DNA from: Streptomyces sp. NBC_00691 | GTDB lineage: Bacteria; Actinomycetota; Actinomycetes; Streptomycetales; Streptomycetaceae | Direction: 5' to 3' | DNA: 64,000 nt | NCBI RefSeq assembly: GCF_036226665.1 | Contig: NZ_CP109007.1 | Coordinates: forward strand, 434,001-498,000 | Part shown: one piece after another, positions 1-64,000 of the stretch | Numbering within the stretch: position 1 is the first letter of the stretch | Layout of the letters: every line of letters begins with the position of its first letter | Position numbers and translations under genes: made by a program | Notes under the pieces: model-generated | Told to the model about the DNA's origin: nothing | The model's input: the letters and a program-made list of their open reading frames with translations, nothing else | Databases searched by the model: none

Positions 1-2
1 TG

Positions 3-926
3 GTCAACGGCGAGACGACCGTCGCCCCGCAGATCCGTGACGTCGTGATGCAGGCCGTACGCGAACTGGGCTACGTCCCCAACGCGGCCGCCCGCAATCT
101 CGTCACCCGGCGGACGGACGCGGTGGCCGTGGTCGTCTCCGATCCGCCCCAGGGCGTGGTCTCCGACGACCCCCTGTTCTCCACCGTCGTGCGTGCCGTG
201 AGCCGAGAGCTGGAGGCCGCGGGAAAGCAGGTCGTGCTCATGCTCGCGGAGTCGGAGCGCAGCCGGGCCCGGGTGGAGCAGTACGTGGCCGGCCGGCACG
301 TGGACGGCGTCATGCTCGTCGCGCTGCACGGGACGGACCCGCTGCCGGCGGCCCTCGCCAGGACAGGCCTGCCGATCGCCTCGTTCAACCGCACGTCCGC
401 GCCCCAGGTGCCGTACGCAAGCCTCGACAACATCGGCGGCGCCACACTCGCCGTCCGGCATCTGCTGGAACGGGGACGCCGCAGGATCGCCGCCATCACC
501 GGACCGCTGGACCTGTTCGAGGCACGCGAACGGCTCGACGGCTACCGCGCGGCGCTGCACGGCAGCGGCCGCCGGTCGATCGTCGCGCTGGGCGACTTCA
601 CCCGGGCGTCGGGTGCCCAGGCGATGGAGCAACTCCTGGAGGACGACCCCGCGTTGGACGCGGTGTTCGCGAGCAACGACCTCATGGCCATCGGCGCCCT
701 GCGGACCCTGCGCCGGGCGGGGCGCCGCGTGCCCGAGGACGTGGCCGTCGTCGGCTTCGACGACATCGAGGCCGCCGCGTACACCACGCCCGCCCTCACC
801 TCCGTACGGAGCCCCATGGCCGACCAGGCCATCGCCACGGTTCACCTGCTCCTGGGACTCATCGAAGGCGGCCCCGGCGATCCGGTCGTCATCCGCAACG
901 AACTCGTGGTCCGCGAGTCGACCTGA
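3..926 (+). CDS. LacI-family transcriptional regulator, 5' end cut by the window
   Basis: The reading frame is open from base 3 and ends with TGA at 924-926, so this is the 3' part of a gene that starts outside the window. The first visible residues (VNGETTVAPQIRDVV then LGYVPNAAARNLVTRR) are the end of a LacI-type helix-turn-helix and hinge region. The rest is a periplasmic-binding-protein-like effector domain, ending in the typical ELVVREST. Only about the first 20-25 residues, including the recognition helix, are missing. It probably represses a sugar locus to the left of the window. No operator can be assigned from here. Confidence 0.93.
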   Translation, partial: VNGETTVAPQIRDVVMQAVRELGYVPNAAARNLVTRRTDAVAVVVSDPPQGVVSDDPLFSTVVRAVSRELEAAGKQVVLMLAESERSRARVEQYVAGRHVDGVMLVALHGTDPLPAALARTGLPIASFNRTSAPQVPYASLDNIGGATLAVRHLLERGRRRIAAITGPLDLFEARERLDGYRAALHGSGRRSIVALGDFTRASGAQAMEQLLEDDPALDAVFASNDLMAIGALRTLRRAGRRVPEDVAVVGFDDIEAAAYTTPALTSVRSPMADQAIATVHLLLGLIEGGPGDPVVIRNELVVREST

Positions 927-936
927 CCGGCACGAT

Positions 937-955
937 GCGCGCGCGGTGCGCGCGC
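937..955. terminator. GC-rich hairpin after the LacI gene
   Basis: Perfect 8-bp arms of alternating GC (937-944 and 948-955) with a GGT loop, 11 bases past the LacI stop codon. There is no U-tract, as is usual for Streptomyces terminators. It is probably the end of the LacI transcript. Confidence 0.5.
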
Positions 956-1071
956 CGTCGAGGAGCCGGGATCCGGGGGCTGCCCCCGGTCGCGTTCATC
1001 ATCAGATGGTCGGTCCGGCGGCCGGAAGGAACACTCGCCTGGGTGACTGTGGGGCGAGTGAGGGCCGGGAC

Positions 1072-2247
1072 ATGATCATCGGCATGAGTGCCTCTCTGAT
1101 CCGCCGCGCCTGCGCCGCGGCCCTGCTCGTCACGTCCACCCTCGCCCCCGCCGTCGCCGCCGCGCCCCGGCCCGACGCGCCCGCACCGGAGTCGAAGCGG
1201 GCGGTGCAGGCCCGTCTGCTCGGTGAGAGGACCGTCCCGCACAAGCTCGACTTCCAGGGGACCACGGTCGGCGGTCTCTCCGGCATCGACCGAGACCGGT
1301 GCACCGGCGAGTACGTCCTCATCAGCGACGACCGTTCCTTCCTCCAGCCCGCGCGCTTCTACACCGCGCGGATCGATGTCGACGCGGCCGGTGTGCACGC
1401 CGTCGACTTCACCTCGACCCACCCCCTCCTCCAGCCGGACGGCTCGGTGTACCCGTCCCCCGCACTCGGCGACGGCAAGGCGATCGACCCGGAGGAGATC
1501 CGCGTCGACCCGCGCGACTGCCGTTACTGGTGGGGGCAGGAGGGCGACCGGCCCGCCGTCGCCGGCCCGCCGGTGATCCAGCCGTCCATCGAGATCTCCG
1601 ACCCCGACGGAACCCACCACGGCCGCCTGCGGCTGCCGCGGAACTACCTGGTCACCGCGGAGCGCGGGCCGCGCCGCAACCAGGCCGTCGAGGCACTCAC
1701 CTTCGGCGCCCGCGGCACCGTCGTGACCAGCGCGATCGAGGGTCCGCTGCTCCAGGACGGCCCGGTGCCGGACCTGACGCACGGCGCGCTCGTCCGTGTC
1801 ACCCGGCAGAGCCGCGGCGGCCGGGTGCTGGGCCAGTACGCGTACCCCGTCGAGAAGATCTTCGCCGAGTCCGACCCGACGAGCCCGTGGGGCCCCGACA
1901 CCGGCGTACCGTCCCTCCTGGCCTTCCCGAACGATCCCGAGCGCTATCTCGTGCTAGAACGCACCTGGGTCGCCGGCTCCGGCTACAAGATCCGGCTGTA
2001 CGACGCCACCACGCGGGGCGCCACCGACGTACGGGCCGTCGACTCCCTGGCCGGACGGCCCGTCGTGCCGATGCGGAAGCGGCTCGTCGCCGACTTCGAC
2101 ACCCTCGGCCTGTCCACCGTCGACAACACCGAGGGCATGACCTGGGGCCCCACCCTGCCGTCGGGCGAGCGCTCGCTGATCCTCGTCAGCGACGACAACT
2201 TCGACACGGAGGCGGTCACTCAGATCGTCGCGCTCGCACTGCGCTGA
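1072..2247 (+). CDS. Secreted esterase-like-activity-of-phytase family protein
   Basis: 391 residues. The start at ATG 1072 is chosen because GAGGG (1060-1064) lies 7 bases upstream; ATG 1084 in the same frame is the alternative. The N-terminus is a Sec-type signal peptide with an Ala-rich hydrophobic core and a likely cleavage after AVAAA. The body matches the esterase-like phytase domain, a beta-propeller-like fold: LSGIDRD near the start, ISDDRS, DPEEIRVD in the middle, then DNTEGMTWGP and ILVSDDNF close to the end. Members are secreted and their substrate is usually unproven, so phosphoester or phytate hydrolysis is only a family-level inference. The gene stands alone. Confidence 0.85.
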   Translation: MIIGMSASLIRRACAAALLVTSTLAPAVAAAPRPDAPAPESKRAVQARLLGERTVPHKLDFQGTTVGGLSGIDRDRCTGEYVLISDDRSFLQPARFYTARIDVDAAGVHAVDFTSTHPLLQPDGSVYPSPALGDGKAIDPEEIRVDPRDCRYWWGQEGDRPAVAGPPVIQPSIEISDPDGTHHGRLRLPRNYLVTAERGPRRNQAVEALTFGARGTVVTSAIEGPLLQDGPVPDLTHGALVRVTRQSRGGRVLGQYAYPVEKIFAESDPTSPWGPDTGVPSLLAFPNDPERYLVLERTWVAGSGYKIRLYDATTRGATDVRAVDSLAGRPVVPMRKRLVADFDTLGLSTVDNTEGMTWGPTLPSGERSLILVSDDNFDTEAVTQIVALALR

Positions 2248-2319
2248 ACCCGGGTTCCGTCGGCGTCCAGGTGGGGACCGTGAGCCCGGGATCACCCCGT
2301 CGCGGCACGGGCGGGCCGG

Positions 2320-2700
2320 TCAGGCGCCCTCGTCGAAACGGCCTGCCTCCACCTGGAGGGCGAGGGACTGCAGCACCTCGGCGGAGGAGATGTCGCTCCG
2401 CCCCTCGTCGTGCGCCACCGCGAGACTGGTGAAGGCCAGGGTGAAACCGGAGACCATCGTGTACAGCGCGGGTCCGAGCGCCGCGGCGAGGAGGTGGGCG
2501 ACTTCCTGCGGGGCCGCGTCGGCCGGCACGCTGATGTGGGGCAGCATCTCGTTCAGCATCTGGGTGACCACGCGCGGCTCGACCTCGGACGCCGCCTCGA
2601 AGTCCTCCTCGCCGTCGCTCTCCTCCTCCACGGCCCGGCGGATCTCCTGAGCCTCCGTCAGAATGCCGATCACACGCTTGAGAACCTCAGCTCGCTCCAT
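2320..2700 (-). CDS. Hypothetical acidic protein
   Basis: 126 residues starting MERAEVLKRVIGIL. The protein is acidic and mostly helical, with a charged segment (EEESDGEEDFEAASEVE) near residues 25-42 and a more hydrophobic stretch (LAAALGPALYTMVSGFTLAF) near 70-90. There is no signal peptide, and I recognise no catalytic motif. It lies just downstream of the kinase gene on the same strand with a 76-base gap, so the two could share a transcript. Codon usage and clean third-position GC support a real gene; function is unknown. Confidence 0.7.
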   Translation of the reverse strand: MERAEVLKRVIGILTEAQEIRRAVEEESDGEEDFEAASEVEPRVVTQMLNEMLPHISVPADAAPQEVAHLLAAALGPALYTMVSGFTLAFTSLAVAHDEGRSDISSAEVLQSLALQVEAGRFDEGA

Positions 2701-2776
2701 TGCACGGAGCCTAGCCCCACGGGGGCGGCTCGGCGTCCGGCGGGACTCGGGGTGGCGCCACTCCGCCCGGCGGGGG

Positions 2777-5089
2777 TCAGGGGGTGGCGCCGTTCGGTGC
2801 CACCTTCCAGCTTCCGTCGTCCACCACGTACGCCGTCAGGCGGCGGGTGATCGTATCGCCGCGCCCGTCGAAGGCGACGCGCCCGGTGACGCCCTCGAAG
2901 GCCGTACCGGCGACCGCCCGCGCGAGCTTCTCCCGCGCGTCGGCGGGGAGCCTGCCGCCGTCGGCCGTCACGACGGTCTTCACCGCCTCGACGAGAGCCC
3001 AGGTCGCGTCATAGGCGTAGGGGCCGTACCAGCCCGGCGGTTCGGGGTAGTTCGCCGTGCGGTAGCGCGCGAGGAACGCCTGCCCCGCCTCAGACTCCTC
3101 GGCGGGTACGCCGATCTGGGTCGCGAGGTCGCCCTCGGCCTCCGGATTCTCCGTGGGGTACCGCAGGTCGAAGATGCCGTCGCCACCCATCAGGGGCACG
3201 TTCACCCCCGCCTGTTCGAGCTGCCGGGACAGGGGCGCCGCGGCGTCGTAGTAGCCGCCGAAGTAGACGGCGTCGGCGCCTGAGGCCCGTACGCGCACGG
3301 CGAGGCCCGCGAAGGCGCGTTCCGCGGGGTCGACCTGCTCGGTGCCCACGACGGTCCCGCCGAGTTCGGTGAACGTGTCCGTGAAACCGGCGGTGAGCGT
3401 GGTGCCGTGGGTGCTCGTGTCGTCGATCACGTAGAGCCTGGTCTTCTTCGCCTCGTACAGGTACCGGGCGGCGAACGGCCCCTGGTCGACGTCCGTGGCG
3501 ATCGTGCGGAAGTAGGTGGAGTGGGGACGGGACGTGTGGCCCGTGGCCCAGTCGGGGCCCAGGGTCAGCGTGGGATCGGTGTTCCCCGGTGACACGGTGA
3601 CCACGCCCGCCCGCGCGAGCGGGGGCACCAGCGTCCGGGCCACGGAGGAGTTGAGCGGGCCGACGACGCCCAGAACCTTCTCGTCGGCCACGAACCGGGT
3701 GGCGTTGGAGGCTCCCTCGGCGGCATCGGCCGCGTCGTCCAGGGCCTTGATCTCGAAGGTCACGCCGGGCACGTGCCGGGACTCGTTGGCGGTCCTGACC
3801 GCGAGGTCGGCGGAATTCCTGATGCCGAGGCCCATCGAGGACATTTCGCCGGTCAGGGGCGCGTCCACACCGATCACCACCGTGATGGGGGTGTTCCCGG
3901 CGCCGCTGCCGCCCGCGCCTCCGCGGGCGACGTCGTCGTCGCGGGTGAGGACCCACGTCAGGAGGGACCCCGAGGTCAGCACCCCCAGCGCCGTACCCAG
4001 GACCGCGGCGCGCCGGGTGAGTCCCCGCCGCTGGTCCGACGTCGGCTCCCGGTGCTCCGGGGCGAGCGACGCGTCGAGCGTGACCGGCTTCTCGCCCTGA
4101 GGCACGGGGACGGGCGCGGGCGCCGGCGGGGTGGACGGCCGGTCGGGGACGGGCGCGGGCGCCGGCGGGGTCGACGGCCGGTCGGGGACGGGTGGGCGTG
4201 GAGTGCCGAGGGAGGCCCCGGAGTCGAGGACCGTCGGCGTAGGCGTGGGTGGAGCCGAGACGGCCCGCAGCACCGACGCGAGCAGCTCGGCCGCCTCCGA
4301 GGCGCCCAGGCGTCGTGCCGGGTCCTTGGTGAGGAGCCCGTCGAGGACGGGGGTCAGCGGCCCGGCGTGGACCGGTGGCCGGTGCGGGCTGGTGAACACC
4401 GCCACGGCGAGGGCGTGGAGCCCGTCCACCTCGAACGGCGGGCGTCCCTCGACGGCGTGGTAGAGGGTCGCACCGAGCGCCCACAGGTCGTTGGCCGGAG
4501 TCGGCCGCTTGCCTTCCAGCTGCTCCGGCGCCATGTACTGCGGGGTGCCGATCACGATTCCGCTGTGACTCAGCTTCGTCGTGGCGTCGGCGAGGTGGGC
4601 GATGCCGAAGTCGGTCAGGACGACACGGTCCTTGGTCAGGAGCACGTTGTCCGGCTTGATGTCGCGATGGACGATGCGCGCCCGGTGCGCCTCGGCCAGG
4701 GCGTCGAGCAGGACGGTGCCGATCTCCGCCACCCGCCGTACGGGCAGCCTGCCGTGGCTTCGGACGGCACCGGCCAGGGACTGCCCGCGGATCAGCTCCA
4801 TGATGATGACGGGGGCTCCCTCGTGCTCCACGACGTCATGGACGGTGATGACCCCGGGGTGGCTGAGAGTCACCGCCGCACGGGCCTCGCCGGTGAACCG
4901 CCGGAGCAGCACGGCTCGGTCGTCGTCGTCCATCCCCGGCGGGAACAGGATCTGTTTGACGGCGACCTCGCGTCCGAAGAGCTGCAGGTCGAGGCCGCGC
5001 CACACCCGGCCCATGCCGCCCTGGCCGATGCGTTCGACCAGCTGGTAGCGGCCGGCGATGAGTTCGGGATGTGGCTCGGTCACGCGCAC
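2777..5089 (-). CDS. Membrane Ser/Thr protein kinase fused to an extracytoplasmic amino-acid-type binding domain
   Basis: 770 residues. Residues 14-275 are a PknB-type kinase with all key elements: glycine loop GQGGMG (22-27), Lys45, HRDIKPDN (141-148), DFG (160-162) and APEQ in the activation segment. A Pro-rich linker (about 280-335) carries two copies of a 13-residue repeat. One membrane helix spans about 361-382. Residues 402-770 form a LivJ-type ligand-binding domain (VVIGVDAPLTGEMSSMG at its start, then VVGPLNSSVA). Topology predicts an outside sensor and an inside kinase. In bacterial kinases the outside part is more often PASTA or unrelated. The ligand is unknown; branched amino acids or small organics are possible. 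Confidence 0.92.
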   Translation of the reverse strand: MRVTEPHPELIAGRYQLVERIGQGGMGRVWRGLDLQLFGREVAVKQILFPPGMDDDDRAVLLRRFTGEARAAVTLSHPGVITVHDVVEHEGAPVIIMELIRGQSLAGAVRSHGRLPVRRVAEIGTVLLDALAEAHRARIVHRDIKPDNVLLTKDRVVLTDFGIAHLADATTKLSHSGIVIGTPQYMAPEQLEGKRPTPANDLWALGATLYHAVEGRPPFEVDGLHALAVAVFTSPHRPPVHAGPLTPVLDGLLTKDPARRLGASEAAELLASVLRAVSAPPTPTPTVLDSGASLGTPRPPVPDRPSTPPAPAPVPDRPSTPPAPAPVPVPQGEKPVTLDASLAPEHREPTSDQRRGLTRRAAVLGTALGVLTSGSLLTWVLTRDDDVARGGAGGSGAGNTPITVVIGVDAPLTGEMSSMGLGIRNSADLAVRTANESRHVPGVTFEIKALDDAADAAEGASNATRFVADEKVLGVVGPLNSSVARTLVPPLARAGVVTVSPGNTDPTLTLGPDWATGHTSRPHSTYFRTIATDVDQGPFAARYLYEAKKTRLYVIDDTSTHGTTLTAGFTDTFTELGGTVVGTEQVDPAERAFAGLAVRVRASGADAVYFGGYYDAAAPLSRQLEQAGVNVPLMGGDGIFDLRYPTENPEAEGDLATQIGVPAEESEAGQAFLARYRTANYPEPPGWYGPYAYDATWALVEAVKTVVTADGGRLPADAREKLARAVAGTAFEGVTGRVAFDGRGDTITRRLTAYVVDDGSWKVAPNGATP
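4112..4189 (-). repeat. Two tandem 39-bp copies in the kinase linker
   Basis: The segment encodes VPDRPSTPPAPAP twice in a row. The two copies are almost identical at DNA level. It probably arose by slippage or unequal crossing-over and sets the length of the juxtamembrane linker. Confidence 0.8.
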
Positions 5090-5170
5090 ACTCTAGGACC
5101 TGGTGGTGTTCTCAGGTGACGGAACGACGGCTTGATCACGCCTACGGGTGCGAGGGGCGGCTCGCCCTCC

Positions 5171-6163
5171 TCAGGTACGGGACAGGGCGTCGACGAGGGC
5201 CAGTTCCTCGGTGTCGAAGTCGAGGCCGCGGAGCGCGGCCACGCTGTCCTCGAGCTGTCGTGTGCTGCTCGCGCCCACCAGGGCCGAGGTGACGCGGCCT
5301 CCCCGCAGCACCCAGGCGAGGGCGAGCTGGGCCAGGGTCTGGCCGCGGGACACGGCGATGTCGTTCAGGGCGCGCAACCGGGTCACCAGGTCCTCGGTGA
5401 CGGAGTCGCGGTTCAGGAAGGGGCTGTCGCTCGCGGCCCGGGAGTCCTCGGGGATGCCGTCCAGGTAGCGACCGGTCAACAGGCCCTGTTCCAGCGGGGA
5501 GTAGGCGATGGAACCGATCCGCAGTTCGTCGAGGGCGTCGAGCAGTCCCTCGTCCTCCGGACGCCGGTCGAGCATCGAGTAGCGGGGCTGGTGGAGGGTG
5601 AGCGGGGTGCCGAGCTCGCCGAGGATCCGGGCGGCCTCGCGGGTCTGCTCGGCCGAGTAGTTGGAGACGCCGACGTAGAGCGCCTTGCCCTGCTGGACCG
5701 CGGAGTGGAGGGCGCCCATGGTCTCCTCCAGGGGCGTCTCCGGGTCGAAGCGGTGCGAGTAGAAGATGTCGACGTGGTCGAGCCCGAGCCGGCGCAGGCT
5801 CTGGTCCAGGGAGGACAGGAGGTACTTGCGGGAACCCCACTCGCCGTACGGACCGGGCCACATCAGGTATCCGGCCTTGGTGGAGACGACCAGTTCGTCG
5901 CGGTAGGGCGCGAAGTCCGTCCGCAGGAAGTCGCCGAGTGCGGACTCCGCCGCGCCGGGCGGGGGGCCGTAGTTGTTCGCCAGGTCGAAATGGGTGATCC
6001 CGAGGTCGAAGGCGCGGCGCAGGATGGCGCGCTGGGTCTCCGCCGGGCGGTCCGGGCCGAAGTTGTGCCACAGCCCCAGGGAGAGGGCCGGGAGCTTCAG
6101 GCCGCTGTGCCCGGTGCGCCGGTACAGCATGTCGGCATATCGATCGGAATGTGCGGTGTACAA
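5171..6163 (-). CDS. Aldo/keto reductase, L-glyceraldehyde-3-phosphate reductase type
   Basis: 330 residues from a TTG start at 6163, preceded by GGAG with 5 bases spacing. This start gives the family's usual N-terminus (YTAHSDRYADMLYRRTG) and length; upstream in-frame ATG/GTG starts add an unlikely basic extension. AKR hallmarks are the FDLANNYGPPPG region with catalytic Asp and Tyr, STKAGYLMWPGPYG around the catalytic Lys, and SHRFDPETP with the catalytic His. The protein should be a cytosolic NADPH-dependent carbonyl reductase of the YghZ/GPR group, linked to methylglyoxal or sugar-aldehyde detoxification. It is divergent from a LysR gene, which may control it. Confidence 0.93.
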   Translation of the reverse strand: MYTAHSDRYADMLYRRTGHSGLKLPALSLGLWHNFGPDRPAETQRAILRRAFDLGITHFDLANNYGPPPGAAESALGDFLRTDFAPYRDELVVSTKAGYLMWPGPYGEWGSRKYLLSSLDQSLRRLGLDHVDIFYSHRFDPETPLEETMGALHSAVQQGKALYVGVSNYSAEQTREAARILGELGTPLTLHQPRYSMLDRRPEDEGLLDALDELRIGSIAYSPLEQGLLTGRYLDGIPEDSRAASDSPFLNRDSVTEDLVTRLRALNDIAVSRGQTLAQLALAWVLRGGRVTSALVGASSTRQLEDSVAALRGLDFDTEELALVDALSRT

Positions 6164-6305
6164 CGCGACTCCATGGCGGTGGGAACGGCCCCCGGTCACG
6201 GGGGTGCGGCGGGGGGACCGCCGTGCCGCCACCAATCTCCCCTGTCCCGGGGGCATGAATCCAACAGGAGAATCCGATGCGATTCAGCGAGTAGCCTTCT
6301 GAATC

Positions 6306-7193
6306 ATGGAACTGCGCCATCTCCAGCACTTCGTCGCCGTCGCCGAGGCACGGCACTTCACGCGGGCCGCGGAGCGGCTCATGGTCTCCCAGTCCGGTCT
6401 CTCGGCGTCGATCCGGGCCCTGGAGCGGGATCTGAGGGCTCCGCTGTTCGTACGGAGCACCCGCCGGGTGACGCTGACGGAGGCCGGGCGGGCGCTGCTG
6501 GTCGAGGCGGAGCGCATCCTCGCGCGGGTACGGGCCGCGCACGACGCGGTGGCGGCCGTGCAGGGCGTGGTGCGCGGCACGCTCTCCCTGGGGGCCGAGC
6601 AGTGTGTGGCGGGTGTCCATGTGGCGGGGCTGCTGGCGGCGTTCAGGCGACGGCACCCTGAGGTGGAGATACGGCTCCGACAGGAGGGCGGGCTCGCGCT
6701 GGCCGAGGACGTCGCCGCGGGGCGCCTCGACCTGGCCTTCGCGTACCGCACCCGGGCGGACTCCGAGCAGCTGCGCGCGGTGCCGCTGGCGGCCGAGCCG
6801 ATGACGCTCCTGTGTCACCCGGCGCACCCGCTCGCCACGGCCCGGCCGGCCCTCGCGCTCCGGGACCTGGCCGAGCAGGACTTCGTCGACTTCCATCCCG
6901 GCTGGGGTCCGCGTCGGGCCACGGACACCGCCTTCGCCTCCGCGGGCGTGCCGCGCACCGTGGGGCTGGAGGTGAACGACGTGCACAGCCTCCTGGACCT
7001 GGTGGAGGAGGACCTGGGTGTCGCCGCCGTACCGCGGCATTTCCGGCACAAGCGGGAGTCCCTGCACGCCGTCGCTCTCACCGACGCCGGCGAGGCGGTC
7101 TACGAGACGGTGGCCCTGCTGCCACCGCCGCAGGCCACCAGCCCGGCGGCCCGCGCACTGATGACTCTCCTGGAGCGGGGAACCGTCACCTGA
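6306..7193 (+). CDS. LysR-family transcriptional regulator
   Basis: 295 residues. The N-terminal winged helix-turn-helix is clear (MELRHLQHFVAVAEARHFTR, then LMVSQSGLSASIRALE). It is followed by a two-lobed effector domain from about residue 90 to the end. The length is typical. It is transcribed away from the aldo/keto reductase, with 142 bp between the two start codons, the classic LysR arrangement. It probably controls its own gene and the reductase. No inducer can be inferred from sequence. Confidence 0.94.
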   Translation: MELRHLQHFVAVAEARHFTRAAERLMVSQSGLSASIRALERDLRAPLFVRSTRRVTLTEAGRALLVEAERILARVRAAHDAVAAVQGVVRGTLSLGAEQCVAGVHVAGLLAAFRRRHPEVEIRLRQEGGLALAEDVAAGRLDLAFAYRTRADSEQLRAVPLAAEPMTLLCHPAHPLATARPALALRDLAEQDFVDFHPGWGPRRATDTAFASAGVPRTVGLEVNDVHSLLDLVEEDLGVAAVPRHFRHKRESLHAVALTDAGEAVYETVALLPPPQATSPAARALMTLLERGTVT

Positions 7194-7194
7194 G

Positions 7195-7222
7195 GTGCGG
7201 GCGCGCCGCCCACGCGCCGCAC
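7195..7222. terminator. Hairpin after the LysR gene
   Basis: Arms GTGCGG plus CGCG pair with CGCG plus CCGCAC across a 7-base loop, with one bulged G at 7201. It begins one base after the stop codon. Confidence 0.5.
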
Positions 7223-7294
7223 GGCCTGGAACCCGGGTGCGGTCGGCCCGGGGCGGGTCTACCGTGGCGGCTCGGCACGTCGTGAGGGGGAATC

Positions 7295-8131
7295 ATGGTG
7301 CTTGTCATGCCGGGGCGGCGGACATCGACGATGGAGCTGATGGCCGTCGAGGCGGCGGGACGGGGAATGGCGGTCGTGGCCGCGGAGGGGTTCTCCGGGG
7401 CATCGGGACCGGCGTACTGGTACGGCGGGCCGGAAGCGGGGGCCCGGCTGGCGGGGCGGCTGGGGATCGCGTTGCTCGAACCGGCGGACGACTGGCTCGC
7501 CGAGCTCCCGGAGGAGTTCACCGGGCGGGAGGTCCGTACGGCCACGCTCGCTGACGCGTGGGCGATCGGCCGGCCGACGTTCGTCAAGCCCCCACGGGAC
7601 AAGTCCTTCCCGGCGGACGTGTACGCCGACGGCTCCCGGCTGCCCGCGGGCCTCGATCCCATGACGCCGGTGCTGCTGTCCGAGGTGGTGACGTTCGCCG
7701 CCGAGTACCGGCTGTTCCTGCTCGACGGACGGATCGCGGCGGCCAGCCGGTACGCCGTGTTCGGCAGGCTCGACCCCCGTCCGCTCGACGGGCACGGGCC
7801 CCTGGCCGCGGAGATCGCCGCGTTCGTCGACCGTCTGGTCGCCGCGGCCGGGCCCACCCTGCCGAGCGCCGTCGTGGTGGATGTCGGGCAGCTCCTCGAC
7901 GCGTACCGCCCGGGCCGTCGGTGGGCCGTGGTGGAGGCCAACATGGCGTGGTTCTCGCACGCGTACGCCGCAGATCCGGCCCGAGTCCTGGATGTCGTGC
8001 TGCGTGCGGCGGGGCCGCGCGAGCGGGTGAGGCCGGAGGATCTCCCGTTCGTTCGGCACGGTTCGGCAGCGCGTCTCGGGCCGCACGGGCACGGCCGCCG
8101 CCGAGCCGGCGACGGAGCGCCGGTAGCGTGA
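7295..8131 (+). CDS. ATP-grasp domain protein (R2K/DUF4343-like)
   Basis: 278 residues. Start ATG 7295 has a GAGGGGG run upstream; an internal ATG a few codons later is possible. The sequence has ATP-grasp features: FVKPPRDKSFP (candidate ATP-binding lysines), VLLSEVVTFAAEYRLFLLDG in the middle, and VVVDVGQL plus VEANMAWFSHAYA at the end, supplying the acidic and Asn metal ligands. This resembles the R2K clade of ATP-grasp proteins, predicted to ligate an amino acid or peptide to an acceptor. Substrates are not established. The C-terminal about 30 residues are low-complexity and basic. Confidence 0.8.
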   Translation: MVLVMPGRRTSTMELMAVEAAGRGMAVVAAEGFSGASGPAYWYGGPEAGARLAGRLGIALLEPADDWLAELPEEFTGREVRTATLADAWAIGRPTFVKPPRDKSFPADVYADGSRLPAGLDPMTPVLLSEVVTFAAEYRLFLLDGRIAAASRYAVFGRLDPRPLDGHGPLAAEIAAFVDRLVAAAGPTLPSAVVVDVGQLLDAYRPGRRWAVVEANMAWFSHAYAADPARVLDVVLRAAGPRERVRPEDLPFVRHGSAARLGPHGHGRRRAGDGAPVA

Positions 8132-8205
8132 TGAGCCACCGCATGGAACGACCGTGCGCCCGGTGGTCCGTACGACGGCGTGCGGCGGAGAGCGATGAGG
8201 CCGCG

Positions 8206-8586
8206 ATGACTGAACCGACCAAGCCCGAGGTCGAGCTTCCCGAGGGGGACGCCCCCACCGAACTGACGATCCGGGACCTCGTCGTCGGGGACGGGCCCGA
8301 GGCGAAGCCGGGCAGGGTCGTCCGGGTTCACTACGTCGGGGTCACCTTCGCGTCCGGCAAGGAGTTCGACGCCTCCTGGGACCGGGACCAGCCGTTCAAG
8401 TTCGCCGTGGGCGGCGGCAGGGTCATCAAGGGCTGGGACCGGGGCATCCGGGGGATGAGGGTCGGCGGCCGGCGCGAGATCGTCGTGCCCCCGCACCTCG
8501 GCTACGGCAAGGAGTCGCCCTCGCCGCTGATCCCGGCGGGCTCGACGCTCGTCTTCGTGGTCGACCTGCTCTCGGTCGCGGTCTGA
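8206..8586 (+). CDS. FKBP-type peptidyl-prolyl cis-trans isomerase
   Basis: 126 residues, start ATG 8206. A single FKBP domain fills the protein: VRVHYVGV, GKEFDASWDR, GGRVIKGWDRGIRGMRVGGRRE and PPHLGYGKESPSPLIPAGSTLVF. These include the expected aromatic pocket residues (Tyr, Phe, Trp, Tyr). There is no signal peptide, so it is cytosolic and should catalyse proline isomerisation in protein folding. It lies 74 bases downstream of the ATP-grasp gene on the same strand and ends at a strong hairpin. Confidence 0.95.
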   Translation: MTEPTKPEVELPEGDAPTELTIRDLVVGDGPEAKPGRVVRVHYVGVTFASGKEFDASWDRDQPFKFAVGGGRVIKGWDRGIRGMRVGGRREIVVPPHLGYGKESPSPLIPAGSTLVFVVDLLSVAV

Positions 8587-8616
8587 GGCGGAGTCCGCCG
8601 GCTCGGCGGCTCCGCC
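8587..8616. terminator. Strong hairpin after the FKBP gene
   Basis: GGCGGAG and CCGCCG pair with CGGCGG and CTCCGCC around a GCT loop, 13 base pairs with one bulged T at 8594. It directly follows the TGA. The rest of the gap to 8789 holds only an 8-G run at 8683-8690. Confidence 0.7.
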
Positions 8617-8789
8617 CGGTCGACGGCCGAGCCGTCCGGGGGCGATGCCGACGCGTGCGACCACACGCGAACCGGATGCCCCGGGGGGGGCCGCCCTGGG
8701 AGCGGCGCGGGAGTCAGCGCCGTCACCCCGGGGCGGTCTCATGCGGCGGGCTGATGTCGCACGGACAGAGCCCGGTCCGCCTGAGGCGG

Positions 8790-9221
8790 TCAGAACGCGA
8801 AGGCCGCGCCTGAGTTCAGGGTGACGCCCATGGTGCAGGTGTTGGCGAAGGTGTACTCCCAGGAGGTGCGGGAGCCTTCCCACACACCGTCCACGGTGAC
8901 GGTGACGGGGTCGAAGTGCTGCGGGCACATGCGGTCCGGATCGGGCGAGGTCAGCAGACCGTCGAAGGCGCCGCGCTCCGACGTGGCCTTGAGCTCGGCG
9001 CAGGCGGCCTCGGGGGCGGGGTGGGTTCCGCCGGCGGTCGGCGCGCAGCTGAGCGTGACCGCCCGCAGGACGACGGCCGAGCTCACGTCGGAGCCCTTGC
9101 TGATGCTCAGCACGACGGCGGAGGGCGCGTACAGGCTGTCCGTCCGGGCCTCCGCGGCGCCGGCGGTGCCGGCGAGACAGAGGAGAGCGGAGGCGGAGAT
9201 CGCAGCGAAACGGCGAAGCAT
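8790..9221 (-). CDS. Subtilisin-inhibitor-like (SSI) secreted protease inhibitor
   Basis: 143 residues: a Sec signal peptide (to about residue 25), then a mature domain of about 115 residues. The SSI pattern is clear: SLYAPSAVVLSI at the mature N-terminus, LSCAP with THP, then the reactive-site loop MCPQHFDPVTVTVDGVW, and the closing AFAF. Four cysteines (59, 74, 99 and one near 129) match the two conserved disulfides. By alignment with SSI (MCP-Met-Val), the P1 residue is Gln101 and P1' is His102, an unusual choice. It should be secreted and inhibit extracellular serine proteases. The gene is monocistronic. Confidence 0.93.
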   Translation of the reverse strand: MLRRFAAISASALLCLAGTAGAAEARTDSLYAPSAVVLSISKGSDVSSAVVLRAVTLSCAPTAGGTHPAPEAACAELKATSERGAFDGLLTSPDPDRMCPQHFDPVTVTVDGVWEGSRTSWEYTFANTCTMGVTLNSGAAFAF

Positions 9222-9705
9222 GACAGTGACTCACTTTCGATTCGAAGAGTTGAGGCGGCATCTACCTTTCGATCACCGCCCCGCTTGCGCTTCGGAGTGT
9301 GTCTGACACAGAGAGCGACCGCACCTTCGCGGTCACTATCCGGACATGCGCACCCACATGCCGGTGATCGAATGAATGTTCAGCAGGTCACGCCCGATGC
9401 CGGACGGTCTCACCACGGCCCCGCACCCGCTCGCTGCAGCCCCACGGCGACCGCCGGCCTGCGCAAGGACGCGTCAGGTTTACCGACCGGTCGTTCAGTA
9501 CGACCGATTAGCGACGCTCACCCTCACCCCTATTGCCCCAAATGAGAGAAATGCCGCTTGCCGGTATGTTCTGTCACGAGGCCGCGCCTCGGCAGGCGTC
9601 CGCAGGGACCGTGCCGAATCCGAGGAATGCCTCATTTCCGTGAACACCCACAGGGGCGGGCCCGCCAGGGTCATCCCATCGGCACCATCCGGGCGGAGGA
9701 AATCC
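9222..9705. other. Intergenic region between SSI-like and hydrolase genes
   Basis: No coding frame here is convincing. The region carries the SSI-like gene's promoter side and a long upstream region for the hydrolase, including a palindromic operator-like site at 9484-9507. It is less GC-rich around 9480-9560 than its surroundings. Confidence 0.5.
9484..9507. promoter_or_regulatory. Candidate TetR-type operator
   Basis: CGACCGGTCG (9484-9493) is a perfect 10-bp palindrome, followed after 7 bases by a repeated half, CGACCGA (9501-9507). Such GACCGGTC-centred dyads are typical of TetR-family sites. It lies about 200 bp upstream of the hydrolase start. No TetR gene is in the window. Confidence 0.3.
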
Positions 9706-10536
9706 GTGGGAACGGTCCATACACAGGACGGCACCGGCATCTTCTACAAGGACTGGGGGCCACGCGACGCGCGGCCGATCGTGTTCCATCACGGCTGGCC
9801 CCTGAGCAGCGACGACTGGGACAACCAGATGCTCTTCTTCCTGGAGCACGGTTACCGCGTGATCGCCCACGACAGGCGCGGGCACGGCCGTTCCGGCCAG
9901 AGCGCGACCGGACACGACATGGACACCTACGCGGCCGACGTGACAGCGGTGACCGACGCTCTGGACCTGCGCGACGCCGTCCACATCGGCCACTCGACCG
10001 GGGGCGGCGAGGTCGCCCGGTACGTCGCCCGCGCCAAGCCGGGGCGAGTGGCGAAGGCCGTGCTCGTCGGAGCGGTCCCGCCCGTCATGGTCAGGTCCGA
10101 CTCCAACCCGGGCGGCCTGCCGATCGAGGTGTTCGACGGCTTCCGGGCCTCCCTCGTCGCCAACCGCGCCCAGTTCTACGTCGACGTCCCGGCCGGGCCG
10201 TTCTACGGCTTCAACCGCCCGGGCGCCGAGGTGTCCCAGGGCGTCATCGACAACTGGTGGCGCCAGGGCATGAGCGGCGCGGCCAACGCCCACTACCACT
10301 GCATCAAGGCGTTCTCCGAGACGGACTTCACCGAGGACCTGAAGCAGATCGATGTGCCCGTTCTCGTCGCCCACGGCACCGACGACCAGATCGTCCCCTA
10401 CGACGACTCGGCACCCCTGTCGACGAAGCTGCTGCGCAACGGCAGGCTGAAGAGCTACGAGGGTCTCCCCCACGGGATGCTGACCACGCACCCCGACACC
10501 GTGAACCCCGACCTCCTCGCCTTCGTCGAGGAGTGA
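9706..10536 (+). CDS. Alpha/beta hydrolase, non-haem chloroperoxidase/arylesterase type
   Basis: 276 residues from GTG 9706, preceded by GGAGGA at 5 bases, which decides the start against several upstream in-frame codons. Family features are FHHGWPLSSDDWDNQM (oxyanion region), RRGHGRSGQ, the nucleophile elbow GHSTGGGEVARYVAR, the acid in VLVAHGTDDQIVP, and a late His in LPHGMLTTHPD. The fold and motifs match cofactor-free haloperoxidases, which act in vivo as esterases or perhydrolases. The native substrate is unknown. It is cytosolic and has its own long leader region. Confidence 0.93.
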   Translation: MGTVHTQDGTGIFYKDWGPRDARPIVFHHGWPLSSDDWDNQMLFFLEHGYRVIAHDRRGHGRSGQSATGHDMDTYAADVTAVTDALDLRDAVHIGHSTGGGEVARYVARAKPGRVAKAVLVGAVPPVMVRSDSNPGGLPIEVFDGFRASLVANRAQFYVDVPAGPFYGFNRPGAEVSQGVIDNWWRQGMSGAANAHYHCIKAFSETDFTEDLKQIDVPVLVAHGTDDQIVPYDDSAPLSTKLLRNGRLKSYEGLPHGMLTTHPDTVNPDLLAFVEE

Positions 10537-10658
10537 GGGGGCGGAGACCGCCGCACGAGGTGCGGGGCTCCGGCGGGCGTCGCTCCCCGCGGGCCGGCTG
10601 AGGGCCGCGACCAAAGTCGTACGCGTGCCGCCGTCTCGGAGACTCTTGGCCGATGTCC

Positions 10659-10726
10659 GGCCCGGTACCGGCCTGTGAAGCTGGCCGGAAGAGCTACCGG
10701 GCCGGGCCCGTCAGGGGACGGGTCCG
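10659..10726 (+). promoter_or_regulatory. Two stacked RNA hairpins in the leader of the yqeB-like gene
   Basis: GGCCCGGTA (10659-10667) pairs with TACCGGGCC (10695-10703). Inside it, CCGGCC (10668-10673) pairs with GGCCGG (10683-10688), leaving a 6-base bulge. A second stem follows at 10704-10726 (GGGCCCGTC with GACGGGTCC, one G-U pair). They end 17 bases before the start codon. They could be a 5' leader structure or a terminator for the upstream hydrolase. Confidence 0.45.
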
Positions 10727-10743
10727 AGAGAGTGAGAGCGACG

Positions 10744-11427
10744 ATGGTCAAGCATGAACCCCCGGTCACGGTGCGCCTGCCCGACGCGTGGCTGTGGGTC
10801 GTCATCCTGCTGGGGGCTTCGCTCGGCGTCGGTGCCGCGTTCGCGGTGGGCCCGGTCGCCGACTGGACGAACCGCCTCTTCGACAGCGCACCGGGCCCGC
10901 TCAGGCTGGTGGCCGCCCTGCCGCTCGCCTGGGCCGTGCCGGTGCTGACGCTCGTCGGCGCGTCGGCCGGGGCATGGCTGGCGGGCGTCTGGCGCGCGGA
11001 GAATCCCGTGGTGGAGGTGGGCGCGGACAGCGTCGTCGTCCATGCCGACGGCGGCGGTCGCCACGTCGGACGGGCGCAGTTCGCCGAGGTGTTCACCGAC
11101 GGGCACGACCTGGTGCTGCGTGGTGCCGACGGCGAGGAGCACGTCCGCACCCGGGTCGACAGCGGCCTCGCGGGTCGCCTGCGGTCCGCGTTCGAGCGGC
11201 ACGGCTATCCCTGGTGCGGCACCGTCGACCCGCACGAGTCCGCGTACACCTCCTGGGTCGACCACACGCCGGACCTCGACGAGTCCGCCCACGCGTTGCT
11301 GCGGAAGCGCCGACGGGCGATCGAGGACGACCGGACCGGCGCCGCCGACGCGGCCCGTGAGGAGTTGTGGGCACGAGGCGTCAGCGTGCGGGACCGCGGC
11401 AAGTCCCAGCAGTACCGCACGGTGTGA
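10744..11427 (+). CDS. YqeB-family membrane protein
   Basis: 227 residues from ATG 10744. Two membrane helices lie near residues 15-40 (LWVVILLGASLGVGAAFAV) and 60-85 (ALPLAWAVPVLTLVGASAGA). They are followed by a cytosolic PH-like domain (VVEVGADSVVV, then FAEVFTDGHDLVLRGADG) and a helical C-terminus with YPWCGTVDPHESAY and ALLRKRRRAIEDD, ending in SQQYRTV. The order and motifs match Bacillus YqeB-like proteins as I recall them. Function is not known; a membrane-associated scaffold is plausible. Its leader contains strong hairpins. Confidence 0.8.
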   Translation: MVKHEPPVTVRLPDAWLWVVILLGASLGVGAAFAVGPVADWTNRLFDSAPGPLRLVAALPLAWAVPVLTLVGASAGAWLAGVWRAENPVVEVGADSVVVHADGGGRHVGRAQFAEVFTDGHDLVLRGADGEEHVRTRVDSGLAGRLRSAFERHGYPWCGTVDPHESAYTSWVDHTPDLDESAHALLRKRRRAIEDDRTGAADAAREELWARGVSVRDRGKSQQYRTV

Positions 11428-11538
11428 CCGGGAAGGCTCAGGGCTGCGAGTGGGCGTCGAGGACTCCGGGAGAGGGCGGGGCCGCGGCGGGGAGGACGAC
11501 GCGTACAGCCCCTTCGGAGACGACCCGTTGCCGACCGT

Positions 11539-13011
11539 TCACGTCGTACTCGGCGGCACCGCGCTGCCCTCGGGAAGGTACCAGCGGTGCGGCCGGATGA
11601 GCTCTCGCAGGCTGTCCGGACCCCAGGATCCCCGGGCGTACGGCTCCACCGGCGGCGGGGACTGCAGCAACGGAGCGGCCACCTCCCAGAGACGTTCGAT
11701 GCCCGCGGCGTCGGTGAAGAGGGACTGGTCACCGAGCATCGCGTCGAGGATGAGGCGCTCGTATCCCTCTAGGGCATGGTCCTGGTTGAAGGAACCGGCG
11801 TAGTCGAAGACCATCTCGGCCTGGGCCAGGCGCATGTCGGGGCCGGGCCGCTTGGCCAGGAAGCGTGCGGTGATGGTCCCGGGGTCGTCGAAGTCGATGA
11901 CCAGTTCGTTGTGGCGGCCGTCGGCGGAGTCCTGGGCGGCCGGCGGGAACATGCGCAGCGGTGGTTCGCGGAAGCCGAGGGTGATCACGTGGCGGCTCTC
12001 GGCCAGGGCCTTGCCGGAGCGGAGGTAGAAGGGGACGCCGGCCCAGCGCCAGTTGTCGATCTCCAGGCACAGGGCGGCGAGGGTCTCGGTGTCGGAGGCC
12101 GGATCGACCCCGGGTTCGGCGCGGTAGCCGTCGTACTGTCCGCGGACCACCCGGGCCGGGTCGACGGGGCGCAGGCTCTGGAAGACCTTGTCCTTCTCCG
12201 CGCGCAGGGAGTTCGCGTCGAGGGTGGCCGGCGGTTCCATGGCGACGAACCCGAGGAGCTGGAACAGGTGCGTGACGATCATGTCGCGGAAGGTGCCGGT
12301 GCCTTCGAAGAAGTGGGCGCGGCCCTGGATGTCGATGTGTTCGGGAACGTCGATCTGGACGTGGCTGATGTGGTCGCGGTTCCAGACCGGCTCGAGGAGT
12401 CCGTTGGCGAAGCGCAGGGCGAGGATGTTGTCGACGGACTCCTTGCCCAGGAAGTGATCGATGCGGAAGACGCGCGATTCGTCGAAGACGGAGTGGAGGG
12501 ACCGGTTGAGAGCGCGGGCGGAGGCGAGATCCGTGCCGAAGGGCTTCTCCACGATCACGCGGGCGTTCCGGGCGAGTCCGGAGGCACCCAGTGTCCCCAC
12601 GACGGAGGCGCACGCCTGAGGGGGGACGGCGAGGTGGTGGAGGAGCCGTGGACTGCCGCCGATCGCCCGCTCGGCCTCCTGCACGGCGGCGACGAGCGGG
12701 CCGGGATCGTCCGGGTCGGCGGCGCCGAAGGCCAGCCGGCTCTCGAAGTCCCGCCACGCGGCGCCTTCGGGCTTGGTCCGGCCGAACTCGGTGACCGCCT
12801 CGCGCGCGTGTGCGCGGAACGCGTCGTCGCCCAGGGCGACCGCCGCGGGAGCCGATCCGATGATCCGGTAGTCGTCGGGGAGCAGCCCCGCTCTGGACAG
12901 GTGGTACAGGCCCGGCAGGAGTTTGCGGCGGGCGAGGTCGCCGGTGGCACCGGAGATGACGATGACGTGGTCGTCGGGGGTGTGCCCGCCGGAGCTGGGG
13001 GGTGTGGCCAC
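11539..13011 (-). CDS. zwf: Glucose-6-phosphate 1-dehydrogenase
   Basis: 490 residues from GTG 13011, with AGGA 9 bases upstream; a longer frame to 13233 lacks support. It catalyses NADP-dependent oxidation of glucose 6-phosphate, the entry step of the oxidative pentose phosphate pathway. The N-terminal Rossmann motif is GATGDLARRKLLPGLYHL. The active-site signature is RIDHFLGKESVDNI, with Phe where Tyr is more common (DHYLGKE). KPFGTD and VQIDVPEHI are also typical. It stands alone, without tal, tkt or opcA neighbours, so it is probably a second, isolated copy of the kind Streptomyces often carry. Confidence 0.95.
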   Translation of the reverse strand: MATPPSSGGHTPDDHVIVISGATGDLARRKLLPGLYHLSRAGLLPDDYRIIGSAPAAVALGDDAFRAHAREAVTEFGRTKPEGAAWRDFESRLAFGAADPDDPGPLVAAVQEAERAIGGSPRLLHHLAVPPQACASVVGTLGASGLARNARVIVEKPFGTDLASARALNRSLHSVFDESRVFRIDHFLGKESVDNILALRFANGLLEPVWNRDHISHVQIDVPEHIDIQGRAHFFEGTGTFRDMIVTHLFQLLGFVAMEPPATLDANSLRAEKDKVFQSLRPVDPARVVRGQYDGYRAEPGVDPASDTETLAALCLEIDNWRWAGVPFYLRSGKALAESRHVITLGFREPPLRMFPPAAQDSADGRHNELVIDFDDPGTITARFLAKRPGPDMRLAQAEMVFDYAGSFNQDHALEGYERLILDAMLGDQSLFTDAAGIERLWEVAAPLLQSPPPVEPYARGSWGPDSLRELIRPHRWYLPEGSAVPPSTT

Positions 13012-13207
13012 GTCGGATCTTCCTTTCGCCACGGCCGCCGGCCCCCCGTGCGTCGCGGAGCGGGCCCTGCCGCTGAATGGTGGTGCGGCCGGGCCATCGC
13101 GCGCGCCGCCCGGCTCACCTTCATGGGCCCACTGTGGTGCCGCCGCGGGAGTCCGGCACCCCCCGGCAGGCCGACAGAGCGACGCGGTCCCGCACGGGGG
13201 TCGGGTC

Positions 13208-14098
13208 TCAGCGTGGCTCGGTGGGCTCCTCACGGGGCGGGAGAGCCGCCATGGCCCACCGGATCGTCCCCGTCAGCGCCCGCCCCGACACCCGTACGAG
13301 CCCCTCGGGCAGGTACGGCGCGGGGTGGAGGCCCAGCAGGGTGCGCGCCCAGGGTGGCAGCAACCGGACCGCGTTCGACGCGAGGACGGCGTAGGGGCCC
13401 CGCGCGGCCCACGGCAACGGGGGTTCGCGGAGTACGAAGCGGGCCGCGTCCCGGGCCTGTGCCGTGGCGCGCAGCTCGGAGCGGTAGCTCGCCAGCCGGG
13501 CGGCGAGGGCGGCACGGTCGCGCGGCGGATCGGGGACGCCGAGGGCACGGGCGACGCGGGCCGCGTCGGCGATGTACCCGTCGTAGCCGGCGCCGTCCAG
13601 CGGGTCGGCGCCGAAACGCCGGTGTGCGCGCAGGAAGCTGTCCACCTCCGCCACGTGCACCCAGCACAGCAGGTGCGGGTCGGCGGCGTGGTACGGCTCT
13701 CCGGCGGGGGTGGTTCCCCTGATCCGCTCGTGCACCGCGCGCACGCGGTCGACGGCGCTCTGGGCGTCGTCGGCGGTGCCGTAGGTCGTGACGGCGAGGA
13801 AGGTACTGGTCCGCTGGAGGCGCCCCCAGGGATCGCCCCGGAAGCCGGAGTGCCCGGCGACGGCGGCCATCGCGCGCGGGTGCAGGGACTGCAGGAGTAG
13901 CGCGCTCAGGCCTCCGACGAACATGGACGCGTCCCCGTGGACGGTGCGGATGGGCCGCTCCGGGCCGAACCAGCGGGGGCCGGGGGCGCCGTGGATACGG
14001 GCCCGGTTCTGTGGCCCGGACGGTCCGGCGACATGGCTGAAGAGGCTGGCGCCGACCCGCTCACGCAGCCCCGGACCCGACTTCCCGGTCGTGTTCAC
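13208..14098 (-). CDS. Oxygenase MpaB family protein (DUF2236)
   Basis: 296 residues from GTG 14098, preceded by GAGGA 7 bases upstream. The family pattern is present: HGDASMFVGGLSALLLQSLHPRAMAAV, GHSGFRGDPWGRLQRTSTFLAVTTYG, HLLCWVHVAEVDSFL, and a late helix with LPPWARTLLGL. These proteins resemble latex-clearing protein and MpaB, with a histidine-rich helical core that may bind haem or metal and act as an oxygenase. Substrate and cofactor are unproven. There is no signal peptide. The gene lies between zwf and a HIT-like gene, both on the same strand, without overlap. Confidence 0.85.
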   Translation of the reverse strand: MNTTGKSGPGLRERVGASLFSHVAGPSGPQNRARIHGAPGPRWFGPERPIRTVHGDASMFVGGLSALLLQSLHPRAMAAVAGHSGFRGDPWGRLQRTSTFLAVTTYGTADDAQSAVDRVRAVHERIRGTTPAGEPYHAADPHLLCWVHVAEVDSFLRAHRRFGADPLDGAGYDGYIADAARVARALGVPDPPRDRAALAARLASYRSELRATAQARDAARFVLREPPLPWAARGPYAVLASNAVRLLPPWARTLLGLHPAPYLPEGLVRVSGRALTGTIRWAMAALPPREEPTEPR

Positions 14099-14181
14099 GC
14101 CTCCATCCTCGCGCGCGAGCGACGGGAACGCCCCGCCGGCAACGCGGGTGCCCCGGTGATCAAGCGCAGGTGCCCCGGTGA

Positions 14182-14808
14182 TCAGTCGTGCGGTACGTCC
14201 CCGACGGCCGGGCGATGCCCGCCGGCCGAGGCGGCCAACGCGTCCGCCACGACCGCCGCGTCCGCGTCCGCGACATCGGCCGGGTACTCCGGCAGCAGAT
14301 CGTCCCAGACCGGCATCCACGACCCGTACAGCTGGGCCTGTCCCTCGGGCCGGGCGAAGAACCAGATGTGCAGGTGCGCGCCCCCGTCCCCGATGCGGTA
14401 GACGTGGGCTCGCGAGATGTGGGGCAGGGCCTGCACATGGCGGACGAGGTGGGCCGACAGGATCCCCAACTCGGCGGCCAGTTCGTCGGGCAGGTCGGCC
14501 ATGTCGTAGTGGTCGAGCGGATGCAGCATGAGCACCAGCGGGACGCCGACTCCCGCGATCCGCGTGAGCCGCCATCTGTCGTTGAACCAGATCCCATCGC
14601 CCCGGTCACGGCACGACTCGCAGTCCGACGGGTCCTCGCCGTGTCGCGGAGGCTCGGGCAGAACGGGCGGGCGCAGGGGCGAGACGCGCAATCCGTCCGC
14701 TTCGAACGGGCTGATGCTCCACCCCGTCATGCGCGCGAGCGGCAGCCGCTGCTCGGCGTCGGCGGCGGCGAGCGCGTGTTCGTAGAATTCGTCAGGTCGC
14801 AGAGCCAT
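14182..14808 (-). CDS. HIT-like (diadenosine-polyphosphate hydrolase type) protein
   Basis: 208 residues, starting MALRPDEFYEHALAAAD. The middle resembles HIT proteins: CESCRDRGDGIWFNDRWRL (a Cys pair that may bind zinc), VLMLHPLDHYDMADLPDELA, and GAHLHIWFFARPEGQ as the histidine motif. The triad is spaced H-x-H rather than the full H-x-H-x-H, so hydrolase or nucleotidyl transferase activity is likely but not certain. It is cytosolic. The next gene upstream on the same strand, a methyltransferase, is 50 bases away, so the two may be co-transcribed. Confidence 0.8.
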   Translation of the reverse strand: MALRPDEFYEHALAAADAEQRLPLARMTGWSISPFEADGLRVSPLRPPVLPEPPRHGEDPSDCESCRDRGDGIWFNDRWRLTRIAGVGVPLVLMLHPLDHYDMADLPDELAAELGILSAHLVRHVQALPHISRAHVYRIGDGGAHLHIWFFARPEGQAQLYGSWMPVWDDLLPEYPADVADADAAVVADALAASAGGHRPAVGDVPHD

Positions 14809-14858
14809 GCACCGAAGACTAGTTCGATGTCGTCCGGGCGCGGCTACGTGATGCCCGG

Positions 14859-15539
14859 TCAGCGCAGCCGGCGGGCGCGCAGCACGAGGTCGTCCGTGTG
14901 GTGCGCGCCGGCCCCGCCGTCGGGTGCGACGCGGGCGCGCTGCTCGTCCACCTCCACCACCCAGTCGTCGCCGAGGAGGGCCGTGACCATCGAGGGCCAG
15001 ACGTAGTCGGCCGGGTCGAAGCCGCTCTCGTCCGGATCCCGGGTGTCCATCCCCGCGTGATGGACGAGCAGCAGCACCCCTCCGACGGAGACGGCCCCGA
15101 TCAACGCGCGCTCGGCAGCGGCGTCGGGGGTGCGCAGCAGGGCCGGGTACTGGGCGGAGACCAGGTCGAAGGATCCCGGCGCGAGGGCCGCGTCCGTCAG
15201 TTCGGCGTGGACCCAGTGAACGGCGACATCCGCGTCCCGAGCGTGCCCGGCCGCCCGCTCCAGGGCCACGCCCGAGACCTCGAGCGCGGTCACGTCCCAG
15301 CCGCCGCGCGCCAGCCAGACGGCGTCCGCGCCCTCGCCGCAGCCGACGTCGAGGACCCGGCCGGGGGTGAGTCCGGCGACCTCCGCCACGAGCGCACCGT
15401 TCGGTCGGCCGCTCCAGAGTTGTTGCCGGTCGGCGTAGCGGCTGTCCCATTCCGCCCGTACGGCGGGGTCGCCGGCATAGTCGTCGAAGGGCGAGGAAGC
15501 GGCGTGCGCGGGCGTTCCCGCTGCGATGTTCTCGGTCAC
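14859..15539 (-). CDS. Class I SAM-dependent methyltransferase
   Basis: 226 residues, starting MTENIAAGTPAHAASS. Motif I is GRVLDVGCGEGADAVWLARGGWDV, followed by the acidic end of beta-2 (TALEVSG) and motif II-like FDLVSAQYPALL. The length and the N-terminal segment WDSRYADRQQLWSGRPN resemble the TehB/thiopurine-methyltransferase-like group, often acting on small molecules or toxic oxyanions. The substrate cannot be read from sequence. The stop of this gene is 50 bases from the HIT-like gene downstream. Confidence 0.9.
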   Translation of the reverse strand: MTENIAAGTPAHAASSPFDDYAGDPAVRAEWDSRYADRQQLWSGRPNGALVAEVAGLTPGRVLDVGCGEGADAVWLARGGWDVTALEVSGVALERAAGHARDADVAVHWVHAELTDAALAPGSFDLVSAQYPALLRTPDAAAERALIGAVSVGGVLLLVHHAGMDTRDPDESGFDPADYVWPSMVTALLGDDWVVEVDEQRARVAPDGGAGAHHTDDLVLRARRLR

Positions 15540-15865
15540 GGATCCACCATGCCCATCCGGCCCTTCTCGTGGCGCGAAATTTGCCGTTCCGGCAAGAAAC
15601 AGCGGCCGGGGAAGGCGTGACGGGCTTGGCCGCGTATCGGCCGACCTGTCCGACGTCTCCGGCGGTCGTCCCGGCCCCGAACCGGTCCGGCGCGGCGGGA
15701 GAGCCTTTGTGCGGCGCGCTCCTCAAGCGGCTCGACGGCGCCGACACCTCGTGGATCGTCGGGCTCCCGGTCACCGCGGCCCTCTACCGGCTGTGCGTGC
15801 GGCGCACGGCCGACCGCCGTCATGTCGATCATGCGAACTACGCGCGTCGACCTGCCCGTACGCCG
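15540..15865. other. Intergenic region upstream of the leader peptide
   Basis: A 116-codon plus-strand frame crosses this region, but its composition is irregular and I see no ribosome site or family match. I treat it as non-coding up to the promoter at 15866. It includes the methyltransferase promoter on the other strand. Confidence 0.4.
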
Positions 15866-15894
15866 TTGACGACCCCCTCCGGCTCGGCAAGACT
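15866..15894 (+). promoter_or_regulatory. Likely promoter giving a leaderless transcript
   Basis: TTGACG (15866-15871) is a near-consensus -35. After 17 bases comes AAGACT (15889-15894) as a -10. A start point 7-9 bases downstream would fall on or next to the A of ATG 15903, so the leader peptide would be translated from the very 5' end. Confidence 0.5.
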
Positions 15895-15902
15895 CCTGAC
15901 CC

Positions 15903-15995
15903 ATGCAGCCCCTCCGTGACCAGTCGGTCACCACCGTCCAGCGCCGACACGTGGACCTCGTCCGTGTCGCGAGCGCTGTCTGTCGCTGCCGCTGA
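15903..15995 (+). CDS. Cysteine-type attenuator leader peptide for the sulfatase
   Basis: A 30-codon frame from ATG to TGA ending RRHVDLVRVASAVCRCR. The Arg-His-Val-Asp-Leu core and the Cys codons near the end are the hallmark of actinobacterial putative leader peptides placed upstream of sulfur genes. Here two Cys codons (27 and 29) sit just before the stop. Ribosome stalling at Cys codons when cysteine is scarce would alter folding of the 95-base spacer and raise sulfatase expression. Downstream lies a sulfatase, a sulfur-scavenging enzyme, so the context fits. The frame is too short for ordinary gene finders. Regulation is inferred, not shown. Confidence 0.8.
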   Translation: MQPLRDQSVTTVQRRHVDLVRVASAVCRCR

Positions 15996-16090
15996 CCGGA
16001 CGTCCTTCCGCTCCCCCCGTACCCGCGTTCCCTCCGCACACCCGCACGCCGGGCCCCGGAGGCATGCCCGCACGCCCCCTGGAGATTCGT

Positions 16091-17497
16091 ATGTCCACGC
16101 CCCTGTCCCGCCGTGCCCTCGGCGGGGTCGCCGCCGGCGCCGCGGCCGCCGCCGCGCTCGGAGCCACCGCCCCCGCCGCACAGGCGGCGGCCACCGCGGC
16201 CGACCCGCGGGAGAGGCCCTTCCGCGCCGCGCACCCGCGCCGCCATTCCCGGCGGCCCAACATCCTCTTCATCCTGGGCGACGACCTCGGCTGGGCCGAC
16301 CTCTCCTCGTACGGCTCCCCGCACATCCGCACCCCCCACCTGGACCGCCTCGCCCGCGACGGCGTCCGCTTCACCGACGCCTACTCCGGCTCCGCCACCT
16401 GCTCCCCCACCCGATTCAGCCTCTACACCGGCCGCTACCCGGGCCGGACGAAGGGCGGACTGGCCGAGCCGATAGCCGACAGGTCCGTCGGCCTGGAACC
16501 CACCCATCCGACGCTCGCCTCACTCCTCCGGGACTCCGGCTACGCCACCGCCCTCATCGGCAAATGGCACTGCGGCTACCTGCCCGACTACTCCCCCACC
16601 CGTTCCGGATGGGACGAGTTCTTCGGCAACTTCGGTGGAGCCCTGGAGTACTACTCCAAGCTCGGCCTCGGCGGCGAGTACGACCTCTACGAGGGCGACG
16701 CCGAGTACAAGGACCTGCGCTACTACACCCGGATCCTCACCGAGCGCGCGAGCGAGTACGTCAGCCGCGACCACGACGAGCCCTGGCTGCTCAACCTGAA
16801 CTTCACCACCCCGCACTGGCCTTGGATCGCCGACGGAGACAAGGAGGCGAGCGACGAGATCGTCCGGCGCATCAAGGCCGGCGACCGCTCCGCCCTCTGG
16901 CACCAGGACGGCGGCTCCGTCGCGAAGTACCAGGAGATGGTCGAGGACCTCGACCGCTCGATCGGACAGGTCCTCAAGGCGCTGAAGCGCTCCGGCCAGG
17001 AGCAGGACACGCTCGTCTTCTTCGCCAGCGACAACGGCGGCGAGCGCTTCTCCTACAACTGGCCGCTCGCCGGCAACAAGGGCTCGCTCCAGGAGGGCGG
17101 CATCCGCGTGCCGTCGATCCTGCGCTGGCCCGCCAGGATCGACGGCGGCCAGGTCAGCGACCTGCCGGTGTTCTCGCCCGACTGGACGGCGACCCTGCTC
17201 GACCTGGCCGGGGCCCGCCCCCATCCCGCGTACCCCCTCGACGGCACCAGCATCGCCGGGCACCTGCTCCGCGGCGCCGACGTTCCCGAGCGGGATCTCT
17301 TCTGGCGGGTGCGGGGCGAGCGGGCGCTGCGCCGCGGCGACTGGAAGTACTACCGGGGCAAGTCCGGCCGCGACCAGCTCTTCGATCTGTCCGAGGACTC
17401 CCGTGAGCAGGCGGACCGGGCACCGTTCGAGCAGGCGCGACTCGCCGAGCTGCGGGCGGCCTGGGAACGGATCGACGCGGGGCTGCTCCGCTACTGA
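16091..17497 (+). CDS. Tat-exported sulfatase (formylglycine type)
   Basis: 468 residues from ATG 16091 with GGAG 6 bases upstream. The N-terminus is a twin-arginine signal (PLSRRALGGVAAGA, Ala-rich core to about residue 35). The sulfatase domain starts at RRPNILFILGDDLGWADLSSYG, whose Asp pair binds Ca. The active site is CSPTRFSLYTGRYPGR: Cys104 and Arg108 form C-x-P-x-R, where Cys is converted to formylglycine. KWHCGY and SDNGGE supply further metal and sulfate ligands. It should cleave sulfate esters outside the cell. No formylglycine-generating enzyme is in the window, so that must be elsewhere. Expression is probably controlled by the leader peptide upstream. Confidence 0.95.
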   Translation: MSTPLSRRALGGVAAGAAAAAALGATAPAAQAAATAADPRERPFRAAHPRRHSRRPNILFILGDDLGWADLSSYGSPHIRTPHLDRLARDGVRFTDAYSGSATCSPTRFSLYTGRYPGRTKGGLAEPIADRSVGLEPTHPTLASLLRDSGYATALIGKWHCGYLPDYSPTRSGWDEFFGNFGGALEYYSKLGLGGEYDLYEGDAEYKDLRYYTRILTERASEYVSRDHDEPWLLNLNFTTPHWPWIADGDKEASDEIVRRIKAGDRSALWHQDGGSVAKYQEMVEDLDRSIGQVLKALKRSGQEQDTLVFFASDNGGERFSYNWPLAGNKGSLQEGGIRVPSILRWPARIDGGQVSDLPVFSPDWTATLLDLAGARPHPAYPLDGTSIAGHLLRGADVPERDLFWRVRGERALRRGDWKYYRGKSGRDQLFDLSEDSREQADRAPFEQARLAELRAAWERIDAGLLRY

Positions 17498-17630
17498 GCC
17501 CGGCCGGCGAGTGGGCCGTACGAAGGGCGGTGCGCGGTTTTCCGGTGCTCCCCGTGTCCGGGCGGGTAAAGGGGCACGGGGCGGGGGTGTCCGATGGACT
17601 CGTCGAGTGCTGTGAGGAGCACGTCCGCCC

Positions 17631-18425
17631 ATGCTCATCGATCTGAGACGACGTACCGCGCTGGTCACCGGCTCCACCCAGGGGATCGGCGCCGCCATCG
17701 CCACCGGTCTGGCCCGGGCCGGAGCCCGCGTCGGCGTCAACGGGCGGACTCGGGAACGCGTCGAGCGGGCCGTCGCCCACCTGCGGGCCGAGGTCCCCGG
17801 CGCGGATCTGGTTCCGGTGGTCGCCGACGTCGCCACCGAGCAGGGCGCGCGGCTGGCCGCCGAGGTGCTGCCTCAGGTGGACATCCTGGTGAACAACCTC
17901 GGCGTCTTCGGCGAGGCCGACCCGCTGAAGATCAGCGACGACGAGTGGCGGCGCTACTTCGAGGTGAACGTCCTGGCCGCGGTGAGGCTCATCCGTCAGT
18001 ACCTTCCCGGCATGAGCGAGCGCGGCTGGGGGCGGATCCAGAACATCGCGAGCGACTCGGCCGTGGTGATCCCCGCCGAGATGATCCACTACGGCATGTC
18101 CAAGACAGCGCTTCTGGCGGTGACGCGCGGCTTCGCCAAGCAGGCGGCGGGGACGGGGGTCACCGTCAACTCCGTCATCGCCGGACCCACGCACACGGGC
18201 GGCGTGGAGCAGTTCGTGTACGAGCTGGTGGACCGCTCCCTGCCGTGGGACGAAGCACAACGCGTCTTCATGCGCGAGCACCGTCCGCAGTCCCTGCTGC
18301 AGCGGCTCATCGAGCCCGAGGAGATCGCCCACATGGTGGTCTACCTCGCCTCCCCGCAGGCGTCCGCCACCACCGGTGGCGCGCTGCGTGTGGACGGCGG
18401 GTACGTCGACTCCATCCTGCCGTAG
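17631..18425 (+). CDS. SDR-family NAD(P)-dependent oxidoreductase
   Basis: 264 residues. It is a classical short-chain dehydrogenase: cofactor motif TGSTQGIGAAIA near residue 13, NNLGVFGE, catalytic Ser in IASDSAVV, and YGMSKTALLAVTRGFAKQ with the Y-x-x-x-K pair. The C-terminal LASPQASATTGGALRVDGGY is typical. The Arg-rich segment after the glycine motif favours NADP. The substrate is unknown. It precedes the lanthipeptide synthetase on the same strand but is separated by about 225 bases and hairpins, so I do not count it in that cluster. Confidence 0.93.
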   Translation: MLIDLRRRTALVTGSTQGIGAAIATGLARAGARVGVNGRTRERVERAVAHLRAEVPGADLVPVVADVATEQGARLAAEVLPQVDILVNNLGVFGEADPLKISDDEWRRYFEVNVLAAVRLIRQYLPGMSERGWGRIQNIASDSAVVIPAEMIHYGMSKTALLAVTRGFAKQAAGTGVTVNSVIAGPTHTGGVEQFVYELVDRSLPWDEAQRVFMREHRPQSLLQRLIEPEEIAHMVVYLASPQASATTGGALRVDGGYVDSILP

Positions 18426-18430
18426 CGGAG

Positions 18431-18480
18431 GTACCGGCGCCGGGGGGCCGCCGCGGCCGGTACGGCGCGCCCTGGCGCGC
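18431..18480. terminator. Hairpins between the SDR and lanthipeptide genes
   Basis: GTACCGGC (18431-18438) pairs with GCCGGTAC (18456-18463), and directly after it GCGCGCC (18465-18471) pairs with GGCGCGC (18474-18480). They begin 5 bases past the SDR stop and probably end that transcript. Confidence 0.5.
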
Positions 18481-18651
18481 GGGCGCAGGGGCGTCGGTTC
18501 GTGAGCTTGCTTCTGCGCTGGGCGCACCTCTTGGCCGCGCCGTCGCGCTGTGCGCTCGCTGAATCAAGTGAATGCGGGCGGGGGCGTGTTGGTCCGCCGA
18601 TGTCGTCGGGAACCTTCTCGTCAGCGGACCTCACCGTCGAGAAGGAAGCCA

Positions 18652-21381
18652 ATGACGAGCCAGGTTACCGAAGTCGAACTGGAAGCCCTCCTCCACAAGG
18701 CGCTGCACGCCACGGGTACGGGCGCGCGCTGGTCGGCCGACTCGGACGAGATGTGGTGCCGTGTCACGCCCGAGTCGGGGACACGGCGTGAGCAGGGGTG
18801 GAAGCTGCATCTGTCGGCGACGGCCGCCTCCGCGCCGGCTGTCCTCGAGAAGGCCCTCGACGTGTTGCTCCGAGAGGAGTCGGCGTTCAAGTTCGCCCGG
18901 TCGCTCGACCAGGTGAGCGCGCTCAACTCCCGCGCCACGCCCCGGGGAAGCTCGGGCAAGTTCATCACCGTCTACCCGCGCTCCGACGCCGAGGCGGCCC
19001 GGCTCGCCCGCGAGCTGCACAGGGCCACGACGGGGCTGGCCGGCCCGCGGATCCTGTCCGACCAGCCGTACGCCGTGAACTCGCTGGTCCACTACCGGTA
19101 CGGCGCGTTCGTCGGCCGGAGGCGGCTCTCGGACGACGGTCTGCTGGTGTGGTTCATCGAGGACCCCGACGGCAATCCCGTGGAGGACAAGCGCACCGGC
19201 CAGTACTCTCCGCCCGCGTGGGCGGTCTCCCCCTTCCCTGCCACGGTCTCCGTCGTGCCGCGCGCGGCGGAGGGACAGGACGCGGCGGGAGGCACGGCCG
19301 CTCCGGTGCTGCTCGGTGGTCGTTTCGCGGTGCGGGAGGCGATCCGGCACACCAACAAGGGCGGCGTCTACCGGGGCCGCGACGTCCGTACGGACGCCCT
19401 CGTGGTGATCAAGGAAGCCCGGCCGCACGTGGAGGCCGACGCCTCCGGGTGCGACGTCCGTGACTGGCTGCGCGCCGAGGCCCGGACGCTGGAGAAGCTC
19501 AAGGGCACGGGACTGGCTCCGGAAGCGCTGGCGTTGTTCGAGCACGGCGGGCACCTCTTCCTGGCCCAGGAGGAGGTACCGGGCGTCACGCTGCGCACCT
19601 GGGTCGCCGAGCACTTCCGCGACGTCGGAGCGGAACGCTACCGGGTCGACGCCCTGGCCCAGGTCGAGCGTCTGGTCGAGCTGGTCGCCGCGGCCCACGC
19701 CCGAGGCTGTGTCCTGAGGGACTTCACACCCGGCAACGTCATGGTCCGCCCGGACGGCGAGCTGCGCCTGATCGACCTCGAACTCGCCGTCCTGGAGGAC
19801 GAGGCCGCCCTGCCGACCCGCGTGGGCACCCCCGGCTTCAGCGCCCCCGAGCGCCTGGCCGACGCACCCGTCAGTCCGACGGGCGACTACTACAGCCTCG
19901 GTGCCACGGTGTGCTTCGTCCTGGCCGGGAAGGTACCGAACCTGCTGCCCGAGGAGCCCGCCACCAGGACCGCGGAACAGCGGCTCGCCGACTGGCTGGC
20001 CGCCTGTACGGAGCCGCTCCGGCTGCCGGGCGACCTGGCGGCGACGGTCCTCGGGCTGATGAAGGACGACCCCGCCGAGCGGTGGGATCCCGACCGGGCG
20101 CGCGAGGCCCTCCGGCAGGCGGACCGGTCGCGGCCGCGGAGCCGCTCCGCACCGCGGGCGCCGCTGGACGACCGCCCCGACGGCAGCCTGGGCGAGGAGC
20201 GGCGCGACACGGCGGCGGGAATCGTGGACCAGGCGGTGGCGGGGATCGTGGACCATCTCGTCGCCTCGATGACGCCGGTGGACGAGGGCCGGCTGTGGCC
20301 CGTGTCCACCATGGCCGGGGAGACGGACCCCTGCACCGTGCAACAGGGCGCGGCCGGTGTCCTGGCCGTACTGACGCGGTACTGGGAGCTCACCGGTGAC
20401 GACCGCCTGCCCGAGGTGATCTCCACCGCGGGCCACTGGATCGCGGACCGCACCGACCTCCGCTCCACCCGCCCCGGTCTGCACTTCGGCGGACGCGGAA
20501 CGGCCTGGGCGCTGTACGACGCCGGGCGCGCCGTGGACGACCACGGGCTCATGGACCACGCGTCGGCTCTGGCGCTGGCTCCGCAGCAGTCGACACCCCA
20601 TCACGACATCACCCACGGCAGCGCGGGGAGCGGACTGGCCGCCGTCCATCTGTGGCACCGCACCGGTGATCCGCGCTTCGCCGAGCTGGCCGTCGACGCG
20701 GCCGACCGGCTCGTCGCCTCGGCGCAGCGCGGTGGGGACGGAGTGGGCTGGCCGGTACCCGCGGAGGCGGCCTCCCCGGACGGCGGCAATCGCTACCTCG
20801 GCTTCGCCCACGGAGCGGCCGGGATCGGCTGCTTCCTCCTCGCCGCCGCGACCGTCTCGCGGCGCCGGGAGCATCTGGACCTCGCGGTGGAGACCGGCGA
20901 ACACCTGCTGGCCCACGCCGTACTCACCGGCGAGGCCGCCCAGTGGCCCGCGCAGTCCGCGGACCCGCCCACGGCCCCGTACTGGTGCCACGGCTCGGCG
21001 GGCATCGGCACCTTCCTCGTCCGGTTGTGGCAGGCCACCGGGGACGACAGGTTCGGCGAACTCGCCCGCCGCAGCACCCATGCCGTCACCGAACGCGCCT
21101 CCCGCGCGGCCCTGGCCCAGTGCCACGGGCTCGCGGGCAACGGTGACTTCCTCCTCGACATGGCCGATGCCACGGGTGACCCCGTCCACCGGACCATGGC
21201 CGAGGACGTGGCCCGCCTCCTCGTCAGTGAGAGGGCCCACCGCCGCGCCCAGGTGGTCTTCCCCAACGAGTACGGGGACGTCTCGACCAGCTGGAGCGAC
21301 GGATCCGCCGGAATCCTGGCCTTCCTCCTGAGGATCCGGCACACAGACCCCCGGCACTGGATGGTCCAGCAGCCGGTCTGA
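18652..21381 (+). CDS. venL: Class IV lanthipeptide synthetase (LanL, VenL-like)
   Basis: 909 residues from ATG 18652, with GAAGGA just upstream. It has three domains in the LanL order. An N-terminal phosphothreonine/serine lyase region occupies about 1-200. A kinase lies at about 215-490, with VVIKEARP and RDFTPGNVMV around residue 357, and DLE in place of DFG. A LanC-like cyclase fills about 530-905. The cyclase keeps the zinc ligands Cys779 (YWCHGSAGIG), Cys824 and His825 (QCHGLAGNG). These ligands are lost in class III enzymes, so class IV is the right assignment. It should phosphorylate Ser/Thr of the precursor, eliminate phosphate, and close thioether rings with Cys. The precursor gene follows 45 bases later. 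Confidence 0.95.
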   Translation: MTSQVTEVELEALLHKALHATGTGARWSADSDEMWCRVTPESGTRREQGWKLHLSATAASAPAVLEKALDVLLREESAFKFARSLDQVSALNSRATPRGSSGKFITVYPRSDAEAARLARELHRATTGLAGPRILSDQPYAVNSLVHYRYGAFVGRRRLSDDGLLVWFIEDPDGNPVEDKRTGQYSPPAWAVSPFPATVSVVPRAAEGQDAAGGTAAPVLLGGRFAVREAIRHTNKGGVYRGRDVRTDALVVIKEARPHVEADASGCDVRDWLRAEARTLEKLKGTGLAPEALALFEHGGHLFLAQEEVPGVTLRTWVAEHFRDVGAERYRVDALAQVERLVELVAAAHARGCVLRDFTPGNVMVRPDGELRLIDLELAVLEDEAALPTRVGTPGFSAPERLADAPVSPTGDYYSLGATVCFVLAGKVPNLLPEEPATRTAEQRLADWLAACTEPLRLPGDLAATVLGLMKDDPAERWDPDRAREALRQADRSRPRSRSAPRAPLDDRPDGSLGEERRDTAAGIVDQAVAGIVDHLVASMTPVDEGRLWPVSTMAGETDPCTVQQGAAGVLAVLTRYWELTGDDRLPEVISTAGHWIADRTDLRSTRPGLHFGGRGTAWALYDAGRAVDDHGLMDHASALALAPQQSTPHHDITHGSAGSGLAAVHLWHRTGDPRFAELAVDAADRLVASAQRGGDGVGWPVPAEAASPDGGNRYLGFAHGAAGIGCFLLAAATVSRRREHLDLAVETGEHLLAHAVLTGEAAQWPAQSADPPTAPYWCHGSAGIGTFLVRLWQATGDDRFGELARRSTHAVTERASRAALAQCHGLAGNGDFLLDMADATGDPVHRTMAEDVARLLVSERAHRRAQVVFPNEYGDVSTSWSDGSAGILAFLLRIRHTDPRHWMVQQPV

Positions 21382-21426
21382 GCGGCAGCACGTCTGTCGC
21401 CAGCTCGCACAAAGAAGGAGAAACCC

Positions 21427-21582
21427 ATGGAGAACAACGAGATCGAACTGCTGGCCCGCCTCCACGCCCTTCCGGAGACCGACCCGGTCGGTGCCGACGG
21501 AGCGCCGTTCGCCGCGACGTGTGAGTGCGTCGGCCTGCTGACCCTCCTCAACACGGTCTGCATCGGCATCAGCTGCGCGTAG
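21427..21582 (+). CDS. venA: Class IV lanthipeptide precursor, venezuelin-like
   Basis: 51 residues, too short for most gene callers. GAAGGAG lies 6 bases before ATG 21427. The leader (MENNEIELLARLHALPETDP) has the ELLARLHALPE motif of this precursor group. The core region holds four Ser/Thr (T31, T39, T43, S49) and four Cys (C32, C34, C45, C50), as CECVGLLTLLNTVCIGISCA at the end. From memory the sequence is nearly that of venezuelin VenA, with about four changes, all in the leader half. The product should be a globular lanthipeptide with up to four thioether bridges. No leader peptidase gene is nearby. Confidence 0.95.
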   Translation: MENNEIELLARLHALPETDPVGADGAPFAATCECVGLLTLLNTVCIGISCA

Positions 21583-21595
21583 GACCGGCACCCAC

Positions 21596-21636
21596 CATCC
21601 GGCCGGCGGCCCACCCGGGAAGCCGCCGGCCGGATG
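21596..21636 (+). terminator. 15-bp hairpin between venA and venT
   Basis: CATCCGGCCGGCGGC (21596-21610) pairs perfectly with GCCGCCGGCCGGATG (21622-21636) across an 11-base loop, 13 bases after the precursor stop. It probably works as a partial terminator or 3' stabiliser, giving more precursor than transporter mRNA. Confidence 0.75.
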
Positions 21637-21671
21637 TCCCCAGGGCGAACCCGTAGACGAGGACCGACCCC

Positions 21672-22820
21672 ATGCAGCGACCCGCCGGTGCCGAGGACCG
21701 ATCAGACCCGATGCAGCCACCCGCCGGTGGCGACGAGCGCAGCCCCGCGACCCTCGTGACGGCCGCCGTCGCCGGTACGGCCGCCGCACCTCACGCTCCC
21801 GAGCCCGTGTACGCCATCAGCACACGCGGCCTGGTCAAGGGCTATCCGGGCCCGCACGGCACGACCACCCTCGCGGTACGCGGCCTGGACCTGGACGTGC
21901 CGCAGGGCGAGACCTTCGCCTTCCTGGGGCCCAACGGCGCGGGGAAGTCCACCACGATCGCCGTGCTCTGCGCCCTGGCCCGGCCCACCGCCGGTCACGC
22001 CGTCGTCGCCGGCGCCGACGTGCTCGGTCGGCCGCACGAGGTGCGGCGCCGGGTCGGCATGCTCTTCCAGCACAGTGCGCTGGACCCGGACCTCACGGCC
22101 GAACAGAACCTGTTCATCCACGCCCGCCTCTACGGGCTGTCCCGCCGCCGTACCCGATCGCGCGCCGCCGAGGTGCTCGAGACGGCCGGACTGGCCGACC
22201 GGCGGCGCTCCCCCGTACGCACCCTGTCCGGTGGCATGCGCCGCCGGCTGGAGATCGCCCGCGCTCTGCTGCACTCCCCCCGTGTGCTGTTCCTGGACGA
22301 GCCGACCACCGGACTCGACCCGCACGCCCGCGCCCGGGTCTGGGAGCATCTGCGCGCGCTGCGCGACCGGGACGGCAGCACGCTCTTCGTCACCACCCAC
22401 TACCTGGACGAGGCGGAGAACTGTGACCGCATCGCCATCATCGACCGCGGCCGCATTGTGGCGCGGGGCACGCCCCTCGCACTGAAGGCCGCGATCGGCG
22501 ACGACCTGGTCGTCCTGCGTACCGGCGACGACACGGCGGCACGACGGGTCGCGCGCGGCGTCGTTCCGCCGGACCGCGCCGTGACCGCGGACGCCGACGG
22601 AGTCTCCCTGCGGGTACCGGACGGCAGCACCTGGATCCCGCGCCTCTGCGCGGCCCTGCAACGCCACGGCATCGCCGTCCACGCCGCTTCCGCGGCCCCG
22701 CCCACGCTCGACGACGTCTTCTTCCACCACACCGGCCGCAGTCTCGACACCACCGGGCGCCGCCCCGCCGACCCCGTGCCCGCGTGCGCGAGCACGCCGG
22801 AAGCCGGTGGTCACCGATGA
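21672..22820 (+). CDS. venT: Lanthipeptide ABC transporter, ATP-binding protein
   Basis: 382 residues from ATG 21672 (GAGGA 8 bases upstream). It is a DrrA-type ATPase: Walker A GPNGAGKSTT, Q-loop in MLFQHSALDPDLTAEQNL, signature LSGGMRRRLEIARALL, Walker B VLFLDEPTTGLD, and switch His in VTTHYLDEAE. A C-terminal extension of about 100 residues is usual for this subgroup. The N-terminal 45 residues are extra and contain a repeated MQxPAG segment, so the native start may be further in. It should energise export of the lanthipeptide together with the next gene, which overlaps it by four bases. Confidence 0.93.
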   Translation: MQRPAGAEDRSDPMQPPAGGDERSPATLVTAAVAGTAAAPHAPEPVYAISTRGLVKGYPGPHGTTTLAVRGLDLDVPQGETFAFLGPNGAGKSTTIAVLCALARPTAGHAVVAGADVLGRPHEVRRRVGMLFQHSALDPDLTAEQNLFIHARLYGLSRRRTRSRAAEVLETAGLADRRRSPVRTLSGGMRRRLEIARALLHSPRVLFLDEPTTGLDPHARARVWEHLRALRDRDGSTLFVTTHYLDEAENCDRIAIIDRGRIVARGTPLALKAAIGDDLVVLRTGDDTAARRVARGVVPPDRAVTADADGVSLRVPDGSTWIPRLCAALQRHGIAVHAASAAPPTLDDVFFHHTGRSLDTTGRRPADPVPACASTPEAGGHR

Positions 22821-23725
22821 CGGACCTCACCGTCAGGACACCGGGCACGGCCGACGTTCCGGACGGCCCCGGTGTCCCGGGCGCTCCGCACGGCTCCGGC
22901 ATCCGCGGCAGCGGGCGGGCCGCCCGTCTCCGGCACGAACTGCGCGCGGTCCACGCCCTGGTCCACCGCGACCTGCTGCGCCTGGCGGGCCAGCGCACCC
23001 ACACCGCGCTGATGCTGCTCCACCCGATGCTCTACCTCCTCGTCCTGGGAGGCGGGCTGGCCGCCCTCATCCCCCGTTCCTCCCTGGGCGTCGGCTACCA
23101 GACCTACCTCTTCCCCGGCATGTTGATGATGACGGTGCAGACGCCGGCCATCATGGTCGGCATCCGGCTGATCACCGACCGGCAGAGCGGCTACGTGCGG
23201 GAGCTCCTCATGGCCCCCGTCAGCCGCGCCACCCTCCTCCTGGGGCACTGCGCGGGCGGCACCATGACGGCCACGGCGCAGGGCGCCGTGCTGCTGAGCC
23301 TCATCGGTGTGGTCGGCCTGCCCTACGACCCGCTCCTCCTGGTCCTGCTCCTCGGCGGCATGATCCTGGCCTCGTTCACCATCACCGCCCTGGCCCTGAC
23401 CCTGGCCGTGTCCCTCCGCCGGGCGGAGACGTTCCACACGCTCCTCGGCGTGGTCATGATGCCGCTGCTGTTCCTCTCCGGCGGCTTCTTCCCGCTGCAC
23501 TCCCTGCCCGGCTGGGCCCACGCCCTCGCCGCCGCCAACCCGCTCGCCTACGCGGTGGACCTGCTCCGCCGCTGCGTCACCCATCGCGTGCCCGGCCCGC
23601 AGGCCGCCTCCGGCATCGAATGGGCAGGCCGGCAGCCGCCCCTCCCTCTCGAAGCCGGTCTTCTCCTCGCCACCGGCGTCCTCGCCCTGCTCTGGGCCGC
23701 GCGACGCTTCAACCGTCCGGAGTGA
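22817..23725 (+). CDS. venH: Lanthipeptide ABC transporter, ABC-2 permease
   Basis: 302 residues from ATG 22817, which overlaps the venT stop as ATGA, so translation is coupled. About six membrane helices follow a 60-residue cytosolic N-terminus: LMLLHPMLYLLVLGGGLAAL, then YLFPGMLMMTVQTPAIMVG, the middle helices, MPLLFLSGGFFPLHSLP and LLLATGVLALLWAA. NPLAYAVDLLR is the usual ABC-2 motif. It should form the export channel with VenT. The gene ends 19 bases from a convergent transporter gene, closing the cluster. Confidence 0.92.
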   Translation: MTDLTVRTPGTADVPDGPGVPGAPHGSGIRGSGRAARLRHELRAVHALVHRDLLRLAGQRTHTALMLLHPMLYLLVLGGGLAALIPRSSLGVGYQTYLFPGMLMMTVQTPAIMVGIRLITDRQSGYVRELLMAPVSRATLLLGHCAGGTMTATAQGAVLLSLIGVVGLPYDPLLLVLLLGGMILASFTITALALTLAVSLRRAETFHTLLGVVMMPLLFLSGGFFPLHSLPGWAHALAAANPLAYAVDLLRRCVTHRVPGPQAASGIEWAGRQPPLPLEAGLLLATGVLALLWAARRFNRPE

Positions 23726-23744
23726 CCCGGCGCGCCGGTCGTGA

Positions 23745-24599
23745 TCAGGTCGTGCCGACTCCGCCGCGAGCCAGCGTGAACACCCCGGCGACGATCAGTG
23801 CCACCCCCGCGAGCTGGGGCAGCAGCCACCAGCCCGCCCGTACGTGCTCCTCGTACAGCAGGACGCCGAGGCACAGGCTCACGGTGGCGTCGCCGAGGGT
23901 CAGGGCGGGCTGCGAGGCGACGAGCGGACCTCCCTGCATGGCGTGTTCGAGCAGCAGGAGGGCCGCGATACCCGCCGCGCCGAAGGCATAGGTCTGCCAG
24001 GCCGTCAGGAAGGCGCCGATGCCGCCGTCGCCGAGGATGTGCATGGACGTCTTCATGAGGGCGGCGGTCAGGGCGTAGCAGATCGCCGTCGCGGCCCCGA
24101 GACAGCCGGCCCTCGCGCGCCCGGCCGGTCGGCGGAGTCCGACGACGGTGAGGGCCACCACGGCGACGGCGCAGGCCACCAGCACCGGAACCCAGCGGTC
24201 CACCGCCACATGGGTGCGGTTGCCGGTGGGCGAGGCGGCCATGAGCGCCACGCCGAGGCCGAGCACGACCCCGGCCACGGCGGCCCAGAGCCGGACGGGC
24301 AGTCGTTCCCGCGTCAGAAGGGTGGCGATCAGCAGGGCGAGGGGGAGTTCGAGGACGAAGAGCGGCTGTACGAGGGCCAGCGGCCCGGTCGCGAGGGCCG
24401 CCGCCTGTCCGACACCGGCCGCGATGACGGCGAGGATGCCGGCCAGCCACAGGGGACGGTGGAGCAGGTCGAGGATCAGTCCGGGCCGGAAGGAGTCGGA
24501 CTGCGGGACGGTGAGCGCCGCACGCCGCTGGAGCACCGTGGCCAGCGCGTTGCTGAACGCGGCGAACAGCGAGAAGAGGACCGGCAGGACGATGCCCAT
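23745..24599 (-). CDS. DMT/EamA-type membrane transporter
   Basis: 284 residues from ATG 24599 (GAGGA 7 bases upstream). About ten hydrophobic segments follow each other from the first residue (IVLPVLFSLFAAFSNALATVLQRRAAL). The pattern is that of the DMT/EamA superfamily with an internal duplication; GPLALVQPLFVLELPLALL and the late LGVLLYEEHVRAGWWLLPQLAGVALI are typical. The substrate is unknown; small metabolite efflux is possible. It converges on the lanthipeptide permease and is divergent from the PAS-phosphatase locus. Confidence 0.88.
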   Translation of the reverse strand: MGIVLPVLFSLFAAFSNALATVLQRRAALTVPQSDSFRPGLILDLLHRPLWLAGILAVIAAGVGQAAALATGPLALVQPLFVLELPLALLIATLLTRERLPVRLWAAVAGVVLGLGVALMAASPTGNRTHVAVDRWVPVLVACAVAVVALTVVGLRRPAGRARAGCLGAATAICYALTAALMKTSMHILGDGGIGAFLTAWQTYAFGAAGIAALLLLEHAMQGGPLVASQPALTLGDATVSLCLGVLLYEEHVRAGWWLLPQLAGVALIVAGVFTLARGGVGTT

Positions 24600-24822
24600 G
24601 GACCGATCCTCACCGGGACGGCCGCCGTCGAGGGGGCGACACCGGTCGGCGCCCGTACCGAGGACCCGGTCGGGCCAACGGTCGGGGAGCACGACGGTGT
24701 TCGCGAACGGTCCGGCGGGCCCCCTGGCCGTATGTCCATAGGGCCGAACGGGTGATGCGCCGCGGTCGTGGGGGACAGCACTCCGGCCGCCGCGACGCGT
24801 CCCTCCTATCGTGGAAGGGCAC

Positions 24823-26086
24823 ATGAGGACGGCTCGACGTCGGGACGGCAGTGGAATGGACGAACAGCGGGTCGACTACGCAGCCGTGTTCCAGGCCCTG
24901 CCCGGCATGGTCGCCCTGCTCACCCCGGACCTGGTGTACGTCGACGTCAACGAGGACTTCGCGCGTCTCGCCGGACGCTCCCGCGCGGAGCTGGTCGGCC
25001 GCTACATCTTCGACGCGTTTCCCGAGAGGCCGGACGACCCGGCCGCTGCCGGCATGCGGGAGACCGAGGCGTCGATGCTGCGCGTGGTGTCCACCGGCGA
25101 GCGCGACACCATGGCACTGCTCCGCTACGACATCGAGGACTCCCGGCGGCCAGGCCACTGGCAGGAACACTTCTGGAGCCCGGTCAACGCACCCGTGCTG
25201 GGCTCCGACGATCAGGTGGTGCTGATCGTGCACCGGGTGGAGGAGGTCACTCCGCTCATCCGCGCACGGGGCGGTCTGGGGGGGCACCACCAAGGCGGCC
25301 AGACTGGAGGCGGAGCTCTACACGCGCTCCCGGGAACTGCAGGAGGTCAACGAGCGCCTGCGCAAGGCGCACGCCCGGGAGCGCAAAGTGGCCCTGGCCC
25401 TCCAAGCGGCGATGCTCCCCTCCCCCGGCCCCGTCGGGCACCACCGGGCGGCGGTGCGCTATCGCCCCGCGGTCGGCGGCCTCAACGTGTGCGGTGACTG
25501 GTACGACCTGGTCGGCCTCCCCGGGGACCGGATGGCGGTGGCCGTGGGAGACGTGGTGGGCCACGGCCTCAACGCCGCCTGCGTCATGGGACAACTGCGC
25601 AGCGCACTGAGCGCGGCGACGCTCGTCGCCGACGGCCCGGCCCAGGCACTCGAGGTCCTCGGGCTCTATGCCCGCTCCGTCGAGGGCGCCGAGTCGTCCA
25701 CCGTGGCGACGACCTTCATCGACTGGACCACGCACACCCTCACCTACAGCAGCGCCGGCCATCCTCCGCCCGCGTTGCTCACCCCCGGCGGCGACGTGGT
25801 CTTCCTCGACCGGGCGACCGACCCGCCGCTCGGCGCCCGCCCCGCACACGTCTCCCGTCCCCAGGCGACCACCGCCTTCTGCGAGGGCGCGACGCTGGTG
25901 ATGTACACGGACGGCCTGATCGAGCGCCGCACGGAGGACATCGACGCCGGCCTCGCCCGCCTCGCCGACTCCCTGCGGCTACGGGGTCGGGACAACCCCG
26001 AGGCCCTGGCGGACGGCCTCCTCGCGGACCTCCTGAACACCACCGGCAACACCGATGACACCGCGCTCGTCGTCATCCGGCTGTGA
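24823..26086 (+). pseudogene. PAS-PP2C (SpoIIE-type) phosphatase, frameshifted at a G run
   Basis: The first frame encodes a PAS domain (YAAVFQALPGMVALLTPDLVYV, then FARLAGRSRAELVGRYIFDAFPE). It should continue into GTTKAARLEAELYTRSRELQ, but that lies in the next frame. Seven G at 25278-25284 mark the break; six would restore one frame through the coiled linker (LQEVNERLRKAHARERK) into the phosphatase: LQAAMLP, CGDWYDLVGLPGDR, VGDVVGHGL, and TGNTDDTALVV. The intact protein would have about 420 residues and act on anti-anti-sigma partners. It is either a sequencing or assembly slip or a real mutation. ATG 24856 is an alternative start. Confidence 0.85.
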
Positions 26087-26170
26087 GCCCCGGGCGGCGG
26101 GCGCGACCATGTGCCGGTCCGCCTTCGGTGTCCATGGCCGTTCGGCGACCCTCGCCGTACGCTCAGCAGG

Positions 26171-26767
26171 GTGCATCCCTCGACCGAGCCCCCTGGGCAC
26201 AGCCCCTCCCGCCACGGCCGGCCCCGGCGGCTGCTGGTCCTGCGACACGCCAAGAGCGCCTGGCCGAAGGGCGTCGCCGACCACGACCGGCCCCTCGGCC
26301 CGCGCGGGCTGCGGGACGCCCCGGCCGTGGGGCGCCATCTGGCCGGGGCACACGGGCTGCCCGATCTCGCCCTGTGCTCCCCGGCCCGGCGTGCCCGCCA
26401 CACCTGGGAGCTGGCGGCCGCGGAGCTGGACCGCCCGGTGCCGACCCGTCACGACCCGCGGCTGTACGGGGCGGACGGCCCGGAACTGCTCGATGTCCTC
26501 CACCGGGTGTCCGACGAGGTCGAGACGCTGATCGTGGTCGGGCACAACCCGGGGCTTGAGGACCTGGTCCTGCTGCTGGCCGCCGGTGCGGACGAGGCGG
26601 CCGGTGCGGTGGGAGCGGACGAGGACCTCCTGGACCGGGTGCGGACCAAGTTTCCGACGTCCGCGATCGCCGTCCTGACCTGGTCCGGCACCTGGTCCGG
26701 TCTGCGCCCGGGGGAAGCGGTCCTGGCGGACCTGGCGATTCCTCGTGGGGTCCGCGACTCCTCCTGA
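26171..26767 (+). CDS. Histidine phosphatase (SixA-like)
   Basis: 198 residues from GTG 26171; a longer frame from GTG 26111 is possible. The phosphatase signature is LLVLRHAKSAW (R-H-x-K-S), followed by HDRPLGPRGLRDAPAVGRHL, SPARRARHTWEL, and VVGHNPGLEDLV with the second active-site His. This matches SixA-type phosphohistidine phosphatases. There is no clear ribosome site; a TACGCT -10-like element about 8 bases before the GTG suggests a leaderless mRNA. It follows the broken phosphatase gene by 84 bases. Confidence 0.88.
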   Translation: MHPSTEPPGHSPSRHGRPRRLLVLRHAKSAWPKGVADHDRPLGPRGLRDAPAVGRHLAGAHGLPDLALCSPARRARHTWELAAAELDRPVPTRHDPRLYGADGPELLDVLHRVSDEVETLIVVGHNPGLEDLVLLLAAGADEAAGAVGADEDLLDRVRTKFPTSAIAVLTWSGTWSGLRPGEAVLADLAIPRGVRDSS

Positions 26768-26834
26768 GGGGGGCCGTACGCGCGCGCAGCCGACTGCCCT
26801 GCCCGCTCCCCGGCTCGTGTCGCCGACCATCGCT

Positions 26835-27962
26835 TCACCAGGTGCGGTCGAGCAAGTGGGCGAACAGCACGTCCAGTTCCTCCGCCGCGGAGTGCCGGAG
26901 CGGTGCCTCACGCAGGGCGTGGCGGGCGGCGTCCAGGTGCCGGCGCGCCTCCTCGCGGGTTCCGGTCCGTCCGCCGGCCTCCTCCACGAGAGCCGCGGCG
27001 TGTTCGGCGTTCTCTCCGTCGATCCGGGTGCCGGATGCCAGCAGCGCCCCGAGGGTGTGCGCGGCCTTGCCTCCGGCTGACAGCGCGATGAGGACCGGGG
27101 CGGTCTTCTTGCCCTGCCGGAGGTCGGCGTGGACGGGTTTTCCGGTCACCCCCGGGTCGCCCCAGATGCCGAGGATGTCGTCCACCGCCTGGAAGGCGAG
27201 GCCGAGATGGCGTCCGGCTCGGTCGAGCGTGGCCACGGTCCGGTCGGGGGCGCCGCCGAGGATCGCGCCGAGCGCGAGCGCGCAGCCCAGCAGCGCGCCC
27301 GTCTTGTGTTCGGCCATGGACCGGTACTCGTCCGGCTCGACCGCTCCGGGCCCGGACCAGGGACGTTCCTCGAAGCGCAGGTCCTCCGCCTGGCCGGAGA
27401 CCAGCGTGTTCAGGGTGTGGGAGAGGTGCCGTACCGCGGCCGCCGTCTGGTGGCCCGGGGCCTCCGCCAAGGTCGTCACGGCCTGGGCGAGGAGCGCGTC
27501 GCCGGCCAGGACGGCCGGCCCGGTCCCGTAGGTCTTCCACACCGCGGGGCGCTGCCGGCGCAGCGCGTCGGCGTCCATGATGTCGTCGTGGAGCAGGGAG
27601 AAGGTGTGGACGAGTTCGACGGCTACGGCGCCGGGGACCGCGTCGGCGCCGTCCGCGCCGACGGCCTCGGCCCCGAGGAGGGCGAGCGCCTGACGCACTC
27701 CCTTGCCCTCGGATCCGCCGGGGCCCGGGGTTCCGGCCGCGTCGGCCCAGCCCAGCCCGTACGCCGCCATCTCGCCGGTCCAGGGGTGCAGTCGGCCCAC
27801 CGCCTCCACGAGGGCGGGACGCACCCGGTCACGGCACCGCCCGAGGAGGAGAGCCGCCGAGGCCTCGTGCGCACGCGGAGCACCCACCCTGGTCACCGCC
27901 GTGGTGCCTGAAATGGCGTCGAGCGTGCGGAGCGGCGGGGCGGAGGTCGGGAGGGCGCTCAC
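26835..27962 (-). CDS. Polyprenyl (isoprenyl diphosphate) synthase
   Basis: 375 residues from GTG 27962. Both Asp-rich motifs are present: LVHTFSLLHDDIMDADALRR (first, D-D-x-x-D) and AFQAVDDILGIWGD (second). GKKTAPVLIAL and EHKTGALLGCALALGA are also typical. It should be a cytosolic head-to-tail trans-prenyltransferase making GPP, FPP or GGPP; the residues before the first motif (Phe-Ser-Leu-Leu-His) do not let me fix chain length. The GTG overlaps the stop of the TPR gene as GTGA, so the two are translationally coupled. No terpene cyclase lies beside it. Confidence 0.93.
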   Translation of the reverse strand: MSALPTSAPPLRTLDAISGTTAVTRVGAPRAHEASAALLLGRCRDRVRPALVEAVGRLHPWTGEMAAYGLGWADAAGTPGPGGSEGKGVRQALALLGAEAVGADGADAVPGAVAVELVHTFSLLHDDIMDADALRRQRPAVWKTYGTGPAVLAGDALLAQAVTTLAEAPGHQTAAAVRHLSHTLNTLVSGQAEDLRFEERPWSGPGAVEPDEYRSMAEHKTGALLGCALALGAILGGAPDRTVATLDRAGRHLGLAFQAVDDILGIWGDPGVTGKPVHADLRQGKKTAPVLIALSAGGKAAHTLGALLASGTRIDGENAEHAAALVEEAGGRTGTREEARRHLDAARHALREAPLRHSAAEELDVLFAHLLDRTW

Positions 27963-29107
27963 CGCAGGCCCTCCACGTCGGCCTTCCGCAGGGCGTCGGT
28001 CCCGACCGCCGGCAGCACCGGGCCGTCCGTCCCCGCCCCGGTTCCCTCGGGGTCCGGCAGGGGCCCGACTCCCAGCTCGGCCGCGGCCTTGTCCACCATG
28101 TCCCGGGCGTGCCGCAGTCCGATGCGGTTCAGCGTCGTGCGGAGTTCGGCCAGTTCCGCGGCGGTGCGCGCGGCCTCGCGGCCCAGTCGGGCCTCGGCCT
28201 TGACCAGTCCCAGCCGCGACAGTGCGGCCCCCCGCGGCTCCTCCATGTCGCGGAACTCCGCCAGGGCCTGCGCGTACAGCTCGCGGGCCTGCTCGTGGCG
28301 GCCGGCCCGGTAGAGCACGTTGCCCCGCATCTTGTGGTTGTACGCGAGCGCGCTGGCCAGCCGTATCTCCCGGCATGCCTCCTCCGCCCGCGACAGCAGG
28401 GACAGGGCGCGCTCCACGTCCCCGTCCCGTACGGACACCACGTCGGCGATCCCCCGCAGGGCCCAGGCCCACCCGCGGCGGTCCTCGGCGCGCGAGGCCG
28501 TCTCGGCAGCCTCCTCGAAGAGGGCCAGGGCCTTGTCGTAGGAGCCGGTGTTGCGGTGCATCTGCGCGATGCCCTCGAGCGCCCAGACCGTGTGACGGGC
28601 CTCGCCGCGACGGCGTGCCTCGGCCAGCAGCTGCTCGTGCAGCCTGCCCACCGCCTCGTAGTCGCCCTGGATGCGTCCGGTCTCGGCGAGCCCCGCCAGC
28701 GAGTAGCCCCGCACGACGATGTCCCCGCCCCGCTCGCCCGCCTCGGCGGCGAGCCCCAGCAGCCGGTACGCGAGCCTGAGCGCACCGCGCTGACGGGCCA
28801 GCGTGCCGCCGCTCCAGAGCGCCCACGCCATGGCCCCCTCGTGACCGGCCGAACGGGCCGCCCGGTAGCTCGCCTTCCACGCCCGGTCGGCCTCCTCGAT
28901 CCGCCCGAGCCTGCGGCACGCCTCCGCGACGGCCAGTCCGCAGCGCGCCGCCTCCCGCAGGTCCCCGGCCTCCTCCGCCGCCTGGAGTTCCCGGACGCCC
29001 CGGGCGAGCACCTCGGGCAGGGAGGCGTTCACCGACAGCGACCCGAGCGCTCCCTGGTACTCCGGCGCCGACGCCCTCGCCGGCCTGTCCGTCACCTGAC
29101 CTGCCAT
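27959..29107 (-). CDS. Tetratricopeptide-repeat protein
   Basis: 382 residues from ATG 29107, preceded by GAGGAGG at 5 bases; the longer frame to 29257 lacks a ribosome site. The protein is almost all helix-pair repeats of TPR type from about residue 30 to 340, e.g. AAEEAGDLREAARCGLAVAE, GSYDKALALFEEAAETA and GRHEQARELYAQALAEF. There is no signal peptide and no DNA-binding domain. It should be a cytosolic scaffold. Coupling to the polyprenyl synthase by a four-base overlap suggests the two proteins interact or act in one process. Confidence 0.88.
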   Translation of the reverse strand: MAGQVTDRPARASAPEYQGALGSLSVNASLPEVLARGVRELQAAEEAGDLREAARCGLAVAEACRRLGRIEEADRAWKASYRAARSAGHEGAMAWALWSGGTLARQRGALRLAYRLLGLAAEAGERGGDIVVRGYSLAGLAETGRIQGDYEAVGRLHEQLLAEARRRGEARHTVWALEGIAQMHRNTGSYDKALALFEEAAETASRAEDRRGWAWALRGIADVVSVRDGDVERALSLLSRAEEACREIRLASALAYNHKMRGNVLYRAGRHEQARELYAQALAEFRDMEEPRGAALSRLGLVKAEARLGREAARTAAELAELRTTLNRIGLRHARDMVDKAAAELGVGPLPDPEGTGAGTDGPVLPAVGTDALRKADVEGLR

Positions 29108-29121
29108 CAGAACCTCCTCGG

Positions 29122-29144
29122 GTCGGCTCGACGATCGAGCCGAC
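29122..29144. promoter_or_regulatory. Perfect palindrome before the TPR-synthase operon
   Basis: GTCGGCTCGA (29122-29131) and TCGAGCCGAC (29135-29144) with a CGA loop. It ends only a few bases from the GAGGAGG ribosome site of the TPR gene. It is either an operator near the transcription start or an RNA hairpin able to affect ribosome loading. Confidence 0.5.
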
Positions 29145-29398
29145 GCGAGGATCAAGACGTCTGTCCCGGGACGGGGTTCCCTCTCCGGAGCAATGTCCGT
29201 CTCCGTAGGGGCAACAAGATCGTCCTCAAGTACTACGCGGTGGCTCGACGTCCTCAATGAGACGGACGTCGTCGGTGGCCACCGGCGAGGGAGCCCTCCT
29301 GCCGGGCACGGCTCCTCGCGGGAGTCAGGCCCCGGGGAACATCGGCTCAGCCGCAGTCGAGGACGGCGGGCGTGAGGGGGCCTCGATCTCCGGCCGCA

Positions 29399-30127
29399 TC
29401 ACCGCGTGACGGGGAGGCACTCCGCGAGCAGGCCGACGATGTCGCTCCAGGCTCGCTGTGCGTGCCGCGGGTGGTAGCCGACGCCGGGGGGCGTGACGTG
29501 GTCGACCGTCGGGTGGTGGAAGGCGTGCAGGGCTCCGCCGTAGACCGTGAGGCGCCAGTCGACTCCCGCGGCCTGCATCTCGGCGGTGAACGCCTCCCGT
29601 TGCGCGGCGGTCCCCATGATCGGGTCCTCCGATCCGACTCCTGCCCACACCGGGCAGCGAATGCGCGCGGCCTCGTCCGGTCGGCCCGTGGTCAGTGCGT
29701 TGACCGTCCCGATCGCGCGCAGGTCGACGCCGTCGCGACCGAGTTCCAGCGCGATGGCGCCCCCGGTGCCGTATCCGATGGCCGCGACGAGGTCGAGGTC
29801 GGCCCGCGGTTCGGCGCGCAACACGTCGAGCGCCGCGTGGCCGATGCCGCGCATCCGGTCCGGATCGGCGAGCAGGGGCAGGCAACGGGCCAGCATCTCC
29901 TCGGGATCGCTCAGATAGCGCCCGCCGTGCAGGTCGAAGGCCAGTGCCACGTACCCCAGCTCCGCCAGGGCCTCCGCCCGGCGGCGCTCGACATGGCTGA
30001 GGCCCACCCCCTCGGGTCCGATCAGCACCGCGGGCCGGTGATCGGCACCGGCCGGGAGCGCGAGGTGCCCGCTCATCGTCAGGTGGTCGGCTGAATACTC
30101 CACTGTGCGTGTGGTGACCGTCGTCAT
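29399..30127 (-). CDS. Dienelactone-hydrolase-like protein lacking the usual nucleophile
   Basis: 242 residues from ATG 30127. The fold matches dienelactone hydrolases: MSGHLALPAGADHRPAVLIG, FDLHGGRYLSD, GVGSEDPIMGTAAQREAF with the acid Asp, and GGALHAFHHPTVD with the His. At the nucleophile elbow, where the family has G-x-C-x-G-G, this protein has GYGTGG, with Gly120 in place of Cys or Ser. It is therefore probably not a normal hydrolase; it could bind ligands, use another residue, or be inactive. There is no signal peptide. It stands alone. Confidence 0.85.
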   Translation of the reverse strand: MTTVTTRTVEYSADHLTMSGHLALPAGADHRPAVLIGPEGVGLSHVERRRAEALAELGYVALAFDLHGGRYLSDPEEMLARCLPLLADPDRMRGIGHAALDVLRAEPRADLDLVAAIGYGTGGAIALELGRDGVDLRAIGTVNALTTGRPDEAARIRCPVWAGVGSEDPIMGTAAQREAFTAEMQAAGVDWRLTVYGGALHAFHHPTVDHVTPPGVGYHPRHAQRAWSDIVGLLAECLPVTR

Positions 30128-30299
30128 GCGACTCGACTGTAATGACCGTCGAGTTCGCCCGGACGGTTGTTCACCGCCGGCGGACAGTGGTCCGTCCCGG
30201 CCGTGTCTCCGGGCTCCGCGAAGCGCGGGCCGCGGTGCGCGGGCTGGTGCCGGTCGGCGGCCGGGCGCGTCGGCGCGGTGCGCCCGGCCGCCGGGTGTG

Positions 30300-30950
30300 T
30301 CAGTCGGCCGGGCACTCCTTCCACGCCAGGTGGTAGACGGTGCTGATGTCACCGTCGGTGGAGTCCATGGTCATGTAGCTGGTGGCGCCCGCGGCCGACG
30401 TGCCGGCGTTCACCCGGAGTTCGGTGTTGATGTTGAAGTTGCGCTGCACGCCGCAGGGCGCCCACACCAGTTGCGCCCAGTCGGTGTCGTCGGTCGCCTG
30501 CCAGTTGTCCTCGTACGGGCCCCGGAAGGTATGCGTGCGGGAGGCGGTGTTCGGGGAGCCCTGGAAGTAGTAGGAGGCCTTCTCCGTGCTGCTCGCGCCA
30601 CGCTGGAGGGAGGCGTAGCCGCGGTAGTCGGCGCTGGCGATCGCGTAGGTGAAGCCCTGTGGGACGTGCACCAGGAGGTTCAGCTGGCAGTTCCTGCGGG
30701 CCGCCGTGGGCGACGAGCCGCCTCCCACCTGCGCGAGGTACTCGCTGTAGGTCACGGTGAAGGCGGTGTTGTCCTCGGAGACGGCGATGGCGGCGGTGCC
30801 CAGCGGGCAGCCGGATCCGTTCACCGTGGCGATGTCGATGACGATCCTGTCCGGCGGCGGGTCGACGATCGACGAGGGGCCGGCCTGAGCGGGCAGGACC
30901 GAGGCGAGCAGGGCGGCAGCCGCCCCGCTCACGAGCAGGGGAACTCTCAT
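30300..30950 (-). CDS. Secreted DUF4360 protein
   Basis: 216 residues from ATG 30950 with GGAG 4 bases upstream. A short signal peptide (MRVPLLVSGAAAALLASVLPAQA) precedes a domain seen in many actinobacterial and fungal secreted proteins: VNGSGCPLGTAAIAVSEDN, FTVTYSEYLAQVG, RRNCQLNLLVHVPQGF and YRGYASLQRGAS. Four cysteines may form two disulfides. Family function is unknown. A longer frame reaches 31373 but has no support. The gene is monocistronic. Confidence 0.88.
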   Translation of the reverse strand: MRVPLLVSGAAAALLASVLPAQAGPSSIVDPPPDRIVIDIATVNGSGCPLGTAAIAVSEDNTAFTVTYSEYLAQVGGGSSPTAARRNCQLNLLVHVPQGFTYAIASADYRGYASLQRGASSTEKASYYFQGSPNTASRTHTFRGPYEDNWQATDDTDWAQLVWAPCGVQRNFNINTELRVNAGTSAAGATSYMTMDSTDGDISTVYHLAWKECPAD

Positions 30951-31399
30951 GTCTCTCCCATCCGGTGCTTCGGTTCCCGGCGGGCGCGGACGCACGGGTG
31001 CGTCGGTGCCACGGGCGGGATGACGCGGCGCGCCCCGCTCGATCGCGGCGGCGGCCGTCACGGACCTCCTGCGGTGGAGGCCTGGTGCGCGGTGCGAGGG
31101 ATGCGGAAGGCCAGAACGACGCGGTGGGGTAGTCCAACAGACAATGGTTGAACTATCATGCGTATGAGCTCTGTCCGACCATCCCCACCGATGTCGGCGG
31201 GGATGGTCGAATGCTAGGTGTCGACGCAGCTCTGGGCAGGACGGCGCCAAGCCAATAACCGCGTCGCGTACCGCCTTCTTTTGGCGTGGAAGTGCACCGC
31301 GCCGCCTCTTGCCCCTCAGGGAAGAGCGCCACGATCCCGGGCCGGGCCGCCGCTGGCCGGCCGGTCCGCGCACCGGCCGGCCAGGGGCGGGGCGAGCGG
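30951..31399. other. Intergenic region with one strong hairpin
   Basis: I see no gene here. The stretch 31130-31170 is relatively AT-rich and could hold a promoter for a lost gene. A 15-pair hairpin follows at 31176. The right part flanks the carbonic anhydrase remnant. Confidence 0.5.
31176..31209. terminator. Long hairpin between DUF4360 and carbonic anhydrase remnant
   Basis: CGACCATCCCC (31176-31186) pairs with GGGGATGGTCG (31199-31209). The stem continues past an A/C mismatch as CCG/CGG around an ATGT loop. It has no U-tract and may act on either strand. Confidence 0.5.
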
Positions 31400-31699
31400 T
31401 CAGTCGACGGTGTGGACCAGTTGACTGCTGAGTTCGTAGCGCGCGCCGACGATCGCCAGCCGTCCCGCGCCGATCCTCGAAGCGAGGTCCGGCTCCGCGG
31501 CGAGCCGCGACCGCACACGCCGCACCTGCGCCGACACGGTCGCGTCGATGCGGGCGGTGCCCTCGTGCGTGTGATCGATCGCGGGGATGATCTGGTCGGC
31601 GATGTACTGGATGTGCGCGGGGAGCCGCTCACCGGTCTGCTCCGCGTGCACGGCCGCGGACACGGCGCCGCACGGCTGGTGTCCGAGGACGAGGAAGCG
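31400..31699 (-). pseudogene. Beta-carbonic anhydrase remnant, 5' half lost
   Basis: On the minus strand RFLVLGHQPCGAVSAAVHAE runs into about 80 more residues ending ARYELSSQLVHTVD and a stop. This is the C-terminal half of a beta-class carbonic anhydrase, with the second zinc site His-x-x-Cys in GHQPCG. The first zinc Cys (C-x-D-x-R) and everything before it are missing. A TGA lies in frame about ten codons upstream, so no functional enzyme is made. The break abuts the sugar-utilisation region, suggesting a deletion or insertion boundary. Confidence 0.8.
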
Positions 31700-31819
31700 G
31701 CCCCGGTGGGGTCCTGGGATATGTGAGGTTCAGAGGAAGGATTCACGCGAGGAACGTACGGCGCGTCGGGGTCGCACGGTCGTGCATCGCCCGACGCCGG
31801 GAACGTCTTTGGCGACTTT

Positions 31820-33163
31820 TCAGGGAGAGACCCGGTCCTGGAGGGCCGACTTCCAGGCGGGTGCGGGGATGGTGGGCTTGCTCTCGGGGCGGCGGCCGCC
31901 CTGGGCGAAGAAGTCGACCAGCGGCAGCAGGGCCGCGCCCACGGTGACCGCTTCCGGGCCGAGGGTGCCGAGGCCGATGCCGGTACGGCTGGCCGGGTAC
32001 TTGAGCGCGTACTCCCGTGCGTAGCCGGACACGGTTTCGAGGAAGCGGGTGCCCAGCTGGAGTCCGGCCCAGCCGCCGACCAGGATGCGCTCGGGCTGGA
32101 AGAGGTTGATGAGGTCGGCGAATCCGGCGCCCAGGTACTCGGCGGTCTCCTCCAGGACGGCGAGCGCGGTGGCGTCGGGCTCCGTCCCCGGCTCCGCCGG
32201 GTAGGCCGCCGCGAGCATCGCCGTCAGCGCCGTCTCCTCGTCCGCATCCGCCGGGGGCAGGCCCCCGGCCTCGCGCCACCGCTCCAGGAGCGCCTCGGAT
32301 CCGGCGTACGCCTCCAGGCAGCCCCGCGCTCCGCACCGGCAGCGGCGCCCGCGGACCCGTACCGTCAGATGACCCCACTCGATCGCCCGGCCCGGCCCCA
32401 TCGGATCGGTCACCACGCAGGCGCCGACGCCCGAACCGAAGAGCACCACCACCGCACTGCGCGCCCCCCGCCCGGCACCGAACCACATCTCGGCCTGGCC
32501 CAGGGTCTTGGCACCGTTGTCGATCCAGTACGGGACGGACTCGGGCAGGTCGACGGCGGAGCGGAGAAGGCGCTCGAAGGGGACGGCGTCCCAGCCGACG
32601 GTCTGGCCGTGGACGACGGCACCGTCCTCGGGGGTGCGGGCGACGATGCCGGGGACGCCGACGCCGACGCCGATGAGGCGGTCGGCGGGGACGTCCGCGA
32701 GGCGCAGCACCTCCGCGATGCCCTCGCGCAGATGGTCGACGACGAGATCGACGTCGTAGCGGGCCGTGCGAGGCCCGGAGCAGGCCAGCGGGCGTTCCGT
32801 GCGGGCGAGTTCGGTGAGGGTGAGGTCGAACAGCTCGATCCTGACCCGGGTCTCGCCGATGTCGACGCCGATCATGAAGCCGCTGGCGGGAGTGATCCTG
32901 ACGAGGGTGCGGGGGCGTCCGCCGGCGGAGTCGACGCTGCCGGCCTCCTCGACGAGACCGTCGGCGACGAGTTCGGCGACGACGTTGCTGACGGATCCCG
33001 AGCTGAGGCCGGTCGCCGGGCCGAGCATGAGACGACTCATCGGTCCGTCGAAGTACAGCCTGCGCAGAACGGCGGTGCGGTTCTCGCGCCGCAGGTCACG
33101 CACCGTGCGGCCAGTTCTCGCGTGCACTTTGGTCCCCGTCTCTGAAGTCGTTCGTTGCAACAT
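31820..33163 (-). CDS. ROK-family transcriptional regulator
   Basis: 447 residues from ATG 33163; GTG about 12 codons further in is an alternative. The N-terminus is a winged helix (RENRTAVLRRLYFDGPMSRL, then GLSSGSVSNVVAELVADGLV). A ROK sugar-binding domain follows: GVDIGETRVRIELFD, GVGVGVPGIV, and the zinc motif CRCGARGCLEAYAG with its three Cys. Such proteins repress sugar genes until a sugar or sugar phosphate binds. It is divergent from the ABC transporter operon with 134 bp between starts, so that operon is its likely target. Confidence 0.94.
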   Translation of the reverse strand: MLQRTTSETGTKVHARTGRTVRDLRRENRTAVLRRLYFDGPMSRLMLGPATGLSSGSVSNVVAELVADGLVEEAGSVDSAGGRPRTLVRITPASGFMIGVDIGETRVRIELFDLTLTELARTERPLACSGPRTARYDVDLVVDHLREGIAEVLRLADVPADRLIGVGVGVPGIVARTPEDGAVVHGQTVGWDAVPFERLLRSAVDLPESVPYWIDNGAKTLGQAEMWFGAGRGARSAVVVLFGSGVGACVVTDPMGPGRAIEWGHLTVRVRGRRCRCGARGCLEAYAGSEALLERWREAGGLPPADADEETALTAMLAAAYPAEPGTEPDATALAVLEETAEYLGAGFADLINLFQPERILVGGWAGLQLGTRFLETVSGYAREYALKYPASRTGIGLGTLGPEAVTVGAALLPLVDFFAQGGRRPESKPTIPAPAWKSALQDRVSP

Positions 33164-33201
33164 ACCCGCAGCACAAGCCTTGACGCGACCTTCTCATGGG
33201 G

Positions 33202-33223
33202 TTTAACTCACATCCTAAATTAA
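33202..33223. promoter_or_regulatory. AT-rich candidate ROK operator
   Basis: A 22-base AT-rich block starting TTTAACTC and ending TAAATTAA, with TTAA at both ends in an imperfect dyad. It stands out in 72% GC-like surroundings and lies between the divergent ROK and binding-protein genes. ROK sites are commonly AT-rich inverted repeats. Confidence 0.4.
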
Positions 33224-33297
33224 GCCGATGTCACGGCGAGGCCTCCAGTCGCCCACCTCATCGGCCCTCCCCTCGTCCCCGAAAGGGCCCAGGAGCC

Positions 33298-34602
33298 ATG
33301 CGCAGAGTCAGAGCCGCTGTCACCGGTGTCGTCACCCTCTCCCTCGCCTTCACCGCCACCGCCTGCGGCGGCGGTGAAGGAAGCGAGTCGTCGCCGAAGA
33401 CCCTCACCTACTGGGCCTCCAACCAGGGCGCCAGCCTGGAGGTCGACAAGAAGGTCCTGCAGCCCGAGCTCGACCAGTTCGAGAAGGAGACCGGGATCAA
33501 GGTCAAGCTGGAGGTGATCCCGTGGTCCGACCTGCTCAACCGGATCCTCACCGCGACCACGTCCGGCCAGGGCCCCGACATCCTCAACATCGGCAACACC
33601 TGGAGCGCCTCGCTCCAGTCCACCGGCGCCCTCCTGCCCTGGGACGCGAAGAACCTGGAGGCCATCGGCGGCAAGGGCCGCTTCGTCGACTCCGCGCTCG
33701 GCTCCACCGGCGTCGCCGACAAGGACCCGGCCGCCGTCCCGCTCTACTCCATGGCCTACGCGCTCTACTACAACAAGAAGATGTTCAAGGACGCCGGCAT
33801 AGCCAAGCCGCCGACCACCTGGGACGAGGTGATCGCGGCCGGCAAGAAGCTCAACAAGAACGGCAACGCGGGCATCGGGGTCGAGGGCTCCAACCTCTCC
33901 AACAACATCCACCAGGTCTTCGTCCTCGCCAAGCAGCACGGCGCCGACTTCTTCACCGCCGACGGCAAGCCCGACTTCACCTCCGACGGTGCCGTCGCCG
34001 CCGTCAAGCAGTACATCGACCTGATGGCCGTGCAGAAGATCGTCGCCCCCGGCAACGCCGAGTACGCCCAGAACCAGTCACTCAGCGACTTCGCCAAGAA
34101 CAAGACCGGCATGGTCCTGTGGCAGACCCCCTCGCAGACCTTCTCCTCGCAGGGCATGGGCCCGGACGAGTGGGGCGTGGCCCCCGCCCCGGTCCCGTCG
34201 GGCAAGCCCGGTCAGGGCGCCCAGACCAACTCGATGGTCGCCGGCATCAACCTGGCCGTCTTCAAGAACACCAAGAACCTCGACGGCGCGCTGAAGTTCG
34301 TGAAGTACATGACGAACGACGAGGAGCAGGTCGTCCTCAACAAGGCGTACGGCTCCGTCCCGCCGGTCAAGAGCGCCCAGAAGGACCCCGCCTTCGCCGA
34401 CCCGTCGCTCACCGTCATCCGCGACACCCTCTCCACCAGCGCCGCCGCCCTGCCGCAGGTGCCCGAGGAGTCCCAGTTCGAGACGGTCGTGGGCACCGCG
34501 GTCAAGGAGCTCTTCGCCGACGCCGCCGCCGGCCGCCCGGTCACCACGGAGTCCGTGAAGGCCAAGCTCGAAAAGGCCCAGCAGCAGATGCCCAAGAAGT
34601 AG
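33298..34602 (+). CDS. Sugar ABC transporter substrate-binding lipoprotein
   Basis: 434 residues from ATG 33298 (AGGAG just upstream). A lipoprotein signal ends in TATAC, with the lipid-bearing Cys followed by GGGEGSES. The rest is a family-1 solute-binding protein: LTYWASNQGASLE, FEKETGIKVKLEVIPWSDLLNRI, GQGPDILNIGNTW, PPTTWDEVIAAGKKL and MTNDEEQVVLNKAYGSVPP. It should capture oligosaccharides outside the membrane for the two permeases that follow. The ATPase is absent; Streptomyces usually share MsiK for such importers. The linked GH1 gene favours a beta-glucoside. Confidence 0.95.
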   Translation: MRRVRAAVTGVVTLSLAFTATACGGGEGSESSPKTLTYWASNQGASLEVDKKVLQPELDQFEKETGIKVKLEVIPWSDLLNRILTATTSGQGPDILNIGNTWSASLQSTGALLPWDAKNLEAIGGKGRFVDSALGSTGVADKDPAAVPLYSMAYALYYNKKMFKDAGIAKPPTTWDEVIAAGKKLNKNGNAGIGVEGSNLSNNIHQVFVLAKQHGADFFTADGKPDFTSDGAVAAVKQYIDLMAVQKIVAPGNAEYAQNQSLSDFAKNKTGMVLWQTPSQTFSSQGMGPDEWGVAPAPVPSGKPGQGAQTNSMVAGINLAVFKNTKNLDGALKFVKYMTNDEEQVVLNKAYGSVPPVKSAQKDPAFADPSLTVIRDTLSTSAAALPQVPEESQFETVVGTAVKELFADAAAGRPVTTESVKAKLEKAQQQMPKK

Positions 34603-34613
34603 GCCGCCGCACC

Positions 34614-35606
34614 ATGACCGAAACCGCCGTCGCTCAGCCGACCGAGCCGGCGGTGCGCAAGGCCACACCCGGAGAGGCACGCGCACCACGCCGCTCCGGG
34701 CGTCGCCGCATCGCACTGCCCTACCTGCTGCTCCTGCCCGCCCTGCTCCTCGAACTCCTCGTCCACCTCCTGCCGATGCTCATGGGCATCGCCATGAGCT
34801 TCAAGGAGCTCACCCAGTTCTACATCCGGAACTGGGGCGAGGCCCCCTGGTCGGGTTTCGACAACTACACCGTCGCGATCGACTTCGACGCCCCCGTCGG
34901 ACAGGCGCTCCTGAAGTCCTTCCTGACGACCTGTCTGTTCACCCTCCTGTCCGTGGGGCTGTGCTGGTTCCTCGGAACGGCCGCCGCGATCTTCCTCCAG
35001 GAGAACTTCCGGGGCCGCGGCTTCCTGCGGACCCTGTTCCTCGTCCCGTACGCCCTGCCCGTCTACGCCGCCGTCATCACCTGGGCGTTCATGTTCCAGC
35101 GGGACAACGGCCTCATCAACCACGTCCTCCACGACCAGCTCGGCATCGGCGACAGCCCCGCCTTCTGGCTCATCGGGGACAACAGCTTCTGGGCCCTGCT
35201 CATCGTGTCCGTGTGGAAGGGCTGGCCCTTCGCCTTCCTCACCGTCATGGCCGGACTGCAGAACATCCCCCGTGACATGTACGAGGCGGCGGCGCTCGAC
35301 GGCGCCGGCGTCTGGAAGCAGATCCGGCACATCACCCTGCCGTCGCTGCGCTCCGTCAACCAGGTCCTCGTGCTCGTCCTGTTCCTCTGGACGTTCAACG
35401 ACTTCAACACGCCGTTCGTGCTCTTCGGCAAGGCGGCGCCCGAGGCGGCGGACCTGATCTCGCTCCACATCTACCAGTCGTCCTTCCAGACCTGGAACTT
35501 CGGCACCGGCTCGGCCATGTCCGTGCTCCTGCTGCTCTTCCTCCTCGTCGTCACGGGCGTCTACCTCCTGCTCACCAGCCGCGGAAGGAAGACCTCCGAT
35601 GTCTGA
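34614..35606 (+). CDS. Sugar ABC transporter permease 1
   Basis: 330 residues from ATG 34614, 11 bases after the binding-protein gene. It has six or so membrane helices, beginning LPYLLLLPALLLELLVHLLP. The conserved ATPase-docking EAA loop is EAAALDGAGVWKQIRHITLP. The length and the N-terminal cytosolic tail of about 35 residues match MalF-like permeases of the CUT1 class. It forms the heterodimeric channel with the next gene, which it overlaps by eight bases. Confidence 0.95.
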   Translation: MTETAVAQPTEPAVRKATPGEARAPRRSGRRRIALPYLLLLPALLLELLVHLLPMLMGIAMSFKELTQFYIRNWGEAPWSGFDNYTVAIDFDAPVGQALLKSFLTTCLFTLLSVGLCWFLGTAAAIFLQENFRGRGFLRTLFLVPYALPVYAAVITWAFMFQRDNGLINHVLHDQLGIGDSPAFWLIGDNSFWALLIVSVWKGWPFAFLTVMAGLQNIPRDMYEAAALDGAGVWKQIRHITLPSLRSVNQVLVLVLFLWTFNDFNTPFVLFGKAAPEAADLISLHIYQSSFQTWNFGTGSAMSVLLLLFLLVVTGVYLLLTSRGRKTSDV

Positions 35607-36480
35607 GCACGCATCCCGGCGCACGGCTCCGCGCTCCCCCATGGCGGCGCCCCGCTCGTTCCTCTGGACCCGGCGGATCTTCCTCACCCTGCTCACCGCC
35701 TTCGTGGTGCTGCCGGTGTACGTCATGGTCTCCAGCTCCCTCAAGCCGCTGGAGGACGTCTCGGGGAAGTTCGAGTGGATCCCCTCCGGGCTCACGCTCC
35801 GCCCCTACTTCGACATCTGGGAGACCGTCCCGCTCGCCGACTACTTCGTGAACTCGATCGTGGTCGCGGGCGCGGCCACCGTGTTCTCGGTGGTGGTCGC
35901 GATCTTCGCCGCGTACGCCGTCAGCCGCTACAGCTTCCGCGGCAAGCGGGTCTTCACGGTCACGGTGCTGTCCACGCAGATGTTCCCCGGCATCCTCTTC
36001 CTGCTGCCGCTGTTCCTCATCTACGTCAACATCGGCAACGCCACCGGCATCGCCCTCTTCGGCTCCCGCGAAGGCCTGATCCTCACCTATCTGACCTTCT
36101 CGCTGCCGTTCTCCATCTGGATGCTGACCGGCTACTTCGACTCGATCCCGCGCGAGCTCGACGAGGCCGCCAAGGTCGACGGCTGCGGCCCGATCAGCGC
36201 GCTGTTCCGCGTGATCGTCCCGGCCGCCTCGCCCGGCATCATCGCCGTCGCCGTCTACGCCTTCATGACCGCCTGGGGCGAGGTCCTCTTCGCCTCCGTC
36301 ATGACGAACGACACCACCCGCACCCTCGCCGTCGGTCTCCAGGGGTACGCCACCCAGAACGACGTGTACTGGAACCAGGTGATGGCCGCCTCCCTCGTCG
36401 TGAGCGTCCCCGTCGTCGTCGGCTTCCTCCTCCTCCAGCGCTATCTCGTCGCCGGCCTCACCGCAGGTGCGGTCAAGTGA
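35599..36480 (+). CDS. Sugar ABC transporter permease 2
   Basis: 293 residues from ATG 35599, overlapping the first permease by eight bases. It is a MalG-like CUT1 permease: [15 protein letters not shown] and [19 protein letters not shown] among its helices, and [20 protein letters not shown] as the EAA loop. It completes the importer with permease 1 and the binding lipoprotein. No ATPase gene follows; a shared MsiK-type ATPase is expected elsewhere in the genome. Confidence 0.95.
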
Positions 36481-36515
36481 CGTCCCTCTCCACACCCATC
36501 ACGAAGAGGTTCCCC

Positions 36516-37907
<1,392 letters not shown>

Positions 37908-37932
37908 CCGGACGCCCTTCGCGCTCCTCCGG

Positions 37933-37963
37933 AAGGCCGCCCCGGCACCGCCGGGGCGGCCTT
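37933..37963 (+). terminator. 14-bp hairpin ending the transporter-GH1 operon
   Basis: AAGGCCGCCCCGGC (37933-37946) pairs perfectly with GCCGGGGCGGCCTT (37950-37963) across an ACC loop, 26 bases after the GH1 stop. Confidence 0.85.
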
Positions 37964-38021
37964 CGGGGTCGGACAGGCCCTCGCCCCTCCCGGAGGAGGA
38001 TCGGGCACGGCGCCCCGACGC

Positions 38022-38057
38022 CTCCTCGCTCTCCTCGCTCTCCTCGCTCTCCTCGCT
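38022..38057. repeat. Four copies of a 9-bp tandem repeat
   Basis: CTCCTCGCT is repeated four times without interruption between the terminator and the kinase-like gene. It is non-coding by my reading and too short and regular to be a CRISPR. Confidence 0.85.
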
Positions 38058-38198
38058 CCCGGAGATGATCCCGGCGCCGCCGTTCCGCCCGCACGAGGGG
38101 CCGGCCCGCCGTTCGCTCCGGGAGGAGAGGGCCGGTGCCGCACCGCCGGCCCTCTCCCTCGACTCCTCCGCCCCGCTCCGCCGCCTCAGGGAGTGCCC

Positions 38199-39230
38199 AT
38201 GGCCGCAAGCTCCGTGCCGTCCCCTCCCCCGGGGTCCGACAACGCCGACGGGCTCGCGGCCACACGGATCCGGCACGTCCTCGGTCCGGCGGCGGTCGTC
38301 CGCGGTACCGCCCTCAGCGGCGGTCTCCACAACTCCGCCCGGCTGCTGGAACTCTCCGACGGCCGGCACCTGGTGCTCAAGACCGCCCCTCCGGCCGGCA
38401 CCCCCGCCCTCACCCACGAGCGGGGTCTCCTCGGCACCGAGGCGCTCTTCCACCGTCTCGCCGCCAGGGCGGGCGCCCGGGTGCCCGCGGTCCTGCACCA
38501 TGAGCCCGCCGGCCCCCGCACCCCCGCCGAGTGGCTGCTCCTCTCCTACGTCGACGGCACCACCTGGGACGCGGCCCGCGACCGGCTCACCCCGGCCGAC
38601 CGCGCGGCGCTGCGCCGCCGGCTGGGCGAGAACCTGGCCCGGATCGCCGGCGTCACGGGGCAGGCGTACGGATACCCGCAGCCCGGCGCGGGGCTCTCGG
38701 CCCCCGACTGGCCGACCGCCTTCGCCGCCATGCTGCACGCCGTCCTCGCCGACGCGGACCGGTTCGACGTCGCCCTGCCCGCCCCCGCCGGGTTCCTCGC
38801 ACGGCTGCCCGCGCGGTTCGGCCACCGGCTCGCCGAGGTGCGCCGTCCCGCCCTCGTCCACTTCGACGCCTGGGAGGGCAACGTCGTCCTCGCCCGCACA
38901 GAGACCGGCCCGTGGCGTCTGAGCGGGCTCATCGACGGCGAACGCGCCTTCTTCGGCGATCCGCTGGCCGAGCTCGTCGGACTCGACCCGCTCGGCGCGG
39001 CCGAGGACGACGCCGACCTCATGGCCGGCTACGGCTCCGTCGTCCCCGCCCCGGCCCTCGGCACCGGCGCCCGCGTCCGCCTCGCCCTCTACCGGGTCTA
39101 TCTGGCCCTCGTGATGCGCGTGGAGTCCGTCCCCCGGGCCTACGGCGGAGACTTCGCCGCCTGGCTCGACGCCTGGTCCGCCGACCGGGTCATGGAGCAG
39201 CTCGCCGTGCTCGACTCCCTGGAGGCGTGA
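38199..39230 (+). CDS. Phosphotransferase of the APH/choline-kinase fold
   Basis: 343 residues from ATG 38199, with GGGAG 5 bases upstream; GTG 38193 is a close alternative. Kinase features are HLVLKTAPP (ATP Lys), VHFDAWEGNVVL (catalytic Asp and Asn in H-x-D-x4-N) and LIDGERAFFGDPLAEL (metal Asp). The family phosphorylates aminoglycosides, choline, or sugars such as fructosamine. Its place between two glucan-related operons suggests a sugar or small-metabolite kinase more than antibiotic resistance, but that is inference. It has its own start region after a terminator. Confidence 0.85.
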   Translation: MAASSVPSPPPGSDNADGLAATRIRHVLGPAAVVRGTALSGGLHNSARLLELSDGRHLVLKTAPPAGTPALTHERGLLGTEALFHRLAARAGARVPAVLHHEPAGPRTPAEWLLLSYVDGTTWDAARDRLTPADRAALRRRLGENLARIAGVTGQAYGYPQPGAGLSAPDWPTAFAAMLHAVLADADRFDVALPAPAGFLARLPARFGHRLAEVRRPALVHFDAWEGNVVLARTETGPWRLSGLIDGERAFFGDPLAELVGLDPLGAAEDDADLMAGYGSVVPAPALGTGARVRLALYRVYLALVMRVESVPRAYGGDFAAWLDAWSADRVMEQLAVLDSLEA

Positions 39231-39322
39231 GGCCCCGGGGCCGGCCGGCGGGGACCGTCCCTGTGCCCACCGGGACCTCGTCACCGTGCCCCTCGCCGTC
39301 ACCGCGGCCGTCACCGGGAGGG

Positions 39323-40342
39323 TCAGGTGGACTCGCGTACGACCAGGACCGGTTCGAAGACCTTCGCGACGGTCTCGGACCGGCCGCCGTCGAGCTGCTC
39401 GACCAGCAGCGTGGCCATCGCGGCCGCCATGCGCTCCACCGGCTGACGCACGGTGGTCAGCTGCGGCTGTGCCTTCCGCGCCACCACCGAGTCGTCGAAG
39501 CCCACCACGGCCACCGTGCCGGGGACCGCGATCCCCTGCTCGCGCAGGTACTCGCAGGCGCCCCGGGCCATCAGGTCGTTGGCGGCGAACACGGCGTCGA
39601 TCTCCGGGTGGTCCTTGAGGAGTCTGGCCATGGCGCGCCTACCGCTGTCCACCGTGAAGCGCCCCCGTGCGACGGGAACCGACGTCACCCCGTGCGCCGC
39701 GAGCGCCTCCCGGAAGCCGTCGAGACGTTCGTCCGCGGTGGGGGCGGTGACCGGCGCGGCGATGGTGGCCGGGCGTCGCCGACCGGTGGCCCACAGGTGC
39801 TCCGCCGCCAGCCGCGCCCCGGCCGGGTTGTCGAGGTCGACATAGCCGCACCGCTCGCCGTCGCGAGGGCGGCCGAACAGCACCGTGGGAAGGCCCGCGG
39901 CCACCAGCATCGACGGCAGTGGGTCGTTCTCGTCCAGCGGCACGACCAGGGCCCCGTCCGCGCCGCCCTGACGCAGGTACTCGACGAGCTGGGCCCTGGC
40001 CTGCTCGGACTCGGCGACGAGCAGCACGGGCTGGATGGCGCGGCGGCGCAGGACAGGCAGGACACCGTCCACCACGCGGCCGAAGAACGGGTCGGAGAAC
40101 ACCCGGGCGGTGAAGGACCGGCCCGTGGCGGAGAGCACCAGGGCGACGGTCCCGGTGCGCCGGGTGACCAGGGAACGGGCGGCCTGGTTGGGCGTGTAGC
40201 CGATGCGGGCGATGGCTTCGCGCACGCTCTCCTGGATGTCGGGAGCCACGTTGCGCACGCCGTTGACGACGCGGGACACCGTCGCGCGCGATACCCCCGC
40301 CTCGCGTGCGACGTCTTCCAGAGTCGGTCCTCGATTCCCCAC
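39323..40342 (-). CDS. LacI-family transcriptional regulator
   Basis: 339 residues. The helix-turn-helix is full (LEDVAREAGVSRATVSRVVN) with hinge helix NQAARSLVTRRT. The effector domain follows, ending VLVVREST, much like the truncated LacI at the left edge. It is divergent from the secreted CBM32 gene at 40534, and a perfect 16-bp palindrome centred on GC lies between them. It therefore probably represses that gene, and perhaps the other secreted genes downstream, until an oligosaccharide binds. Confidence 0.95.
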   Translation of the reverse strand: MGNRGPTLEDVAREAGVSRATVSRVVNGVRNVAPDIQESVREAIARIGYTPNQAARSLVTRRTGTVALVLSATGRSFTARVFSDPFFGRVVDGVLPVLRRRAIQPVLLVAESEQARAQLVEYLRQGGADGALVVPLDENDPLPSMLVAAGLPTVLFGRPRDGERCGYVDLDNPAGARLAAEHLWATGRRRPATIAAPVTAPTADERLDGFREALAAHGVTSVPVARGRFTVDSGRRAMARLLKDHPEIDAVFAANDLMARGACEYLREQGIAVPGTVAVVGFDDSVVARKAQPQLTTVRQPVERMAAAMATLLVEQLDGGRSETVAKVFEPVLVVREST

Positions 40343-40453
40343 CTGCGCACCTTAACGGTGTCGTGTGTCCGGTGGGAGGACGGTCCACGGACGGCCGGAA
40401 CCAGTTGGCGTCGACACTTAATGAAAGCCAAAAGAAAAGTCGTGTCATACGCC

Positions 40454-40483
40454 TTGACCGTCAACTCGCCCTGCAGGCAAGGT
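40454..40483 (+). promoter_or_regulatory. Candidate promoter of the CBM32/beta-helix gene
   Basis: TTGACC (40454-40459) as -35 and CAAGGT (40478-40483) as -10 with an 18-base spacer. An AT-rich stretch lies upstream (40406-40450). The LacI-type palindrome would cover the start point. Confidence 0.4.
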
Positions 40484-40486
40484 TTC

Positions 40487-40502
40487 GGGAGAGCGCTCTC
40501 CC
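40487..40502. promoter_or_regulatory. LacI-type operator palindrome
   Basis: GGGAGAGCGCTCTCCC is a perfect 16-bp palindrome with the central CG step usual for LacI sites. It resembles the CebR operator (TGGGAGCGCTCCCA) with a longer arm. It sits between the divergent LacI and CBM32 genes. Confidence 0.8.
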
Positions 40503-40533
40503 ACGTTTCCCCCATGTATCCAGAGGAGACCCC

Positions 40534-42729
40534 ATGTCTTCCGTCGGGTCCCCGCCGGTCTTCCGGCGACCCGCCTCACGCGTCCGCCGGGCCACCGTCG
40601 GCGCACTTGTCACGTCGTTGGCCGGCGGCCTGCTCGCCCTCGGTCCCGCCACGACGGCACAAGCGGCCCCCACCCTGCTCTCCCAGGGGAAGACCGCGAC
40701 CGCCTCCTCCACCGAGGGCGGCGCCTTCTCCGCCTCCGCCGCCGTCGACGGCGACCTCACCGGCACCCGCTGGGCCAGCGCCTGGCAGGACGCCCAGTGG
40801 ATCCAGGTCGACCTCGGCAGCAGCGCCACGCTCAGCCACGCCGTCCTCAACTGGGAGGCGGCGTACGGCAAGAGCTACTCCATCCAGGCCTCCGAGAACG
40901 GCACCGACTGGCGGACCGTCACCTCCGTCACCGCGGGCGACGGCGGCACCGACAACGTCACGCTCTCCGGCACCGGCCGCTACATCCGGATGAACGGCCT
41001 CACCCGGGCCACCGGTTACGGCTTCTCCCTCTGGGAGTTCCAGGTGTACGGCACCACCGGCGGGACCGGCCCGACGCTCCCCGGCGGCGGCGACCTCGGC
41101 CCCAACGTGCATGTCTTCGACCCGTCCACGCCCGGCATCCAGGCCAAGCTGGACCAGGTCTTCCAGGAGCAGGAGTCGGCCCAGTTCGGCAGCGGCCGGC
41201 ACGCCTTCCTCCTCAAGCCCGGCACGTACAACGGTCTCAACGCCCAGATCGGCTTCTACACCCAGATCGCCGGCCTCGGTCTGCGCCCCGGCGACACCAC
41301 CATCAACGGTGACGTGACCGTCGACGCCGGCTGGTTCAACGGCAACGCCACCCAGAACTTCTGGCGCGGCGCGGAGGGCCTGACCCTCAACCCGGTGAAC
41401 GGCACCGACCGCTGGGCCGTCTCCCAGGCCTCCTCCTTCCGCCGCATGCACGTCAAGGGCGGCCTCAACCTCGCGCCCAACGGCTACGGCTGGGCCAGCG
41501 GCGGCTACATCGCCGACTCCAAGGTCGACGGCCAGATCGGCAACTACTCCCAGCAGCAGTGGTACACCCGGGAGAGCTCCATCGGGGGCTGGTCCAACAG
41601 CGTCTGGAACCAGACGTTCTCGGGCGTCGAGGGCGCTCCGGCCACCTCCTTCCCCGAGCCCCGCTACACCACGCTCGACACCACGCCGGTCTCCCGCGAG
41701 AAGCCGTACCTCTACCTCGACGGCAACGAGTACAAGGTCTTCGCCCCCGCCAAGCGCGTCAACGCCCGCGGCACCAGCTGGGCCAACGGCGCCCCGCAGG
41801 GCGAGTCGATCCCGCTGAACCAGTTCTACGTGGTCAAGCCGGGCGCGACCGCCGCCACGATCAACCAGGCGCTGGCCCAGGGCCTGCACCTGCTGTTCAC
41901 GCCGGGCGTCTACCACGTCGACCAGACCATCAACGTGAACCGCGCCAACACCATCGTGCTCGGCCTCGGCCTCGCCACGATCATCCCGGACAACGGCGTC
42001 ACCGCGATGAAGGTCGCCGACGTCGACGGCGTCCGCCTCGCCGGCTTCCTCATCGACGCCGGCCCGGTCAACTCGCCGACCCTGCTGGAGCTCGGACCGC
42101 AGAACTCCGCCGCCGACCACGCCGCCAACCCCACCACCGTGCAGGACGTGTACATCCGCGTCGGTGGCGCCGGTGCGGGCAAGGCCACGACCAGCGTGGT
42201 CGTGAACAGCGACGACGCCATCATCGACCACACCTGGGTGTGGCGCGCCGACCACGGCGAGGGCGTCGGCTGGGAGACCAACCGGGCCGACTACGGCGTC
42301 CGCGTGAACGGTGACGACGTGCTCGCCACCGGCCTCTTCGTCGAGCACTTCAACAAGTACGACGTCGAGTGGTACGGCGAGCGCGGCCGCACGATCTTCT
42401 ACCAGAACGAGAAGGCGTACGACGCCCCCAACCAGGCCGCCATCCAGAACGGCTCGACGAAGGGGTACGCCGCCTACCGGGTCGACGACTCCGTGAACAC
42501 CCACGAGGCCTGGGGCCTGGGCAGCTACTGCAACTACAACGTGGATCCGACGATCGTCCAGGACCACGGCTTCAAGGCACCGGTGAAGCCGGGGGTGAAG
42601 TTCCACAGCCTCCTGGTGGTGTCCCTCGGCGGAATGGGCCACTACAACCACGTCATCAACGACACCGGGGCGTCCACCATCCCCGCGGGCACCTCCACCG
42701 TGCCGTCCACCGTCGTCTCCTTCCCCTGA
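40534..42729 (+). CDS. Secreted CBM32 protein with two beta-helix halves, probable glucan-active enzyme
   Basis: 731 residues from ATG 40534 with GAGGAG upstream. A signal peptide runs to about AQAAP. A discoidin/CBM32 domain follows (about 45-170: LSQGKTATASSTEGGA, WIQVDLGSSATLSHAVLNWE, GYGFSLWEFQVYG). Residues about 190-730 form two similar right-handed beta-helix parts, starting HAFLLKPGTYNGL and HLLFTPGVYHVDQTINVN. The two-lobed layout recalls GH55 exo-beta-1,3-glucanases; GH87-type enzymes also combine such modules. I cannot place the catalytic Glu. It is often named only by its F5/8 domain. It is under the palindromic operator and followed by two hairpins. Confidence 0.85.
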   Translation: MSSVGSPPVFRRPASRVRRATVGALVTSLAGGLLALGPATTAQAAPTLLSQGKTATASSTEGGAFSASAAVDGDLTGTRWASAWQDAQWIQVDLGSSATLSHAVLNWEAAYGKSYSIQASENGTDWRTVTSVTAGDGGTDNVTLSGTGRYIRMNGLTRATGYGFSLWEFQVYGTTGGTGPTLPGGGDLGPNVHVFDPSTPGIQAKLDQVFQEQESAQFGSGRHAFLLKPGTYNGLNAQIGFYTQIAGLGLRPGDTTINGDVTVDAGWFNGNATQNFWRGAEGLTLNPVNGTDRWAVSQASSFRRMHVKGGLNLAPNGYGWASGGYIADSKVDGQIGNYSQQQWYTRESSIGGWSNSVWNQTFSGVEGAPATSFPEPRYTTLDTTPVSREKPYLYLDGNEYKVFAPAKRVNARGTSWANGAPQGESIPLNQFYVVKPGATAATINQALAQGLHLLFTPGVYHVDQTINVNRANTIVLGLGLATIIPDNGVTAMKVADVDGVRLAGFLIDAGPVNSPTLLELGPQNSAADHAANPTTVQDVYIRVGGAGAGKATTSVVVNSDDAIIDHTWVWRADHGEGVGWETNRADYGVRVNGDDVLATGLFVEHFNKYDVEWYGERGRTIFYQNEKAYDAPNQAAIQNGSTKGYAAYRVDDSVNTHEAWGLGSYCNYNVDPTIVQDHGFKAPVKPGVKFHSLLVVSLGGMGHYNHVINDTGASTIPAGTSTVPSTVVSFP

Positions 42730-42736
42730 CGGTCCC

Positions 42737-42770
42737 GCCGGGACGCCCCACCCGTCCGGGGCGTCCCGGC
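42737..42770 (+). terminator. First hairpin after the CBM32/beta-helix gene
   Basis: GCCGGGACGCCCC (42737-42749) pairs perfectly with GGGGCGTCCCGGC (42758-42770) around an 8-base loop, 8 bases after the stop. Confidence 0.8.
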
Positions 42771-42780
42771 CCCTCACCCC

Positions 42781-42818
42781 TTCCGGGCGGCGCCCAGTCC
42801 CCGCTGCGCCGCCCGGAA
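42781..42818 (+). terminator. Second hairpin after the CBM32/beta-helix gene
   Basis: TTCCGGGCGGCGC (42781-42793) pairs perfectly with GCGCCGCCCGGAA (42806-42818), 12-base loop. With the first hairpin it forms a double terminator. Confidence 0.75.
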
Positions 42819-42854
42819 GGCGATCCCCCTCCTCCCCTCCGTCCAGGAGCCTCA

Positions 42855-45038
42855 ATGACCTCCACCCATGCCCCCACGACACGAAGGCGCGCCCGCGAAC
42901 GCGCCCGCAGGACAGGCTCGCTCATCTCCCTGGGTGCCCTGCTCGCCACCTCGGCCACGGCGCTGAACGTCGCCCCGGCCACCGCCGCCGAGACCCTGCT
43001 CTCCCAGGGCAAGACCGCCACCGCCTCGTCGAACGAGGGCGCCGCCTGGGCCGCCTCCGCCGCGGTCGACGGCGACCTCACCGGAACCCGCTGGGCGAGC
43101 CAGTGGACCGACTCCCAGTGGATCCAGGTCGACCTGGGCAGCAGCGCCGACATCAGCCGTGTCGTCCTCAACTGGGAGGGCGCCTACGGCAAGGCGTACG
43201 ACATCCAGCTCTCCGACAACGGGTCGGACTGGCGCACCGTCAAGTCCGTGACCGCCGGCGACGGGGGCACCGACGACCTCGCGGTGACCGGCAAGGGCCG
43301 CTACGTACGCCTCCAGGGGATCACCCGGGGCACCGGCTACGGCTACTCCCTGTGGGAGTTCCAGGTGTACGGCGGCGGATCCGCGCAGCCCGAGCCCGGC
43401 GGCGCCGTCCGGGTGAGCGGCACGCAGGGCAACTGGCGGCTGACGGTCGGCGGGCAGCCGTACACCGTCAAGGGCGTCACCTGGGGCCCCGCGATGGCCG
43501 ACGCCCCCCGCTACATGCCGGACGTGAAGTCCATGGGCGTCAACACCGTCCGCACCTGGGGAACGGACGCCGGCAGCAAGCCGCTGCTCGACGCGGCCGC
43601 CGCCAACGGCGTCAAGGTGATCAACGGCTTCTGGCTCCAGCCGGGCGGCGGACCGGGCTCCGGCGGCTGCGTCAACTACGTGACGGACGCCGCGTACAAG
43701 AGCAACTCGCTGACCGAGTTCGCGAAGTGGGTCGACACCTACAAGTCCCACCCCGCCACCCTCATGTGGAACGTCGGCAACGAGTCGGTCCTCGGTCTGC
43801 AGAACTGCTACAGCGGCGCCGAGCTCGAGGCCCAGCGCAACGCGTACACGACCTTCGTCAACGACGTCGCGAAGAAGATCCACTCCATCGACCCCGACCA
43901 CCCCGTGACCTCCACGGACGCGTGGACCGGCGCCTGGCCGTACTACAAGCGCAACGCGCCCGACCTGGACCTCTACTCGATGAACGCCTACGGCGACATC
44001 TGCGGGGTCCGCGAGGACTGGGTGGAGGGCGGCTACACCAAGCCGTACATCATCACCGAGACCGGTCCGGCCGGCGAGTGGGAGACCCCCAAGGACGCCA
44101 ACGGCGTTCCCGACGAGCCCACCGACGTCCAGAAGGCCGACGGCTACACCAAGGCCTGGAACTGCGTCACCGGCCACCAGGGCGTCGCCCTCGGCGCGAC
44201 CGTCTTCCACTACGGCATCGAGCACGACTTCGGCGGCGTCTGGTTCAACCTGCTCCCCGACGGCCTCAAGCGCCTCTCGTACTACTCCCTCAAGAAGGCG
44301 TACACCGGGTCCGTCGCCGGCGACAACACCCCTCCGGTCATCAGCAACATGACGGTCACCCCCGCCGGATCCGCCCCCGCCGGCGGTGAGTTCACCGTCC
44401 GCGCCGACGTCCGTGACCCCGACGGCGACCCCGTCACCACCAAGATCCTCCTGAGCGGCAACTACGCCAACGGCGACAAGCGCCTCATCGACGTCCCGTA
44501 CCGCTCCCTCGGCAACGGCGCCTTCGCGGTCACCGCGCCCGAGAAGCTCGGCGTGTGGAAGGTGTACGTCCAGGCCGAGGACGGCCGCGGCAACGCCGGC
44601 ATCGAGACGAAGTCCGTCAAGGTCGTCGCCCCGCCGGTCGCCGGCACCAACATCGCCCTGAACCGGCCCGCCACCGCCTCCTCCGCGCAGGCCTCGTACG
44701 GCGACTGCCCCTGCCCGGCGAGCAACGCGACCGACGGCAACACCACCACCCGCTGGGCCAGCGACTGGAGCGACCCGCAGTGGATCCAGGTCGACCTCGG
44801 CTCGGTCAAGCCCATCCGCACCCTGCAGCTCGTCTGGGACCCCGCCTACGCCAGGTCCTACGAGGTGCAGGTGTCGGACGACGGGAACGCCTGGCGGACC
44901 GTCCACACCACCACCACGGGTAACGGGGACATCGACACCGTCGCGCTCTCGACCACGGCCCGCCACGTCCGCCTCCAGCTGACGGCCCGGGGCACCGGCT
45001 GGGGCTACTCCCTCCACGAGTTCGGCGTCTACAGCTGA
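42855..45038 (+). CDS. Secreted glycoside hydrolase, CBM32 - TIM barrel - CBM32
   Basis: 727 residues from ATG 42855 with AGGAG 5 bases upstream. A long basic signal peptide precedes CBM32 at about 50-175. A TIM barrel follows at about 195-490, with acid/base Glu310 in WNVGNES and nucleophile Glu402 in IITETGPAGEWE. An Ig-like module (about 495-590) and a second CBM32 (about 595-727) come next. The barrel resembles GH2-type or related clan-A beta-glycosidases (TVKGVTWGPAM, MGVNTVRTWGTD). Its first CBM32 is closely similar to that of the preceding gene, a recent duplication. It should act outside the cell on a beta-glucan. A 13-bp hairpin follows. Confidence 0.9.
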   Translation: MTSTHAPTTRRRARERARRTGSLISLGALLATSATALNVAPATAAETLLSQGKTATASSNEGAAWAASAAVDGDLTGTRWASQWTDSQWIQVDLGSSADISRVVLNWEGAYGKAYDIQLSDNGSDWRTVKSVTAGDGGTDDLAVTGKGRYVRLQGITRGTGYGYSLWEFQVYGGGSAQPEPGGAVRVSGTQGNWRLTVGGQPYTVKGVTWGPAMADAPRYMPDVKSMGVNTVRTWGTDAGSKPLLDAAAANGVKVINGFWLQPGGGPGSGGCVNYVTDAAYKSNSLTEFAKWVDTYKSHPATLMWNVGNESVLGLQNCYSGAELEAQRNAYTTFVNDVAKKIHSIDPDHPVTSTDAWTGAWPYYKRNAPDLDLYSMNAYGDICGVREDWVEGGYTKPYIITETGPAGEWETPKDANGVPDEPTDVQKADGYTKAWNCVTGHQGVALGATVFHYGIEHDFGGVWFNLLPDGLKRLSYYSLKKAYTGSVAGDNTPPVISNMTVTPAGSAPAGGEFTVRADVRDPDGDPVTTKILLSGNYANGDKRLIDVPYRSLGNGAFAVTAPEKLGVWKVYVQAEDGRGNAGIETKSVKVVAPPVAGTNIALNRPATASSAQASYGDCPCPASNATDGNTTTRWASDWSDPQWIQVDLGSVKPIRTLQLVWDPAYARSYEVQVSDDGNAWRTVHTTTTGNGDIDTVALSTTARHVRLQLTARGTGWGYSLHEFGVYS

Positions 45039-45058
45039 CCACGCCGAACCCCACGAAC

Positions 45059-45093
45059 GGGTGGCGGAGCCCGCCCCAACGGCTCCGCCACCC
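45059..45093 (+). terminator. Hairpin after the CBM32/TIM-barrel gene
   Basis: GGGTGGCGGAGCC (45059-45071) pairs perfectly with GGCTCCGCCACCC (45081-45093), 9-base loop. Confidence 0.8.
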
Positions 45094-45175
45094 CGGCAGC
45101 ACCGCACAGGACCAACCCGCCAGTCACGTGGCCTCCACGGTCACGCGAAACCACCCCCATGGGCAGGAGATCCCC

Positions 45176-46267
45176 ATGAGAGCGAGTCCCAAGCGGCTCC
45201 CCGCACTCCTCCTCGGCACGGCCCTCGTCGCCGGCGTCCTCGGCATCGGCACCATGGCCTCCGCCGCGGGCACGGACAGCGGCACACCGCCCACCGTCGT
45301 CACGGCCGGCGCCCACAGCGGGCACACCATGGCCGTGTCCACCCAGGCCTCGGGCGACGACGCCGACGGAGACGGCTACATCCCGGCCGTCCCGCAGGTC
45401 ACCGGCGTCACCCCGTCCACGGCCACCCCGCCCCCGGCCTACCATCACGAGTTCCAGGCAGGCTGCTCGGTCACCCACACCGCGCCGGACGACCCGATCG
45501 TCTACCCGGGCCAGTTCGGCAAGTCCCACGACCACACGTTCATGGGCAACACCTCCACGAACGCCGCCAGCACCACCGGCTCGCTCTACGGGGGCAGCAC
45601 CACCTGCAAGGCGCCCGCGGACGCCTCCGCGTACTGGATGCCCTCGCTGTTCAAGGGCGACCAGAAGATCCTGCCCGTCGGCCCGCAGGTCATCTACTAC
45701 AAGGCGGGCGTCACCGACTACCGCAGCGTGCGGCCCTTCCCCAAGGGTCTGCGGTTCGTCGTCGGCAACCCGATGCAGACCGCCGAGGAGTTCCGCGCCC
45801 ACAAGGGGTTCGTCGAGGGCTGGGAATGCGGTGACAGCTTCTTCAACACCGACATCCCGGCGAACTGTCCGAGCCGGCCCGACGTCCAGCTCAACCTGCG
45901 CATGCAGGCCCCCAGCTGCTGGAACGGCCTGTACCTCGACACCCCCGACCACAAGAGCCACATGGCCTACCCGGTGGTCAAGCCCGGCACCAACGACAAC
46001 ATGTGCCCGGCCTCCCACCCGGTCGCCCTGCCGATGATCGAGTTCAAGATGGCGTGGCCGGTGAACGGCGACATGAGCCAGGTCCGCCTGGCCAGTGGCC
46101 GCGGCTACTCCTTCCACTACGACTTCTTCAACGCGTGGGAGGAGCGCACCCTCAAGGCCCTCGTCGACCACTGCATCGTCGGCGGCCTGCAGTGCGACAC
46201 ACGGGGCTTCGACCTGTACCGCCCCGAACGCGGCGTCGTGCTCGACGAGAACCACCGTCTGCCCTGA
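45176..46267 (+). CDS. Secreted DUF1996 protein
   Basis: 363 residues from ATG 45176 with AGGAGA upstream. A signal peptide to about residue 31 is followed by a low-complexity segment (to about 95) and a DUF1996 domain: HHEFQAGCSVTHT, PGQFGKSHDHTFMGN, YWMPSLFKGD, CWNGLYLDTPDHKSHMAYP and CPASHPVALPMIEFKMAWP. Many His, Asp and paired Cys are conserved, suggesting a metal-binding or enzymatic site. Family function is not established; in fungi it occurs with WSC wall-binding domains. Placement between two glycosidases supports a carbohydrate role. Confidence 0.9.
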   Translation: MRASPKRLPALLLGTALVAGVLGIGTMASAAGTDSGTPPTVVTAGAHSGHTMAVSTQASGDDADGDGYIPAVPQVTGVTPSTATPPPAYHHEFQAGCSVTHTAPDDPIVYPGQFGKSHDHTFMGNTSTNAASTTGSLYGGSTTCKAPADASAYWMPSLFKGDQKILPVGPQVIYYKAGVTDYRSVRPFPKGLRFVVGNPMQTAEEFRAHKGFVEGWECGDSFFNTDIPANCPSRPDVQLNLRMQAPSCWNGLYLDTPDHKSHMAYPVVKPGTNDNMCPASHPVALPMIEFKMAWPVNGDMSQVRLASGRGYSFHYDFFNAWEERTLKALVDHCIVGGLQCDTRGFDLYRPERGVVLDENHRLP

Positions 46268-46282
46268 TCCCACTCCCGCATC

Positions 46283-46314
46283 CGGCCCGGACGCCCCCGA
46301 GGGCGCCCGGGCCG
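46283..46314 (+). terminator. Hairpin after the DUF1996 gene
   Basis: CGGCCCGG and CGCCC pair with GGGCG and CCGGGCCG, with one A/C mismatch; followed by CTTTCC. Confidence 0.6.
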
Positions 46315-46349
46315 CTTTCCCGTCCGCCCCTCGGCACCAGGAGGATCCC

Positions 46350-47768
46350 GTGACCGCCCCCGCCCCGTCCGCCACTGCCCACCACGACGCGCTCATCGAC
46401 CTCCTCCCCCCGCACTTCCGCTTCGGCGCCGCCACCTCCGCCTTCCAGATCGAGGGGGCCGCCGCCGAGGACGGCCGCACGCCGTCCATCTGGGACACCT
46501 TCTGCAGTGTCCCCGGGGCCGTCGACAACGGCGACACCGGAGACGTGGCCTGCGACCACTACCACCGGATGCCGGAGGACGTGGCCCTGCTCGCCGCCCT
46601 CGGACTCGACACGTACCGCTTCTCCGTCTCCTGGTCCCGCGTCCAGCCGCACGGCCGGGGGCCGGCCAACCCGGCGGGGATCGGTTTCTACGACCGCCTC
46701 GTCGACGAGCTCCTCGCGCACGGCATCACCCCCTGGCTCACCCTGTACCACTGGGACCTGCCCCAGGAGCTCCAGGACGCCGGCGGCTGGCCCGCCCGCG
46801 ACACCGCACACCGGTTCGCCGACTACGCGGAACTCGTCCACGAGCGCCTCGGCGACCGCGTCACCCACTGGACCACCCTCAACGAACCGTTCTGCTCGGC
46901 CGTCCTCGGCCATGTCGAAGGCATCCACGCGCCCGGAGGCCGCTCCTTCGCCGACGGGGTACGGGCCGTGCACCATCTGCACCTCGCGCACGGCCTCGCG
47001 GTCCAGCGGCTGCGCTCCGCCGCCCGCCGCCCGCTCGACCTGGCCGTCACCCACCTCCTCGGCACCAGCCGGCCCGCCACCGACTCCGCGGCCGACCGCG
47101 AGGCCGCGCGCCGGGCCGACGCCCTCGGCTTCCGCTTCTACCTCGACCCGATCCTGCGCGGCCGGTACCCGCGGGACCTCGTCGACGACCTGGCCGTGCG
47201 GGGCGTCGAGATCCCGGTCAGGGACGGCGACCTGGAGATCATCTCCAGCCCCGTCGACACCCTGGGCGTCAACTACTACCGCTCGATGCGCACCTCGGGA
47301 GTCGACGAGCACGGCGCCACCACCGACGCCCACGGCATCCCCGTCACCCGGAACCTGCCGCACGGCGGGCTGCCGGTCACCGGCCTCGGCTGGGAGGTGA
47401 TGCCGCACGACCTCACCGAACTCCTGCTGCGCATCTCCCGTGACTACCCCGGGACGCCGATGGTGGTCACCGAGAACGGGGCCGCGTACGAGGACGTCCC
47501 CGACGCCCACGGCTTCGTCGAGGACTCCGACCGCACCGCCTACCTCGCGTCCCACCTCGCGGCCGTGGCGGAGGCCGGCACCCGGGGGGCCGACGTCCGC
47601 GGCTACTTCGCCTGGTCGTTCCTGGACAACTTCGAGTGGGCGTACGGCTACGACAAGCGCTTCGGGCTCGTCCGGGTCGACTACGCCACCCAGGCCCGTA
47701 CGCCCAAGCGCAGCGCCCTGTGGCTCCGCGACACGGCCCACCGCGTCCGGGCCGGCGCGCACGAGTGA
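46350..47768 (+). CDS. GH1 beta-glucosidase, second copy
   Basis: 472 residues from GTG 46350 with GGAGG 5 bases upstream. It is a standard GH1: PPHFRFGAATSAFQIEGAA, acid/base Glu179 in TLNEP, nucleophile Glu375 in VVTENGAAY, and [18 protein letters not shown]. There is no signal peptide, so it is cytosolic. It differs enough from the first copy (36516) that it is not a recent duplicate, and probably prefers another linkage or chain length. It follows three genes for secreted glucan-related proteins, but a hairpin separates it from them. Confidence 0.96.
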   Translation: MTAPAPSATAHHDALIDLLPPHFRFGAATSAFQIEGAAAEDGRTPSIWDTFCSVPGAVDNGDTGDVACDHYHRMPEDVALLAALGLDTYRFSVSWSRVQPHGRGPANPAGIGFYDRLVDELLAHGITPWLTLYHWDLPQELQDAGGWPARDTAHRFADYAELVHERLGDRVTHWTTLNEPFCSAVLGHVEGIHAPGGRSFADGVRAVHHLHLAHGLAVQRLRSAARRPLDLAVTHLLGTSRPATDSAADREAARRADALGFRFYLDPILRGRYPRDLVDDLAVRGVEIPVRDGDLEIISSPVDTLGVNYYRSMRTSGVDEHGATTDAHGIPVTRNLPHGGLPVTGLGWEVMPHDLTELLLRISRDYPGTPMVVTENGAAYEDVPDAHGFVEDSDRTAYLASHLAAVAEAGTRGADVRGYFAWSFLDNFEWAYGYDKRFGLVRVDYATQARTPKRSALWLRDTAHRVRAGAHE

Positions 47769-47799
47769 CCCGCCCGGGGTGACGCGAGGAGGCCGGGCG

Positions 47800-48066
47800 T
47801 CACGGCTCCCGGTCCTGGGTCTGCTCCTCGCGGCCGATGCCCGGACGCTGACGCTTGGCCCGGTGGCCTCCGGCGCCCGCCCGGTCGGTGTCACCGGCCC
47901 GGTCGGTGTCACCGGCCCGCTCGATGTCCCTGCCGGCACGGCGCGTCACGGCCTCCTCGGCCTCCTCGCGCGCCTCCCTGTCACCGCTTTCACCCTCGGC
48001 GCCCGCCGGAGTGGTGGGGGCGGTGCGGCGGTGCCGCCGCTCGTCCTCGTTCCCTCGTCCCTTCAC
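47800..48066 (-). CDS. Small hydrophilic protein, function unknown
   Basis: 88 residues from GTG 48066, preceded by a strong GGAGGA site. The protein is very rich in Arg, Glu and Gly and probably disordered; it contains a short tandem duplication (AGDTDR twice, also visible as an 18-bp DNA repeat). There is no membrane segment and I recognise no family. The ribosome site and codon bias support translation. Confidence 0.6.
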   Translation of the reverse strand: MKGRGNEDERRHRRTAPTTPAGAEGESGDREAREEAEEAVTRRAGRDIERAGDTDRAGDTDRAGAGGHRAKRQRPGIGREEQTQDREP

Positions 48067-48100
48067 GGGGTCCTCCTTCCACCGCGCCCCGTGGGCGTCC

Positions 48101-48325
48101 TCATCGGTCCGGCCTCTCGTCCGGCGCGGTCCAGGAGTCCCGCCGCGCCTCGGCCGCCGGCGGCTGAGCGACACCGGCGGAGACCTTTCTGCGGGCCACC
48201 CGCCGGGTACCCCACCAGAAGGCGGCGATCAGCAGGACGGCGATACCCACCCCGATCAGGATCAGGAGCAGGGCAGGGGAACCGGAGGCGGCCGTCTCGG
48301 CGGCGGTCGCAGTCGAGAAAGGCAT
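48101..48325 (-). CDS. Small single-pass membrane protein (DUF6479-like)
   Basis: 74 residues from ATG 48325 with AAAGGG upstream. One membrane helix (SPALLLILIGVGIAVLLIAAFWWG, about 13-36) is followed by a basic, Ala/Pro-rich tail with WWGTRRVARRK. Such small proteins recur in Streptomyces and are annotated DUF6479. Function is unknown. It precedes the small hydrophilic gene on the same strand by 34 bases, and both lie between the two sugar regions. Confidence 0.72.
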   Translation of the reverse strand: MPFSTATAAETAASGSPALLLILIGVGIAVLLIAAFWWGTRRVARRKVSAGVAQPPAAEARRDSWTAPDERPDR

Positions 48326-48395
48326 GGGCGCCCTTTCTGTCGAGAACGGAACAAACCGTCTGGGTTCCGCTGCTACCCCCCGGCTCCGCAATCAT

Positions 48396-49505
48396 TCACA
48401 CGGCTTCCCGAGGCGGCCCGGGCGGGAGCTCCGCCCCGCCGTCGAGGTGCGGGAAGCGGAACTCCGTGCGCCGGTGGGCGGTCGTGCCGGGGCGCAGTAC
48501 CGGGCTGGGGTACTCCGGCCGGTTGGGTGCGTCCGGGTAGTGCTGGGTCTCCAGGCAGACCGCGCCGTGGCGTTCGTGGGCGCGTCCCGTCCCGTCGGTG
48601 AGGGATCCGTCCAGATGGTTGGCGGTGTACACCTGCACGCCCGGTGCCGTCGTCCACACCTCCATGACGCGGGTCTCCGAAGGGGCCGTCAGCCGGGCGG
48701 CGTACCGCAGCGGCCCCGGCTCCCGCCCCGGCAGCACCCAGCAGTGGTCGTACCCGCCGGCCCCGCGCACCTGTTCGTCGGCCGACCGGACGCACTCCCC
48801 GAGCAGCCGGGGGGTCCTCAGATCGAAGGGGGTGCCCGTCACGTCACGGAGGGGGCCGAGCGGAATGCCGTCGTCGTCGACCGGCAGATAGGCGGCGGAG
48901 TCGACCTCCAGCGTGTGGCCCAGGACGTCCCCCGCGCCCGCCAGATTGAAGTAGGCGTGGTTGGTGAGGCTGACCACGGTCGGGCGGTCGGTGGCCGCCC
49001 GGCAGTCGACGGACAGCGTGCCGGCCGCGTCGAGGGAGTACGTGACGGTGACGTCGAGAGCGCCGGGGAACCCCATCTCCCCGTCGGGACTGCGCAGCGA
49101 CAGACGGAGCGCGGCCGTGTCGCCGTCCGTGAGGGGGTGGGCGTCCCACACCCGGGAGTCGAACCCCGCGGGCCCACCGTGCAGGGCGTGGCCGCGGTCG
49201 TTGCGTGGAACGTGGTGCGTGGTGCCGTCGAGTGTGAAGCGGCCGTGGGCGATGCGGTTGGCGTACCGGCCGATCAGCGCACCGAGGTACGGGCCCTTCT
49301 CGGCGTACTGGTCCACCGAGGTCAGCGAGAGGACCACGTTGTCCGTCCCGCCTTCGGTGTCGGGCACGCCGAGGGAGTGCAGGACACCCCCGTACGTGAG
49401 GATCTCGGCGTACACGCCGGAAGGGGATTCCAGCCGCCAGAGGCCGACCTCCTCTCCGCTCGGGGCGGTGCCGAACGGCCGGTGGCGGACGGTGGGTCGG
49501 AGCAT
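48396..49505 (-). CDS. galM: Aldose 1-epimerase (mutarotase)
   Basis: 369 residues from ATG 49505 with GAGGA 6 bases upstream. Family motifs are GALIGRYANRIAHGRF, a His in NDRGHALHGGPAGFD, catalytic His in VSLTNHAYFNLAG, and catalytic Glu in CLETQHYPDAPN. It interconverts alpha and beta anomers of aldoses such as galactose or glucose. There is no signal peptide, so it acts on imported sugar. It lies downstream of the LacI gene and YtfQ-type importer on the same strand, which supports a galactose-derived substrate for the locus. Confidence 0.94.
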   Translation of the reverse strand: MLRPTVRHRPFGTAPSGEEVGLWRLESPSGVYAEILTYGGVLHSLGVPDTEGGTDNVVLSLTSVDQYAEKGPYLGALIGRYANRIAHGRFTLDGTTHHVPRNDRGHALHGGPAGFDSRVWDAHPLTDGDTAALRLSLRSPDGEMGFPGALDVTVTYSLDAAGTLSVDCRAATDRPTVVSLTNHAYFNLAGAGDVLGHTLEVDSAAYLPVDDDGIPLGPLRDVTGTPFDLRTPRLLGECVRSADEQVRGAGGYDHCWVLPGREPGPLRYAARLTAPSETRVMEVWTTAPGVQVYTANHLDGSLTDGTGRAHERHGAVCLETQHYPDAPNRPEYPSPVLRPGTTAHRRTEFRFPHLDGGAELPPGPPREAV

Positions 49506-49675
49506 GGCGAGTCCTCAGGGCGAGCGGATGGCCGGACGTGACGGGTGGGACCGTGCGTCACGAACGTGATGAGCGAACGGTGATCGACGAACGGTGACGA
49601 GCGCGCGGTGGCGCGTGCGTGAAGACATGTGCGGAAGACACGTGCGCACCGTGGCGGGCCGTGCGGGGCGGACGG

Positions 49676-50734
49676 TCAGCGGGCGGGTGCGGGCGGGGTG
49701 TCGCCGCCGGGGAGCGCGCCGGTGCGGCCGCCCCCGGTGGACTCCCGCACGACCAGCTCGTGGCCGGGGCTGATCCTGCGCGGTTCGGAGTCCGGCCCGC
49801 CGCTGAGCCGCTCGACGAGCCGGTCGACGGCGAGGCGGGCGATGGCGTGCTTGTCGGGGGCGACGGTGGTGAGGCTGATCGCACCGAAGCGACCCTCCTC
49901 GATGTCGTCGAAGCCGACCACGGCGATGTCGTCGGGGACCCGGAGGCCGCGCTCGGTCAGCGTCCGCATCGCACCGAGGGCGATGAGGTCGTTGTACGCG
50001 AAGACCGCGTCGGGCCGTTCCCCTCGGTCCAGGAGCGCCGACATGGCCGCCGCCCCGTCGGAGCGGCCGTAGCCGTCCGTGGCGACGACCAGCGACTCGG
50101 CCGGCTCCAGTCCCGAGGCGACGAGCTCCTCCCGCCAGCCGCGGAGCCGCAGGTGCGCGGGCTGCCGCTCACGGTCGGTACGGGAGCCGAGGAACGCGAT
50201 GCGGCGGCGGCCCAGTCCCACGAGGTGACGCACCGCCTCGCGCGCCGCCGCCACGTTGTCGATGGCGATCTGGTCGTACGGCGCCTCGTACTCGCGCTCG
50301 CCGAGCAGCACCAGCGGCGAGGTCTCCTGCCGGGCGACCAGATCGGCCGTCTCCAGATGGATCGGGCTCAGGATCAGCCCGTCGATGACATGGGAGCGGA
50401 ACTCCTGGCAGACCAGCAGCTCCCGCTCGCGCAGTCCCGCGGTGTGGTCGACGAGGACGGTGTAGTCGTGCTGGGCGGCGGCGTCGATGATGGCACCGGC
50501 CAGCTCCGCGAAGTACGGGTTGCCCAGCTCGGGTACGGCGAAGGCGATGATGCCGGTGCGTCCCTTGCGCAGATGCCGTGCGGTGAGGTTCGGCCGGTAC
50601 CCGAGCTCGTCGATGGCCCGCTGCACCTTGGCGCGCATCTGCGGTGTGACGTGGGGGTAGTTGTTCACGACGTTGGACACGGTCTTGATCGACACGCCTG
50701 CCCGCTGCGCGACGTCCTTGAGGCTGACGCCCAC
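49676..50734 (-). CDS. LacI-family regulator of the YtfQ-type locus
   Basis: 352 residues. The helix-turn-helix is MGVSLKDVAQRAGVSIKTVS with hinge PNLTARHLRKGRT, then a full effector domain with FVV-type ending ELVVREST plus a Gly/Pro tail. Its recognition helix (VSIKTVSNVVNN) differs from that of the other two LacI proteins here, so a different operator is expected; AACGTT-centred palindromes at 55959 and 56138 are good candidates. It lies just downstream of the importer permease and probably controls importer and GH2 gene together. Confidence 0.95.
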   Translation of the reverse strand: MGVSLKDVAQRAGVSIKTVSNVVNNYPHVTPQMRAKVQRAIDELGYRPNLTARHLRKGRTGIIAFAVPELGNPYFAELAGAIIDAAAQHDYTVLVDHTAGLRERELLVCQEFRSHVIDGLILSPIHLETADLVARQETSPLVLLGEREYEAPYDQIAIDNVAAAREAVRHLVGLGRRRIAFLGSRTDRERQPAHLRLRGWREELVASGLEPAESLVVATDGYGRSDGAAAMSALLDRGERPDAVFAYNDLIALGAMRTLTERGLRVPDDIAVVGFDDIEEGRFGAISLTTVAPDKHAIARLAVDRLVERLSGGPDSEPRRISPGHELVVRESTGGGRTGALPGGDTPPAPAR

Positions 50735-50821
50735 GGCACTCCTCTGATTCGGCTCTGGGTCGGTTCTGGACCGGCTCTGGATGGACTCTGCTCGGACGGG
50801 CCGGGCATGATCCGTCCCTCG

Positions 50822-51877
50822 TCAGACGGTACTTCGGCTCCGCGACAGGTAGCGCTGCGCGACCACGACGAGGATGAGGAATCCGCCGCTGACCACCGAC
50901 TGGTACGAGGAGTTCAGCGTGCCGATCTGGTTGATGAGGTTCTGGATGACGGCGAGCAGCAGGACCCCCCAGAGGGTGCCGCTCACCGAACCCGCGCCGC
51001 CGACCAGCAGGGTTCCGCCGATGACGACGGCGGCGATCGCGTCGAGCTCCATGCCGGCGCCGATGATCGTGACACCGGAGGAGAGACGGGCCGCATTGAC
51101 GGCTCCCGCGAGTCCCGCGAGGACTCCGCTCAGCAGGTACACCGTCACCTTGGCGCGGGCCACGGGCAGGCCCATCAGCGTGGCGGCGTCGCCGCTGCCG
51201 CCGACGGCGAACAGCGTCTGGCCGAACGACGTGCGCTGCAGGACCAGCCCGCCGATGCCGAAGAGCGCGAGCGCGAGGAGGATCGGGTAGCCGAAGCCCC
51301 CGATGCTGCCCTGGCCGAGCTCCGCGAACGCCGAGCCCTTGGGGACGAGATACGTGGTGGCGCCCTCGTCGGTGAGGGCGAGCAGCAGTCCGCGCGCGCC
51401 GAGGAGGGAGGCGAGCGTGACGATGAAGGGTGCCATGCCGGCCCGGGCGATCAGGAGACCGTTGATCAGGCCGATCGCCCCGCACGCCAGGAGCGGTACG
51501 AGCAGCGCGGGCAGGATGCCCCACTGCGAGGCCCAGGCGGCGAGCACCCCGCCCAGCGCGAAGACCGAGCCGACGGACAGGTCGATGCCTCCGGTGATGA
51601 TCACCAGGGTCATGCCGAGCGCGACGACGGCGAGGAACGACGCCTGTACCGTCACCCCCCGCGCGTTGTCCAGCGTGGCGAACGTGGGATAGACGAAGGA
51701 GGCGATCACGACGACGAGGAGCAGCACGGCGAGGACGCCCTGGCGCTGTACGAGCGCGGCGAGCCGTTCCCGGCCGGAGACGTCGGCCCGCCCGCGGTCT
51801 GCGGCGGCGCCGCTGCCGGTGGGCGCGGGGGGCGTGGTGCCTGTCCCCGGTGCGGCGAGCGAGGAGGTGGGGTTCAT
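50822..51877 (-). CDS. yjfF: Sugar ABC permease, YjfF-like
   Basis: 351 residues from ATG 51877, overlapping the preceding permease stop as ATGA. An N-terminal tail of about 45 residues is Pro/Ala-rich; eight to ten helices follow. VVALGMTLVIITGGIDLSVGSVFALG is the CUT2 signature, and MAPFIVTLASLLGARGLLLALT is typical. It pairs with the YtfT-like permease as the inner-membrane channel. In E. coli the YtfQRT-YjfF system imports galactofuranose; the same substrate class is likely here but unproven. Confidence 0.92.
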   Translation of the reverse strand: MNPTSSLAAPGTGTTPPAPTGSGAAADRGRADVSGRERLAALVQRQGVLAVLLLVVVIASFVYPTFATLDNARGVTVQASFLAVVALGMTLVIITGGIDLSVGSVFALGGVLAAWASQWGILPALLVPLLACGAIGLINGLLIARAGMAPFIVTLASLLGARGLLLALTDEGATTYLVPKGSAFAELGQGSIGGFGYPILLALALFGIGGLVLQRTSFGQTLFAVGGSGDAATLMGLPVARAKVTVYLLSGVLAGLAGAVNAARLSSGVTIIGAGMELDAIAAVVIGGTLLVGGAGSVSGTLWGVLLLAVIQNLINQIGTLNSSYQSVVSGGFLILVVVAQRYLSRSRSTV

Positions 51878-52848
51878 CGGGATCGGCGCTCCCGTGCGAC
51901 GTAGACGGCGGCGATGATGATGGCCGCCTGGGCTATCTGGGCGGTGGAGTCGGGCAGGTCGTGCTTGACGAGCGTGGCGCGCAGCAGCTGCATCAGCAGC
52001 GCGCCCGCGACGGTGCCCAGCACCCGGATGGAGCCGCCGCTGAGCGGAGTTCCGCCGACGACCACCGCGGTGATCGCGGACAGCTCCATGAGGGTGCCCA
52101 GGGATGACGGGTCGCTCGCGGTGAGCCGAGCGGTGGCCAGGATTCCCGCGAGGGCGGCGAGCACCCCGCACAGGATGTAGACCCCGGTCAGCACCCGCTT
52201 GACGGGCAGTCCGGAGAGGGCGGCCGCGGACCGGTTGCCGCCGATCGCGACGACCTGGCGGCCGAAGGTGGTCCGGTGCACGAGGAAGGCCACGGCGAGC
52301 GCGAGCACGGCCGCGATCAGGACGACCAGCGGGATGCCCAGGAGGCTTCCGGTGCCGAGGGACAGGAGGTCGGGGTTGACGATCTGCTTGAGCTGACCGT
52401 CCGCCATCACGAGCGCGATGCCGCGTCCGCCGACGAACAGGGCGAGGGTGGCGACGATGGGCTGCAGTCCGACGACGGACACGAGGGCGCCGTTCACCGC
52501 CCCGACGACGGCGCCGGCGAGCAGCGCGATCAGCAGGGCGGGCACGAGGCCGTAGCCCAGGTAGAGCGGCAGGAGTGCCGCCGCCAGTGCCATGGCCGAC
52601 CCCACGGAGAGGTCGACCCCTTCGGTCCCGATCACCAGGGCCATGCCGAGCGCCACGATGACGATCGGGGCGACCTGGATCAACTGGGTGCGGAGGTTCT
52701 CGACGGTGAGGAAGTGCTCGGTGAAGAGGGCGTTGAACAGCAGGAGCGCGGCCACCGCCGCGTACACGCCGTACTCCTGGAACCAGGCCGGGGCACTCCG
52801 TCGTAGGGAGCCGCCGACCGGCGGCGCGGCGGTCACCTGGGTGGTCAT
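51874..52848 (-). CDS. Sugar ABC permease, YtfT-like
   Basis: 324 residues from ATG 52848, overlapping the ATPase gene by four bases upstream and the YjfF-like gene by four downstream. Eight to ten helices include NALFTEHFLTVENLRTQLIQ and IVIVALGMALVIGTEGVDLS (the CUT2 signature). GGNRSAAALSGLPVKRV is the usual cytosolic loop. The tight overlaps of three genes show translational coupling and one operon, so the membrane components should be made together. Confidence 0.92.
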   Translation of the reverse strand: MTTQVTAAPPVGGSLRRSAPAWFQEYGVYAAVAALLLFNALFTEHFLTVENLRTQLIQVAPIVIVALGMALVIGTEGVDLSVGSAMALAAALLPLYLGYGLVPALLIALLAGAVVGAVNGALVSVVGLQPIVATLALFVGGRGIALVMADGQLKQIVNPDLLSLGTGSLLGIPLVVLIAAVLALAVAFLVHRTTFGRQVVAIGGNRSAAALSGLPVKRVLTGVYILCGVLAALAGILATARLTASDPSSLGTLMELSAITAVVVGGTPLSGGSIRVLGTVAGALLMQLLRATLVKHDLPDSTAQIAQAAIIIAAVYVARERRSR

Positions 52849-54464
52849 CGGGGGTCCTCCTCGGAGGCGGTCTTGGCGAGGGCGGGCTCGTCGGCGGCCG
52901 GGGAGTGGTCCGCGAGGACGGCGAGCAGCTCGCTCTCCGACACCTGGTCCCCGGTCAGTTCACCGGACGTGGCCCCGTTCCTCAGGACCACGATCCGGTC
53001 GGAGCCCTCGACCAGCTCCTCGATGTCGGACGAGATCAGGAGGACGGCGAGGCCCTCCTGGGCGAGCTCGTCGATGAGGGCCTGCACCTCCGCCTTGGCC
53101 CCGACGTCGATCCCCCGGGTGGGCTCGTCGAGCAGCAGCACCTTCGGTTCGAGGCACAGCCACCGGGCCAGGAGCACCTTCTGCTGGTTCCCGCCGGACA
53201 GTTCGCCGACCTTCTGCTCGGGGCTGGAGGCCTTGATCCGCAGCCGCTTCACGAAGATGTCGACGACCCGGTCCTGTTGCGCGCGGGAGACGATGCCCGC
53301 GCGTGACAGGCGGGGCAGCGCGGCGAGCACGATGTTCTCGCGGACCGAGAGGCCGGGCACGATGCCCTCGGCCTTACGGTCCTCCGGGAGCAGGCTGATC
53401 CCGGCTCGGATGGCGCCGGCCGAGGACATCCGGTCGAGCGGCGTGCCGTCGACGGCGATCCGCCCGGTGTCCAGCGGCAGGGCGCCGGCGAGCGCCTTGG
53501 CGGTCTCGCTGCGGCCGGAGCCCAGCAGACCGCCGAGGCCCAGCACCTCCCCCGGGTGGAGTTCCAGCGAGATGCCGTCCAGCTGGTGCTTCCTGACCAT
53601 GCCGGTGGCCGTGAGGACGGGCTTGCGCGCGATGTCGTGCCCCTCGCCCGCGAAGCTCGTCGTTCCGTGCCGACGGACCTCGGACAGTTCCCGGCCCAGC
53701 ATCATGGAGACCAGCTGCATCCGGTCGAGGGCGGCCAGGTCGCCGGTGTGGATGTGCCGTCCGTCGCGGAGCACCGTGACGCGGTCGCAGATGCGGTAGA
53801 GCTCGTCCATGCGGTGGCTCACGTAGACGACGGCGATGTTCTGCCGGCGCAGATCGCCGATCACCCGGAAGAGCGTCTCGACCTCGCGAGGCTCCAGGGA
53901 GGAGGTGGGCTCGTCCATGACGACCACATGGGCCCGGACCGACACCGCGCGGGCGAGCGCCACCATCTGCTGCGCGCCTATGCCCAGGGTGTGCAGCGGG
54001 CGGCGGGGGTCGACGCGCACACCGAACCCGTCGAGGAGGGCCGCGGCCTCGGCGTGCATCCGGGAGAAGTCGATCAGCCGGAGACGGGTCCGGGGCTCCC
54101 GGCCGAGGAAGATGTTGCGCGCCACGCTCATCAGCGGGACCAGGTTCACCTCCTGATAGATCGTGGAGATGCCGGCCTGCTGTGCCTCGAACGGGCGCGA
54201 GAAGTGGACGGGCCGGTCCGAGAGCAACAGCTCGCCGCTGTCCGGACGGTGCACGCCCGTGAGCACCTTGATGAGGGTGGACTTGCCCGCGCCGTTCTCA
54301 CCGACGAGCGCATGGGTCTCGCCGGCGCGGAGCGTGAACGACACGTCGTCGAGGGCCACGACGCCGGGGAATCGTTTCCCGACGCCGCGCGCCTCCAGCA
54401 CCGTCGGCGCGAGCGACGGCCCGGTGCCGTCGGTCGCGGACAGGGCCGCTTCGGGGGGTGCCAT
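52845..54464 (-). CDS. Sugar ABC transporter ATPase with two nucleotide-binding domains (YtfR-like)
   Basis: 539 residues from ATG 54464. Two tandem ABC domains occupy about 15-260 and 280-520. The first has Walker A GENGAGKSTLIKVLTG and a weakened signature (GIGAQQMVALARAVS). The second has an altered Walker A (GLLGSGRSETAKALAG) but a full signature LSGGNQQKVLLARWL and Walker B LLLDEPTRGID. This asymmetry is normal for CUT2 sugar importers such as RbsA, MglA and YtfR. It powers uptake through the two coupled permeases. Confidence 0.95.
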   Translation of the reverse strand: MAPPEAALSATDGTGPSLAPTVLEARGVGKRFPGVVALDDVSFTLRAGETHALVGENGAGKSTLIKVLTGVHRPDSGELLLSDRPVHFSRPFEAQQAGISTIYQEVNLVPLMSVARNIFLGREPRTRLRLIDFSRMHAEAAALLDGFGVRVDPRRPLHTLGIGAQQMVALARAVSVRAHVVVMDEPTSSLEPREVETLFRVIGDLRRQNIAVVYVSHRMDELYRICDRVTVLRDGRHIHTGDLAALDRMQLVSMMLGRELSEVRRHGTTSFAGEGHDIARKPVLTATGMVRKHQLDGISLELHPGEVLGLGGLLGSGRSETAKALAGALPLDTGRIAVDGTPLDRMSSAGAIRAGISLLPEDRKAEGIVPGLSVRENIVLAALPRLSRAGIVSRAQQDRVVDIFVKRLRIKASSPEQKVGELSGGNQQKVLLARWLCLEPKVLLLDEPTRGIDVGAKAEVQALIDELAQEGLAVLLISSDIEELVEGSDRIVVLRNGATSGELTGDQVSESELLAVLADHSPAADEPALAKTASEEDPR

Positions 54465-54694
54465 GAGCGTGGCCTTCCGGAGATGGTTCGTGTGAGTGAG
54501 TGAGTGACGGGTGTGCCGGTGGTGGCTGCGTGGGTGACGGATGCGTCGGTGGCGGGTGGACGTCCCTCCGGGAGGGGGCCGGTCGCCACGGGCGGGGAGG
54601 TGCCGTGGCGACCCGCCTGGCTCCCGGTGGGCGCGCTCGGCCGCCGGTCGCCGTTCCCGCGGGCGCGGCGACCGGCGGCGTCGGAGGCGCGGCG

Positions 54695-55786
54695 TCAGTA
54701 CGCCCCGCCGAGGGACGCCTTGGCGTTGGCCGGGTCGTAGGCGCGGTCCGCGATGATGACGTCCTCGGGGATGCCCTCGCCCGCGTAGAACTTCTGGGCG
54801 GTGGCGAACGCAAGAGGCCCGAAGCGGGGGTTGGACTCGATGACGGCGTTGAGTTCGCCGTTGGCGAGGGCCTGGACGGCGTTGCGCGTGCCGTCGATGG
54901 AGACGACCTTGACGTCCTTGCCGGGGGCCTTGCCCGCGGCCTTGAGCGCGGTGACGGCGCCCAGGGCCATCTCGTCGTTCTCCGCGTAGACCGCCGTGAT
55001 GTCGGGCTTGGACTGGATGAGCTGCTCCATGACCTGCTGGCCCTTGTCGCGGGCGAACTCGCCGGTCTGCTGGGCGACGATCTCGATCCCGGGCGCCTGC
55101 GCCGCGACCTGGTCGACGAAGCCCTTGGTGCGGTCGGTCGTCACGCTGTTGCCGGAGGAGCCGAGGAGGATGGCGACCTTGCCCTTGCCGCCCGTCGCCT
55201 TGATCATCGCGTCGGCGGCGCGCTTGCCCTGCTCGACGAAGTCCGAGCCGAGGAAGGCCAGATAGTCCTTGCAGGCCGTCGCGTTGACCTTGCGGTCGAT
55301 CGTGAGGACCGGCACCTTCTTCGCGGCCGCCGCCTGGAGGGCCGGCTCCAGACCGTCGGAGTTGAGCGGCGCGACGATCAGGAACTGCGCGCCCTGGGCC
55401 AGCATGTCCTGAATGTCGCTGATCTGCTTGGAGAGCTGTGACTGGGCGTTGGTGGTGAGCAGCTTCTTCACACCGATCTTCGCGGCCTCGTCCTTGATCG
55501 ACTGCGTCTCGGCGATGCGGAACGGATTGGCCTCCTTCTCCGACTGGGAGAAGCCGACGACCGTGTTCTTGAGGTCCAGCTTCGGCGCGCCGTACGAGGT
55601 CAGCGAGCAGCCGGTGCCGGTGGCCGCGGACGCCGTGGGGGTCTGGACGACCTGTGCGCCCTGGCTGCTGTCACCGCCGGCCTGGTCGGAGGTCTCGGAC
55701 TTGGCGCAGCCGCTCAGCGCCAGCGTGGTGGTGGCGACCACGAGACAGGCGACGGAGAGCGCGCGGGATCTCTTCGGAAGGGTCAT
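54695..55786 (-). CDS. Sugar-binding lipoprotein, YtfQ-like
   Basis: 363 residues from ATG 55786 with AGGAG 9 bases upstream. The lipobox is LALSGC. After a Gly/Ser/Gln linker comes a family-2 periplasmic-binding domain: VVGFSQSEKEANPFRIAE, LTTNAQSQLSKQISDIQDML, FLIVAPLNSDGLEPALQAA, PVLTIDRKVNATACKDY, and QQTGEFARDKGQQVMEQLI. The pattern is very like E. coli YtfQ, the galactofuranose-binding protein, in my recollection. The 230-base gap to the ATPase is repetitive and GTG-rich, with no gene. Its promoter region carries the AACGTT palindrome at 55959. Confidence 0.93.
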   Translation of the reverse strand: MTLPKRSRALSVACLVVATTTLALSGCAKSETSDQAGGDSSQGAQVVQTPTASAATGTGCSLTSYGAPKLDLKNTVVGFSQSEKEANPFRIAETQSIKDEAAKIGVKKLLTTNAQSQLSKQISDIQDMLAQGAQFLIVAPLNSDGLEPALQAAAAKKVPVLTIDRKVNATACKDYLAFLGSDFVEQGKRAADAMIKATGGKGKVAILLGSSGNSVTTDRTKGFVDQVAAQAPGIEIVAQQTGEFARDKGQQVMEQLIQSKPDITAVYAENDEMALGAVTALKAAGKAPGKDVKVVSIDGTRNAVQALANGELNAVIESNPRFGPLAFATAQKFYAGEGIPEDVIIADRAYDPANAKASLGGAY

Positions 55787-55958
55787 GTCAAGACACTCCT
55801 TGGCGGGGGACAGCACCGCCGAGTGGCGTGCGGTCGCGCGGGGATCGGGAAACGTTGTCAGCACGTCAGGAGGGCTGTGCCCACCTGGCCGACGCAAAGC
55901 CTGAACTGGGGAGACTCGACCTCGACGCGCTTCGTGCGACGGGGCGGCGTCTGCGGCT

Positions 55959-55972
55959 TTACAACGTTATAA
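55959..55972. promoter_or_regulatory. LacI-type operator, importer side
   Basis: TTACAACGTTATAA, a 14-bp dyad with one mismatch, centred on CG in an AT-rich patch. It is close to the binding-protein promoter side. Confidence 0.65.
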
Positions 55973-56137
55973 CCGCGTCGTGGAGCGCACGGCAAGGGTT
56001 CGGCACGACGTTTCCTGAACGCGCTCTCACGCGGCAACCGCGCGACGGCGTCCACGTGGTGACGAACGGTCGGCGGAAGGGCGCGAGGGGGGTGGACAGG
56101 CGCCGGACGGCGTGCTGTCATTCCGCTGCACGCCGAT

Positions 56138-56151
56138 TTCCAACGTTGGAA
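56138..56151. promoter_or_regulatory. LacI-type operator, GH2 side
   Basis: TTCCAACGTTGGAA, a perfect 14-bp palindrome sharing the CAACGTT core with the site at 55959. Confidence 0.7.
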
Positions 56152-56323
56152 TGACGGTCGGCCCACCTGTCGGCCACTCCGTGCCCGCACCCAGTCGGGC
56201 TCGGCAGTCCGTGGGCCCGACGCCGCCCGAGCGACCGCCCGAGCGGCCGGGCGGGGGCCGCGCGACCGCCGTACGTCGGCCGTTCGGGCGTACTCCGGCC
56301 GCCGCGACGTACGCACGTCCGTA

Positions 56324-56357
56324 CGTCACGCACCTCCTCACGTCACGCACCTCCTCA
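56324..56357. repeat. Two tandem 17-bp copies
   Basis: CGTCACGCACCTCCTCA occurs twice in a row, followed by two shorter CGTCAC pieces. It lies between operator and GH2 start; significance unclear. Confidence 0.8.
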
Positions 56358-56460
56358 CGTCACCACGTCACCCCGCCCATCCGCGACCCCGCACGGCGGT
56401 TCAGCCGTCATGCCCTCCCCGCACCGGCTCCGACTCCCCTCCGCCCCGAGGAAAGATTCG

Positions 56461-59400
56461 ATGACACGACGACACCCCCGCCCCCGCACCAGAATGTGGG
56501 CCCTCCTGACAGCGGCGGCCCTGGTGCTGCCCACGAGCATCCTGCTCCCCACCGCCTCGGCCGCGGAACAGCCCCCAGGCACGAGCGCCGCAGGCGCCGC
56601 CGGCACCGAGAAGGCCTCCGCCGAGAACGCCGCCATCGAGGTGCACGGCCTCAAGGGCGAGTACTTCAGCATGTCCGCGCCCGGCGCGCGGGACTTCGCC
56701 ACGCTCGGCGGCACGTCCCTCGACCCGCAGGTCAACTTCTCCGGGCTCACGGGCACCTTCCAGAACCTCACCGGCCGCACCGAGCACACCACGGCGCGCT
56801 GGACCGGCCGGATCGAGGCTCCGGCCACCGGCGACTACACGTTCTACGGAATCGGCGACAACGGCTTCCGTCTCTTCATCGACGGACAGCCGGTCATCGA
56901 CCACTGGATCCCCGACTGGGACAAGGAACAGACCAGCGCCTCGATCCGGCTCACCGCCGGTGAGAAGCACGACTTCCGGCTGGAGATGTTCCAGGACGTC
57001 GGCGGCGCCAACATGTTCCTGCGCTGGTCGACACCGACGACGGCCAAGCAGCTCGTACCGGAGTCGGCGTTCACCCCGCCCGCCGATTTCGAGGTCTATC
57101 CCGTCGAACTCACGGTGGACGAGAGCGGCCGCCGGCTGCGCGCGCGGTTCGACGGCGACGTCTCCGATCTCGCCGCCGTGAAGGACCACCTCACGGTCGA
57201 GGCCGACACCACGCCCATGCCGATCCGTTCGGTCACGGTCGCTCCGGACGACCGTCACTCCGTCCTCGTCACCCTCTCCGAACCGGTCCAGAAGGGCCAG
57301 CAGGTCAGGGTCGACTACGACGGGAAGGGCGGTCTGAAGAACGGCGGGGAGACGGTTCCGCAGATCCTCCGCTCCGCGAGGAACACCTCGACCCACCGGC
57401 TCACCACCGAGTGGGGCGACCGGCTGGACGAGAAGAACCCGCTGCCCGAGTACCCGCGCCCGCAGCAGGTACGCGGCAAGTGGAAGAACCTCAACGGTCC
57501 CTGGCAGTTCGCCGGCGCCGACGCGGGCGAGCAGCCGGCCTTCGGCAAGGACCTCGACGAGAAGATCATCGTGCCGTTCCCGGTCGAGTCGCAGCTCTCC
57601 GGCGTCGAGCGGCACGAGGACCACATGTTCTACCGCAAGCTCGTGAACGTGCCGAAGGACTGGAAGATCGGCACCGGCGGCAAGGACAACCGCCTGAAGC
57701 TCAACTTCGGCGCCGTCGACTACCAGGCCCGTGTCTGGGTCAACGGCAGGCAGGTCGCCGAGCACACCGGCGGATACAACGCCTTCAGCGCCGATGTGAC
57801 CGACGCGGTCGTGGGGACCGGACCGCAGGAGGTCGTCGTCGCGGTGACCGACACCGGTGGCCGCGACCAGCCCACCGGCAAGCAGTCCACCAACCCGGGC
57901 GGCATCTTCTACACCCAGTCGTCGGGCATCTGGCAGACCGTCTGGATGGAACCGGTCGCCCCCGTCTCCATCGACGACGTCGTCACCACCCCCGACATCG
58001 ACACCAGCAGCCTGGCCGTGACCGTCGCGTCCGACGACGCCACGTCCGGAGCGCGCGTCGAGGCCGTCGCCAGGGACAGGCGCGGCAAGGTCGTCGGCCG
58101 GGTCAGCGGTCCGGCCAACACGCGGCTGCGCCTGCCCGTGGCGAACCAGCGGCTCTGGAGCCCGGACGACCCGTACCTCTACGACCTCGACGTGAAGCTC
58201 GTCCAGGGCCGGTCGACCGACACCGTCGAGAGCTACTTCGGCATGCGGAAGATAGCGATCGAGAAGGTCGGCGGCTTCCAGAAGCTGGTGCTCAACGGCA
58301 AGCCCGTCTACTCCCTCGCCACCCTCGACCAGGGGTTCTGGCCCGACGGCCTCTACACCCAGCCCAGTGACAAGGCCCTCTCCTTCGACCTCGAAGCGCA
58401 CAAGAAGCTCGGCTTCAACGCCGTACGCAAGCACATCAAGGTGGAATCGCCGCGCTGGTTCTACCACGCGGACCGGCTCGGCCTGCTGGTCTGGCAGGAC
58501 TTCGTATCGGGCGACCTCACCGACGAGACGGGCCGGAAGGCCTTCGTCGACCAGGGCCGCGAGATGATGCGCCAGCACCACAGCTCCCCCTCCGTCATCG
58601 GCTGGATCGTCTTCAACGAGGGCTGGGGCGAGTGGAACCGCGAGGAGACCGGACGGATCGCCGAATCCGTCAAGGCCGCCGACCCGTCCCGTGTCGTCAA
58701 CGCCCACAGCGGTGTCAACTGCTGCAATTCCAAGGGGGATTCGGGTAAGGGCGACATCATCGACCATCACGACTACAACAACACCGACCCCGCCTTCCCC
58801 GACGCCCGGCGCGCGGCGATGGACGGTGAGCACGGCGGCTTCACCCTCCGGGCCCCCGGCCACATGTGGCCCGGCGCGCCGACCGTGATCTACAGCGGTG
58901 TCGCCGACAAGGAGGCGCTCACCCGCAAGTACGTCGAGAACACGGAGAAGTACTACCTGGAGGCTGCCGGGGCGGAGCTCTCCGGCTCGATCTACACCCA
59001 GATCTCCGACCTGGAGAACGAGCTCAACGGCCTGTACACGTACGACCGCAGGGAGATCAAGGTCGACCCGGTGCGCGTCCGTGAGATCAACCGGAAGGTC
59101 ATCGCGGCCGGCGCCGCGGCGGGCGAGCGCGACCTGCTCAAGGGCGGCGGCTCCTGGGCCCTCGACGAGGGCACCGGGACGACGTCACGGGACGCGGGCC
59201 CGAACGCCGAGGACCTGAGGCTCTCCGAGGGCACCACCTGGGCCCCCGGAGTGAGCGGCAGCGCGCTGAAGTTCGACGGACAGGGCCAGTACGCCGAGAC
59301 CGAAGGCCCCGTGATCGACACCACCACCAGCTACTCGGTGTCGGCCTGGGCGACGCTCGACTCCCTCCCCGGCAACTACGCGACCGTGGTCAGCCAGGAC

Positions 59401-59760
59401 GGACGGCGCCAGGAGAACCCCTTCTACCTGCAGTACGGTCAGGGTGCCTTCGCCTTCAGCACGCCCGGCGGCAACCGCGCCCGCTATGTCACCACCCCCG
59501 AGACGGGCCGCTGGTACCACCTCGTCGGTGTCCGTGACGCCGCGAAGAACGAGATCCGGCTGTACGTCGACGGCGCCCTGGTCGCGACGGCCGCCTCGGG
59601 TCCCGCGGACGTCGGCACCGGGCCGCTGTCCGTGGGCCGGGCCAAGTGGGGCGGCGGGAACGTCGACTTCTGGAAGGGCTCGGTCGACCAGGTCCGCGCC
59701 TTCGACAAGGCACTCACCTCCGAGGAGGTGGCGGCCCTCCACGCGCAGCAGAAGCCGTAG
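56461..59760 (+). CDS. Secreted PA14 - GH2 - LamG glycoside hydrolase
   Basis: 1099 residues from ATG 56461 (GAGGA 8 bases upstream). Signal peptide to about ASA; PA14 at about 58-200 (LKGEYFSMSAPG, GDYTFYGIGDNGFRLFIDGQ); a SwmB-like beta module at about 205-315; GH2 sugar-binding (about 345-500: VWVNGRQVAEHTGGYNAF), Ig (about 505-600) and TIM barrel (about 605-890) with acid/base Glu720 in VFNEGWGEWN; LamG at about 895-1095. The domain order suits a polymer- or side-chain-cleaving beta-glycosidase. Actinobacterial GH2 proteins of this type include reported beta-galactofuranosidases, in line with the divergent YtfQ-type importer. Specificity needs assay. Confidence 0.92.
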   Translation: MTRRHPRPRTRMWALLTAAALVLPTSILLPTASAAEQPPGTSAAGAAGTEKASAENAAIEVHGLKGEYFSMSAPGARDFATLGGTSLDPQVNFSGLTGTFQNLTGRTEHTTARWTGRIEAPATGDYTFYGIGDNGFRLFIDGQPVIDHWIPDWDKEQTSASIRLTAGEKHDFRLEMFQDVGGANMFLRWSTPTTAKQLVPESAFTPPADFEVYPVELTVDESGRRLRARFDGDVSDLAAVKDHLTVEADTTPMPIRSVTVAPDDRHSVLVTLSEPVQKGQQVRVDYDGKGGLKNGGETVPQILRSARNTSTHRLTTEWGDRLDEKNPLPEYPRPQQVRGKWKNLNGPWQFAGADAGEQPAFGKDLDEKIIVPFPVESQLSGVERHEDHMFYRKLVNVPKDWKIGTGGKDNRLKLNFGAVDYQARVWVNGRQVAEHTGGYNAFSADVTDAVVGTGPQEVVVAVTDTGGRDQPTGKQSTNPGGIFYTQSSGIWQTVWMEPVAPVSIDDVVTTPDIDTSSLAVTVASDDATSGARVEAVARDRRGKVVGRVSGPANTRLRLPVANQRLWSPDDPYLYDLDVKLVQGRSTDTVESYFGMRKIAIEKVGGFQKLVLNGKPVYSLATLDQGFWPDGLYTQPSDKALSFDLEAHKKLGFNAVRKHIKVESPRWFYHADRLGLLVWQDFVSGDLTDETGRKAFVDQGREMMRQHHSSPSVIGWIVFNEGWGEWNREETGRIAESVKAADPSRVVNAHSGVNCCNSKGDSGKGDIIDHHDYNNTDPAFPDARRAAMDGEHGGFTLRAPGHMWPGAPTVIYSGVADKEALTRKYVENTEKYYLEAAGAELSGSIYTQISDLENELNGLYTYDRREIKVDPVRVREINRKVIAAGAAAGERDLLKGGGSWALDEGTGTTSRDAGPNAEDLRLSEGTTWAPGVSGSALKFDGQGQYAETEGPVIDTTTSYSVSAWATLDSLPGNYATVVSQDGRRQENPFYLQYGQGAFAFSTPGGNRARYVTTPETGRWYHLVGVRDAAKNEIRLYVDGALVATAASGPADVGTGPLSVGRAKWGGGNVDFWKGSVDQVRAFDKALTSEEVAALHAQQKP

Positions 59761-59792
59761 CGGCGCGCCGAGCGTCCCTACCCGCGCACAGT

Positions 59793-59835
59793 GCCGCCCC
59801 GTGCGCCGGCCTCTCCGGCCGGCGTACGGGGCGGC
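59793..59835 (+). terminator. 19-pair hairpin after the GH2 gene
   Basis: The arm 59793-59811 pairs with 59817-59835 around a TCTCC loop, with a single G-U pair. It is the longest hairpin in the window. Confidence 0.85.
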
Positions 59836-59905
59836 GCCGCGTCCCCGTGTCCGCCCGACGGCGGCGACCGGGCGAGGGGGACGGCGGCCTGGTGAGGAGA
59901 TCGCG

Positions 59906-61930
59906 TCAGGAACCGCCGGAACTCCTCTCCTCCTCACCCCAGCCCCGGAGTTCGCCCGAGCCGGCCACCGAGCCGGTGAGCCGGACCGCGCCGGACGCGT
60001 TCGTGCGGACGGCGAGAAGCGGTCCCCGTGCCGTGGCGGAGACGGCACCGCCGGCGGTGACCGAGGTCAGGGCACGGCTTCCGGCGGCGAGGTAGTAGCG
60101 GACTCCGGACGGAGCCGTCCAGTAGGTCCCCGCCAGCATGTGCTGGCCGAAGCGACTGCACGCCGCCGTGTCCGCGGGAGCCGGACCCGGCACCCGTACC
60201 GGCGTCGGCGGGCGGTCCCTGTCCGGCCCCTCCCATCCCACCGTGACGCGGCCGCGCCCGTCCCAGCCGTCCACGCGGGTGCACGTCCAGGTGGCGCGGC
60301 CGGCCCGCTCGGGCAGGTCCTGCCGGGCGAACTCCCAACGGTTCACGGCGCGTACGCCGGTTCCCCGCAGTCCCAACAGCCCGCAGGCCGACCGGGCCCA
60401 GGCGGCGAGGCCCGCCGCCGACGTCGCCTCCCGGGGCTGGCGCGCGGGAGCCCCGGTTCCCGGCGCCGGGGTCCACGTCAGGTGCGCGGGCGCGAGCTCC
60501 CCGAGGTCCGCCAGCAGGAAGGAATGGTCCTCGACGATCCTGCCGGACGAACGCACCTGCAGTGCGGACACCCGGCTGCAGTCGCCCGGACCCAGGGGTA
60601 CGGGGTCGGTGACGCCGTCCTCGGACACGGGCAACCGCCGGGCGGGCACGTCAGGACGCAGGAGGTCGCGCACCGCGCTCTCGTCGATCCACGGGGCGAG
60701 CAGGAACCGCGCTCCGAGAGGTGTCCTGCTCACGGCCACGGCCGCGCCGGTGGTCACGTCCGCGTCATCGGCCCGGGCCAGTTCGACGACCGCGTCTCCC
60801 CCGCCGGTGAGCGGCTCGGCGTACCGGACGAGCCGCCCTCCGTCGTGCAGGAGGACGACGGAGGAGCGGTCGACCCGGCCGGCGAAGAGCAGCCGCACCG
60901 GCGTCGCCGGTGGGGTGGTCGGCGTGCCCGGCGTGGCGGTCATCCGCACGCCGGACCGGTCTCCGGCCCGGTCGCCGGATCTCGCGCCGGACCGGCCGTC
61001 CGCGCCCCGCGCCCAGGCGTCGAGAGCCCGGGACAGCAGGGCCGTATCGCCGGTCCGCGAGCCTCGGGCGGGCCACGCGGTGAGGTCGACCCGCGCGGTG
61101 TCGGCCCACCGTTCGCCGGGGGTACGGAGCAGGAGCCCGGCGTCGGCCGCCCCGGCGAGGACCGTGGCGGGAGGCACCCGCGCGGGCGCGGCCGACTCGG
61201 GGCTCCGGGCGAGGACGACGACGGCGGAGGCGGCGAACACCATGACGGCGGCGAGGGCGGTGAGCCTCGTCCGGTGTCGGCGGCGGAGCAGGTCCGTGGG
61301 CCTGGCCTGCACACTGCAGGGATCGAACTCGACGCCGCGCAGGAGCGATTCGGCAGGCGCGCCGACGGTGGCGCGGAGACGTTCGGCCGTCCGCAGGGCC
61401 TCGTCCGCCGAGGACACCCCGACAGCGGTGAGGAGGCGGGCGGCGGACTGCGCGGTGAGTCCTTCGAGGACGCGCAGGGCCAGGGCGGCCCGGACCTCCG
61501 GGTCCGCCGCGGCCAGCGCGGACTCCAGCGCGAGCTCGTCGTCGCCGCCGACCCGGGGGAAGAGGCGCAGTCCGAGGACGGCGGGAAGCGGATGCCGTCC
61601 GTGGAACCACCGGGGGTGGACGGCCGCCCGCAGCGCGGCCGCCACGACGCGTTCCCTCAGCCAGGCGAGGACCGGTCCCGCCTCACCGCGCTGAGCGGGC
61701 ACGGTGCGGCCCGGGCGCGAAGGGGCCGCCCCCGCGAGGGACTTCTGCGCGAGCGCGTGCGCGACGAGCACGCGGCGGTGGCGGCCGAGGGCGGGCGGGA
61801 GGATCAGGTGGGCGATCCGGACGAGCCGTGGGTAGTGCTCGACGAGCGCCGCCTCGGCCTCGGTCCGCCCGGGACGAGGAAGCGGGGAAGGGGATATGGC
61901 GTTGCTGGGAAGAGTGTCGTGCGACTGCAT
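59906..61930 (-). CDS. Membrane-anchored protein with sigma-factor-like N-terminus
   Basis: 674 residues, starting MQSHDTLPSNAISP. Residues about 25-205 look like a degenerate RNA-polymerase sigma factor: EAALVEHYPRLVRIAHLILP in the first part, and ALRVLEGLTAQSAARLL with a following helix resembling the -35-binding region. A single membrane helix follows (LTALAAVMVFAASAVVVLA, about 220-240). The remaining about 430 residues would be outside, Ala/Gly/Arg-rich, with several Cys (DCSRVSALQV, SACGLLGLRG, TWTCTRVDG). No family name is recognised. It stands alone with its own 244-base upstream region. Confidence 0.78.
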   Translation of the reverse strand: MQSHDTLPSNAISPSPLPRPGRTEAEAALVEHYPRLVRIAHLILPPALGRHRRVLVAHALAQKSLAGAAPSRPGRTVPAQRGEAGPVLAWLRERVVAAALRAAVHPRWFHGRHPLPAVLGLRLFPRVGGDDELALESALAAADPEVRAALALRVLEGLTAQSAARLLTAVGVSSADEALRTAERLRATVGAPAESLLRGVEFDPCSVQARPTDLLRRRHRTRLTALAAVMVFAASAVVVLARSPESAAPARVPPATVLAGAADAGLLLRTPGERWADTARVDLTAWPARGSRTGDTALLSRALDAWARGADGRSGARSGDRAGDRSGVRMTATPGTPTTPPATPVRLLFAGRVDRSSVVLLHDGGRLVRYAEPLTGGGDAVVELARADDADVTTGAAVAVSRTPLGARFLLAPWIDESAVRDLLRPDVPARRLPVSEDGVTDPVPLGPGDCSRVSALQVRSSGRIVEDHSFLLADLGELAPAHLTWTPAPGTGAPARQPREATSAAGLAAWARSACGLLGLRGTGVRAVNRWEFARQDLPERAGRATWTCTRVDGWDGRGRVTVGWEGPDRDRPPTPVRVPGPAPADTAACSRFGQHMLAGTYWTAPSGVRYYLAAGSRALTSVTAGGAVSATARGPLLAVRTNASGAVRLTGSVAGSGELRGWGEEERSSGGS

Positions 61931-62174
61931 GACTGTGCCAACGAGGCGGCGGCGGTGCGGTCACCTCGGACGGTTGCTCTGAGGGTCCCCCCAGGTACGC
62001 GCCGGACTCGCGTCGTTCGTGCGTCGTCCTGCGCGGGGCGGGCCGGACCCGACACGTCGTCACCACGAGGGCTCCCGTGCGGCGTCCGGGGTGCGCGGCC
62101 GCTCCGGCACCCGACCGGCCCCTGGTACCGTTCGGGCCGCGACCGGCTCGACGGCCCGGTCTCCGTCACGGGGC

Positions 62175-62843
62175 TCAGCCGCGCGGCTCGGCCCGGGGCA
62201 GCAGCGCCGCGGTCAGTTCGGCGGTGCGGCGGTGCCACCGGGCGGCGCCGCGGAGCATGGCGTGCCCTCCGGTGGGCATCGGGATGCCGACCGCCTCGGC
62301 GCCCGCCGTCCGGGCCCTGCGGACGAAGTCCCAGGACTCCTGGGCCGAGGTGATCCGGTCGGTCTCGTCGTGCAGCACATAGATCGCGCGTCCCGCGAGG
62401 TGCGCGACGGGCTCCCCCGGCGGGCACCACGGTGCCAGGGCCACCACACCCCGGACCAGGGGATCGCCGGCGGCGCTGAGCGCGGCGCGGCCGCCCATCG
62501 AGTGGCCGACGAGGACGACGGGGATCCGCCCGGCCCGCTCCCGCAGCCGCGCGAGCGCGGCCTCCGCGTCACGGGCCGCGTCGCGGCGGCCGCCGTTCCA
62601 GCCCCGGTGCCGGTAGCGCAGCTCGGCGACGAGCACGTCCCGGCCGGCGAGCGCACGCGTCACGGCCGTCGCGAACGGGCGCATCCGCAGGGCGGGCAGG
62701 TTGACCAGGGGCGGGACCCCGAGACCCTCGGAGCGGCCGCCGTGCAACAGGATCACGGCCGCCGCCGGGACGGCCGGGGCCCCGCGCACGACGAGTCGGC
62801 CCTCCACGCTGCCGCGCGCCGCCGGGGCGGCCTCGGATGTCAT
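62175..62843 (-). CDS. Alpha/beta hydrolase
   Basis: 222 residues from ATG 62843, overlapping the DUF1295 gene's stop as ATGA. Family motifs are ILLHGGRSEG, nucleophile elbow VLVGHSMGGRAAL, the acid in LHDETDRITS, and His in PTGGHAMLRGA. There is no signal peptide. It should be a small esterase or thioesterase; the substrate is unknown. The overlap makes it the third gene of a coupled set with the membrane reductase-like and cyclopropane-synthase-like genes, so a lipid substrate is a fair guess. Confidence 0.9.
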   Translation of the reverse strand: MTSEAAPAARGSVEGRLVVRGAPAVPAAAVILLHGGRSEGLGVPPLVNLPALRMRPFATAVTRALAGRDVLVAELRYRHRGWNGGRRDAARDAEAALARLRERAGRIPVVLVGHSMGGRAALSAAGDPLVRGVVALAPWCPPGEPVAHLAGRAIYVLHDETDRITSAQESWDFVRRARTAGAEAVGIPMPTGGHAMLRGAARWHRRTAELTAALLPRAEPRG

Positions 62844-63664
62844 CGGGCTTGGCTCCGGTGCGCCGGCGGACGGGGCCGGCGCGGAGGGCGGGGCAGGAAG
62901 CCGCTCGTGCGGGCCGCGTAGGCCGCGTAACCGGGGCGGTGCGCCATATGGGCCTCCAGGAGTCGTTTGCCGCTCCCCCAGATGAGCAGGCCGCTCATCA
63001 CCACGGGCGACACCAGGCAGAGGAGCGCGGACTGCCAGCTCGCGCAGGCGGTGAGGTAGAGCCCCCACCAGACCAGGAAGTCGCCGAAGTAGTTGGGGTG
63101 CCGCGTCCAGCTCCACAGCCCCCGGTCCATGATCCGCCCCCGGTTCGCGGGGTCGGACTTGAAGCGGGCGAGCTGGTGGTCCCCGACCGCCTCGAAGGCC
63201 AGGCCCGCCGCCCAGAGGACGAGGCCGAGGACGAGCAGGGGGTCGGGGCCCTCGGGCAGATAGGCCGCCGCCTGTACGGGGAGCGAGACGAGCCAGACGA
63301 GGGCGCCCTGGAGCAGGTAGACGGTGCGCAGGGCGTAGAGCGCCGGATGGCCGGAGCCCTTGGCGAGCATCTTCGCGTAGCGGGGGTCCTCGCCGTGGCC
63401 CCGGGCCCTGTGGGCGATGTGGAGGGCGAGTCGCAGCCCCCACACGCAGGTCGCGGCGGTCACCGCGAGCCTGCGGACGTCGTCCCCGTACCCGTCCGAG
63501 AGCACCCAGGTGACGACCGCGACTGCGGCGAACGCCACGCCCCAGGCGATGTCGACGATCCGGTGGAGGCCCTTCACCGAGCCGATCACGAAGGTCACCA
63601 GCATGACCGCGAGGGCCGTCGCGGCCGACCCGGCCAGGTTCATCGCCAGCGCCGACCAGTTCAT
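62840..63664 (-). CDS. DUF1295 membrane protein (steroid-reductase-like fold)
   Basis: 274 residues from ATG 63664, overlapping the methyltransferase stop as ATGA upstream and the hydrolase start downstream. Six or seven helices are present. The C-terminal WSWTRHPNYFGDFLVWWGLYL is the conserved motif of DUF1295 and related steroid 5-alpha-reductase/ICMT folds, where His, Pro and Tyr help bind cofactor. A reductase or methyltransferase role on a lipid is likely; exact chemistry is unknown. Confidence 0.92.
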   Translation of the reverse strand: MNWSALAMNLAGSAATALAVMLVTFVIGSVKGLHRIVDIAWGVAFAAVAVVTWVLSDGYGDDVRRLAVTAATCVWGLRLALHIAHRARGHGEDPRYAKMLAKGSGHPALYALRTVYLLQGALVWLVSLPVQAAAYLPEGPDPLLVLGLVLWAAGLAFEAVGDHQLARFKSDPANRGRIMDRGLWSWTRHPNYFGDFLVWWGLYLTACASWQSALLCLVSPVVMSGLLIWGSGKRLLEAHMAHRPGYAAYAARTSGFLPRPPRRPRPPAHRSQAR

Positions 63665-63999
63665 CGGCCGGCTCCGGGGGAGGCATCCGCCTGGACCAGG
63701 CGGAGCTGACGCACGTCGAGGTAGTGCGCGCGGAAGCCGGCCTCGGAGTAGGCCAGATACAGCTCCCACATGCGGCGGAAGACCCGGTCGAAGCCGAGCT
63801 CCCCGACGGCCTCGGCCTCCCGGACGAAGGTCTCGCGCCAGAGCCGCAGCGTCTCGGCGTAGTGCTCCCCGTAGCCGTCGTCGTGGGTGATGCGCAGTCC
63901 CGCGTCGGCGCTCTCGCGGCCGAGGGCGTCCGGCGACGGGATGAGGCCGCCGGGGAACACGTACTTGCTGATCCAGGTGTGGGTGCGCGCGGTGTGGAG
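63661..63999 (-). CDS. Cyclopropane-fatty-acyl-phospholipid-synthase-like methyltransferase, 5' end outside the window
   Basis: Open to the right edge, so only the last about 112 residues are seen. TWISKYVFPGGLIPSPDAL is the hallmark of CFA synthases (F-P-G-G). DDGYGEHYAETLRLWRETF and FDRVFRRMWELYLAYSEAGFRAHYLDVRQL match the C-terminal domain. The SAM-binding half lies outside. These enzymes add a methylene or methyl group to unsaturated acyl chains of membrane lipids. The stop overlaps the DUF1295 start, and clusters pairing the two are common in actinomycetes. Confidence 0.92.
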   Translation of the reverse strand, partial: LHTARTHTWISKYVFPGGLIPSPDALGRESADAGLRITHDDGYGEHYAETLRLWRETFVREAEAVGELGFDRVFRRMWELYLAYSEAGFRAHYLDVRQLRLVQADASPGAGR

Positions 64000-64000
64000 C

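Follow-up and report, generated by a model that had tools for sequence, protein, structure and literature searches.

The genome of Streptomyces sp. NBC_00691 (8.33 Mb, two contigs) contains a 64,000-nucleotide stretch (G000:C1:434001-498000, hereafter the window) in which a synthetase gene, a very short gene and an ABC transporter gene pair follow one another. The locus raises the question of whether these genes form a complete class IV lanthipeptide cluster, which peptide they would make, and whether the cluster is still in use. The original prediction called class IV the least common lanthipeptide type, which agrees with the 815 class IV clusters counted in 2020, compared with 2753, 3708 and 2377 for classes I-III (PMC7268733). 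The four-gene ven cluster has already been described, with venezuelin known since 2010 (PMC2843593), and the finding in the window is a correct rediscovery.

Gene layout of the locus

An intact venL-venA-venT-venH operon occupies positions 18652-23725 of the window, and all four frames are open (Table 1). The cluster is not a chance arrangement, because LanL and VenA both score far above their NCBIfam cut-offs and venL, venA and venT recur jointly in 51 related loci; this confirms the predicted complete cluster with the order LanL, precursor, ABC pair. The venT product matches its DrrA-type model with 316.3 bits (cut-off 312.45), and the venH product matches TIGR01247 with 148.2 bits, under the cut-off of 223.05. 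The venH gene may start at the ATG that overlaps the venT stop codon as ATGA, and a longer reading frame begins at the upstream GTG. A pattern scan of positions 18300-24000 found neither sigma-70-type promoters nor T-tailed terminators; its loop range of 3-8 nt leaves the 11-nt-loop hairpin of Table 1 out of range.

Table 1. Features of the ven operon, with positions in the window.
Feature	Position	Strand	Basis
venL orthologue, class IV lanthionine synthetase LanL, 909 aa, lyase/kinase/zinc cyclase	18652..21381	+	NF038150, Pfam, C779/C824/H825
venA Shine-Dalgarno site GAAGGAG	21414..21420	+	sequence; recurrence upstream of venA in relatives
venA orthologue, 51-aa precursor, leader 1-29, core 30-51	21427..21582	+	NF038147, comparison with VenA of G015
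venA Leu15 codon CTT, rare	21469..21471	+	codon counts, 42/50 precursor genes
venA-venT intercistronic hairpin, perfect 15-bp stem, 11-nt loop, GC-rich	21596..21636	+	window sequence; covariation in 24 stem-bearing loci
venT orthologue, ABC transporter ATPase, DrrA type	21672..22820	+	TIGR01188
venH orthologue, ABC-2 permease, DrrB-like	22817..23725 (alternative GTG start 22784)	+	PF01061, PF12698

The synthetase VenL

VenL scores 1223.6 bits on the NCBIfam class IV LanL equivalog NF038150 (cut-off 650) and contains the Pfam domains RamC_N (lyase region), Pkinase and LANC_like. The residues C779, C824 and H825 lie within two CHG motifs and are identical in all 52 aligned synthetases (the window and 51 relatives, one row being fragmentary and gapped at position 356). 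From LanC enzymes, we take these three residues to be the zinc ligands. The lyase, kinase and zinc-bearing cyclase attributed to this protein from its sequence were thus all found, with the residues at the predicted places.

In a quick tree of 25 rows (VenL of the window, 10 LanL loci out of 51, and 14 further sequences), VenL lies among the LanL proteins, and SH-aLRT support is 100 for the LanL clade (13 rows) and also for the larger side containing it (17 rows). The opposite clade consists of eight sequences without a CHG motif, the LanKC-like gene of the host genome among them. The tree program flagged long branches separating the two halves, and L096, a long-branched sequence without a zinc motif, also stands on the LanL side, so that tree placement alone is weak evidence. 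Among solved structures, 8car is the closest to VenL by sequence (E 5.6e-88); the next entries carry the name class III LanKC. On the family scores and with the tree, in which VenL did not group with class III, we assign the cluster to class IV.

The precursor VenA and its predicted product

The window VenA scores 93.8 bits on the VenA family model NF038147 (cut-off 35). As predicted, it is a 51-residue precursor with four cysteines (32, 34, 45 and 50) and four hydroxyl residues (Thr31, Thr39, Thr43 and Ser49) in its core. The published venezuelin rings are Cys34-Dhb39, Cys45-Dha49, Cys32-Dhb43 and Cys50-Dhb31, with a presumed leader cut between Ala29 and Ala30 (PMC2843593), and the ring residues and cut site have the same numbers in the window VenA as in the text of that paper.

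For a residue-by-residue comparison we used the VenA of G015, a genome whose venA lies at position 719541, inside the interval 716117-728969 given for the venezuelin region of S. venezuelae NRRL B-65442 (PMC8788739); from this position we infer that G015 is S. venezuelae. Its VenL is 81% identical to that of the window, and its upstream sulfatase gene 95%. The 22-residue cores of the two VenA peptides are identical, and the leaders differ at four positions (N4/H, E5/D, R11/H, A23/V). The expectation of a VenA differing in a few leader residues, and of a product that is venezuelin or nearly so, is therefore borne out for G015 VenA and the residue numbers in the text of PMC2843593, the two references against which core identity was judged; a core strongly unlike VenA was not what we found. 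Because the core is identical to that of G015 VenA, the predicted product should be venezuelin itself.

Distribution and conservation of the locus

Of the 392 genomes sampled from the genus, 45 (approximately one in nine) carry a VenA-type precursor; none of the 14 control genomes does. Sampled over the phylum, LanL above the cut-off was present in 3 of 396 genomes among the matches listed, the window's own genome included; the weaker LanL matches among those listed mostly cover the kinase part alone. Locus sequences were retrieved for 30 of 46 VenA matches in the genus. Three of these 30 loci (L067, L088 and L090) score above the VenA cut-off without the otherwise fixed ALPETDP leader motif; they are the 3 of 81 loci lacking the exact search motif and were excluded from later sets.

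The genes venL, venA and venT occur together in 51/51 related loci, and venH in 50/51. In the single exception (L015), venH was not found and venT is disrupted, containing an inverted piece; with 103 N in its scaffold, this locus looks like an assembly fault. The surroundings recur far less: the flanking sulfatase gene and the downstream transporter gene are each present in 5/51 loci, and SDR matches in 11/51, five of them only 27-37% identical. Since the ven genes recur while their flanks mostly do not, the four genes form a unit.

The sulfatase-like gene upstream of venL (16064-17497) is 95-96% identical in five near relatives and G015, with no match in the 46 remaining loci, a set that includes loci with short flanks. 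A record labelled Microtetraspora glauca NRRL B-3735 (L031) was considered as a sign of transfer outside Streptomycetaceae and rejected as evidence; it is probably mislabelled, because its left flank and the first part of its cluster are 89-90% identical to a Streptomyces locus (L032).

Precursor conservation and expression

Selection on the precursor was assessed in 50 of 52 sequences, those aligned over all 51 residues (L014 and L020, with 50 aa, were left out). Thr31, Thr39, Thr43 and the four cysteines are invariant, and residue 49 is Ser in 49 precursors and Thr in one. Leader residues 12-20 are likewise invariant and probably form the region bound by LanL, while several residues between 22 and 30 vary freely. 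The ratio pN/pS is lowest in residues 12-21 (0.02), followed by the core (residues 30-51; 0.27), residues 1-11 (0.47) and residues 22-29 (0.66). This pattern speaks for a maintained product, and the fixed or nearly fixed ring residues and leader stretch argue for a useful function of the peptide in the genomes that carry it.

In S. venezuelae, neither single deletions nor a strong promoter produced a phenotype or a peptide; deletion of venA or venL left growth, development and one antibiotic test strain unaffected, and the peptides made in vitro were inactive against three strains (PMC2843593). Venezuelin also went undetected in later S. venezuelae metabolomics, according to the text of PMC9769785. 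The venezuelin genes are reported to be down-regulated in phage-infected S. venezuelae (PMC10117723), a sign of some expression in that species. The consulted text of the papers on Lsr2 and AdpA regulation (PMC6584129, PMC12466573) places few changed genes and no binding site in the venezuelin region.

Alternative readings of the locus

Several other readings of the cluster have to be weighed against these data. A class III cluster of the labionin or SapB type, with a cyclase lacking the zinc site, is exceedingly improbable. VenL does match the class III LanKC equivalog as well, with 530.1 bits, but this falls short of the cut-off of 575, whereas the class IV score is 1223.6; VenL also has the zinc motifs, and the eight sequences of the other clade show no CHG motif. 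Class III membership was rejected on the model scores and zinc motifs, with the tree in support, and the scores outweigh the tree because of the long-branch warning and the placement of L096. Within class IV, a cluster of the streptocollin or SflA type would make a product other than venezuelin. Variation in the family is real, as core variants are found in many relatives (residue 33, for instance, is Ala for Glu in 16/50), but all 22 core residues of the window equal those of G015 VenA, which makes this reading highly improbable.

It is also conceivable that the cluster is a decayed or silent relic that is no longer used, for which the failure of S. venezuelae to show a product or phenotype under the tested conditions (PMC2843593) could be taken as a sign. 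Against this stand the four open frames, the rarity of nonsynonymous relative to synonymous change in the precursor, both in the core and above all in residues 12-21, and the reported down-regulation on phage infection, which implies some expression in S. venezuelae (PMC10117723). We consider a relic very unlikely, and a maintained venezuelin cluster the better account.

The hairpin between venA and venT

Of 52 loci, 41 have a perfect stem of 9 bp or longer no more than 100 nt from the venA stop codon, and 11 have none; in single-base shuffles, the longest stem is on average approximately 5 to 7. Some of the 41 stem-bearing loci look unrelated in sequence. In an alignment of 24 of the 52 loci, every one picked from the 41 with a stem of at least 9, compensatory changes occur at 10 of the 15 pairs and 95.6% of cells pair. 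None of 500 shuffles reached any of five measures, in a comparison that partly favours the structure, as it was predicted from the same alignment. No T tract follows the hairpin in the window, and Rfam gave no match in the window at the gathering threshold.

Stabilising or attenuating hairpins after lanA genes are familiar from other lantibiotic operons. The hairpin downstream of venA probably sets the ratio of venA to venTH.

The rare leader codon and the Shine-Dalgarno site

Leader residue Leu15 is encoded by CTT in 42 of 50 precursor genes; in venL, venT and venH, this codon accounts for 1.9% of the Leu codons. Those three genes have 858 conserved columns, none of which is dominated to this degree by a codon of less than 10% usage, the best reaching 34/50 (codon analyses used 51 of the 52 synthetase rows). 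In 57 of 65 distinct sequences, the window among them, an exact GAAGGAG lies in the 20 nt preceding venA.

A pairing of CTT at codon 15 with this Shine-Dalgarno site is possible, and the folding evidence for it is mixed. Over the 65 sequences, the modelled pairing of the Shine-Dalgarno site is 0.33 for the native codon, 0.34 for CTT, 0.14 for CTC and 0.02 for CTG, and the site is less accessible than in the median synonymous shuffle in 49/65 (mean z -0.88). The specific pairing is absent from the consensus fold of 18 relatives (an alignment of 18/52) and from the minimum-energy fold of the window. The likely copy from the published species (L075) has CTC at codon 15, which counts against occlusion of the Shine-Dalgarno site.

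Taken together, these features could reflect an undescribed control of ven genes at the RNA level, in which the hairpin would fix how much precursor is made relative to transporter, and CTT would be under selection, through either a translational pause or pairing with the venA ribosome-binding site. We put this combined proposal forward tentatively and regard it as rather doubtful. Both elements offer simple handles on the question of why venezuelin is not seen in its native host.

Proposed biosynthesis and export

We propose that the window holds the entire ven cluster in orthologous form, in which VenL would convert VenA to four-ring venezuelin, VenTH would serve export or self-protection, and a protease from outside the cluster would act on the leader; on the sequence comparisons above, this is almost certainly the correct reading. 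The chemistry of VenL and VenA was demonstrated in vitro for S. venezuelae (PMC2843593) and is transferred to the window by orthology. VenL would phosphorylate Thr31, Thr39, Thr43 and Ser49 of VenA and eliminate the phosphates, and would then add Cys32, Cys34, Cys45 and Cys50 to the dehydrated residues. The DrrAB-type ABC pair VenTH probably exports the peptide or protects the producer, and the hairpin 3' of venA would probably give more venA transcript than venTH transcript.

Removal of the leader would fall to a protease encoded elsewhere in the genome, as for another class IV peptide with an AplP-like leader protease of the M1 family outside its cluster (PMC10885120). The host genome has seven Peptidase_M1 matches, four of them in frames of 479-529 aa, none of which is singled out for VenA.

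Comparison with known systems

The LanKC-like gene of the host (G000:C1:8122274-8124721) represents class III and shares the lyase-kinase-cyclase layout with VenL, but lacks the CHG zinc motifs and falls in a separate clade. Besides this synthetase, the host genome contains two further long LANC_like frames, giving three matches (L115, L116 and L117; G000:C1 near 8122274, 7752902 and 1024359). The SflA system resembles the window cluster in being class IV and in having its AplP-like protease of the M1 family outside the cluster (PMC10885120); its rings are non-overlapping, according to the title of Ren et al. 2020, which sets it apart from venezuelin.

S. clavuligerus has a ven-type locus at NZ_CP027859.1 654140-664902 (L113), whose LanL is 74% identical to VenL over 909 residues and groups with the LanL proteins in the tree. 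It differs from the window cluster in lying on the 1.8-Mb linear plasmid pCLA1 and in being more distant. The VenA homologue SclA of S. clavuligerus is mentioned in PMC2843593, and the pCLA1 locus would be the one encoding it. The incomplete PLSDB gene table for pCLA1 shows no feature at 654140-664902.

The closest counterpart is the S. venezuelae ven cluster, which shares the order L-A-T-H, the three-domain LanL and, as the cluster is described in PMC2843593, the absence of a protease or regulator; by way of G015, it also has the identical 22-residue core. The window cluster differs from it in four leader residues and in a VenL that is approximately 81% identical to the G015 copy. The conserved hairpin and the conserved rare CTT codon are small additions to this known cluster: neither is mentioned in the main text of PMC2843593, where the words hairpin, terminator, stem and inverted repeat are absent. 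The value of the finding is modest and comparative: the pattern over 50 precursors argues for a useful peptide in the carriers, approximately one in nine of the genomes sampled from the genus.
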